Source: Saprospiraceae bacterium (GTDB lineage Bacteria; Bacteroidota; Bacteroidia; Chitinophagales; Saprospiraceae). From it: a stretch of 46,389 nt of DNA. The stretch lies in contig JALVCY010000056.1 in the NCBI GenBank assembly GCA_027009605.1, forward strand, positions 1 through 46,389, given 5' to 3'. A program made the position numbers and the translations under genes. The notes under the pieces are model-generated. The model saw only the letters and a program-made list of their open reading frames with translations. It searched no databases and was not told where the DNA came from. Position 1 is the first letter of the stretch. The number at the start of each line of letters is the position of its first letter. Shown one piece after another: positions 1 through 46,389 of this stretch.

Positions 1-362
1 ATCAACTCTTTCAACTTCTTCAACTTCTTCAACCTTCTCAACCAAAAAAACCAACAGAATATCGAATGTAGAATGCCGAATATCGAATATCGAAGGGCAA
101 TCCCAAACAAAAACCCAAATCTTATCAACTAGCGAAGCGAATCAACTAGCGAAGCCTGCGAGCGAATCAACTTCTTCAACTTTCTCAACTACCGGAATAA
201 CAAATGTAAAATACAGAATGTCGAATGATGAAGTAAAATCCCAAACAAGAACCCAAATCGTCTCAACCTGCGAAGCTCTCAACCACGAAGTCCGTATCCA
301 CGATAGTAATCGGGACAGTCTCAACCTAGTGAGCCGAAGGCGAACGTCTCAACTCTCTCAAC
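1..362. repeat. Low-complexity intergenic repeat region with imperfect tandem duplication (period ~138 bp) and GAA-triloop mini-palindromes
   Basis: 'tcccaaacaa(a/g)aacccaaatc' occurs at 101 and 239; repeated 'tcaac' words and GCGAAGC, ACGAAGT, GCCGAAGGC words. Confidence 0.6.
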
Positions 363-1679
363 TCAACTCCGCACAATATGCGCACCAATGGCATTCAACC
401 GACCATCAATATCCTGATACCCTCGATCGATTTGATGGATATTTTTAATAACGCTGGTTCCGTTGGCAGACATGGCAGCCATCAACAAAGAGATACCCGC
501 CCTGATATCCGGAGAAACCATATTAATCCCCCGAAGTGGATACTTGCGATTAATACCAATCACCGTCGCCCGATGCGGGTCACAAAGAATAATCTTAGCC
601 CCCATATCAATCAACTTATCCACGAAGAATAACCGACTCTCAAACATCTTTTGGTGAATGAGCACGCTCCCATTAGCTTGTGTGGCCATCACCAGCAAAA
701 TACTGATTAAGTCAGGAGTCAACCCCGGCCAAGGCGCATCATAAACCGTTAAGACAGAGCCATCTACAAAATTTTGAATCTTGTAGTGCTTTTGGGCAGG
801 AACCAAAATATCATTTCCTTTAATCCGGAGTTTGACCCCAAATTTGCGAAAGACAGTAGGGATAATTCCCAATTCCTTGACATCCGCATTTTTGATGGTA
901 ATTTCAGACTGTGTAATCACGGCCATCCCGATAAAACTACCCACTTCAATCATGTCAGCCAACAAACGATGCTCTGTTCCCCCTAATTCCTTGACACCGG
1001 TGATGGTGAGCAAGTTAGAGCCAATGCCTTCGATTTGAGCCCCCATTCGCACCAACATTTTGGTCAGCTGCTGGATATAAGGCTCACAAGCCGCATTATA
1101 AATCGTAGTCACTCCTTTGGCAGTGACTGCTCCCAGAATAATGTTGGCGGTTCCGGTAACGGAAATCTCTTCCATCCAGACATAAGCCCCTTTTAATCCT
1201 TTGGGTGCAGCCAATACAAAGGCATTTTCTTTGTTATTGTAGCTGTATTTGGCACCGAGTTTTTCAAAAGCCAATAAATGGGTATCTATTCTTCGGCGTC
1301 CAATCTTATCCCCACCCGGCCGGGGAACGTAAGCCTTCCCAAATCTGGCCAATAAAGGCCCCAAGAACATAACAGAACCGCGTATCCGACCGGCCTCCTG
1401 TCGATATTCAGGTGAATTAATATAGTCTAACTTAAGCTTATCGGCTTTAAAAGAGTATTTACCTTCTCCTAATTTTCTGACTTTGACCCCTAAACCTTTC
1501 AGCAAACGAATCAATTTTTGGACATCCAAAATATCCGGAAGATTGGAAATAATAATCTTCTCCTTGGTCAGGAGCACAGCGCTCAATACTTGTAATGCTT
1601 CATTTTTGGCGCCTTGCGGCTGAATATCTCCTTTCAGACGGTGACCGCCTTCTACGGTAAAAGTATCGTTCTTAATCAT
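363..1679 (-). CDS. murA: UDP-N-acetylglucosamine 1-carboxyvinyltransferase
   Basis: 438-aa ORF with EPSP-synthase-like sequence (GGHRLKGDIQPQGAKNEALQVLSAVLLT, RPGGDKIGRRRIDTHL). Confidence 0.95.
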   Translation of the reverse strand: MIKNDTFTVEGGHRLKGDIQPQGAKNEALQVLSAVLLTKEKIIISNLPDILDVQKLIRLLKGLGVKVRKLGEGKYSFKADKLKLDYINSPEYRQEAGRIRGSVMFLGPLLARFGKAYVPRPGGDKIGRRRIDTHLLAFEKLGAKYSYNNKENAFVLAAPKGLKGAYVWMEEISVTGTANIILGAVTAKGVTTIYNAACEPYIQQLTKMLVRMGAQIEGIGSNLLTITGVKELGGTEHRLLADMIEVGSFIGMAVITQSEITIKNADVKELGIIPTVFRKFGVKLRIKGNDILVPAQKHYKIQNFVDGSVLTVYDAPWPGLTPDLISILLVMATQANGSVLIHQKMFESRLFFVDKLIDMGAKIILCDPHRATVIGINRKYPLRGINMVSPDIRAGISLLMAAMSANGTSVIKNIHQIDRGYQDIDGRLNAIGAHIVRS

Positions 1680-1840
1680 TATAGGTTAAAGGTTAAGGGT
1701 CAAGGGTTTACAAAAGTCTCAGTTGGAATCTTCGAAGAATAACGACCCAAACCAAAACCAATTAAACTCAGAATTCTTATTTGTAAAGACAAAAAGAATC
1801 AATAACCACAGGGTTTTATGAGTATCAAAGCTTGGATTCT

Positions 1841-2527
1841 CTAATATCTCTTACGCCGGTTTCGGTTGTTGCTGTTGTTGCGATTCCGATTAGTGGAATT
1901 TTTATTATTAGACTTAGATCGGTTGCCATATCCGGAACGGGCGCTTTTGCGATTTGTCTTTTTGACTCCGGTAGCTTGCGGTACCACAGAAACGAAACGC
2001 ATGTCCTCATCAATAATAAACTCCCCATTAGACAACTTGGCTAAGTCATTGATAATCATCTCATCGCTGACAAAGTGCTCTGAGTTCCATGTTCGGTAAG
2101 CCGTCTTCATATAGTTCCCTATAATTTTGACAAACTCGATTTTTTTTTCTTCATCCTCCATGGCCAAGGCTTTTTTGACCAATTGCTGGACATTAAGCCC
2201 ATAATGACGATAACGAGCGGAGCCGGTTGGATAGGACAATTGAGAAGGCTTCGGATGCTGATCTACCCGAATAATTTCTACTCCTTCCGGAGGAGTCACA
2301 TTGAGTTTGTAATCTGCAATATGAAAGATATGATTCCAAAAGCGATCTTTTTGCTCTTCGAAATTGCGTGCATTCGGAAGTATCTGGCTCATCAAGACGA
2401 TGATTCCTTCTACAACAGACTGTCTTTTCTCCTGGTCTTCAATAGTCAAGGCATATTTTACCAAATTTTGGACATGTCTGCCATATTCAGGATACAAGAT
2501 GGTCTCCTCTGTAGATTTGTAATTCAT
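1841..2527 (-). CDS. DUF4290 family protein with Asn/Arg-rich basic C-terminal tail
   Basis: MNYKSTEETILYPEYGRHVQNLVKYAL... resembles DUF4290; next to murA; start trimmed from ORF 1841..2611 to the internal Met. Confidence 0.8.
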   Translation of the reverse strand: MNYKSTEETILYPEYGRHVQNLVKYALTIEDQEKRQSVVEGIIVLMSQILPNARNFEEQKDRFWNHIFHIADYKLNVTPPEGVEIIRVDQHPKPSQLSYPTGSARYRHYGLNVQQLVKKALAMEDEEKKIEFVKIIGNYMKTAYRTWNSEHFVSDEMIINDLAKLSNGEFIIDEDMRFVSVVPQATGVKKTNRKSARSGYGNRSKSNNKNSTNRNRNNSNNRNRRKRY

Positions 2528-2786
2528 TAGGTCAATATTTAGAATGAAGGCCGGATGATAATTATATACCAACCAAACTGGCATAAACTCACCCCGCCAT
2601 ATTTTACACACCCTTAAAAAAATGATAGGCGCTAGCCCCTTATTTTTTGGGGTATTCTTGTCAAATTAATTTCAGTAACTGTTCTGCCTGAAGCTTTGAG
2701 CCACCAAAACCTTGGGCAGTTACTAATTTTTTTTGTGAAAACTAAACCAAAGCATACTTATTTTCTCCGAGTTAGAACGCACAATG

Positions 2787-4628
2787 CTATTCTACGGTTA
2801 CGGACTTAGCCAAATTTCTAGGTTGATCCACATCGCATCCCCGTAAAACGGCTACGTAATAAGAGAGCAATTGTAGCGGGATAACCGATAATAAAGGAGA
2901 GAATACGTCAGCCGTTGCCGGAATATGAATAGCATAATCAGCAATTTCTGTAATCGTTTTTTCTCCTTCCGTAACAATAGCAATCACTTTCCCGCCCCTA
3001 GCTTTCACTTCTTGGACATTACTGACGATTTTTTCGTAAGCATCCTGGTTGGTAGCGATTAAAATGATTGGCATATTTTCATCAATGAGCGCAATAGGCC
3101 CATGTTTCATTTCTGCAGCCGGATAACCTTCTGCATGAATATATGATATTTCTTTCAATTTTAGTGCGCCTTCCAAAGCCACGGGGAAGTTTTTGCCCCG
3201 TCCTAGATACAACGCATTATTGGCTTCTTTTAGTTCTTCCGCAATATATCGAATTTGCTGGTCAGATTCTAGTACCTTTTTGATTTTTTCCGGAATCTGC
3301 TCAAACTCAATCAACAATTCGCGAAAGCGGCTCTCCGAGATAGTTCCTTTTCGGTGAGCCAACTGCAAAGCCAAAATGGTCAAGATACTTACCTGCCCTG
3401 TAAAGGCTTTCGTCGAAGCCACTCCTATTTCAGGCCCGGCATGAATATAAGAACCGGCATCAGCTAATCTAGCAATAGAAGAGCCGACAACATTGACAAT
3501 TCCGTATGTAAATGCGCCCATTTCCTTCGCACTTTTCAGGGCTGCCATGGTATCAGCGGTTTCTCCGGATTGTGAGATAGCCATCACAATATCCCCGTTA
3601 TTGATGACCGGATTCCGGTAACGGAATTCAGATGCATACTCTACTTCAACCGGTATTCGCGCTAGTCGTTCGATCAAATATTCACCGATTAAAGCACTAT
3701 GCCAAGAAGTCCCGCAGCCCACCATTGTGATTCGGTTAGCGGAAATAATACGATTAATATGATCTTCCATCCCCCCTAGCTTGGCCCAACCTTCCGCAGC
3801 ATTCACCCGGCCCAGCATACTATCTCTTACGGTGACCGGCTGCTCATGAATTTCTTTCATCATGAAGTAATCATAGCCACCTTTTTCTATTCTTTCCAGC
3901 TCCATTTCAATCTCCTGAATACTCAAAGGCATCTCTTGATTTTCCATAGAAAGCAATTGCAAATCATTCTTGGTAATGACCGCTAATTCATCATCTTTCA
4001 AATACACCACCTTTTTGGTATATTCGATGATGGGTGTAGCATCTGAAGCAATAATAAATTCATTATTGCCCACACCGATGACTAAGGGGCTGGATTTTCG
4101 AGCAGCTACCAGTACATCCGGCTGCCGGATATCCATCACCACGATGGCATAAGCACCAACGACTTTCGTCAAAGCCACTCGAACGGCTTCGATAAGGGAT
4201 AAACGATCCCTCTTTTGGACTTCTTCAATCAAATGAATCAATACTTCGGTATCGGTATCACTTTCAAATTCATGTCCAAGCTTTTGCAAAGCCAGCTTCA
4301 AAGGCGCATAATTCTCAATAATCCCATTATGAACCAAGGACAAGCGTCTGTTGCCGGATACATGCGGATGTGCGTTGGTGTCATTGGGTTTTCCATGTGT
4401 CGCCCATCGGGTATGTCCTATCCCCAAAGTACTGGCAATCCGGATATCCCCTAAAAGCTTTTCCAGGTCGGCGACCTTGCCTTTTTTCTTAAAGACATCC
4501 AGACTACCATTATTATTTTGTAATACAAGACCTGCGCTATCATATCCCCTATACTCTAACCTCTTAAGTCCTTTGATGATTACGGGCAAAGCATCGTTTA
4601 CCCCATTGTATGCTACGATTCCACACAT
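2787..4628 (-). CDS. glmS: Glutamine--fructose-6-phosphate aminotransferase (isomerizing)
   Basis: MCGIVAYNG N-terminal Cys glutaminase, two SIS domains, C-terminal DQPRNLAKSVTVE. Confidence 0.97.
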   Translation of the reverse strand: MCGIVAYNGVNDALPVIIKGLKRLEYRGYDSAGLVLQNNNGSLDVFKKKGKVADLEKLLGDIRIASTLGIGHTRWATHGKPNDTNAHPHVSGNRRLSLVHNGIIENYAPLKLALQKLGHEFESDTDTEVLIHLIEEVQKRDRLSLIEAVRVALTKVVGAYAIVVMDIRQPDVLVAARKSSPLVIGVGNNEFIIASDATPIIEYTKKVVYLKDDELAVITKNDLQLLSMENQEMPLSIQEIEMELERIEKGGYDYFMMKEIHEQPVTVRDSMLGRVNAAEGWAKLGGMEDHINRIISANRITMVGCGTSWHSALIGEYLIERLARIPVEVEYASEFRYRNPVINNGDIVMAISQSGETADTMAALKSAKEMGAFTYGIVNVVGSSIARLADAGSYIHAGPEIGVASTKAFTGQVSILTILALQLAHRKGTISESRFRELLIEFEQIPEKIKKVLESDQQIRYIAEELKEANNALYLGRGKNFPVALEGALKLKEISYIHAEGYPAAEMKHGPIALIDENMPIILIATNQDAYEKIVSNVQEVKARGGKVIAIVTEGEKTITEIADYAIHIPATADVFSPLLSVIPLQLLSYYVAVLRGCDVDQPRNLAKSVTVE

Positions 4629-4711
4629 CTGATTTTAAATTTTGGGTTTTATCGGGTTATTCTATAAGCGATACACCGAATAAATGGTATCTGTGCATGT
4701 AACTTGGTCAA

Positions 4712-6097
4712 TTATTTTACTTCGGTATAGTTCAGTCGCAGTTTGGGTTGCCATTCTTTAGCCCCGGAAAAGCCTTGCAGCACTGTTCGGCCTAAGCCGG
4801 TCAATTCATATTTATCGTCTGTTTCAAGAAAAGAAGCCGGCCTTAAAACCACTTTATTGGATAGACTTCCTTGTATGACATCCTGCAACATAGAAGAGAT
4901 ATTCATTTCAAAGATAGTCCTAGTCTCCCCATTTCGGGTAACCACCTTTGGCTTCCCGCCAAAGACACCATACCCTCCGGTACTGGTCAAAACGGTTCCT
5001 ACATCATTGATATAATTGCCCAAAGTATCCTTTAAAACTAACTGTTTGTTCAGCCTAAACATAGAAGTATCGTCAAAGTTAAGGTCTTTCACTGAAAATT
5101 CCAAAATGGCCTTATTGACAATGATATTGCCTAGGTCTGACACATCAGGCAGTTCAATTTCCACATTTAGTCCACCGGTCGATTGAATAAAGAATTCGGA
5201 GTCATTTGCAACACCAATATGAGACTCCACATAAGAACCGGCATAGTCCTTCGTTTGATAATCCGTTGCGGCATACCCCCTTAAAGAGTGAATAGGCAGC
5301 ACCAAAGAATCCTCTGTAGGTGTTTGGTAGTAGATATCAATCTCAGACATTACATGTCTCAAGTCAACGGCCATCATCCCTAGAGAAGGGCTTGTAGCCT
5401 GTATGCTGATGCCTTTGAACTTTTGGGCAAACGCCTCTGCATCTACATAAACCAAGGAATCATAGGCTAATATCTCTTCCCCAAAACTATTGTCCAATGG
5501 AATCCGCAAGTAAACTAGGTTAGAATCTTTGATGGTTTCACTAACATAAAGGACTCGCTTGTTCAAATTGGGCACAAAATCAATCAATTCACCCAGTGGA
5601 GTCGCTTCTACCGGAAAATCCTGATTAGAATAATAGTTGGTATCCAAAGCCATCGGATTCATCAAGCGGGAGACATTCAAAGACTGCATCGCCGTAGCAT
5701 CCCCATAAAAATAAGCAGAATCTAAAACTAAGGTCAAAACCACTGAATCCACCGTGGCCTCGTTAAACTTTTTGGTGTAACTACCGGCATAAGGGCCATA
5801 TTGGGAGAATATCTTTGCTGTATTGCGCCCAAAGACGGGGTCATCGAGCATCCCCAAATAGTACCTTCTTAGCGTTTTGGAAACCGAAGCATAAAAATAA
5901 GTCAAAAGAGTATCGGTCGATTTGACGGTTTTCACCGTCAAAGGCATCGTGTCGGTTGACCAAAAGTCAGCTTCATTTTCATTGACCAAATCACCACCGA
6001 TAGTCGTTGGCTTTGTACATTGTACCACCAAAATAGATAAAAGAACCATCATCATAAAAAGGATACGGTTGCTTTTTCCTGTATTGTATTTTTCCAT
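4712..6097 (-). CDS. DUF4270 family lipoprotein
   Basis: Lipobox-like VVQC near N-terminus, then CTKPTTIGGDLV; located between glmS and the glycogen synthase-like gene. Confidence 0.8.
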   Translation of the reverse strand: MEKYNTGKSNRILFMMMVLLSILVVQCTKPTTIGGDLVNENEADFWSTDTMPLTVKTVKSTDTLLTYFYASVSKTLRRYYLGMLDDPVFGRNTAKIFSQYGPYAGSYTKKFNEATVDSVVLTLVLDSAYFYGDATAMQSLNVSRLMNPMALDTNYYSNQDFPVEATPLGELIDFVPNLNKRVLYVSETIKDSNLVYLRIPLDNSFGEEILAYDSLVYVDAEAFAQKFKGISIQATSPSLGMMAVDLRHVMSEIDIYYQTPTEDSLVLPIHSLRGYAATDYQTKDYAGSYVESHIGVANDSEFFIQSTGGLNVEIELPDVSDLGNIIVNKAILEFSVKDLNFDDTSMFRLNKQLVLKDTLGNYINDVGTVLTSTGGYGVFGGKPKVVTRNGETRTIFEMNISSMLQDVIQGSLSNKVVLRPASFLETDDKYELTGLGRTVLQGFSGAKEWQPKLRLNYTEVK

Positions 6098-6350
6098 TTA
6101 ATTGGGTCTATTTCTATACCTAACAACTTCAAGCCATCCGGTATATACATTCGAGATAAGGAAGTAAGATACACAAGCCAAAACGGGCAAACCGCCCCCG
6201 TTGTGTACATCGGCAGGAAAACGCCGAATGTGCATAGATATTTTTCAACACCACAGAAATAACATACTTCCCTTATTCTTGCTCAAAACACATCAAACTT
6301 AACGGACATCGACAACTGAATCAGTCCAAATCAAAGCACTTTGATTACAC

Positions 6351-6393
6351 AAAGAACTCCTGAGAAAAGCACATCAAATCTCAGGAGTTCTTT
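6351..6393 (-). terminator. Terminator-like hairpin downstream of the GlgA-like gene
   Basis: Perfect 14-bp arms AAAGAACTCCTGAG / CTCAGGAGTTCTTT just past the stop codon at 6415. Confidence 0.6.
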
Positions 6394-6414
6394 GTATCCG
6401 CAAAGATATAAAAA

Positions 6415-7236
6415 CTATACTACTTTTTCTTCAACTAAGCTTTCATAAAATTCAACTATTTCGTCATAATTGCCTTCTACGTCGGTAAATTCCAAAAATG
6501 GTTTATCTAACTTAGCCAAATCGGCTTCTATCTCAGCCGGAAATTCAACACCTGACTTAATCACTCCATCCGCATACTGCAATCCCCCCTTTAATAGGGA
6601 AAACTTATCTCCCGCCATAAATGGGGCTAAATCAGCTTCTTTTAAGCCATCAATAGCCACTTTGGCCTTATAATCATCTGCAAAACTATCTTCATAGACG
6701 GGGCTATCATAAGCAGAGAATACAATCTTTGATTCTCTAAATAGTGGCTCATCCTTATAAACCGTCTTCAAATAAAATGGAACCAAAGCAGACATCCATC
6801 CATGACAATGAATAATATCCGGTACCCATCCAAATTTTTTGACAATTTCTAAGGCGCCTTTCGCAAAAAACACGCCCCGTTCGCCATTATCTGCAAACGG
6901 TTTACCTTCGGCATCTTCGTACAAGAACTTACGCTTAAAGTAGTCTTCATTATCCAAAAAATAAACTTGTAAGCGTGAACTCGGCAAAGAAGCTACTTTG
7001 ATGATTAAGGGGTGGTCGCTTTCATCTATTATGATATTGATACCGGACAATCTCACAACTTCGTGCAAGCGGTGTCTCCGCTCGTTAACCGTGCCATAAC
7101 GCGGCATTAAAAGTCTGAGTTCGGCATTTTTATCGTAAAGGTGTAACGGTAATTTATTTGAAATTGTAGAAATAGCGTCTCCTGTTGTATATGGCTCCAT
7201 CTCCTGCGAAATAAACAAAATTCTTTTCTTCTCCAT
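6415..7236 (-). CDS. Glycogen/starch synthase N-terminal (GT5) domain protein
   Basis: MEKKRILFISQEMEPYTTGDAISTISNKLP..., DIIHCHGWMSALVPFYLK; no C-terminal glycosyltransferase half; start trimmed to MEKK. Confidence 0.8.
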   Translation of the reverse strand: MEKKRILFISQEMEPYTTGDAISTISNKLPLHLYDKNAELRLLMPRYGTVNERRHRLHEVVRLSGINIIIDESDHPLIIKVASLPSSRLQVYFLDNEDYFKRKFLYEDAEGKPFADNGERGVFFAKGALEIVKKFGWVPDIIHCHGWMSALVPFYLKTVYKDEPLFRESKIVFSAYDSPVYEDSFADDYKAKVAIDGLKEADLAPFMAGDKFSLLKGGLQYADGVIKSGVEFPAEIEADLAKLDKPFLEFTDVEGNYDEIVEFYESLVEEKVV

Positions 7237-7359
7237 CGCTGATACCTGTGTTTTAGTTAAGAAAAATCCATGCAAAGGTACGGTTTTTTTTGCACAAATG
7301 CTTTTTTTTCCCGTAATTGCTCCTTCGTTTGGGGTCTCACAACACACAAAGAACCATTA

Positions 7360-8226
7360 ATGTTTATATATAAAAAAAACAAGGACATGCGCTTATTGCT
7401 ACATCAGCTTGCGCAAAATGGTCAGAAAATAGGCTTTGTCCCTACCATGGGCGCACTCCACGAAGGCCATCTTTCTTTGATTGCTTCCGCAAAAAAAGAA
7501 TGTGACTTTGTGGTGACTTCTATCTTTGTCAACCCCACTCAATTTAATGAGCAATCTGATTTGGACAAATATCCCAGAACACTGGAAAACGACATCCAAC
7601 TTTTGGCGCAAGCCGGTAATGACTTGCTTTATACACCAACCGTCGAAGACATCTATCCGGATGATTTTGACCACGGAAAGGTCTATCAATTTAATGGTAT
7701 TGATAACTTATTGGAAGGCGCCTTTCGTCCCGGTCATTTTAATGGGGTCGCCATGGTGGTACACCGACTTTTAGACATCGTACAACCCGATGCCATTTTT
7801 ATGGGACAAAAAGACTTCCAACAGGTCGCCATCATCAGACAACTCATCAAAACCGAAAACCTATCCACTCGTTTGGTGATGTGTCCCATTATCCGCTCCT
7901 CCGAAGGTTTAGCGCTTAGCTCCAGAAATGCCCGCCTCTCTCCGGAATGGAAAAAAAAGGCTCTCGTCCTTTCCCAAAGCTTACATTTTGCGAAAGCAGC
8001 CATCCAATCCAAGCAATCTATCAAAGAAATCGAAGCCGAAGCCATCAAAAGAATTAAAAATCAAGGCCTAAAACCGGAGTATTTCTCCATCATCAATGGA
8101 CTCACCCTACAAGATGCAACCCGAAAATCCGGTTTCTTAGTCGCTGTTACTGCGGCTTGGGCAGGAGATGTCCGCCTGATTGACAATATGATACTCCGAG
8201 ACAAGTCTGACTCCTATGCTAAGTAA
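7360..8226 (+). CDS. panC: Pantothenate--beta-alanine ligase
   Basis: GFVPTMGALHEGHLSLI, FVNPTQFNEQSDLDKYPRT, GQKDFQQVAIIRQL; start trimmed to MFIYKK. Confidence 0.96.
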   Translation: MFIYKKNKDMRLLLHQLAQNGQKIGFVPTMGALHEGHLSLIASAKKECDFVVTSIFVNPTQFNEQSDLDKYPRTLENDIQLLAQAGNDLLYTPTVEDIYPDDFDHGKVYQFNGIDNLLEGAFRPGHFNGVAMVVHRLLDIVQPDAIFMGQKDFQQVAIIRQLIKTENLSTRLVMCPIIRSSEGLALSSRNARLSPEWKKKALVLSQSLHFAKAAIQSKQSIKEIEAEAIKRIKNQGLKPEYFSIINGLTLQDATRKSGFLVAVTAAWAGDVRLIDNMILRDKSDSYAK

Positions 8227-8278
8227 ACCCCGGCGAGCAGCAAAACTGACACAACATCATAAACCATCAAGCTTCTCC

Positions 8279-8355
8279 AGATTTTCAAAATCTACGATAA
8301 GACAACACTCGGAAATTTAACCCAACTTGCCAATCACATCAGATTTTGAAAATCT
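8279..8355. repeat. Pair of 15-bp palindromes AGATTTTCAAAATCT and AGATTTTGAAAATCT
   Basis: 8279-8293 and 8341-8355, each followed by a similar 'a(c/t)gayaa..acaacac' tail. Confidence 0.55.
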
Positions 8356-8560
8356 ATGACAACACAAGTTTGCCCCAACCAAACAGACCCAACCACCCAA
8401 ACCACAACAAAAAATACAAACCCGGCAAAAATAAACCAACAAACTTATTTGGCCTATCTATAAAACCCCTTAGCTTTGTGCCTGCTTTCAAAAAGAAAAT
8501 CAAACAAAATAGAACTACAGGGCTTCCCCCCACGTTAGTACTAAAGAAAACACACGTCGC

Positions 8561-9508
8561 ATGATCCAATATTTCACTAGCCAAGGCCGGGAGCTCACCA
8601 AGGTTAAAGAGCCAACAGCGGGATGCTGGATCAATATCAGCCCGCCTATTGGCCAAGAAGAACTGGATTTAATCACCAAGGAGCATCAGCTGCCTCCTGA
8701 TTTTTTGACAGACGCCTTAGACTCCGATGAAAGAGCACGTTATGAACGAGAAGATGATGCCAAGCTCATTCTGTTTTCTGTAGCCATCGAAAACAAAACC
8801 GACAGAGAAGATGAACCTATGTTTGTAACCGAACCTTTGGGCATCATTCTGACCGAAGACGACTACATCATTACAATCTCTAATAATACCAACCCCATCC
8901 TAGCTCTCTTCATCCATGGTAAAGTAAAAATCGACATCACAGATCGCAAGCTCTTTGTCCTAAAAATCCTTGAACATAATGTCTATCGTTTCTTGACCAG
9001 CTTGCGCAAATTGAATGGACGGCGGAATCTAATAGAAAAAGAACTCTACAATTCCAGCCGCAACCGGGAGCTCAAACTCCTACTCTCCATCGAAAAAAGC
9101 TTAGTCTATTTTGTCGATGCCCTGAATGCCAACGAGCTTTTGAAACGAAAACTCAACCGCACCGACCAACTAGAGATTCGCGGGCAAGAAGAAAAAGAAG
9201 ACTTGTTTGAAGACATCATCATTGATGCTTCGCAGGCACTGGCCATGGCAAATCTTTACACAGACATCCTGAATGGCACCATGGAGACTTATTCTTCCAT
9301 TATATCCAATAACCTGAACCTAATCATCCACCGCCTGACCATCATCACTTTTATTTTAATGGTTCCCACCTTGATTGCCAGTTTCTATGGCATGAATGTA
9401 CCCAATGGACTTGAGCACAATCATTATGCCTTCGGGGGTATCATTCTCCTATCTATCCTTATCTCTGTCTTCCTTGCCATTTTCTTTAAACGCAACAAAA
9501 TGATGTAA
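8561..9508 (+). CDS. corA: CorA family magnesium/cobalt transporter
   Basis: Two C-terminal TM segments with YGMNVPN signature. Confidence 0.9.
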   Translation: MIQYFTSQGRELTKVKEPTAGCWINISPPIGQEELDLITKEHQLPPDFLTDALDSDERARYEREDDAKLILFSVAIENKTDREDEPMFVTEPLGIILTEDDYIITISNNTNPILALFIHGKVKIDITDRKLFVLKILEHNVYRFLTSLRKLNGRRNLIEKELYNSSRNRELKLLLSIEKSLVYFVDALNANELLKRKLNRTDQLEIRGQEEKEDLFEDIIIDASQALAMANLYTDILNGTMETYSSIISNNLNLIIHRLTIITFILMVPTLIASFYGMNVPNGLEHNHYAFGGIILLSILISVFLAIFFKRNKMM

Positions 9509-9614
9509 CAAGCCTACACTCCGGCAGGCCGGTTCTTTTCGTACCAATCCCAAAAACCAACCCTTCTCCAAAAAAATCACGTATCTTGTCCCCTAAATAA
9601 AACGTAACCACCCT

Positions 9615-10736
9615 ATGAAAATAATTATTTTAGGCACGGCCTATCCTTTTCGGGGCGGCTTGGCTTCGTTTAATGAGCGGCTGGCTTATGAACTCCAAGA
9701 CATGGGGCACGAGGTGATGATTTATACCTTTACCAAGCAATATCCGGATTTTTTATTCCCGGGCAAAACTCAACTTAGCGAAAGCGAAGCCCCACAAAAA
9801 TTAGAGATTGCTCAAAAAATCCATTCTTACAATCCTTTGAACTGGGGAAAAGTGGGTAAGGAATTAAGGAAAATCGCTCCGGATTTGTTGATTGCCAAGT
9901 TTTGGATTCCTTTTATTGGGCCGTCTTTGGGCACCATTATCAAGAGAGCAAAGAAAAATGGCCATACCAAAGCCATTTCCATTATCGACAATATTATCCC
10001 GCACGAATCCCGAATCGGAGACCGGCAACTAGCCAATTATTTTACCAAACAAATTGACCACTTCGTTGTGATGTCTAAGTCCGTAGGTGAAGAGATGAAG
10101 GAGTTCACAACCCAACCGGTTATCTATTCTCCCCACCCCGTGTACGATAATTATGGTGAGCCCGTCTCAAGAGAAGAAGCCTTGCAAAAATTAAACCTGA
10201 ATCCGGAGAAAAAGTACATTCTATTTTTTGGCTTCATCCGGGATTACAAGGGATTGGATTTGTTATTGGAAGCCATGGCTCAAGACATTTTGCGCCAGCA
10301 GAACATCCAACTCATCGTCGCCGGAGAGTACTACTCCAACGAAGAAAAATACACCCAACTCATCGAAAAACTCCAAATCAAAGACCAATTAGTACTTTTC
10401 AATAGTTTTATTCCTAATGAAGAAGTCAAATATTATTTTAGTGCCGCCGACTTAGTCGTTCAGCCATATAAATCGGCGACACAAAGTGGGATTTCTCAAA
10501 TTGCAGTGCATTTTGAAGTACCCATGGTTGTCACAGATGTGGGCGGGCTCAAAGAAATTGTCAAAGACCAAATCAATGGTTACATCGTCCAAAAAGACCC
10601 GGCTTCCATTGCCCAAGCCATCACCCAATTTTATGCAGATAATAAACAACAAGAATTCAAGGAAAAAATCGTTTTGGAAAAAGAGCAGTATTCTTGGAAA
10701 TATTTTGCGAAAGCGGTCCTAGACCTGAAGCGATAA
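9615..10736 (+). CDS. Glycosyltransferase family 4 protein
   Basis: GT-B/GT4 features: FRGGLASFNERLAYELQDMGHEV, FFGFIRDYKGLDLLLEAM, VTDVGGLKEIV. Confidence 0.9.
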   Translation: MKIIILGTAYPFRGGLASFNERLAYELQDMGHEVMIYTFTKQYPDFLFPGKTQLSESEAPQKLEIAQKIHSYNPLNWGKVGKELRKIAPDLLIAKFWIPFIGPSLGTIIKRAKKNGHTKAISIIDNIIPHESRIGDRQLANYFTKQIDHFVVMSKSVGEEMKEFTTQPVIYSPHPVYDNYGEPVSREEALQKLNLNPEKKYILFFGFIRDYKGLDLLLEAMAQDILRQQNIQLIVAGEYYSNEEKYTQLIEKLQIKDQLVLFNSFIPNEEVKYYFSAADLVVQPYKSATQSGISQIAVHFEVPMVVTDVGGLKEIVKDQINGYIVQKDPASIAQAITQFYADNKQQEFKEKIVLEKEQYSWKYFAKAVLDLKR

Positions 10737-10776
10737 ATTTTTTCTACAAACCGGTAAATCACCCAAACAAGTTAGC

Positions 10777-11802
10777 ATGATAGTAAGAGCAAAAGCACCA
10801 TTAAGACTAGGATTAGCCGGCGGGGGCACGGACGTCAGTCCTTTTGTGGACACCTATGGCGGCAGTATTCTGAATGCCACTATCAATCTATATGCACATG
10901 CCACCATCGAGCCCAGAGCCGACGGAAAAATCGTCTTAAATGCCATCGACTTAGGTGAAAATGGAACTTTCGATGCCTCCAAGCAACTGGAAATTGACGG
11001 GCATTTGTCCCTACTCAAAGGAGTGTATAACCGAATCGTCAGAGACTTCATCCAACGACCATTATCGTTTACGTTGACGACTTTTGTAGATGCCCCCAAG
11101 GGCTCCGGTCTAGGCTCTTCTTCGACGATTACAGTGGCCATTTTGGGGGCTTTTATTGAGTGGCTAAAGCTACCACTAGGCGAATATGACATTGCCCACT
11201 TAGCCTATTCCATTGAGCGTCAAGACCTTGCAATGGCCGGTGGCCGGCAAGACCAATATGCTGCGACTTTTGGGGGCGTCAACTTCATGGAGTTTTACGC
11301 AGATGATAAAGTGATTGTCAACCCCTTGCGTATCCGCGAAAAATACTTGCATGAATTAAATTTCAACCTATTGCTTTACTACACAGGTACTAGCCGCCTT
11401 TCGGCAAAAATAATAGAAAAACAAGCCAAAAACTTTGCCGCAAAATCCACTCGCTCCATCGAAGCGGCTCTAAAACTCAAGGAACAATCCATCCTCATGA
11501 AAGAAGCCATCTTGACCGGAGATTTGGATAAATTCGGCCAAATCCTAGACCTAGGCTGGCAATCCAAAAAAGAAACCGCACCCGGCATCTCCAATGAAGT
11601 CATTGATGAAATATATGCTCAGGCAAGAGCCGCCGGTGCTACCGGCGGGAAAATATCCGGTGCCGGTGGTGGAGGCTTTATGATTTTTTACGCACCCGGC
11701 ACCGCACGATATCCGGTGATGGATTTATTAAATTCATTTGGTGGTGTAGTTCGCCCTTATAGCTTTACGACTCAAGGTTTGATTAGTTGGCGCATTGATT
11801 AG
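10777..11802 (+). CDS. hddA: GHMP kinase, likely D-glycero-alpha-D-manno-heptose-7-phosphate kinase
   Basis: RAKAPLRLGLAGGGTDVSPF, GSGLGSSSTITVA, KISGAGGGGFMIFY; next to gmhA/hddC. Confidence 0.85.
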   Translation: MIVRAKAPLRLGLAGGGTDVSPFVDTYGGSILNATINLYAHATIEPRADGKIVLNAIDLGENGTFDASKQLEIDGHLSLLKGVYNRIVRDFIQRPLSFTLTTFVDAPKGSGLGSSSTITVAILGAFIEWLKLPLGEYDIAHLAYSIERQDLAMAGGRQDQYAATFGGVNFMEFYADDKVIVNPLRIREKYLHELNFNLLLYYTGTSRLSAKIIEKQAKNFAAKSTRSIEAALKLKEQSILMKEAILTGDLDKFGQILDLGWQSKKETAPGISNEVIDEIYAQARAAGATGGKISGAGGGGFMIFYAPGTARYPVMDLLNSFGGVVRPYSFTTQGLISWRID

Positions 11803-11924
11803 ATTCGTCAAAGGCGACCACATGTGTCTGCTCCGAAAAGTCGAGAGCGGTGATTTGTTCTTGAGTCCACAAAATTTTATTTGGTTTTCTCCTTTCACCT
11901 TTTACCCTTAACCTTTTACCTTGG

Positions 11925-12185
11925 GTTCAATTTGTGCTTCGCACGTTCAATTTGCCCTTCGGGCGTTCATTGCCTTCGGCGTTCAAGGGGAATGCTCTCT
12001 TGGCTGCCTTCCCGATATACCGTTACACCGTTATACCACTATACCGTTCATTGCCTTCGGCGTTCAATTTGTGCTTCGCACGTTCAATTTGCCCTTCGGG
12101 CGTTCAATGTCCTTCGGACGTTCAAGGGGAAAGAGCTCCTGGCCGCCTTCCCGTTAGACCGCTACACCGTTATACCGTTATATCG
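11925..12185. repeat. Tandem duplication (~137-bp period) of mini-hairpin arrays (GTGC-TTC-GCAC, GCCC-TTC-GGGC, GCC-TTC-GGC, GTCC-TTC-GGAC)
   Basis: 'gttcaatttgtgcttcgcacgttcaatttgcccttcgggcgttca' at 11925 and 12062, followed in both copies by ggc(t/c)gccttcccg and ccgttatacc words. Confidence 0.8.
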
Positions 12186-12261
12186 TCCCAAAGACCAAAG
12201 ACAAAAACGCCACACATCAGGCAACAAATCCCCCAACAATGAGTTACTATATCGAATAAAT

Positions 12262-12424
12262 GTAACTGTTTAGGTGCTCCTATTTTAGGGCAAAAAATAG
12301 GCATTTTTGTGGATGTTGAAGCTACAATTTTTGAAGCGTAGCTGGGCTACGTGAAAATATTTTAGCAAAAACAGGCGCAAAAAGGGCATTTTTTAACCAA
12401 AATAGTGGGCACATAAACAGTTAC
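12262..12424. mobile_element. MITE-like element, copy 1 (163 bp), GTAA-type inverted ends, 8-bp TSD
   Basis: GTAACTGTTTAGGTGC...GGGCACATAAACAGTTAC; GAATAAAT directly repeated at 12254-12261 and 12425-12432; shares most sequence with 25482-25643. Confidence 0.85.
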
Positions 12425-12437
12425 GAATAAATAAACC

Positions 12438-13010
12438 ATGCAAGAAAGAATAAAACAAATCCTGCAAGCCTCTATTTCGGTCAAGCAATCCATACTTCAG
12501 GATAAAGATTTGCAAGCCAACATACAAAAAGCAGTCAACATTTCCATTCAAGCCTTTCAAAAGGACAAAAAACTCCTTTTCTGTGGCAACGGAGGCAGTG
12601 CGGCAGATGCCCAACACCTAGCGGCTGAATTTTCCGGAAGGTTTTATATAGACCGGAAACCTCTTTTTGCGGAAGCGCTCCATGTCAATACTTCCTATTT
12701 GACGGCGGTAGCCAATGACTATAGCTTTGAGGAGATTTATTCTCGGATGGTTATTTCCAAAGGACGGGTTGGAGATGTGTTATTTGGATTATCCACTTCC
12801 GGAAATTCCCAAAATATCATTCGTGCCTTCGAGCAGGCTAGAGCGCAAGGAGTCATCACCATTGGAATGACCGGCGCATCGGGCGGAAAAATGAAAGCAT
12901 TGAGTGACCTCTTAATCAACATTCCATCAACCGATACGCCGAGAATTCAAGAGTCCCACATTACCGTAGGTCATATTATTTGTGAATTAACCGAAGCAGC
13001 TTTATTTTGA
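12438..13010 (+). CDS. gmhA: D-sedoheptulose-7-phosphate isomerase
   Basis: SIS-domain protein: LLFCGNGGSAADAQHLAAEFSGRF, STSGNSQNI. Confidence 0.93.
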   Translation: MQERIKQILQASISVKQSILQDKDLQANIQKAVNISIQAFQKDKKLLFCGNGGSAADAQHLAAEFSGRFYIDRKPLFAEALHVNTSYLTAVANDYSFEEIYSRMVISKGRVGDVLFGLSTSGNSQNIIRAFEQARAQGVITIGMTGASGGKMKALSDLLINIPSTDTPRIQESHITVGHIICELTEAALF

Positions 13011-14245
13011 GTCAAACAGCCATTCTCCTCGCAGGCGGCAAAGGAACCCGCCTACAATCTGTCGTTTCAGACATCCCCAAACCGATGGCAGCCATAGGCC
13101 CCAAGCCCTTCTTGGCCTTTCTGCTGGATGCACTCAAATTCCAGGGGATTACCCGGGTTATTTTAGGTGTTGGCTACAAATCAGAAGTAATTATTGATTA
13201 TTTCGGTAGCGAGTATGAGGGGATGGCACTTTTTTACAGCATTGAAGATACGCCTTTGGGTACGGGGGGCGCCATTGCTCAAGCCATGCGATTAGTAGAA
13301 GAAGAATCTGCTTTTGTACTCAACGGAGATAGCTTTATTGATGTAAATTTAGAGGATATGCGGGTAAAAGGCGCTGATTTCCCGTTTGTCATGGCCATCA
13401 AAAAGATGTATGAATTTGAACGCTACGGCACCGTCACCATTGTGAAAGACCAAGTGGTTTCTTTCAATGAAAAACAACCCGTCAAGGAAGGTTGGATCAA
13501 TACAGGTGTTTATCTCATCAGAAAAGAATTATTGACCACCGGTTTCCCTGACAAGTTTTCTTTTGAGACCGATTTCATGGAGGCTTATGTATCTAAGATT
13601 TCATTTGGCGTCGTTCAAACTAGTGGCTTTTTTATAGACATCGGTATTCCGGAAGATTATGCGCTTGCGCAAAAAATATTACCGAACAAGATATTCCAAG
13701 CTATTTCTCGGCATTTTGATACTTCATGGACTATTTTTTTGGATCGGGACGGGGTCATCAATCAAAGGCGGGTGGGAGATTATGTCAAGTCTATCGACGA
13801 ATTGGTCTTTTTACCGGGTGCGCTCCAAGCCATTAAACATTTCTCCAAAATATTTGGCCGGGTCATCATCGTAACCAATCAACAAGGTATTGCCAAAGGG
13901 CTCATGTCGTCGGAAGATGTTCAACAAGTACATGATTTTTTGCGCAAGCAGGTCGAAGAAATCGGAGGAAAGATAGATGGGATTTACTTCTGTCCGGATT
14001 GGGCCTACAAATCCCCGAATTGTAGAAAGCCCCATCCGAACCTAGCTCTACAAGCGCAAAAGGACTTTCCGAATATTGATTTTCGCAAGTCTTTGATGGT
14101 TGGCGACATGGCTTCTGATATTGAATTTGGGCAAGGTCTTGGCATGATGACGGTTTGGATTCGAGAAAGTCCCGAGCTCCCGTTTATCCGGCCTGTACCT
14201 TCTTTTTGGTCGCCAAGCCTGTCGGAGTTAATGGGAGGAGAGTGA
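13007..14245 (+). CDS. Fusion: D-glycero-alpha-D-manno-heptose 1-phosphate guanylyltransferase (HddC-like) + D-glycero-D-manno-heptose 1,7-bisphosphate phosphatase (GmhB-like)
   Basis: N-term nucleotidyltransferase (ILLAGGKGTRLQSVVSDIPKPMA); C-term HAD (FLDRDGVINQRR, VTNQQGIAKG, KPHPNL, MVGDMASDIEFG); TTG start overlaps the gmhA stop. Confidence 0.9.
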   Translation: MSQTAILLAGGKGTRLQSVVSDIPKPMAAIGPKPFLAFLLDALKFQGITRVILGVGYKSEVIIDYFGSEYEGMALFYSIEDTPLGTGGAIAQAMRLVEEESAFVLNGDSFIDVNLEDMRVKGADFPFVMAIKKMYEFERYGTVTIVKDQVVSFNEKQPVKEGWINTGVYLIRKELLTTGFPDKFSFETDFMEAYVSKISFGVVQTSGFFIDIGIPEDYALAQKILPNKIFQAISRHFDTSWTIFLDRDGVINQRRVGDYVKSIDELVFLPGALQAIKHFSKIFGRVIIVTNQQGIAKGLMSSEDVQQVHDFLRKQVEEIGGKIDGIYFCPDWAYKSPNCRKPHPNLALQAQKDFPNIDFRKSLMVGDMASDIEFGQGLGMMTVWIRESPELPFIRPVPSFWSPSLSELMGGE

Positions 14246-14285
14246 AGGTTAAAAAAGGTTGGGAGAGTTGGGAAAGCGCTTCACA

Positions 14286-14325
14286 GAAAAAAAGCCAAAT
14301 CTGTTGGGATTCGGCTTTTTTATTA
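14286..14325. terminator. Bidirectional terminator-like hairpin between convergent hddC-gmhB and infB
   Basis: aaaaaaagccaaatctgttgggattcggctttttta. Confidence 0.75.
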
Positions 14326-14342
14326 ATTGAAGGGATAATATT

Positions 14343-17144
14343 TTAGTCCAAAGTTTGTTGGATTTCATTTACAATATAAGCTTCAATCTCATCTCCAACT
14401 TTAATGTCGTTAAAGTTTTTGATGGACAATCCGCATTCCATACCGTTCTTGACTTCTTTAACATCATCTTTAAAGCGTTTTAAGGATGCCAGCTCACCCA
14501 CTACGCCTTGCTTATTAGGATAGATAACGACCCCATTGCGAATCACACGAACTTTGGCGTTTCTAGTCACTTTCCCGGACTGTACGTAACAGCCGGCAAT
14601 CTTGCCAATACGGGAAATGGAATATACTTCCCGGACTTCGGCATAACCAATGACTTCTTCTTCCTCTTTAGGCTCTAACAAGCCTTCCATTGCTGCTTTC
14701 ACATCATCAATGGCTTCATAAATGACGCTGTAGGTCTTAATTTCAACCTTTTCAGTTTCTGCCAATTCTCTAGCGGCAGCCGAAGGTCTAACTTGGAAAC
14801 CGATAATAATCGCATCCGAAGCAGAAGCCAATAAGACATCCGATTCAAAGATTTGCCCCACTGCTTTGTGGATAACATTGACTTGAATGGTTTCTACACC
14901 TAGTTTTATCAAGGCATCCGATAAGGCTTCAACCGAACCATCCACATCCCCTTTGACAATCAAATTCAACTCTTTAAAGGAGCCTAAAGCCAACCGTCGG
15001 CCAATCTCTTCTAAGCTAATCCGACGTTGGGCGCGATTAGACTGTTCCCGTTTAATTTGGGCTACTTTAGAAGCGATTTGTCTGGCTTCAGAAGCACTCT
15101 CCACTTTTTTAAACACTTCACCGGCAGCAGGGGCACCATCCAATCCTAAGACCATGACGGGCGTCGATGGGCCGGCGGATTTAATTCGTTTACCTAGGTC
15201 ATTCACGATTGCTTTGACCCTTCCGGAATACTCCCCCGCCACAATAGGCTGTCCTATTTCTAGTGTACCTTTTTGCACCAACATTTTAGCGACAAAGCCT
15301 TTTCCTTTTTCTAGAGAAGCTTCGATGATAGAGCCACGTGCAGGTCTATTCGGATTGGCTTTCAATTCCATCACTTCAGCTTGAAGCAATATCTTCTCCA
15401 GCAATTTATCCACGTTGAGCCCTGTTTTGGCTGAAATATCTTCTGACATATACTCTCCGCCCCACTCTTCTACGAGCAAGTTCATCGCAGCCAAGTCCTT
15501 CTTTATTAATTCCGGATTAGCCCCGTCTTTATCGATTTTGTTAATGGCAAAAATCATGGGTACTCCGGCAGCTTGTGCGTGACTGATGGCTTCTTTAGTC
15601 TGTGGCATGACTCGGTCATCTGCCGAAATAATAATCACAGCAATATCTGTTACTTTAGCGCCCCGTGCTCTCATCGCTGTAAAAGCTTCGTGACCGGGCG
15701 TATCCAAGAAAGTCACCTTAGATCCCCCGACACTCACTTCATAAGCGCCAATATGCTGGGTAATACCCCCGGCTTCACCGGCTGCTACTTTTTCAGAACG
15801 AATATAATCCAACAGAGACGTCTTCCCATGGTCAACGTGTCCCATGATGGTCACGATAGGTGCCCTAGGCAATAAATCTGCTTCATCATCTTCCCAATCA
15901 TCTACACTCAGGTCTAATTGTTCTTCAGCAGTAATAAATTCAACTTCTCGATCAAATTCAGAGGCGACCAACTCGATGATTTCGGCATCCATCCGTTGAT
16001 TAATGGAAACCACAACCCCAAGACTAAAACAAGCGGAAATAATATCCACCGGCGTCACATCTAACAAGCTAGCAAATTCAGAAACAGAAATAAATTCTGT
16101 CACCAAAATTTTGCCTAGGTTCATCGTTTCCATTTCTTGCATTTCTGCAATTTCGGATTTTTTATCTCGAATGTCCCTTCTTCGTTTTTGTCTTTTCTTG
16201 GATGCACCGGAATGCAATTTGGCCATCGTAGCCTTCAACTGCTTATCTATTTCCTGTTGAGAAACTTCTTTTACTTCATTTTTCCGGTTGGATGTATTTT
16301 TTCTTTTTTGGTTGCCTCGGCGATTATCGTTTCTGGATTTTCCCCCTCCACCACCTGAAGTTTGTCCTTGTTTAGGTCTAATCACCTTTTTGACGGTACG
16401 CTTTCGTGGAGATTTCTTATCGCTAGACTTTTTGGTCGTCAGTTTAGAGGTATCAATTTTGCCTAAGATTTTCAACCCCTTTAAGGTGGGCGTGGTATGC
16501 TTCAAGAAGTCTTCTCCCGGCTTCTTTTTGGGTTCTTCTTTGGGAGTCGCTTCGGGAGTCGCTTCTTTAGGAGTCGCTTCTTTGTCTCCGGGCTTATGAG
16601 ATGCCGGTTCTTCTTTTGGCTCAACGGTGGTCTTCACTTCCGGCTTATCGACTTTTTCGGTCTTCGGCTCAACAGTCGGCTTCTTTTCCTCTTCTTGAAC
16701 AGGCTTCGGTGCCGGCTTTGGAGTCACCTTCTTAGGCTTATCCAAGTCAATCTTACCTAGAACCTTGGGTCCACGCAGAACAGGTTTCTCTATAACTTCT
16801 TCAACCGGCTTTGGCTTGGGCTCCGGCTTAGGTTCCGGTTTGGGTGGTGCAGGCACTTCTTTCGGAGGCTCCACAATAGGCTTCTTCTCCACGACGGACT
16901 CCTTCCGTACTGGTACTTCAGTCGGTTTTTGAGTGGGTCTTGTTCCAATTACAAGACTATCGGCCTCTTGCTTTTCAGCAATGGAGCCCTGAAATTTTTG
17001 TACCAAAGCCGCATACATTTCGTCAGAAATTTTAGCGTTTGGTTTGTTGGTAATTTCAAAGCCATTATCCGTGAGATAATTCACGATAGTAGTCGTAGCG
17101 ACATTAAGCTCAGAAGCTGTTTTTACCAAGTTGCGTTTTGCCAT
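14343..17144 (-). CDS. infB: Translation initiation factor IF-2
   Basis: GTPase motifs GHVDHGKTSLLD, DTPGHEAFTAMRARGA, NKIDK; Lys/Pro/Glu-rich N-terminus; start trimmed to MAKRNLVKTASELNV. Confidence 0.97.
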   Translation of the reverse strand: MAKRNLVKTASELNVATTTIVNYLTDNGFEITNKPNAKISDEMYAALVQKFQGSIAEKQEADSLVIGTRPTQKPTEVPVRKESVVEKKPIVEPPKEVPAPPKPEPKPEPKPKPVEEVIEKPVLRGPKVLGKIDLDKPKKVTPKPAPKPVQEEEKKPTVEPKTEKVDKPEVKTTVEPKEEPASHKPGDKEATPKEATPEATPKEEPKKKPGEDFLKHTTPTLKGLKILGKIDTSKLTTKKSSDKKSPRKRTVKKVIRPKQGQTSGGGGGKSRNDNRRGNQKRKNTSNRKNEVKEVSQQEIDKQLKATMAKLHSGASKKRQKRRRDIRDKKSEIAEMQEMETMNLGKILVTEFISVSEFASLLDVTPVDIISACFSLGVVVSINQRMDAEIIELVASEFDREVEFITAEEQLDLSVDDWEDDEADLLPRAPIVTIMGHVDHGKTSLLDYIRSEKVAAGEAGGITQHIGAYEVSVGGSKVTFLDTPGHEAFTAMRARGAKVTDIAVIIISADDRVMPQTKEAISHAQAAGVPMIFAINKIDKDGANPELIKKDLAAMNLLVEEWGGEYMSEDISAKTGLNVDKLLEKILLQAEVMELKANPNRPARGSIIEASLEKGKGFVAKMLVQKGTLEIGQPIVAGEYSGRVKAIVNDLGKRIKSAGPSTPVMVLGLDGAPAAGEVFKKVESASEARQIASKVAQIKREQSNRAQRRISLEEIGRRLALGSFKELNLIVKGDVDGSVEALSDALIKLGVETIQVNVIHKAVGQIFESDVLLASASDAIIIGFQVRPSAAARELAETEKVEIKTYSVIYEAIDDVKAAMEGLLEPKEEEEVIGYAEVREVYSISRIGKIAGCYVQSGKVTRNAKVRVIRNGVVIYPNKQGVVGELASLKRFKDDVKEVKNGMECGLSIKNFNDIKVGDEIEAYIVNEIQQTLD

Positions 17145-17312
17145 ACAGTAATTTAAATTCTTTCCTTGCGGAAAATCCCCGCAAAGGTACAAAAACCTTT
17201 GTTATTAAGCCATTGTTTTGCACAAAGTATGTGACAAAACGGTCTTTTCTTTACTAAAAGCCAAACAATGAGAGGAAAAATCACTCCTTTGCAGTCGCAA
17301 AAGAGCATTTAC

Positions 17313-18563
17313 CTATTGTTGTTCACCTTCAAACTCTTTTTTGAATATATCTTGCACCATCACGATGGTCTCTTCTTCCAAGTCAGTCCTTCTCACTAGT
17401 TCTTCGACAGACAAGGCCAGTACATTCCGTGCCGTATCACAGCCTATACCTTTCAACTCATCAATGACCCAAGGTTCAATTTCATCTGTAAATTCATCCA
17501 AATCAATATCTTCTACTTCTTCATAGACTTCATCTGCCCGATAGACATTGATCTCATAGTCGGTCAGTTTGGATGCCAAACGAATATTTGTCCCACCTTT
17601 ACCGATAGCCAAAGAGACTTGATCTTGATCCAAATAGACATCGGCTACCTTTTTTTCTACGTTCAAATCAATGGAAGTGACTTTTGCCGGAGTCAACGCC
17701 CGTTGAATAAACAGTTTTTCATTTAGGGTATAGGGGACAACATCAATATTTTCATTCCGTAATTCTCTAACTACGCCATGAATTCTTGACCCTTTCATTC
17801 CCACACAAGCGCCTACAGGATCTACCCGGTCATCATGAGATTCGACGGCGACCTTGGCTCTTTCACCCGGTAGTCTGACGATTTTCTTGATTTCTATCAC
17901 TCCATCTTCAATTTCCGGTACTTCTTGCTCCATTAGTTTTTCTAAGAAAACAGGTGCCGTTCTAGAGATAAAAATCTGTGGGTTATTGTTTTTTAATTCA
18001 ACGTGAGTAATCACCGCCTTTAACAATCCCCCCGGATCAAAGCGCTCACCCCGAATCACATCTGTTCTTGGCAAAATCAACTCATCGCCCGTAGCATCAT
18101 CAAAAACCAAAATATCTTTTCTCAAGATTTGGTTGACTTCACAAGTAACAATTTCTCCAATCCGGTCGATATACCGCTTATAGATTTCATCTTTCTGAAG
18201 ATCCATAATTTTGGTCATCAAAGTTTGGCGAGCAGCCTGAATAGCTCTCCGTCCAAACTCCGCCAAATACAAGCGCTCATAGCATTCGTCGCCGATTTCA
18301 TAATCGCTGTCAATTTCTAATGCATCGGAGATAGAGATTTGACTTTTTTCGTCCCCAACTTCTCCGTCATTGACGACTTCTCTAATTCTCCAAAGCTCCA
18401 AATCTCCGGTAGAGGCATTCACAATGACATTAAAGTTTTCATCAGAACCGAATTTTTTCTTAATTAGGGTTCTGAAAACATCTTCCAATACTCTGACGAG
18501 TGTAGGCCGATCAATATTTTTTACATTCTTAAACTCCGAAAAGGTATCTACAAGGTTTAGCAT
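17313..18563 (-). CDS. nusA: Transcription termination/antitermination protein NusA
   Basis: DPVGACVGMKGSRIHGVVRELRNENIDVV, IGKGGTNIRLAS KH motifs; between rimP and infB. Confidence 0.96.
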   Translation of the reverse strand: MLNLVDTFSEFKNVKNIDRPTLVRVLEDVFRTLIKKKFGSDENFNVIVNASTGDLELWRIREVVNDGEVGDEKSQISISDALEIDSDYEIGDECYERLYLAEFGRRAIQAARQTLMTKIMDLQKDEIYKRYIDRIGEIVTCEVNQILRKDILVFDDATGDELILPRTDVIRGERFDPGGLLKAVITHVELKNNNPQIFISRTAPVFLEKLMEQEVPEIEDGVIEIKKIVRLPGERAKVAVESHDDRVDPVGACVGMKGSRIHGVVRELRNENIDVVPYTLNEKLFIQRALTPAKVTSIDLNVEKKVADVYLDQDQVSLAIGKGGTNIRLASKLTDYEINVYRADEVYEEVEDIDLDEFTDEIEPWVIDELKGIGCDTARNVLALSVEELVRRTDLEEETIVMVQDIFKKEFEGEQQ

Positions 18564-18570
18564 TATTTTG

Positions 18571-19059
18571 TCACTTTTTCTTGTTAAACGAAATTTGCAC
18601 TAAGGTTTTGTGAATTTTAGCAAAAGGGATTTTATTTTCCACTTTTTCACGAATCTTCTTTTTGCCTTCTTTGCGGACGATTTTTTGCAGGATAGTGATA
18701 CCTGTTTCGTCTGCAGCGACCAATATTCCTTTTTCTTCGCCGCTCTCCAAGACTTTCACTTTCACTTCCCGCCCGATATTATTTTTATACTGGCGTAAAA
18801 GTTTGAGTGGTCTATCGATGCCCGGCGAGGATACTTCCAAAGTATATTTGGTGTCTTTCCAGACAGATTCATCCAAATAGGCTTCTAAATGGCGGCTTAT
18901 TTGTTGACATTTACTAAGAGACAATCCCGAATCACAGTCCAAAAAGACGTTTAACTTTTTTCCCGGAAGGGATTCAATCTCTACGATAAAGCAGTCTTCA
19001 AAACCTTCATCTCCGAATTTTTCTTCGATTACTTGGGTCGCTTGCGCTATTATGTCCAT
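18571..19059 (-). CDS. rimP: Ribosome maturation factor RimP
   Basis: LEVSSPGIDRPLK motif; directly upstream of nusA. Confidence 0.95.
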   Translation of the reverse strand: MDIIAQATQVIEEKFGDEGFEDCFIVEIESLPGKKLNVFLDCDSGLSLSKCQQISRHLEAYLDESVWKDTKYTLEVSSPGIDRPLKLLRQYKNNIGREVKVKVLESGEEKGILVAADETGITILQKIVRKEGKKKIREKVENKIPFAKIHKTLVQISFNKKK

Positions 19060-19073
19060 TCGTATTTTGGTAT

Positions 19074-19103
19074 AAAAAAGAGGGAACCTTTCGGCTCCCT
19101 CTT
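19074..19103 (-). terminator. Terminator/attenuator-like hairpin directly upstream of rimP
   Basis: Minus strand AAGAGGGAGCC-GAAA-GGTTCCCTCTT with six-T run; 11-bp stem (one GU), ATG 14 nt after the T run. Confidence 0.8.
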
Positions 19104-19124
19104 ATCTCTTTTACTAACTTGCGG

Positions 19125-19155
19125 CAAAGTTAAGGGTAAATTACTTAACTATCAA
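19125..19155 (-). promoter_or_regulatory. Bacteroidota-type promoter upstream of the rimP leader hairpin
   Basis: Minus strand TTG-N20-TAACTTTG, matching the TTG/TAnnTTTG consensus. Confidence 0.6.
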
Positions 19156-19164
19156 GCCCAAAGG

Positions 19165-19302
19165 CTAGACATTATAGTTTATCACCTGATTTTGGGGGTG
19201 ATAATACATGTACGCCCAAAGAACGATAAAAACAATCAAATATAATATCACTCCGAGCACAAATAAGCCTTTTTTGGTTGGGTGGTCAATATGGTCACTC
19301 AT
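19165..19302 (-). CDS. Small single-TM protein (45 aa), possibly cytochrome c oxidase subunit IIa (CoxIIA)-like
   Basis: MSDHIDHPTKKGLFVLGVILYLIVFIVLWAYMYYHPQNQVINYNV*; absent from the ORF track (below its apparent length cutoff). Confidence 0.5.
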   Translation of the reverse strand: MSDHIDHPTKKGLFVLGVILYLIVFIVLWAYMYYHPQNQVINYNV

Positions 19303-19376
19303 GTTGAAATATTTTCAGTGGTGTAATTTTATTATTGTGGTGCAAAGAAAGAGAAAAAAACGTTATCTACAAAATA

Positions 19377-20048
19377 TTACCGGACTAATCTACTTTGGAA
19401 GGCGATTTTTACCAAACTAGCGGTGCTGTTGACGCCTAATTTGCGCATCAGATTCTTTTTGTGCACACTTACTGTCTGGTCACTAATAAATAGTTGTTCG
19501 GCTATTTCTTTATTAGACATCGCTTCTCCTATCAGCCCTAGAATCTCCACTTCTCTCTTTGTCAAATTATTCTTTTGTACAAACCGGTCATCTGCTTCAA
19601 AAGATGATTTTTTACTTTGGCCATTCCCGATACTCACATTGGGCAGTTCTACGCCATCGCCAAAGAAAATCTCTCCGGACAAGACTTCTCGAATACCTTC
19701 AATCAAATCTGCTTTGTCTGCATTTTTGAGCATATATCCGTCCACACCATTCCGAAAGGCCTCCTTCACATACCTTGGGTCATTATAACTAGTAAGTACC
19801 ATAATCTTTGTGGTAGGAAAGTCTTTTTTCACTCTGGCTATCAGCTCCAATCCATTCTCATCAACTAAATTCAAATCCAACAAGAGCAAATCCGGATGAA
19901 CCTTAAATAGCAATGGAAATAAATCCTTGCCATTGTAGGCAATAGAAACCGACTCGACTTCGTCTATCGCATTCAATACCGATTTCATCCCTTCTAAAAA
20001 TAGCAGGTGATCATCAACCAGCACAACACTAAACTTATCCATTTTCAT
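19377..20048 (-). CDS. NarL/FixJ-type response regulator (REC + LuxR HTH)
   Basis: VVLVDDHLLFLEGM, LLLLDLNL, MVLTSYND, LTKREVEILGLIGEAMSNKEIAEQLFISDQTVSVHKKNLMRKLGV; start choice uncertain (20048 or 20153). Confidence 0.93.
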   Translation of the reverse strand: MKMDKFSVVLVDDHLLFLEGMKSVLNAIDEVESVSIAYNGKDLFPLLFKVHPDLLLLDLNLVDENGLELIARVKKDFPTTKIMVLTSYNDPRYVKEAFRNGVDGYMLKNADKADLIEGIREVLSGEIFFGDGVELPNVSIGNGQSKKSSFEADDRFVQKNNLTKREVEILGLIGEAMSNKEIAEQLFISDQTVSVHKKNLMRKLGVNSTASLVKIAFQSRLVR

Positions 20049-20158
20049 AATTGGTTCTTCGTGAAACGACTCTATTTTATTCGTCGTAATAAATGAAAGC
20101 TTGGTAGGCTCTTTAACTTCTGGTGTAAGATTTATTAGTTCTAGCCACTTCAATCCAG

Positions 20159-20203
20159 CAAATTTAACGGATTATACGTAAAAATACCATTTTTAGGTTA
20201 GAA
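20159..20203 (-). promoter_or_regulatory. Putative promoter (TAAATTTG) with upstream AAATACC-ATTTTTAGGT motif, response regulator gene
   Basis: + strand CAAATTTA at 20159-20166; AAATACCATTTTTAGGT at 20182-20198. Confidence 0.4.
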
Positions 20204-20299
20204 AAAAAAGAGTTATTTTTAGTTTTTGGGTAGTTTTCGTATTCTAATAGTGGTGAATTCATCCGAAAAAGGATAAATAAAATAAAAAGGCAACTATTC

Positions 20300-20346
20300 A
20301 GCAGGAAACAATTCGGCTAAAAACGGCCTATTTCCCGCTTTTTTTT
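20300..20346 (+). terminator. Terminator/attenuator-like hairpin with T8 tract ahead of the acyltransferase gene
   Basis: AGCAGGAAACA ... TATTTCCCGCT followed by TTTTTTTT. Confidence 0.55.
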
Positions 20347-20373
20347 GACTTTTTTTTCATCTCAAAACCATCC

Positions 20374-21315
20374 ATGCCAAACAGTTACAGCAAAAAAAAT
20401 GTACTTTTGCCCATGTTTTTAGATAAAGTGGGTTTATTGTTTTTTAGAGTAGTCATCCGGATATTTCGGGTTTTACCTTTTGGCGTAAGCCGGCAAATAT
20501 CTAATTTTATTGCTTTTTTATTTAATTATGTTATTCGCTATCGCAAAAAAGTCATCGTTTCCAACCTTAAAATTGTCTTTCCGAACCTGTCCAAAACAGA
20601 ACTCCAAAAACTCACCAAACAGGTATATCTTGCCCTTGCGGACAATCTGACGGACACCCTAAAAAGTTTTTCTCTGCCTTTGGAAGAAGTCAAAAAACGC
20701 ATGACCATCACCAATCCGGAGTTTTTAGAACCGTACCGGCAGCGGGGCGAAAATATTATCTTGCTTGGGGCTCACTATTATTCGTGGGAATTGGCGGTAC
20801 AAAGTACGCCTTTATTTACGGAGTATCCCATTTATGGCGTTTACAAGCCACTGTCCAATCCGCTAGTTGGCCACCAACTCAATGTATTCCGCAATCGGTT
20901 TGGGAGTGTGCCCATCGCTATGAACCAAACACTGCGGGTCATTATCAAAAACAGAAAGACCCCATCGGTTTATGTATTCATTGCCGACCAAAGCCCTTCC
21001 AATGTAAAGAGCGCCCATTGGATTTCCTTTTTCGGCAAAAATACCGGTTTTCTGCAAGGAGCCGACAAAGTCGCTAGGACTACAGGCTATCCGGTATTGT
21101 ATTACACCATTCGGCGTCGGAAAAGGGGATTCTACACCCTAACGTTTGAAGAGCTTTGCCCCAATCCTAAAGAGAAGAAAGAAGGAGAGATTACCCTGCT
21201 TTTTGCCGAAAGGCTTGCGCAAAATATCAAAGAAGACCCGGCCGGATGGCTTTGGTCTCACAAACGATGGAAACGCCAAATGCCTAAAAATGCGAAGATA
21301 TTGCCAAGTGACTAG
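20374..21315 (+). CDS. Lysophospholipid/lipid A acyltransferase (LpxL/HtrB family)
   Basis: LLGAHYYSWEL (HxxxxE-like region), FIADQSP, GADKVARTTGYPV; exact start uncertain. Confidence 0.88.
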   Translation: MPNSYSKKNVLLPMFLDKVGLLFFRVVIRIFRVLPFGVSRQISNFIAFLFNYVIRYRKKVIVSNLKIVFPNLSKTELQKLTKQVYLALADNLTDTLKSFSLPLEEVKKRMTITNPEFLEPYRQRGENIILLGAHYYSWELAVQSTPLFTEYPIYGVYKPLSNPLVGHQLNVFRNRFGSVPIAMNQTLRVIIKNRKTPSVYVFIADQSPSNVKSAHWISFFGKNTGFLQGADKVARTTGYPVLYYTIRRRKRGFYTLTFEELCPNPKEKKEGEITLLFAERLAQNIKEDPAGWLWSHKRWKRQMPKNAKILPSD

Positions 21316-22318
21316 CCTTACCGCCTAAATGATAATTGGTATATCCGTAATCTATCCTAAATCGCTTAATCTTAATCCCTATTCCGCCTGTAAAACCGGA
21401 GATACCCCGCACGTTTTTTACCATTAATTCCTTGTGTATCAAATGATTGTATCCAATCCGCAAACGGACTTGCTCAAATTTGCCCAACAAAAACTCTCCG
21501 CTAAAAACCAGATGCCGAAAGAAGTTATCGACTTGGCTCACTAATTTACTTTGAGTTTTGGGAGCTTCACCAATGATGATAATATCACTTTTGGCATTTG
21601 GGTCGTCGTAGGTAAGGTCCCATTGCTCCAAATGATTAAACGTTGCCGTAAGGCGCAAAGGCAGGTGTGCCAATCGCTTGGACAAACCCATGGATAGATT
21701 GACCGGCAACTTACCTGCCGGCTCTTCATTAAAAGTGGACAACTCTGTCCCAAAATGCTTCAATACCAAGCCATAACTGAGATTTTTGGCAGTATCTAAA
21801 TAAAAGACACCAACATCCGCCGACAGCCCGGAAGCGGTATAGGCATCCAGATGAGCATTGAGCAGACTCACATTCATCCCCATCCGCCACCGTTCACTCA
21901 AAGGACGAGAGGCCCCCACTTGAAGTGCCCATTCTCCGGCAGAGATATTGCCTGACTGTGTACCAAAAATATCCGTCTTGGGAATCGTTCCGTAATTTAA
22001 AAACCGAACCCCGCCATGAAACGTCATTCCCAACTTAGCCGCATCATATCCCACGGCAAAAACACCATGCTTGACTCCCCCGGGAAGAAAATTATGTTGA
22101 AAGGAGATTTGCTTATGCATCTTTGGATTGGCGACGGCAGGATTTTCGTAGGTCAACAGGACGTCTTCTCCACCGACAGTAATCAGACTTAGCCCCAAGC
22201 CGGAGACTCTTGCGGACGGAGACAAGGACAAAGATTTGAAGCTATGCTGCCCGCCGATTTGGGCTGTGCCGATGCTTACGCAAAAAAACAAAAGAAAATA
22301 GGTAAATATTTTTTTCAT
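21284..22318 (-). CDS. porQ: Type IX secretion system protein PorQ
   Basis: FKSLSLSPSARVSGLGLSLITVGGEDVLLTYENPA, SFQHNFLPGGVKHGVFAVGYD; signal peptide; start trimmed to MKKIFTYF. Confidence 0.85.
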   Translation of the reverse strand: MKKIFTYFLLFFCVSIGTAQIGGQHSFKSLSLSPSARVSGLGLSLITVGGEDVLLTYENPAVANPKMHKQISFQHNFLPGGVKHGVFAVGYDAAKLGMTFHGGVRFLNYGTIPKTDIFGTQSGNISAGEWALQVGASRPLSERWRMGMNVSLLNAHLDAYTASGLSADVGVFYLDTAKNLSYGLVLKHFGTELSTFNEEPAGKLPVNLSMGLSKRLAHLPLRLTATFNHLEQWDLTYDDPNAKSDIIIIGEAPKTQSKLVSQVDNFFRHLVFSGEFLLGKFEQVRLRIGYNHLIHKELMVKNVRGISGFTGGIGIKIKRFRIDYGYTNYHLGGKASHLAISSHF

Positions 22319-22515
22319 TGGCTTGGTTTCTTCAGTCGCCGGATGTTTATCCACCAAATAAGCTGCTTGATGAGGTGCTTGGGTCTGTGTAAAACTATCC
22401 TAGGGCAAATATATTGAGAATCTAGGGACTTTTAACAATCGTGGGTTTGAAGAATTAGTCTTCTCCGAAAAGTCCGCTCCACTCAGAATCAAAGAAAGGA
22501 ACACGCCCCACCCTC

Positions 22516-24909
22516 CTAGACTTTCACCTCCTTCTGCAAAAGCCCCAATCTACGTTGCCATTTGGCCGGAAGGCGATTCCCTAATTTGAGCAACCACCTA
22601 GGCGGCTTGCCCGAGTGTTTGACATACAGTACCATCAGCAAGATAAAAATAGCACCGACCATCAAAGCCATTTTTGAATAATACGCTTGAGTTGCCTGAA
22701 TCTTGCTCAAGACATAGTAGGGGTTCATGGCACCGGGCGTCCCATTGCCCGGTAGAATCTCCCAGTTTTCCATCTTGGAGTTGTCCAGATTTGGCGCAAG
22801 CAAGGCCAATGTTTCAAACTCATCGGTAGGTTCTATCTTGTAAGAAAATACATCGATGACGGCATTTTCCGTAGAATACAAACTAACTGTTTCTTTGCGT
22901 TTATGAAGCCCAAAACCCAAATTTCCGACCACGGGAACAGTCACTTCCGGATGCGCCTTTCGGAAAGCAATAGAATCTTCACAAACAATCATCAAGCCCT
23001 TGGCCGGTAAATTCATCTCCGGCAAAGCGAATTCATTTTTTTTATCCCGGAGCAAAATGCCCTTTAGCTTCAAAGGCTCATCCGAAGTATTCAACAATTC
23101 GACCCAGTCTCCACTCTCAAAATTATTAGCGCTTATTTCATTAATTATCAGCACATTATTCAGCGGATGGATAAAGGGCTCAAATTTAGCCATTACATTA
23201 GTCGGTAAATCTCCGGGCAACATAGTCACCCAATTACTCGATTCATCCAACCCTTCCCAGCCTACAAACTTGTACCCATCCTTGGCTACTGCTCTCAAAC
23301 TGATTGGCACATTCACAAAGTAATCTCCTCTAAATGAGTCTTTGATTCGAAGATTATCATTCAAGACCACGACTCCCCCTTCACCTGATTGAACTTGAAT
23401 GGGCACGTTCCCCTTCAAATCAAATTTATACTTCAGATGTTTTCGCACATATTCCGGGCGTTTTTCTGCAAAGCGCTTCATAATGGCCAAGTCTCTTTTC
23501 CACTGCGACCGCCCGATATGCCATCTTTTTTGGTGTCTAGGCATTTCGGGTTGGATGGCTGCGGCCATTTGCCCCAGCAAATGTTTTACACTATCCGGTT
23601 GTAGCGTGGTATTGAGACGGTCTGCAAAGCGGTTGATAAACTTCCGTTCGAATCCCTTATTGGTCAGTAAGCGCCGAAGTATAAAAGTACTCCAGTCCGG
23701 ATGGGGCCATTTGTCTCCATTGGGTTCTGTAAATGCTTTTAGGGAATTTTTGCGATAATCTTTTCGACCGTTCAACCCAAAGCCCCAATCGGTATCATAA
23801 AGAATCCAACGCCACTTAGCAGCGTCTGTCTGTTCTCTCCAAAACTTAATATTGCCACCGGCATCCGTATTATTAAAATAAATCTCTGCGATTTCATAAT
23901 CCAAAAAATTATCCACATCCATCATCTGCTCGACTTGTCTAAAATAAATGTCTTTCGACAAATCATACTTCTCTAAAAAGCGGAGTAATTTTCTATAGGC
24001 TCTAGTCCCCCCTTTTTTGACGGTCATCCGATGCTCCAGCAGGTCAATTTTATTTTTATCCACATCAAAGTGCTGGGCGATAAAGGTTCGATTGACTTTT
24101 TCCCGAATGTTATACAATCCCCAGTATTTACCGTTGATATAGAGAATAGAAGGCCGGTAGTCTTGCTTGGTAATATTCCAGTCTTCGACCAAGGTCGTCA
24201 TAAAAGCATCGCGTAATTGAGAACGTCCCCAGTCACTTCCCGAATTCCGCAAAACCAAGTATTTATATTTAGACAAACCTTTTTTACCAAAGACTTTATG
24301 TTTGATCCATTTATGCCCATATTTCTTTCTGGCCACCAGCGCAAAAGATTTTTGCGGAAACGTCCGAGAAATCCCCCCAAAAATGCGCAACCCAACCAAG
24401 CCGTTAAAGGCTTCTCGTCCATCCGTCTCAAAAAACTCGAAATGCACCGGAATCTCTCGAGTACTCCAGTAATTGGAGCCATCCCCAAAATTATTACGGT
24501 GCTTGGACTTCGGCCCTTCCACATACAATCCATAATCGGGGTCAAATAAAATATCCGGCGGCAAGGACAAAGACAATACCGGTAAAGTGGAGGCCGGCTC
24601 ATCCAAAAAATAGGTAAAAGCACGATAACGCTTAGTCTTGTCCGGAAAAACAGCCAAAACACGCACCACCGTAGTCTTAAAAACCGTAAACGGCCTGGAA
24701 TAAGCCTTCTGACGTGCAGACGGAATCCGACCGTTTGTCGTATAATACACCTTTACAGAATCCGGTACATCTATACTTACTTCAACCTTATCATGGTAAA
24801 AACCGCCTTGCGGCGAAACAGAAAAATAGTGCCTAGCCGAAGGAGGAAGCTGTGCGCCCCCTGCCATCGCCCCAAAGAGCAAAAGGAATGCTAAAAGCAA
24901 ATTTTTCAT
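22516..24909 (-). CDS. CotH-kinase family protein with N-terminal chitobiase/hexosaminidase C-type domain, lamin-tail domain and C-terminal TM
   Basis: CotH-like GLRIFGGISRTFPQKSFALVARKKYG, LRNSGSDW, LYNIREKVNRTFI, WILYDTDWGFG; LTD-like IINEISANNFESGDWVELLNTSDEPL; C-terminal hydrophobic helix. Confidence 0.85.
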   Translation of the reverse strand: MKNLLLAFLLLFGAMAGGAQLPPSARHYFSVSPQGGFYHDKVEVSIDVPDSVKVYYTTNGRIPSARQKAYSRPFTVFKTTVVRVLAVFPDKTKRYRAFTYFLDEPASTLPVLSLSLPPDILFDPDYGLYVEGPKSKHRNNFGDGSNYWSTREIPVHFEFFETDGREAFNGLVGLRIFGGISRTFPQKSFALVARKKYGHKWIKHKVFGKKGLSKYKYLVLRNSGSDWGRSQLRDAFMTTLVEDWNITKQDYRPSILYINGKYWGLYNIREKVNRTFIAQHFDVDKNKIDLLEHRMTVKKGGTRAYRKLLRFLEKYDLSKDIYFRQVEQMMDVDNFLDYEIAEIYFNNTDAGGNIKFWREQTDAAKWRWILYDTDWGFGLNGRKDYRKNSLKAFTEPNGDKWPHPDWSTFILRRLLTNKGFERKFINRFADRLNTTLQPDSVKHLLGQMAAAIQPEMPRHQKRWHIGRSQWKRDLAIMKRFAEKRPEYVRKHLKYKFDLKGNVPIQVQSGEGGVVVLNDNLRIKDSFRGDYFVNVPISLRAVAKDGYKFVGWEGLDESSNWVTMLPGDLPTNVMAKFEPFIHPLNNVLIINEISANNFESGDWVELLNTSDEPLKLKGILLRDKKNEFALPEMNLPAKGLMIVCEDSIAFRKAHPEVTVPVVGNLGFGLHKRKETVSLYSTENAVIDVFSYKIEPTDEFETLALLAPNLDNSKMENWEILPGNGTPGAMNPYYVLSKIQATQAYYSKMALMVGAIFILLMVLYVKHSGKPPRWLLKLGNRLPAKWQRRLGLLQKEVKV

Positions 24910-24996
24910 TTAAATGGCGATTTGACTGATGCAAATGTAACCATAAAAACTGAATTTTGCCATAAAGGTTTCTCCAAGCCGTTGTAATTCAGGCTT

Positions 24997-25449
24997 CTAC
25001 ACCCCAAACTGACGCAAATGATGATCCAAATGCTTGGCAAACATCACATTCCATTCTTCAGAAGTCAACCGCCCGAAAGAATGAGACTCCCGGTTATCAA
25101 AGTATTCTGCTCCCAAATCATAGACTTTTTGGATATTCGTCAGAAGTGTGGCTTTTTCTTTTTCAAAATCTCGCTCATCTGAGACCAAAAACTGGGGGGC
25201 GGTACGCCCATTTTTCTTAAATGGCTTGGGCCCCACTACGGCCTGCTTCACAAATTTTTTCAGCATCCATTTTTTTAGGCCGGTGGGTTTGGTGTACTTT
25301 TCGGTCAGTGCCATATCGTAAGCTACGTTTAGGTGAGCCAACATTTGAGCCGGCGTCATGGTACCCCATTGACGTTCCGAGATGGGAGACAGCTGATTGA
25401 TTCGTCCTTGGAAGGTGGACAGACCTGTAGTTGAAAAAACATTTTCCAT
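24997..25449 (-). CDS. DUF1569 (DinB-like) family protein
   Basis: MTPAQMLAHLNVAYDMALTEK, MFAKHLDHHLRQFGV; start trimmed because the ORF extension runs into the MITE. Confidence 0.8.
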   Translation of the reverse strand: MENVFSTTGLSTFQGRINQLSPISERQWGTMTPAQMLAHLNVAYDMALTEKYTKPTGLKKWMLKKFVKQAVVGPKPFKKNGRTAPQFLVSDERDFEKEKATLLTNIQKVYDLGAEYFDNRESHSFGRLTSEEWNVMFAKHLDHHLRQFGV

Positions 25450-25481
25450 TCGATTTTTTTTGCAAGATACGAATAATTTAT

Positions 25482-25643
25482 GTAACTGTTTAGGTGCCCC
25501 AATTTTTAGGTAGAAAACAGGCATTTTTGTGAATGTTGTCGTAGGGACGCACGGCCGTGCGTCCCTACGTGAGAAAATTTTAGCAAAAACAGGCGCAAAA
25601 AGGGCATTTTCTAACAAAAATTAGTGGGTGGCTAAATAGTTAC
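25482..25643. mobile_element. MITE-like element, copy 2 (162 bp), GTAA-type inverted ends, 8-bp TSD
   Basis: GTAACTGTTTAGGTGCCCC...GGGTGGCTAAATAGTTAC; TAATTTAT at 25474-25481 and 25644-25651; 30-bp perfect palindrome at 25540-25569. Confidence 0.85.
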
Positions 25644-25771
25644 TAATTTATTAAAGTTTCAATACATCGGTTTATTGGCATTCCGGTTTAGCCGCTAGGT
25701 GATTAGTAAAACTTTGTGGACAGCAATTTCTTATTTGTAAAATCGAATGACGCAGCAGCCTGACCACACGT

Positions 25772-25817
25772 AAAAAACACTAAGACTACACTAAGAAGCC
25801 TTAGTATAATCTTAGTG
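25772..25817 (-). terminator. Rho-independent-like terminator
   Basis: Minus strand CACTAAGATTATACTAAG-GCTT-CTTAGTGTAGTCTTAGTG-TTTTTT. Confidence 0.7.
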
Positions 25818-25942
25818 CAAAACTAAGTGTCATAAGTGGTAAGGCGCATATAAAAAAGAGTATTTTTACGCAGCCTCCAAATCCCAACGGGATTCGCTAT
25901 GCCGAGCATTTAGAAACCAGATGGGGATTTGCTATAGTCAGA

Positions 25943-28900
25943 TTATTCATTCAATTTCACCATTTTTTTAACCAAGGTCACATCATCTGTTTCAAGGCGA
26001 TAAAAGTAAACACCACGCTCCGGAAATTGCCGTCCATGAAACAGCTCATAATGCGTCCCCGGCGGATAATATTTTTCTCGTTTTTCAACGACTCTACCAT
26101 CCTGCGCAAATAGCGTCAATTTTACATTTTGTGCCTGACTCAATTTGAATCCAATGCTTGTCACATCTACGAATGGATTGGGTTGATTCTGAAAAAGGAC
26201 AACGGATTGAGTCTTGTCTGACTCCAAAAACTCCAACTCCAACCCCAACTCCGCTTGAGTCATTACAAACCCCTTACTTTTCGTTATTTCATCACTTAAT
26301 CTTATTATTTGACTCAATAGCCCGGATTGCTTCGCCTTAAAATGCAGCTCAAATAGGGGCTGATTACTCGCCACCTGACCGATATCGGCGGTAGCCAAAA
26401 GGCCTTCATCTATTTGTGCAAGATTAAAGTTTTCTTCTACTTTCTGCGGGTCACCAACGACGTCTAACACTTCTAACATCTCCGGATCAAACGCTAAGGT
26501 AAATTGATAACTGGTCACAGGCGTTTTTGATGACAACGCCACCGGCACGACATAGTCTTCGCCGGCCACCAACTGAATATCTTCCATCTGAATAAAAGCT
26601 TTTTCATCTAAGCGGTTTTGAAGAGCAGTTGGGGACGCCATCTTCGATAGGGTGTTTACGGTATTATTCAAATCGCCATACTTTAGCCCAATAAAATCAA
26701 CTTGCTCCGGAGCCGACAACAAACTAATTAAGTGCCCATCATAATGAATAGAGAACGGATTATTCATATCCGGAAAAGCCACTCCGGCATCCGCAAAATC
26801 CCAAATAGGTACATCTGAAAAACCGGATATTTTCTCCAGCACTAAGGCCTTTATCGTCGCTACTTCCGGGATATTAATCATGTTGTTATTTCGGACATTG
26901 GCCGCCAAAACTTTGTAGGCATTGGGCAAGTTTTGCCAGCCCATCACATGGTTCAATAGGATTTGTGCGTCATCCATTTCTACTCCATTTTGGTAAGTAT
27001 CATTGAGCTTGGTCAATTTTAGTAAGTAGCTAGACCCTTTCGGTAAATTAAAAGAATAATGCCCATTGGCATCCGTCTTAGTGGCAAAAACATCTAAATC
27101 AGGGTTGCCGGGCGTTGCTTCCACAAGCACTTTCTCTATCCCAACCCCATTATCTAATCTCACAAAGCCTTCCACGGTTGTAGTATTACAGACATTATTT
27201 GCATCATCCAAAGTAATGGTCGTATTACAACTAGACGCATTTCCGGCGGCATCTCTTGCCCAAACTTGCATAGGTGTCACCCCAATATTATCACAATCCA
27301 ATTGTAAGCTTGGGTCGGCTCCAAACACGGGCTGTCCATTCTGCGTCATGGCATACTCCATTCCGGTTATCGAACAATTATCAGACAAGCTAGCTATCAA
27401 ATCTGTAGCCTTAACAGTATATCCCGGACTACCGGACTGCAATTCCAAGCTGGATGTTAGCGGTTTGCACGTAAGTGTAGGCGCTTCACAATCTTCCACC
27501 GTAAAATAACTCTCACAAGTGCTCGTATGTCCACAACCGTCAGTCAGACTCCAAACGATATGATGCTGCCCTTTCGGAATTTGCACCAAATTAATATTTG
27601 CTTGAACTGAATTTGCCCCAATCATTTTTGTAATAGCCGGTGCATTAGCGTCTTGCGACGAAACTGTCATATCATAAGCACCATCATCATCCATATCTAA
27701 TTCATAATAATAAGCAAAGCCAATAGCCGCATTAGAGACAAAGTCATCTTTCGCAAAAACAGACAAACTAACATCTTGTGCACAGGATTGACCTTTTGTG
27801 CAAACATTAACATCGTTACAACTGGCTGTTGGGGCAGCTTCATCAAAAATATCAATTTCTTGGGTATAAGTAAAAACGCCATGATTTTGAGTATTCGCTT
27901 CAACTGTCGGCCCCTCCAAAGTCCCGGAAGGATTAGAAACTATCACCGGGGGATACGACAGATCAAAATCACACCCATTATAGATTTTAAAAGTTCTATA
28001 AATCTTGCCAAAGCACTGCCCCAGCGGTATAAATTTTTCATCGTGGACACTCCAAGATACGACTCCACAGTTACCTGAATAAACAGGTAGAATGGTATCT
28101 GTCACATTATCTGTCCGGTCATCCGGAAATTTAACAGTATAAACGCCGGAGTTCTCCACAATTATGGTTTGACTACAAGTCGAAGAATTCCCGCTCTCAT
28201 CCCATATCGACCAAGATTTTACAATTTGTCCGGACTGGCAAGCATTATTAAATTGACTCCAGTCCACCGTTTCAATGATACTATCAACCGTCCCACAATT
28301 ATCGACCGCCACCACTTCACCATATTCGGTCAAAGAAAAATCAAACTGATGACAATCAACTTGTACATCTGCCGGCGCAAAACAATTCGGTGGATTTAGG
28401 TCTTCTACCTCAACAACCACCTGACACTCGTTCGTATTATTATAACAATCGACCACACGCATCACAACATCCACGTCCTGCCCAATATCCTCGCAACAAA
28501 AAGAAATCGTCGGGCCAAATGACAAATCATCTTCACTGCCCGGACAGCTGGTATTCAATCTTTTAACTTCAAAATGATCAATACAACAATTATCATAAGA
28601 GCCGTCATCAAAGACCGAGGCCGGAGCTATAGATTGAGCTCCATTTAATCCGACTTTGGTAATCTGGTCACAAATAGCCGTAGGAACAATATCATCTTCA
28701 ACAATCAGGTCTATCGAGAGAGTAGTTTGATTGCCACATTCATCACTAACCTGAACAAGCAATCCATCCGGATAAGTTCCAATAGCAATCCCGGGAGACG
28801 GAATAAACCCACCTATACTATTAGCATTAACCAACTCGCCAACCGGAGTCAGGATTTTCATCGTAGAAAGATCCACTCCGGAGCTTCCACCAACTACACT

Positions 28901-29974
28901 TGGATACAATATAAAACCCGTCGAACGACAAACACCTTGCCCCTGCCCGGAGACATTTGCACTGACATGGTATTCGACGGAGCTACCGTTCATAACATAG
29001 CCATTAGATTGGCTCAAATCTAATGTAATACTTGAATTTCCTTCAACAGAAATCACTTGCACATCGGAAAAAGAGTTTAAGGTACATTCATCTAGGATAG
29101 TCCATGTCCTCAATATTTTAAATTCTTCTCCACAGCCCGCCAGCCATTGATCAGTATAACCTACCGAATATTCACAAGTTGCACTTCCTAAACCACTAGG
29201 ATAACCCGAGCCTGTGCTATTTAAAACCGCTTCACTTACCCCGGGATCCACATCAACATCATCTTGTCCATCATTTTCGTCAAGGTCAAAAATACCCGAA
29301 CTTAAGGCTTCGGCATTCAAAATGCTAGTATTAAAATTATACTGTTCAACAGTCCATACAATGTCTTTCGGAAAAACAACCGGTGCTCGTTCAATAGTAA
29401 TCAACTGAGTACAAGGTTCAGAAGCATTACCGTATCCATCATAAGCTTGCCAAGTGCGCGCTAAAACCAGCTGATTATCATCACAAATATTGTCATCTTG
29501 ATAGCTTTCGCCAATAAGTTGAATGGATGTAGTTGACGTACAATTATCCACTGCTGTTGGAGGGGCTACGTCAGTCAATTCGGCTTCACAAGAAACGGTC
29601 ACTGCGGCGTTATCACAATCAATTGCCGGACCCAACAAATCAATAAAATCCACACCACTAGCCGTGCAGTAATTATTATTTGTTGTGTTGGTTACTCTGA
29701 CCTGCCAGAGCCCTTCCAACATACTCACATCAGCAATATTGGTACCCATGGCTTGCCCAAAAGAATTAAAAATCTCAACGGAATAAATAGAATAATCGTC
29801 ATAATTCCCTTGTAAAACATCTTGAGGAGAAAGGACTGCTTGACAATTTTCATTAAAGGCAATCTGATGATTTTGCACACAATTCATTTGTGCGTAAGCA
29901 CCCAACGACCCAAAGAACATCAACAACAAAAAAACTGATGCCTTCATCTGTTTAGTAAATAAAAATTTTCTCAT
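25943..29974 (-). CDS. Large secreted HYR-like protein with degenerate dockerin-like repeat, cohesin-like domain and T9SS type A sorting domain
   Basis: Signal peptide; repeated 'P.aiCDQITKV..DDGSYDNCCIDHFEVKR' units; NGVEMDDAQILLNHVMGWQNLPNAYKVLAANVRNNNMINIPEVATI; C-term LFQNQPNPFVDVTSIGFKLSQAQNVKLTLFAQDGRVV...VKLNE. Confidence 0.85.
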   Translation of the reverse strand: MRKFLFTKQMKASVFLLLMFFGSLGAYAQMNCVQNHQIAFNENCQAVLSPQDVLQGNYDDYSIYSVEIFNSFGQAMGTNIADVSMLEGLWQVRVTNTTNNNYCTASGVDFIDLLGPAIDCDNAAVTVSCEAELTDVAPPTAVDNCTSTTSIQLIGESYQDDNICDDNQLVLARTWQAYDGYGNASEPCTQLITIERAPVVFPKDIVWTVEQYNFNTSILNAEALSSGIFDLDENDGQDDVDVDPGVSEAVLNSTGSGYPSGLGSATCEYSVGYTDQWLAGCGEEFKILRTWTILDECTLNSFSDVQVISVEGNSSITLDLSQSNGYVMNGSSVEYHVSANVSGQGQGVCRSTGFILYPSVVGGSSGVDLSTMKILTPVGELVNANSIGGFIPSPGIAIGTYPDGLLVQVSDECGNQTTLSIDLIVEDDIVPTAICDQITKVGLNGAQSIAPASVFDDGSYDNCCIDHFEVKRLNTSCPGSEDDLSFGPTISFCCEDIGQDVDVVMRVVDCYNNTNECQVVVEVEDLNPPNCFAPADVQVDCHQFDFSLTEYGEVVAVDNCGTVDSIIETVDWSQFNNACQSGQIVKSWSIWDESGNSSTCSQTIIVENSGVYTVKFPDDRTDNVTDTILPVYSGNCGVVSWSVHDEKFIPLGQCFGKIYRTFKIYNGCDFDLSYPPVIVSNPSGTLEGPTVEANTQNHGVFTYTQEIDIFDEAAPTASCNDVNVCTKGQSCAQDVSLSVFAKDDFVSNAAIGFAYYYELDMDDDGAYDMTVSSQDANAPAITKMIGANSVQANINLVQIPKGQHHIVWSLTDGCGHTSTCESYFTVEDCEAPTLTCKPLTSSLELQSGSPGYTVKATDLIASLSDNCSITGMEYAMTQNGQPVFGADPSLQLDCDNIGVTPMQVWARDAAGNASSCNTTITLDDANNVCNTTTVEGFVRLDNGVGIEKVLVEATPGNPDLDVFATKTDANGHYSFNLPKGSSYLLKLTKLNDTYQNGVEMDDAQILLNHVMGWQNLPNAYKVLAANVRNNNMINIPEVATIKALVLEKISGFSDVPIWDFADAGVAFPDMNNPFSIHYDGHLISLLSAPEQVDFIGLKYGDLNNTVNTLSKMASPTALQNRLDEKAFIQMEDIQLVAGEDYVVPVALSSKTPVTSYQFTLAFDPEMLEVLDVVGDPQKVEENFNLAQIDEGLLATADIGQVASNQPLFELHFKAKQSGLLSQIIRLSDEITKSKGFVMTQAELGLELEFLESDKTQSVVLFQNQPNPFVDVTSIGFKLSQAQNVKLTLFAQDGRVVEKREKYYPPGTHYELFHGRQFPERGVYFYRLETDDVTLVKKMVKLNE

Positions 29975-30263
29975 AATAATCTGATAGTTAGCAATTAGTT
30001 AGGCTCTTATCCAGTCCGAACTAATTTAATATTAAAAATATTGCAACTACCAAAATACAAATGACATGCCAACACACCAGTTAGCAAACTTAACAATACC
30101 CCCACGTCAACAAACAATAATCTTACGTAAAAACAGACATAAAACAAGCTTATTCTTACTTACAAACTCATTGACCACTAACCATTTACACCCTCTAAAC
30201 TAAAAATCAAACAGGTATAAAACCGGCATCTTGTCACACCGAAATATAGAGACTTACGGACAT

Positions 30264-30297
30264 AAAAAAGCCCCCCTTCAGTTACCTGAAGAGAGGC
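30264..30297 (-). terminator. Rho-independent-like terminator of the 30356 gene
   Basis: Minus strand GCCTCTCTTCAG-GTAA-CTGAAGGGGGGC-TTTTTT. Confidence 0.8.
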
Positions 30298-30355
30298 CAT
30301 CCCAAAAACCGATTTCATTATAAATCTTGAAAACGGGTTTTAGTATCAGGAGTGA

Positions 30356-33300
30356 TTATTCCATGATAATCATCTTTCTGATTGCAGAGTTAGAAGCAGT
30401 TTCTAACTTGTAGTAAAGAACTCCAACAGCATTCAAATCGCTCTTCGCAATAGATACAGTGCTCATACCTTTAGCATAATCACCTTTAACTGTCTTCAAT
30501 GTTCTACCACTAGCATCATAAACTGTCAATGTAGCAGAAGTAGCTTCAGGCAAGTAGAACTTAATGTCAGTGCTATTGCTGAATGGGTTAGGCTCGTTTT
30601 GGAACAATGTGAATTGGTCCACAACTTTTCCATCAAACGCTAACTTAACCTCTTGCTTCAATTCATCAGTATCAAATGCCATTGCACCAGTAATATGACC
30701 ATCAATGCTCAATACTTCACTCAAACGAACATCTTCTGTAGCACGCAATGTAACAGTAAAGACATCTCCACTGTGTGCGTTACCATTCCAACTTGTAGTC
30801 AATGCATCATTGTGTAATGCGAAGTTGTTGTCAAAAGAAACATCTTTTCCTGTAACATCAACAAACTCAAGAGAACCGATATTCAAAGTGAACTGATATG
30901 CAGCGATATCACTTCTATTAGCGTGTAAAGTAACTTGTACTTCTTCACCGGCATTAATCATTCTGTCAGTAGTATTCAATACAAACTCACCATAAGTACG
31001 ATCATCAACAGATGCGTAAGCATTAGGTGTAGCGTCACCAGTTACATCACCCATCTTCACTCCGATGAAGTCAGCATTAGTAACACCAGGTTGTGTCAAA
31101 TTAGCTACGTCAATGATTTCAGGACAAGTACCTGCATTCGCATCACAAGAAGCTTCATAGAACTTCCAAGAAGGAACGTTAGGGAAAGAAGTAATCTTAC
31201 CTAATGTCAAGCTACGAATGATAACCAAATCTTGTACATCCACAGTACCACTGTTATTCACGTCAGCAGCAAGCTTTTGATAAGGAGAAGTAAACTCATT
31301 ACCTAAGATAGCTTGATAAATGCGCAACAAGTCAAGTACATTAACACCATTAGCATCATTACCATCCTTCGCAGGAGTAATTGTGTAATTGCCATTCAAT
31401 GGAAGACCGGTGAAAGCATACTCACCGGATGCAGGTGTAGTAATAGCAGCAGCAGGTACACTTCCACTTGCATCAGCAACAGATACAGTAGCATTTTGGA
31501 CACCGGCATCAGCAGATGTAGTCAAAGCACCGGAAATTGGAGCACCCGGAGTACAAACAAACGCGTTATCTTCAATAACAACATAAGTAGTCGTGAAGTC
31601 CCAGTTACCTGCGTTATCACCAACCCAAATCTCAACGTTATTAGTACCCAAGTCAGCACATGTGTAAGTTACACTTGTAGTAGAAGGTACACCGGTACCT
31701 TGTCCAACCTTACGGATACGAATCTTCAACTCATTATCAGGAGTACAGTTATCACCAACTGAAGGATCCCATCCACATACATTTGGAGCAGCCAAACCAC
31801 AGTTAGCAGGATCTCCAGGCCAGATAGTAACCATACCATTTGCAACGTTCATCAAGTTAACAGCAATACCATTATCCACTAAGATAGTAGGCTTCTTACA
31901 GTCCTTAACAGTAAATAGATATTCACAAACTGAAGTATTACCACAGTTATCAGTCACTCTCCACTTGATCTTATGAGTTCCGTAAGGAGTACCGTTCATG
32001 TGAATACTTGCAGCAGCATTAGTTCCATCTTTAGAAACTGAAATATCAAAAGCACCAAGGTCATCATCATTCATAACATCCTCCATGGTTCCATCACCAT
32101 CCATATCTCTGTAAAGAGTATAAGAGAAGGTTAGATTATCCTTAGAACAATCATCAGTAGCAGTAGCAGTCAAATCAACAATACCAGAACAGTTAGTTGA
32201 GTAATCACATACTTCAACAGGAGATGCAGGACACTCAATAGTTGGTGCATCATTATCAAACGCAGTGATAATCTGAGTATATGTGAAGTAACCGTGGTTG
32301 GTTGGATTTGCTTGGACTGTAGGCCCAGCAGCTGTATAAGATGGATTATTCACCGCTACAGGAGTATAGCTTAGGTCAAAATCACACCAGTCATAAATTG
32401 TCCAGTGACGTAAAATACCGTAACAAGCTCCAGGAGTCGGATTGTAAACCATGTTTTCATCAGTATAACTATATCCGGCCAATTCACAATCTTTGTCAAT
32501 GAATGTTGGATACAAAGTATCGAACAATGCATTACAAGCAGAGCTCTCTTGGTCATTAGGGAACTTAACTTTGAAGTTCTCAACATAGTTTACAGTAATC
32601 TTCTGAGTACAAGTCTTAGTTTGTCCTGCACCGTCAGTTACTGTCCAAGTACGTCTAATTGGGTGATTAATACCAGTCGTATTAGTAGCATTACACTGAT
32701 CTACGCTGCCGGAAATAACCGGACCGGTAATAGTATAAGAACAGTTATCAGCACCAGTCGCTGTACCATAAGGCCAGAATGTTGGGTCAAACTCATTACA
32801 GTCAACTACAACATCAGCAGGAGCAAAACACTGTGGTCCTTGCTTATCTTCAACTAATACATCAACCATACACTCACCATAGTTACCATATACGTCATAA
32901 GCACGTACCACAACAGTGTGTGTGTTATTAGTGCCTGTTGTGATATCATCACAGCAGAAAGTAACATATTCACCTTGGTCATATACATCGTCAAATGTAG
33001 TATTACCATTGATACCACAATTATCAGTCATTCTTCTGATTTCGAAGTGGTCAATTCCACAGTTATCATAAGAACCATCATCAGGTACACCGGCAGGAAG
33101 TTGTGCAAGACCATTACTAGTCAAAGAAACCTTAGTGATTTGATCACACAACATTACAGGAGGTATATCATCCTTAATGATTAAAGTGATTTTCACTTCT
33201 TTAATGTTTCCACAATTGTCAACAATCTTATAAGTCAAACCATCAGTGTAAACACCAACTGTCAAACCAGGAGCAGGAATAAATCCACCATTAGCAGTCA

Positions 33301-36175
33301 AATTAGTCACAGGACCAACTGGAGTAATGATAGACAAAGTACTCATGTCAACACCAGAACAATTGTCAGCAAAAGCAGGTGTAGGAATGTACTCAGTAGA
33401 AGTACAAGCTACAGGATGATTTGCGTAATTATTCGCACTCAAAGTCAAAGTGATGTCACCAGCTGCATTAGTTTCAAAAGCACCCAAGTTAGTAAAGTCC
33501 ATAGTTGGAGCTTCAATATCATCAACCAAGATAATTTGGTCATGAGTCTGAACGGTATTCTGACATAGATTGATAACAGTCCAAGTTCTTAGAATCTTGA
33601 ATGTACCAGGTCCACAGTGATTAAACTGTTGATCAGTGTGCTCTACATTGTACTTACAGTATGTACCCTGCCATCCGGTAGGAATACCAGAACCAGTGTT
33701 ACTCAATACGTAATTGCCAGTAGCAGGATTCACATCAATATCATTTTGATTATCGGCTGTATCCCAATCAGATATAGCTCCATTAAGCTCAGTAGCCTCA
33801 ATAATATTATTGTGTGCAGCATACTGGTCACAAGTCCAAGTAATATCACTTGGGAACTCAACTTGAGGCTGAGTAATGGTGATAGTTTGTGTACAAGGAG
33901 CAGACTGCATACCATTGTGATCTACTGCAATCCAAGTTCTTTCTAGAACCATCTTGCCATCATCACACATAGCATCATCAGTGTAAGTTTCAGAAATCAT
34001 TTGCTCAGAAGGATTAGGATCACAGTTGTCTGTTCCTACCGGATTAGGCTGTGCATCCAAATCAATAGTACAATCTACATCAATAGTAGAAGACGTGTAC
34101 ATAACAGGGCTAGAAATGGTAATTTCATATCCACCGGTTGCATTAAATGTAGTGTTAGTAGCGACTAAAGTATAAGTACCTGCTGCCAAAGTAACAGTCA
34201 TCTCAGAAGTCAATCCAGGACCACCATCATCATCACCATCTACATAGTTTCCACAATCCGTTGGATTAAAAGCACCGGAGAACAAAGCAAACAATGGATC
34301 ATTAGCGAATCCACTCAATGCTGGGAAAGTCATATTGAAAGTGTAAGACCCAGGAGTCGTCACATCAAATGTGTAAGTGTCATAAGGTTGGTTAGTACCT
34401 AACCAAGTACCATTATTACCCGCACCGGCATCAATCCAACAAGCTTGACCTGAAGGAGAGAAAGTGTTATCCGTAGCAGGATCTAAAGAACCATTAAAAC
34501 CTTTTACAGGTAGTGTCAAATCACAAGAAATCGTTGGTGCCATCTTATCAGCAAATGTGATGCCTTGTGCCCAACAACTATTACTTGGAGAAACACTTGT
34601 ATCTGTAACCATCACTGTCCATGTAGAACCAGTCATACTACCATCAGCAACATTACCTAAAGGTGTTCCTGTGTTAGATAAAATGTTTACAACATAATTA
34701 TCAAAACAAGAATAGTTATCACCTTGTAAGATATCAGCAGCAGTCAATGTAGCAGAACAATTCTCATCCAAAGTAATTTGGTGATTCTGTACACAATTCA
34801 ATTGGTTGATAAAACCAGGATTAGGATTAACGATAACTGGGAAAGTACAACTTTCAGCTGTTGTTCCGTTTGGCGCTATCAAATCATAACCGGCAGTATA
34901 AGTACCTTCCGCTAACTCATCACCCAATGCAGGCGTACCTGGTTGTGCAACGATAGAGTAAGTATTTACTTGATCTGGAGCCTGTAATACCATATTCGTG
35001 ATATCAACAGAACCGGCACCAAACAAGCCATCTTGAGTATAAATCATAAAGCTAAACAAATCACCGGCTTGTACTTGAACGGAAGCAGTACCAGTCTGTG
35101 CACCAACACCATCTTGTGTCAACTGTGTAATTCCACCTTGGATTGCTCCTAAAGTTAGGAAAGTATTAGACGCATCAAAGAAGTATCCAAATGGATCCCA
35201 AGTAGCACTAATATCGTCGGTAGTATAAGACCAATCAAAAGTAAGCGTACCATCAAATGGAATTACATACTCTGCATAAGTAGCAAATAATAATGCAGGG
35301 TCACAAGTTGCAGCCAAATCAATAGATGACATAGTCAATGTAGCTGGGTTTCCAGAAAAATCGACACAATTTGTATTCGCTGTTGTAGCATTAGCTTCTG
35401 CAAAAGGACCGGTAAAGTCAGCAGCAGATGGACCAGGAACTACAGTTGGAGGGCAAGAGCCGACCATATTCACTGTAAAATCAGCCAATACATTACACTC
35501 ACCTGAACCCAATGTATAATTCACAGAAGGAGGACAAGACAAGTTACATGTAGGCCCGCCTGGAGCAGCAGGTGTGTTGGCATTCACCACTACATTATCA
35601 ACAACAACACCCCAAGACCAAGAGCCTCCTGTATCATCGTGTACAAAACGAACTTGGAAATCTGCATTGGTATAAGCAGAAATATCCAAATCCAAATTCC
35701 CGTGCTCATCAGCAGTTGCTGTATAAAGCGCATTCCATGCCGCACCATCGTAGGCTTCCACTCTAAATTCAGAAGATAAGGAGTTAAAGTCATACTGAAG
35801 GGTCAAATTAATACCACCAGCACTCAAATCCATTACAGGAGTGGTAATGATTCCTTGACCATCAAATCCACTAGTAGCGTTGTCGTCATTAATTACGGCA
35901 GCTCCGGTTGTAAAGTCAGTCTCATCTCCATCCATAAAAAACCCGACATAAGTGCCAGGAGCCTGCATATCACAAGAGAAACTAAACAAAGCTGCAGCAT
36001 CACATGCACCGATACCGTCATTACCGACGCCATCACTAGGATCAGTTTCTACCGTGGAAACAGTCCAACCGGCAGGTAGTGCAAAACCATCAAAGCTCTC
36101 ATTAAGAACTTCAACTTGTCCAAAGAGCGCACTCGTGGACACGGCCAAAATGAAAAATAATAATATTCTTTTCAT
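30356..36175 (-). CDS. Giant secreted HYR-like protein with canonical dockerin type I-like duplicated loops, cohesin-like domain and T9SS type A sorting domain
   Basis: Signal peptide; MAM-like N-terminus; DGNDANGVNVLDLLRIYQAILG and DVNNSGTVDVQDLVIIRSLTLG; C-term TLFQNEPNPFSNSTDIKFYLPEATSATLTVYDASGRTL...IIME. Confidence 0.88.
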   Translation of the reverse strand: MKRILLFFILAVSTSALFGQVEVLNESFDGFALPAGWTVSTVETDPSDGVGNDGIGACDAAALFSFSCDMQAPGTYVGFFMDGDETDFTTGAAVINDDNATSGFDGQGIITTPVMDLSAGGINLTLQYDFNSLSSEFRVEAYDGAAWNALYTATADEHGNLDLDISAYTNADFQVRFVHDDTGGSWSWGVVVDNVVVNANTPAAPGGPTCNLSCPPSVNYTLGSGECNVLADFTVNMVGSCPPTVVPGPSAADFTGPFAEANATTANTNCVDFSGNPATLTMSSIDLAATCDPALLFATYAEYVIPFDGTLTFDWSYTTDDISATWDPFGYFFDASNTFLTLGAIQGGITQLTQDGVGAQTGTASVQVQAGDLFSFMIYTQDGLFGAGSVDITNMVLQAPDQVNTYSIVAQPGTPALGDELAEGTYTAGYDLIAPNGTTAESCTFPVIVNPNPGFINQLNCVQNHQITLDENCSATLTAADILQGDNYSCFDNYVVNILSNTGTPLGNVADGSMTGSTWTVMVTDTSVSPSNSCWAQGITFADKMAPTISCDLTLPVKGFNGSLDPATDNTFSPSGQACWIDAGAGNNGTWLGTNQPYDTYTFDVTTPGSYTFNMTFPALSGFANDPLFALFSGAFNPTDCGNYVDGDDDGGPGLTSEMTVTLAAGTYTLVATNTTFNATGGYEITISSPVMYTSSTIDVDCTIDLDAQPNPVGTDNCDPNPSEQMISETYTDDAMCDDGKMVLERTWIAVDHNGMQSAPCTQTITITQPQVEFPSDITWTCDQYAAHNNIIEATELNGAISDWDTADNQNDIDVNPATGNYVLSNTGSGIPTGWQGTYCKYNVEHTDQQFNHCGPGTFKILRTWTVINLCQNTVQTHDQIILVDDIEAPTMDFTNLGAFETNAAGDITLTLSANNYANHPVACTSTEYIPTPAFADNCSGVDMSTLSIITPVGPVTNLTANGGFIPAPGLTVGVYTDGLTYKIVDNCGNIKEVKITLIIKDDIPPVMLCDQITKVSLTSNGLAQLPAGVPDDGSYDNCGIDHFEIRRMTDNCGINGNTTFDDVYDQGEYVTFCCDDITTGTNNTHTVVVRAYDVYGNYGECMVDVLVEDKQGPQCFAPADVVVDCNEFDPTFWPYGTATGADNCSYTITGPVISGSVDQCNATNTTGINHPIRRTWTVTDGAGQTKTCTQKITVNYVENFKVKFPNDQESSACNALFDTLYPTFIDKDCELAGYSYTDENMVYNPTPGACYGILRHWTIYDWCDFDLSYTPVAVNNPSYTAAGPTVQANPTNHGYFTYTQIITAFDNDAPTIECPASPVEVCDYSTNCSGIVDLTATATDDCSKDNLTFSYTLYRDMDGDGTMEDVMNDDDLGAFDISVSKDGTNAAASIHMNGTPYGTHKIKWRVTDNCGNTSVCEYLFTVKDCKKPTILVDNGIAVNLMNVANGMVTIWPGDPANCGLAAPNVCGWDPSVGDNCTPDNELKIRIRKVGQGTGVPSTTSVTYTCADLGTNNVEIWVGDNAGNWDFTTTYVVIEDNAFVCTPGAPISGALTTSADAGVQNATVSVADASGSVPAAAITTPASGEYAFTGLPLNGNYTITPAKDGNDANGVNVLDLLRIYQAILGNEFTSPYQKLAADVNNSGTVDVQDLVIIRSLTLGKITSFPNVPSWKFYEASCDANAGTCPEIIDVANLTQPGVTNADFIGVKMGDVTGDATPNAYASVDDRTYGEFVLNTTDRMINAGEEVQVTLHANRSDIAAYQFTLNIGSLEFVDVTGKDVSFDNNFALHNDALTTSWNGNAHSGDVFTVTLRATEDVRLSEVLSIDGHITGAMAFDTDELKQEVKLAFDGKVVDQFTLFQNEPNPFSNSTDIKFYLPEATSATLTVYDASGRTLKTVKGDYAKGMSTVSIAKSDLNAVGVLYYKLETASNSAIRKMIIME

Positions 36176-36204
36176 AGGATTAAAAATTTTTGCGTTAGAA
36201 AATC

Positions 36205-36588
36205 TTACAAGCTGTTAAGCAGAGTAAGTAAATCGGCCTTAGCTTGATCTGCATAAGCAGATGGTCTGGTGCCATTTTCTGTGAACAAATTGTACGTCTT
36301 TTCCACACCTTGAGTAATGCCGTACTTTTGTACGTAATCAGTCGCAATTGTGTAAAAGCGATACTTTACAGCAGCTTTGATTTCAGTCTGCGCAGTCGGA
36401 GCCGTTAAGCTATTGGCCGCTTGCTGACTCAAATCTTGCTTGAGCGTAGTAATTTCTTGCTCCATGGCTACTTCAATTGCTTTTTGTGATTGTGCAAACG
36501 TCGTGTTCGCAACAAGCAAAAAAGCAACAAAAGAGAAGCCCAAAACAAGCGTCTTCACTACACTAGATCTAAAGAAGTTTTTCTTCAT
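36205..36588 (-). CDS. Small secreted protein of unknown function
   Basis: MKKNFFRSSVVKTLVLGFSFVAFLLVANTTFAQ signal peptide, ~94-aa polar mature region; 29-bp gap to the 30356..36175 gene. Confidence 0.7.
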   Translation of the reverse strand: MKKNFFRSSVVKTLVLGFSFVAFLLVANTTFAQSQKAIEVAMEQEITTLKQDLSQQAANSLTAPTAQTEIKAAVKYRFYTIATDYVQKYGITQGVEKTYNLFTENGTRPSAYADQAKADLLTLLNSL

Positions 36589-36653
36589 GAGATAAAGTTT
36601 TTGTTGGTTAAAAAAAATGATTAAAAAATTTCTTATGACAGATAACAAGCCAT

Positions 36654-36698
36654 AAAAAAAGCTTTTAGGCGTGCCACCGGGCATACCTAAAAGCTTTT
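36654..36698 (-). terminator. Terminator/attenuator-like hairpin in the leader of the 36205..36588 gene
   Basis: AAAAGCTTTTAGG(TA/CG)TGCC ~19-bp inverted repeat followed on the minus strand by a T run. Confidence 0.75.
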
Positions 36699-36982
36699 CC
36701 GCAAAATCATTGCTAATTGAATTGTTCACGTTCAATGGTTTGTTATTTGTTGTTTCTTTGTTTTACTTAAAAAAGTAAAAGCTCAATGCGATTTAATAGC
36801 CTTCAATCCAAGAAAAAAGGCACTTACGACTATTCCAACTAACTCTGTATCAAGTACTTAGCACAACTTACATGTTCAGGGCTCGTGTACTAAGCAACAT
36901 CAACTAAATTGGACTAGTTGTTTTTCATTCGGGATTAAGTCAAAATAACTGAATAAATAAATAGTCAGCCACTCTGTTAAGG

Positions 36983-37031
36983 CAAAGATAACGGGGATTT
37001 AGTCAATTCAAATACACCATTTAGGGTATTT
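36983..37031 (-). promoter_or_regulatory. Promoter (TATCTTTG) with palindromic operator-like motif 19 nt upstream
   Basis: + strand CAAAGATA (36983-36990), N19, AAATACACCATTTAGGGTATTT (37010-37031). Confidence 0.6.
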
Positions 37032-37140
37032 TTGGTTTAATTTTCGCCATAATATATCCTATTTTTTTCTTCAAAATGACATCATAAAAGCTTCATTTTC
37101 CATGTCCACTTATTCAAAAAAAGCCCCTACCTTATCCAAC

Positions 37141-37177
37141 AAAAAGGATGAATTCTTGATACCAAGAATTCATCCTT
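37141..37177 (-). terminator. Terminator downstream of the porP/sprF-like gene
   Basis: Perfect 15-bp stem AAGGATGAATTCTTG / CAAGAATTCATCCTT; T run on the minus strand. Confidence 0.8.
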
Positions 37178-37253
37178 CTAAGAATTGCTCATTTCGACCA
37201 TATACAGCTACTCAGCATAGCTTTTCTAGGCAAAAAAGCTCATTTTACCTACC

Positions 37254-38186
37254 CTAAAAATTTTCATTAGCCGTATCATCAGCATTCAAAGCATTATTCA
37301 GGTTGAATTTAAGGCTTATTTCATGACCGCCTCCGGAATAATCCTGTAATTTCCGGAACGAGTAGTTATAGGAGTACATCAAAGTACCAAATCCCCAACG
37401 GACACCTGCTAATAGCCCCCCCCGACTAGATTCTCCGGCACGATAAGAGATTCCGCCAAATGCTTTCTTTTCTAGTATGGAAGCTAACAGGTTAAAATCA
37501 ACTTGAATGGGAACCGTCCTGTAATTTCTCAACATGACAGATGGCTCCAACACAATGCCATAGTCTGACATATCATGTTTAAAACCTAAATTCAAAGTAT
37601 AATTCTGAAAAGCTTTCGCTGCTTCCTTCCCTGCTACAACGTTATTATCCAGCCGAGCCCGAATCATATTAGGCAAGGTAAATCCGAAGTACAATCCGGA
37701 TTTACTCTCCGCATAGACCCCAAAAGAGACATCGAACAACTTCAAGCCATTTAAGGCATCCTGCAAGACCTCATCATTCGGTAGAGTCAAAGCATCCGAA
37801 GCGACAGAGCTTTCAATCTTTTCACTTTGAAACTCTCCGGACAAGCCTACGCCCACTTTAAACTCCTTAACCGGAACTAGGTAGGCATAATTGAGCTGAA
37901 ATTTATTTATCCGCAAGGAAGCTACTTTTTCTGTAAAGACTTGCGCCCCTAAACCGGAACGGCTATTGAGTGGTCCGTTATAACTTACTGAGAAATCTTT
38001 TGGAGCCCCCGGAAACCCTGTCCAATTATTTTTAAAATTCAACAATAGCTGATGCTCTCCAAAGCCGGTATAACCGGGATTGACCAAAATGGGATAAGCA
38101 TAATAATGGGAGAAGGTGGCACTTTCTTGAGCTTTTGACACTATAACCGAAAGTAATATGATTAAAAAAGTAAAAAACTGTTTCAT
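37254..38186 (-). CDS. PorP/SprF family type IX secretion membrane protein
   Basis: ESATFSHYYAYPILVNPGYTGFGEHQLLLNFKNNWTGFPGAPKDFSVSYNGPL; outer-membrane-barrel-like; directly downstream of the CHU_C protein. Confidence 0.92.
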   Translation of the reverse strand: MKQFFTFLIILLSVIVSKAQESATFSHYYAYPILVNPGYTGFGEHQLLLNFKNNWTGFPGAPKDFSVSYNGPLNSRSGLGAQVFTEKVASLRINKFQLNYAYLVPVKEFKVGVGLSGEFQSEKIESSVASDALTLPNDEVLQDALNGLKLFDVSFGVYAESKSGLYFGFTLPNMIRARLDNNVVAGKEAAKAFQNYTLNLGFKHDMSDYGIVLEPSVMLRNYRTVPIQVDFNLLASILEKKAFGGISYRAGESSRGGLLAGVRWGFGTLMYSYNYSFRKLQDYSGGGHEISLKFNLNNALNADDTANENF

Positions 38187-38230
38187 CGTTTTTCTTTATT
38201 TTTAGTTTTCAGGAATGAAAATTATTTTTA

Positions 38231-38253
38231 GCCACCCACATAACGTGGGTGGC
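38231..38253 (-). terminator. Intergenic hairpin between the CHU_C adhesin and porP/sprF
   Basis: GCCACCCAC-ataac-GTGGGTGGC perfect 9-bp stem; weak T tract, so may not terminate fully. Confidence 0.5.
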
Positions 38254-38267
38254 ATAAACAATTATTT

Positions 38268-41200
38268 TTATCGAACAATGGTTACATGACCCTTCTTGGT
38301 AAACTCTTTACCATTTTCTGTATAGGTCAAAACCCAATAATATGCACCTTCCGGCAACGACTTACCGCCATTGTCTATACCAGTCCAAGTACCATCATAA
38401 TTTTTCTGACTAAAGACGAGCTGTCCCCATCTTGAATAGACAGACAAATCATTTCTAGCTATAGGATCTAAGCACGTAATAATAAATTTATCATTACTGC
38501 CATCTAAGACTCCGGGAGTCAATATCTTCGGCGCATTAAAACAATCATCCGTTGGTGGTGCCGTAAACCGCACCCGCTTCATTGCTGTACAGTTATTGGC
38601 GTCAGTCACAACTAGCAAATACTCATCCACACACTTATCCTTTATCGTTGCAGACGTTGTGGGTGGCAACCCATTTCCACCATCATTCCATATATACTTA
38701 TAATCCGGAGTCCCCCCACTCACCGTGGCCACAGCTGAGCCATCACACTTACCAAATGCAGATGGATTTGTAATGGCAAACGAGATAGACAATGAATCCG
38801 GTTGGCCAATTGTATCTGTAATTACTTTCGTTAAATTATTAAAATCTGTGATGGTCACTGTAAATACACCGGCACACATATCTGTAACTTTGACTCCGGC
38901 CTGACTCGTACTCCAAGCATAAGAATAAGGCGCTGTCCCCCCTTCCACACTTGTCACAGATGCTTCTCCATCACAAACACCATAACAGGAGGCGTCTTTA
39001 GTCGCAATGGTCGCATATAATTCTCCCGGACAGACAATAACAAAGTTCAGTGTAGCCACACAGCCTAAGTTATCTGTGACGGTCACGCTCGTAACACCAC
39101 AAGGCAACTGCGTAGCATTTGCCGTTGTCTCTCCGTCACTCCACTCATAAGAATATGGCTCTGCCCCTCCGTTAGCTATCACTTTGGCTTTAGCATCGCT
39201 GGATGTGGGGGATGTGGGCGGAGCTGTCAAATTAACCGAAATAGTTAAGTGTGACAATTGCTCAACAACACCACTACACGATGTTGTTACACCATTCGCA
39301 TCCGTTACGGTTACGTCATAAGTTCCCTGTGACAACTGCTCTATCAATGAATCCTGTGGCGGATTTCCGGGACCTGTCCAGAAATAACCGGCCATCGGGG
39401 CAACCCCACCGGAAAGAACCACAGCGGCACTACCATCGGAGCTTCCGGGACAAACCGTATTAGTCGTTACCACACTACAAGTAAAGACACCCGGAGCCGT
39501 CATAGTCACAGTACCTTCTTTGGTACAGCCCAAATCATCAGTCACCGTCACACTTACCACTCCGGCACGCAATGTATCCGGCTGCTGCCTTGCATCCCCG
39601 TTGCTCCAAGCATAATGATAGGGCGCTTGGCCTCCACTTGCAACCAAATTAACTGAACCATCACTACAAGTTGAACAAGAGACATTATATCCATTATAAT
39701 CTGACAAATCTTCAAACGACAAGGAAATATCCGAAGATGCCGCCACCGTACCACTACACGCCGTGGTATTGCCATTAGCATCCGTAACCGTTACCAAATA
39801 AACACCTTCTGCCAAACCGGAAATATTTTGTGCTCCGGATGAGAAACTAGGTCCCGTCCATGAATAATTATAATCTGTAGCTCCGCCCGACACAGCCAAA
39901 TCAATGGCTCCATCCGATGACCCCACACAAGGTGTATTTGTCACCGTTGTTGCGCAAGTCAATGCATCCGGTTCGGTCAAGTTTTCACTAACAATTACTT
40001 CACAACCCAAATTATCCGTTATAGTTACAGTGCTTTGTCCTCCGGGTAAAGATGTCGCAATTTGCGTAAGTTCATTATTTGACCATTTATACTGATATGG
40101 AACAGCTCCATTTTCCGGAACAGCTTGCGCCCGACCATCCGTTTTTCCAAAACCGCTCACATTATAACCATTATAATCTGACAAGACATTTATGGAACCA
40201 ATCAAGAAAGACTCTTGACTGACCGTACCACTACAAGATGTAGTCGCTCCATTAGCATCCGTCACTGTCACAGAGTAAAAACCGGCTCCTATATCCGTCA
40301 AATTTTTGGTCGTAGCCACTGGTAGCCCATTTTTATACCACTGATAACTTATTGGCAAGGCACCGCCTGCCACCGTCAAGATTATCTTTCCATTTTCAGA
40401 ATTTGGACAATCCGTATCTGTTACATCTGTAGAACAACCAAAGCTGGCCATATCTTGTCCGACCGCAATCGGAGTCGAAGTTTTAACACATCCCGCAGCA
40501 TCCACCACAGTCAAAGTATAAGTACCTTGTGTCAGACCTGCAATATCTTCTGTATTGTACCCTCCTGTCCACTGATAGCTATAAAATGGTGCACTTGCAT
40601 TGGGCGTCCCACCGCTCACGTCCATATCAATGCTTCCATTACTTCCCGGTGGAACGACTTCGTTGGTTACATTAATGATATTGAAGGTAATAGGAGACGG
40701 TTCTCCTACGGTTATAGTAAAACTAGTATCTACTCCAATATTATCTGTTACCGTCAAAGAGTAAGCCCCCGCTGCTAATCCGGAATACGTTACAGCATTG
40801 GTACCGTCAGTAGTTTGACTCGGATTAAGACCCGTTATCGTAAAATTCGGATTAGCTCCTGCAATCGACGTGATGGTTATAACCCCCGTACTCTCCCCAT
40901 TACAAGTTGCATCTGAAACCGCAACCGAAGGAACCGGAACACTTGCGGAAGGTACTGTAAAAGTTTGGCTCACTGTACAGCCGTGTGCATCCGTCACGGT
41001 CACTGTATAATCTTCTGCTTGTAATCCATATATATCCTCTATGCCGTCATAAGCATTGTGATCCCAATCATATTGATAAGATGGAGTACCACCTTGCATA
41101 TTAAAGGTAATAACTCCATTCACACCTGAACTAGGAGTAATATTTTGATCAATTATAGTCAAAACACCCGGCTCGCCAACATGCAAAACAAAAGTAGTAT

Positions 41201-44150
41201 CTTCTGTATTGGCATCTGTCACGTGCATGGTATAATCTCCCGCTGCCAATCCATTATAAACCACAGCTGAAGTCCCGTCAGTTGTCTGATTATTTGCACC
41301 ATTCATCGTTACAGTATAGGGAGCCGTACCACTCGCAATAGATGTAATTGTAATAGAGCCATTGCTCTGTCCGTTACAATCCACACTATCTACAACGACC
41401 GTGGGGTTTGGTGTTCCAAAAGCAGACACCGTATAAGGCCCACCAACTTGTGTACAACCATTAGCATCCGTCACAGTCACGGTATAACTATCCACTCCCA
41501 CTCCGGACAAATCTTCTGTGGTTGCTCCATTTGACCAAGCAAAACTATAATACGGAGCACTACCATTTGGTGTACCACCGGACACACTAATATTAACGGC
41601 TCCGTTATTCATTCCGGATTGAGTGCTCACCGTCCCATCCAGTTGTATATTTATTGGAGTTGGCTCCGTCAATGTAAAGTTCAGAACAACATTTGCAGTA
41701 GTAGCATCTGATACCGTCACGGTATAATCTCCAGCCGCTAATCCTGTTGGCGCAGAACCGCCCGGACCGGCACTCCATTGATAAGAATATGGCGCAGAAC
41801 CTCCTGACACTGACAAGGTTATTGAACCATTGCTAGCGCCATTACAAGTCACGTTTTCAGAAGTACCGGATACTGTTAGGCGGGCGATTCCTACCGCTAA
41901 GGAAGTCGTGCAACCGGCGCCATCATCCACGATAGCCAAATAGGTTCCTTCTGCTAAGTTGGAAATAGTTGCTCCGGAATAAGGACCGCCCGGACCTGTC
42001 CAGTTATAATTATAAGGTCCGGCACCACTGCCTGCAACCGTAGCCGTACCATTATTACCCGGAGGGAATGCCTCATTAACAAGATTAGTCACACTGACGG
42101 CAAATCCTGCATGCTCTTCTAAAACAAAACTATCTGTCACTGATTGATTACAAGAAGTAACCGTTACATTATAAGTCCCGGCATGTAATCCGGTCAAGCT
42201 GCTACCTGAATATGGCCCACCCGGCCCTGTCCACTCATAGGTATAACCACCTGTCCAACCGGTTGGAGCCAATGAAATCGCCCCATCATCTGTTGCATCA
42301 CAACTCAAGTTCGTTACGGTTGCATTTAGCGCAAGCGGAGCCACAATATGAAGTGGCATATCATGCGCCACAGCCGGCACGTCTCCATTTGGCCCTCCTG
42401 CAGATGTAAAAGAGTCATCAAAGATAAAATCTACCACATCACCGGCAGAACTGCTCGTCTTAGCCGCAAAATATATCGTCACAATCTTGGTACTATCCGG
42501 AGCCCAAGTGTAAGGTGTTGCATTTGGTGCAGTCCATAACAAGGTCAAATTAGTTCCGGAAAAATTTACTAAGTTAAAAAAGTCGTGAGGGATATACTCT
42601 TGTGTCAAGGCAGACAAAAACTCCAATTTGTTCGTATCTACCGGGAAACGAGCCTGAAAACCGGTCATGTTCACCAAGTTATCTACCAAGAAATCAACAG
42701 CTATTGTATCCCCCGGCATCACCCCTTGAGTACAGTCTGATTGTGCTGCAAAAAGGTGAAAGGTATCTAAAGTCACTGCCGGAATAGACACACTTCCTGC
42801 ACTTGTATCCACAGTCATGAAGGTGGAAGTCTCAAAATGGCTGGAGTCTTGAGCCGTAACACTTACCGGGCTATCTGTAAAAACCAACGGGCTATAATCT
42901 CCTACCGCTCCTACGACATCAAAACAGGCCTCCACCAAAGTGGTATAATCCGGTAAAGTAGCATATACACCTTGCGAGAATTCAAAATAAGCATATCCCA
43001 GATGACCACCTGTCGTATCGTTGGTATTAAATGCACCCAACATATTACCCGGATTATTTGGATTATCCGCACTAGTCATGCTAGATAACTTGATAATAGA
43101 TGTATCCCAGCTTATGCTAAAACTGGCCACATCCATTAGATTAAAATTCCGGACAGTAATAGGTACGCAAACATTAGCACCAACAGTCGTCAGCGTATCC
43201 GGAATCATCAAATGTAAGACGGTATCCGTTGTAGGACCTCCACCGCCCGAAGTATTTATGGATAGGGCTCCGTTGTTAAATGTATTGGCTATAGCACCTG
43301 AGCTATTTTCAACAACCGTAGCAGTAGGCGTCTCTCCAAATGAAATTGCAGTAGAAGAACCTTCGGCTCCAATCCCTGTATAACAAGCACTGAATAAGAC
43401 ATCACCTGCAGATAAATCAGCCCCCGCTCCGGAATAGGTAAAACCTAACTGACCGGATGTAGTTTGAGACGTAACAAAATTAGCCGCCGCCAAACCCAAG
43501 GTAGTGTTCATATTGGTTACTGATTGATATTGTGCTATGATATTATCCCATCCCAAGCTAAAATTCAAAGTAGTTATATCTGTAAAACCGGAAACCACCT
43601 GCACATCTATACAAGTGTCTCCATTCATATCTACTGAAGCAGAACCGGCCTGTAAGACCAAAGGAGCAGCTGCTCCGGGTGTAACCCCATTTATCGTTGC
43701 GGTATCGGTCAACACTGTATAAGTCACAGAATTATCTTGCTCTCCCATAATCGCTTGAGTAAAATACACCTGTGAAGTCCCCACACTATCCACAGTAAAG
43801 GGAATCTCAAACAGCAATGGTCCAAAGGCATGATTAGCTGGTGGATTCGACAAGTCTATCCACACCAAAGAATAGGTGGAGTCTGTGATATTCTTTGAAA
43901 AACCGGCAAATTCCGGATCCATATTCTGCAATGGATCAACAAACGTCAATACATTCGGATCCCACTGAAATTTTAGCTGTACAGCAGAAATCGTGGACAT
44001 GCCCGTCTGCTCAAGTTTCAAATTTACAGAGCTCCCCACGTCAACAGTCGTATCTAAGGGATTAAAATGAAGCGTCACCGTCTTCTGTGCTCTTGCGCTA
44101 ATCGAAAATACCGATGCCAATAGCGTGATAAAAAGTAATTTTCTAAACAT
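38268..44150 (-). CDS. Giant surface protein: four N-terminal cohesin-like domains, ~16 SprB-type repeats, C-terminal gliding-motility (CHU_C) domain
   Basis: Cohesin-like units 'VTLHFNPLDTTVDVGSSVNLKL...LKFQWDPNVLTFVD' etc.; repeats 'sCNGqSNGSIti..sGgtaPYsY.Ws......l.aGdYTVTVTDanGC'; CHU_C 'LTPGVLDGSNDKFIITCLDPIARNDLSVYSRWGQLVF...GAYYWVLTY'; start trimmed to MFRKLLF. Confidence 0.9.
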   Translation of the reverse strand: MFRKLLFITLLASVFSISARAQKTVTLHFNPLDTTVDVGSSVNLKLEQTGMSTISAVQLKFQWDPNVLTFVDPLQNMDPEFAGFSKNITDSTYSLVWIDLSNPPANHAFGPLLFEIPFTVDSVGTSQVYFTQAIMGEQDNSVTYTVLTDTATINGVTPGAAAPLVLQAGSASVDMNGDTCIDVQVVSGFTDITTLNFSLGWDNIIAQYQSVTNMNTTLGLAAANFVTSQTTSGQLGFTYSGAGADLSAGDVLFSACYTGIGAEGSSTAISFGETPTATVVENSSGAIANTFNNGALSINTSGGGGPTTDTVLHLMIPDTLTTVGANVCVPITVRNFNLMDVASFSISWDTSIIKLSSMTSADNPNNPGNMLGAFNTNDTTGGHLGYAYFEFSQGVYATLPDYTTLVEACFDVVGAVGDYSPLVFTDSPVSVTAQDSSHFETSTFMTVDTSAGSVSIPAVTLDTFHLFAAQSDCTQGVMPGDTIAVDFLVDNLVNMTGFQARFPVDTNKLEFLSALTQEYIPHDFFNLVNFSGTNLTLLWTAPNATPYTWAPDSTKIVTIYFAAKTSSSAGDVVDFIFDDSFTSAGGPNGDVPAVAHDMPLHIVAPLALNATVTNLSCDATDDGAISLAPTGWTGGYTYEWTGPGGPYSGSSLTGLHAGTYNVTVTSCNQSVTDSFVLEEHAGFAVSVTNLVNEAFPPGNNGTATVAGSGAGPYNYNWTGPGGPYSGATISNLAEGTYLAIVDDGAGCTTSLAVGIARLTVSGTSENVTCNGASNGSITLSVSGGSAPYSYQWSAGPGGSAPTGLAAGDYTVTVSDATTANVVLNFTLTEPTPINIQLDGTVSTQSGMNNGAVNISVSGGTPNGSAPYYSFAWSNGATTEDLSGVGVDSYTVTVTDANGCTQVGGPYTVSAFGTPNPTVVVDSVDCNGQSNGSITITSIASGTAPYTVTMNGANNQTTDGTSAVVYNGLAAGDYTMHVTDANTEDTTFVLHVGEPGVLTIIDQNITPSSGVNGVITFNMQGGTPSYQYDWDHNAYDGIEDIYGLQAEDYTVTVTDAHGCTVSQTFTVPSASVPVPSVAVSDATCNGESTGVITITSIAGANPNFTITGLNPSQTTDGTNAVTYSGLAAGAYSLTVTDNIGVDTSFTITVGEPSPITFNIINVTNEVVPPGSNGSIDMDVSGGTPNASAPFYSYQWTGGYNTEDIAGLTQGTYTLTVVDAAGCVKTSTPIAVGQDMASFGCSTDVTDTDCPNSENGKIILTVAGGALPISYQWYKNGLPVATTKNLTDIGAGFYSVTVTDANGATTSCSGTVSQESFLIGSINVLSDYNGYNVSGFGKTDGRAQAVPENGAVPYQYKWSNNELTQIATSLPGGQSTVTITDNLGCEVIVSENLTEPDALTCATTVTNTPCVGSSDGAIDLAVSGGATDYNYSWTGPSFSSGAQNISGLAEGVYLVTVTDANGNTTACSGTVAASSDISLSFEDLSDYNGYNVSCSTCSDGSVNLVASGGQAPYHYAWSNGDARQQPDTLRAGVVSVTVTDDLGCTKEGTVTMTAPGVFTCSVVTTNTVCPGSSDGSAAVVLSGGVAPMAGYFWTGPGNPPQDSLIEQLSQGTYDVTVTDANGVTTSCSGVVEQLSHLTISVNLTAPPTSPTSSDAKAKVIANGGAEPYSYEWSDGETTANATQLPCGVTSVTVTDNLGCVATLNFVIVCPGELYATIATKDASCYGVCDGEASVTSVEGGTAPYSYAWSTSQAGVKVTDMCAGVFTVTITDFNNLTKVITDTIGQPDSLSISFAITNPSAFGKCDGSAVATVSGGTPDYKYIWNDGGNGLPPTTSATIKDKCVDEYLLVVTDANNCTAMKRVRFTAPPTDDCFNAPKILTPGVLDGSNDKFIITCLDPIARNDLSVYSRWGQLVFSQKNYDGTWTGIDNGGKSLPEGAYYWVLTYTENGKEFTKKGHVTIVR

Positions 44151-44176
44151 CTTTGTTAGGTTTGGGATGAACAAAT

Positions 44177-44944
44177 TTATTGTAGTATCAATTTTCGCGT
44201 AAGCACTCCTTGAGCGCTCCTTGCGGAAAACAGATACACACCTTTTTCGGGAAAAATATCCCTATCGATTTTTATTGTTTGTGTTTTGAAGCCTTTCGGC
44301 AAAAAGCCTGTATGCAGCTCTTGACCATTCATATTATAAACCGACCAATCTAAATCAATGGGGTCGGTATAAGAGAAGCTAATGGTTATATCTTCTGATG
44401 TTGGATTAGGAGAAATGCTTAACGTAGAGACTTCTGGAATCGTGGAGACACTCACCGGAGTACTAACACTTCCCGGATTTAGGATTACAGCTACAGTATC
44501 TCCGGACTGCTTAAAAAAGCCTATTTGTAAAAAACTTGTAGAAATAAAATCAAAAGAACTATTGCCCGAGCCAATCACCTTGAACTTTAACTGCATCAAG
44601 ACAGTATGGTCTGGAATCGACATGTTATCTGAATTAGGCTCCGCCCAGACAAATGGCAAAATACCTTTATCCAAATTATAAAAACCAAAATTAGCGGAAA
44701 TATCGTTGTCATCTAGGGGGGGAAGCCATAAGCTGACCACTTCGACAAATTCAAGAATGGCAGTATCCCAACTCATCGCATATTGCATGGCTGCAATGCT
44801 ATCTACTCCCTTTACAGCTTCAATATCTATGATTACTTCTTCACCTACATTTTGCACGATGTCTGAAGCTTTCAAGGTCAATTGACTCTTTCCTATATTA
44901 ACTCCAATAAGGAGTATTAGCAAACTAAGTATAAGCCTTGCCAT
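44177..44944 (-). CDS. Secreted single-cohesin protein with T9SS type A sorting domain
   Basis: Signal peptide; LTLKASDIVQNVGEEVIIDIEAVKGVDSIAAMQYAMSWDTAILEFVEV; C-term LSISPNPTSEDITISFSYTDPIDLDWSVYNMNGQEL...LTRKLILQ. Confidence 0.85.
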   Translation of the reverse strand: MARLILSLLILLIGVNIGKSQLTLKASDIVQNVGEEVIIDIEAVKGVDSIAAMQYAMSWDTAILEFVEVVSLWLPPLDDNDISANFGFYNLDKGILPFVWAEPNSDNMSIPDHTVLMQLKFKVIGSGNSSFDFISTSFLQIGFFKQSGDTVAVILNPGSVSTPVSVSTIPEVSTLSISPNPTSEDITISFSYTDPIDLDWSVYNMNGQELHTGFLPKGFKTQTIKIDRDIFPEKGVYLFSARSAQGVLTRKLILQ

Positions 44945-45117
44945 GCTTTTTCGGTTTTGGTCATCTAAAAACGAATATACGACCATCCTGTTACAACAGG
45001 GCGGACATTATATTCTCTTAACGTCAATTAGACAAAAATTTGCAAGACCTATCTTGGGAAATAGGGAGCGATATGTTCATGGGTCTCGGAATTTCGCCTA
45101 TTATCTAAACGATGGAA

Positions 45118-45166
45118 CAAAGATAAACCTATTGCACCCAAACTAAATACCCTATTTTAGGTATTT
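45118..45166 (-). promoter_or_regulatory. Promoter (TATCTTTG) with palindromic operator-like motif 19 nt upstream
   Basis: + strand CAAAGATA (45118-45125), N19, AAATACCCTATTTTAGGTATTT (45145-45166). Confidence 0.6.
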
Positions 45167-45396
45167 TCCACCCACCCGCATCCTTCCTTCTTCCAAAAAA
45201 CGCTGCTTGCAAACAAGCATATTATCACAACTAATTGATTCCTAGTAAATTAAATATTACTAATTTTTTAAGACATATTTTTAACAATAATATTCTCCTT
45301 AAGACTAAATCACCAATTTATACATAAAATACATCCAAAATATGTCAAAAACAGGGGCTATTTCCATCTAATCTCTCTTTTTTCCATAAGTATTTG

Positions 45397-45404
45397 TACC
45401 TTTG
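45397..45404 (+). promoter_or_regulatory. Putative -7 element for ileS (TACCTTTG)
   Basis: Matches TAnnTTTG; no obvious -33 TTG. Confidence 0.4.
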
Positions 45405-45535
45405 CACACTTCATTTTTGATGCCAAATTTGTGTTCTCTCTAATAACATTAAACTTCCTCGGCTGACTTACTTTTTTTTGGCGAAAGCAGCTAATTAGAG
45501 TCATTTTAGCCGACAAGAACCAACTAAGCACCAAA

Positions 45536-45594
45536 ATTGTCTTTACTACACGGAGTCCGTTTGTCGAAAGACAATTACCTAACCTTATTTTTTT
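45536..45594 (+). promoter_or_regulatory. Hairpin plus T-rich tract in the ileS leader
   Basis: ATTGTCTTT...AAAGACAAT followed by ttatttttttt, ~20 nt before the ATG. Confidence 0.45.
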
Positions 45595-45615
45595 GCCGCC
45601 AAAAGCAATACGCAA

Positions 45616-46389
45616 ATGTACAAAGTACCCAAGGGTTTAAATCTACCACAGATAGACAAAGAAATTCTCCAATTCTGGAAAGAAAACGATGTTTTTGAAA
45701 AAAGCATCGAGCAAAGAGACCCCAACAACACCTTTGTCTTTTTTGAAGGCCCTCCTTCGGCCAATGGGATGCCCGGCATTCACCACGTGATGGGTCGCAC
45801 GGTCAAAGATACTTTTTGCCGCTTCCAAACGCTCAAAGGAAAACGCGTTTCCCGCAAGGGCGGATGGGATACACACGGCCTTCCCGTCGAGCTGAAAGTC
45901 GAAAAAGAACTCGGCATCACCAAAGAAGATATCGGCAAGAAAATTTCTGTGGACGAATACAACCGCCGCTGTAAGGAAACCGTCCTGAAATTTAAAGACG
46001 TGTGGGATGACCTGACGGTAAAAATGGGGTACTGGGTAGATTTGGATAATCCATACATCACTTTTAAGAGCGATTACATCGAATCGGTGTGGTTTCTTCT
46101 CAAAAAATTGTACGATAAACAACTGTTATACAAGGGATTAAGCATCCAACCTTACTCACCTGCAGCCGGCACCGGTCTAAGCACCCACGAACTCAACCAA
46201 CCCGGTTGCTACAAAGATGTTTCGGATACCACGCTTGTGGCGCAGTTCAAAGTCATTAAAAACGATGTCTCCAAACCGGTTTTTGATGCCATTGATGACG
46301 ATAATCTTTACTTTCTTGCTTGGACGACGACACCTTGGACACTGCCTTCCAATACCGGATTGGCGGTCGGCCCCAAAATAGACTACGTG
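45616..46389 (+). CDS. ileS: Isoleucine--tRNA ligase, truncated by the window edge
   Basis: MYKVPKGLNLPQIDKEILQFWKENDVFEKS...FFEGPPSANGMPGIHHVMGRTVKDTFCRFQTLKGKRVSRKGGWDTHGLPVE; open at the right edge and absent from the ORF track. Confidence 0.95.
   Translation, partial: MYKVPKGLNLPQIDKEILQFWKENDVFEKSIEQRDPNNTFVFFEGPPSANGMPGIHHVMGRTVKDTFCRFQTLKGKRVSRKGGWDTHGLPVELKVEKELGITKEDIGKKISVDEYNRRCKETVLKFKDVWDDLTVKMGYWVDLDNPYITFKSDYIESVWFLLKKLYDKQLLYKGLSIQPYSPAAGTGLSTHELNQPGCYKDVSDTTLVAQFKVIKNDVSKPVFDAIDDDNLYFLAWTTTPWTLPSNTGLAVGPKIDYV

Follow-up and report, generated by a model that had tools for sequence, protein, structure and literature searches.

The 163-bp element directly ahead of the gmhA gene in the analysed window (i.e., the whole 46,389-nt stretch of Saprospiraceae DNA) is a member of a real mobile family of MITEs. 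The family is new, the kind of element is already known, and sequence comparison makes it highly probable that such copies are moved in trans by a single-ORF transposase of the ISBst12 subgroup of IS66. An abundant MITE family of an uncultured Saprospiraceae genus is hereby described and linked to a little-studied subgroup, for which a literature search retrieved no described MITEs. A search on Saprospiraceae MITEs gave a single hit, concerning a bioreactor community.

A hairpin element with an exact target-site duplication precedes gmhA

The element occupies positions 12262–12424 (plus strand), and carries arms of subfamily A around a centre of type C1 (AAGCTACAATTTTTGAAGCGTAGCTGGGCTACGTGA). 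End comparison revealed a left terminal inverted repeat, GTAACTGTTTAGGTGC (12262–12277, plus strand), and a right one reading GTAACTGTTTATGTGC as its reverse complement (12409–12424, minus strand), the first and the reverse-complemented last 16 bases being identical at 15 of 16 positions. Immediately outside these ends, the 8-bp target-site duplication GAATAAAT is exact on the left (12254–12261) and on the right (12425–12432), and with the gmhA ATG at 12438 the element stops 13 bp ahead of the start codon. An earlier note on this DNA had claimed precisely such a 163-bp element with inverted ends, a perfect 8-bp duplication and a 13-bp distance to gmhA, all of which held. When the window was scanned, an exact 8-mer repeat at the spacing of the element occurred at 6 of 46,189 positions. 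No transposase ORF is present inside the element which, being short and non-coding with terminal inverted repeats, has the make-up of a MITE.

The entire 163 bp form a single long palindrome, predicted to fold into a hairpin of −65.9 kcal/mol (z = −9.8, i.e., 9.8 standard deviations under shuffled sequences), the outer arms of which span 46 nt with 72% complementarity. An Rfam search of the window yielded zero matches, and a search for a promoter inside the MITE found just one-mismatch Bacteroidota –7-like strings, which were not counted as evidence. The window contains a second copy of 162 bp (25482–25643, plus strand), with arms of subfamily B and a centre of type C2 (CGTAGGGACGCACGGCCGTGCGTCCCTACG), and flanked by exact 8-bp duplications TAATTTAT at 25474–25481 and 25644–25651.

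The element belongs to an abundant family concentrated in one genus

The genome from which the window originates is a fragmented bin of 4.36 Mb in 708 contigs, in which at least 40 MITE places were scored on each strand at 90–100% identity. The exact 15-mer end was found 145 times in this genome (vs. 0 for a reversed control), and ends with up to two mismatches 358 times (vs. 37 for the reversed control). This excess of ca. 320 end motifs corresponds to roughly 160 elements if most of them carry both ends, which is an estimate rather than a count. The census of copies was based on loci taken around these end motifs, and 41 of the 59 copies that could be paired by their ends displayed an exact 8-bp duplication, with a one-base difference in 8 more. 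The exact duplications had an A+T content of 83%, vs. 58% for the surrounding loci; one pair detected in this latter analysis, with a length of −8, was an artefact and was left out. Once joined, 14% of 63 insertion sites fell inside open frames ≥150 codons long, vs. 74% of control positions from the same loci.

Since the bin is so fragmented, a palindrome created by chance or by assembly, with no mobile element behind it, might be considered. However, there are dozens of copies with differing flanks and their own duplications, and the family also occurs in independent congener assemblies. The copy number in itself excludes a chance origin, so that this reading, already refuted, retains virtually no probability.

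The family was also detected in three of four congeners (77–90% identity), and among 56 other relatives outside the genus only a single 44-bp partial match was obtained. A scan of public genomes likewise found the 16-mer end to be overwhelmingly confined to the source genus, whose members are named there as Saprospiraceae MAGs. Occurrences of this 16-mer in Flexithrix, Runella, Geobacteraceae, Ignavibacteriales and Clostridia were rejected as family members, as each was a lone motif with no paired end nearby and looks like chance; a transposase ORF beside the motif was looked for in Flexithrix and Runella, and none was seen. Two further observations concern single loci. A contig edge in a Flavobacteriales bin (JALVEJ; L105), from a sample shared with the congener bin G003, bears a MITE end, and this contig is possibly misbinned. 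A possible decayed relative was observed at L173:6070–6239, where one GTAACTGTTTAGGTGT end and a degenerate inverted end are ca. 170 bp apart, with an unrelated interior.

Orthologous sites lack the element

The earlier note had proposed to look for empty sites in relatives. The flanks of copies from the source genome were compared, with MITE copies masked, to ca. 0.8 Mb of sequence from congener G001. For three insertions (L231, L008 and L209), both flanks aligned at orthologous sites from which the element was absent. The clearest of these was L231, where G001 has one single 8-bp, target-sized stretch between the aligned end of the gene (GAAGAAGAACGGAAGAAA) and the aligned sequence downstream (TTAACA..AAGGAACA), while the duplication and a further 161 bp occupy this position in the source genome.

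At the gmhA locus, the gene for the SIS-domain phosphoheptose isomerase (gmhA, 12438–13010, plus strand) is preceded by that for an hddA-like GHMP kinase (10777–11802, plus strand) at a distance of 635 bp. The earlier note held that the MITE separates gmhA from hddA; it does lie in between, but together with one duplication it fills just 171 of the 635 bp, and congeners have no hddA there. The remainder is partly made up of other short repeats, and the gap is owed more to these than to the MITE. Within 11926–12106, TTCAATTTGTGCTTCGCACGTTCA and TTCAATTTGCCCTTCGGGCGTTCA each occur twice (0.01 expected by chance) next to CCGTTACACCGTTATACC-like repeats; similar strings are present in L226, and the stretch also matches congener locus L118. 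Should hddA and gmhA be co-transcribed, the MITE hairpin would sit in the transcribed gmhA leader, 13 nt ahead of the start codon.

Congeners G001 and G002 harbor an orthologous locus with a glycosyltransferase, gmhA and a HAD phosphatase in the same order as in the window, beside infB, and the G002 glycosyltransferase is 74% identical to that of the window. This locus is element-free upstream of gmhA and also devoid of hddA, and because hddA is missing there, a base-exact empty site between hddA and gmhA is not demonstrable. The source genome (9615–14245) has the arrangement glycosyltransferase-hddA-gmhA-(nucleotidyltransferase+HAD fusion), and the congeners (L085, L087) glycosyltransferase-gmhA-HAD only. 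From this gene content, hddA and the hddC-like domain appear to have been gained or lost next to infB, the locus being orthologous in other respects.

Arms co-vary while the centre is exchangeable

Full-length copies have arms of either type A (..TCCTATTTTAAGGCAAAAAATAGG..) or type B (..CCCAATTTTTAGATAGAAAATAGG..), and in the source genome A-left arms were joined to A-right arms in 39 of 39 cases and B-left to B-right arms in 17 of 19. Arm pairing was predicted at −18.7 kcal/mol for A-A and −18.2 kcal/mol for B-B, vs. −10.8 and −14.6 kcal/mol when arms were swapped between types. Both alternative centres, C1 and C2 (the latter being the 28-bp palindrome GTAGGGACGCACGGCCGTGCGTCCCTAC), were found with both arm types, indicating that centre and arms have recombined. 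Short forms of 57–59 and 76–82 bp, several of which have exact 8-bp duplications (e.g., L168:1991–2047, L233:5610–5666 and L190:1944–2021), look like deletions of the inner hairpin.

The most unusual trait of the family is the co-variation of its arms around an exchangeable centre. This might indicate that the hairpin is under selection, its outer arms having co-changed in two subfamilies around a swappable centre, so that the substrate of the transposase may be a folded strand, or some copies could serve as leader RNA structures (ahead of gmhA, among others), although we regard this as rather unlikely. The maintenance of arm complementarity within subfamilies and its reduction upon swapping, together with the very stable hairpin and the intergenic location, could also be read as signs of a domesticated REP/ERIC-like repeat that has a host role (in transcription termination, mRNA stability or nucleoid binding) and now rarely or never moves. 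Against this, copies that are 97–98% identical and have exact duplications point to recent movement, and orthologous sites in congeners are without copies. Moreover, selection against gene disruption, together with A+T-rich targets, accounts for the intergenic bias. Domestication of the family is thus highly improbable, while some individual copies could be in use by the host.

The ends point to a single-ORF IS66 transposase

The earlier note had further suggested an IS66 derivative, and this is supported by the GTAA ends, the 8-bp duplications, and the existence in the clade of IS66 elements whose ends match fully or nearly so. Comparison of these ends supports a sharper assignment, i.e., to the single-ORF ISBst12 subgroup rather than to classical three-ORF IS66, as the probable source of the transposase. 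Classical elements were rejected as parent, since the ends of L059 and L055 (GTAAGCGTCCGAGCAA) do not match the MITE after GTAA. The single-ORF group is represented in Saprospiraceae by L065, L066, L069, L330 and L331, elements of ca. 1.5 kb whose ends read GTAACT..T.AG and whose 8-bp duplications are exact. L330 and L331 are complete (1483 bp, one ORF, exact 8-bp duplications), with GTAACTATTTAGGTCA on the 5′ side of the transposase and GTAACTATTTAGGTGT at the opposite end; the ORF of L330, in which DDE_Tnp_IS66 was tested, has DDE_Tnp_IS66, zf-IS66 and DUF6444 domains. The MITE end GTAACTGTTTAGGTG matches their GTAACTATTTAGGTG at 14 of 15 bases, the counterpart in G001 and G003 being GTAACTGTTTAGGTC. 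It is the GTAACTATTTAGGTGT end of L330 from which the MITE end GTAACTGTTTAGGTGC deviates once within the first 15 bases. Complete single-ORF elements with ends differing by one base are therefore known from Saprospiraceae (L330 and L331), but no complete IS bearing exactly the ends of the MITE was recovered.

Closer partners were encountered as fragments within the genus. On contig C50 of congener G003, the end GTAACTGTTTAGGTCAA lies 48 bp ahead of the start of a transposase ORF that is cut by the contig edge and the first 89 residues of which carry DUF6444. In G001, the same end is present at three sites, with an ISBst12-like ORF start confirmed behind two of them. Behind the exact GTAACTGTTTAGGTCAA end, only the first 42–89 residues of these ORFs are present before the contig edge, and contigs break within ca. 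100–320 bp of the end, as would be expected of a multi-copy IS in a short-read metagenome assembly. Among 248 Saprospiraceae genomes, GTAACTGTTTAGGTCAA is restricted to the source genus. The MITE and these partner ISs have only ca. 14–15 terminal bases in common, so that simple internal deletion of a recovered IS does not explain the MITE.

Searches of the source bin with PF03050 and with an alignment of ISBst12-type transposases detected no IS66 transposase or fragment, and a lone partner-type end was found there (G000:C190:2307). Several other IS families also make 8-bp duplications. Both points would suit a transposase from a non-IS66 family with this property that uses the MITE ends. Nevertheless, these ends match those of ISBst12-type ISs of the same genus and family over 14–15 bases, the match extends to the difference between the two IS ends (AGGTG vs. 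AGGTC), and the 16-mer end is concentrated in the source genus, which makes a non-IS66 enzyme very unlikely. We thus infer that an ISBst12-type transposase mobilises the MITE and was present when the gmhA-side copy inserted. Such a transposase would recognise the GTAACTGTTTAGGT ends in trans and insert the MITE into A+T-rich, mostly intergenic DNA, where a staggered target cut would leave the 8-bp duplication.

Implications and comparison with known systems

MITE copies fragment metagenome assemblies, with many contigs ending within the palindrome, and their presence in gene leaders makes them matter for binning and operon predictions. The arm-by-centre modularity, in turn, constitutes a natural data set on the origin of MITE subfamilies.

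Among known systems, ISBst12-type ISs (ISDge4, L330/L331, L065 and L069) resemble the MITE in their terminal bases GTAACTnnTnAG and 8-bp duplication, and those of Saprospiraceae have hosts in the same genus and family. ISDge4 itself has the ends GTGACTACTCAGCA/GTAACTGCTCAGCA, an 8-bp duplication and a single 449-aa transposase, and its transposition has been observed (PMC12898284). In contrast to these ISs, the MITE lacks an ORF, has ca. one-ninth of their length, forms a continuous hairpin, and has only terminal bases in common with those recovered here. Classical IS66 elements (tnpA/tnpB/tnpC; e.g., L059 in congener G002) also start with GTAA and have a transposase of the IS66 DDE family, but their ends (GTAAGCGTCCGAGCAA, GTAAGCG...) diverge after GTAA. 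Finally, MITECca01 of Cardinium is likewise short, non-coding and mostly intergenic, with 169 copies and ends in common with its parental IS, but differs in being a 240-bp derivative of the IS982 family, the parent of which is intact in the same genome (PMC9769881).
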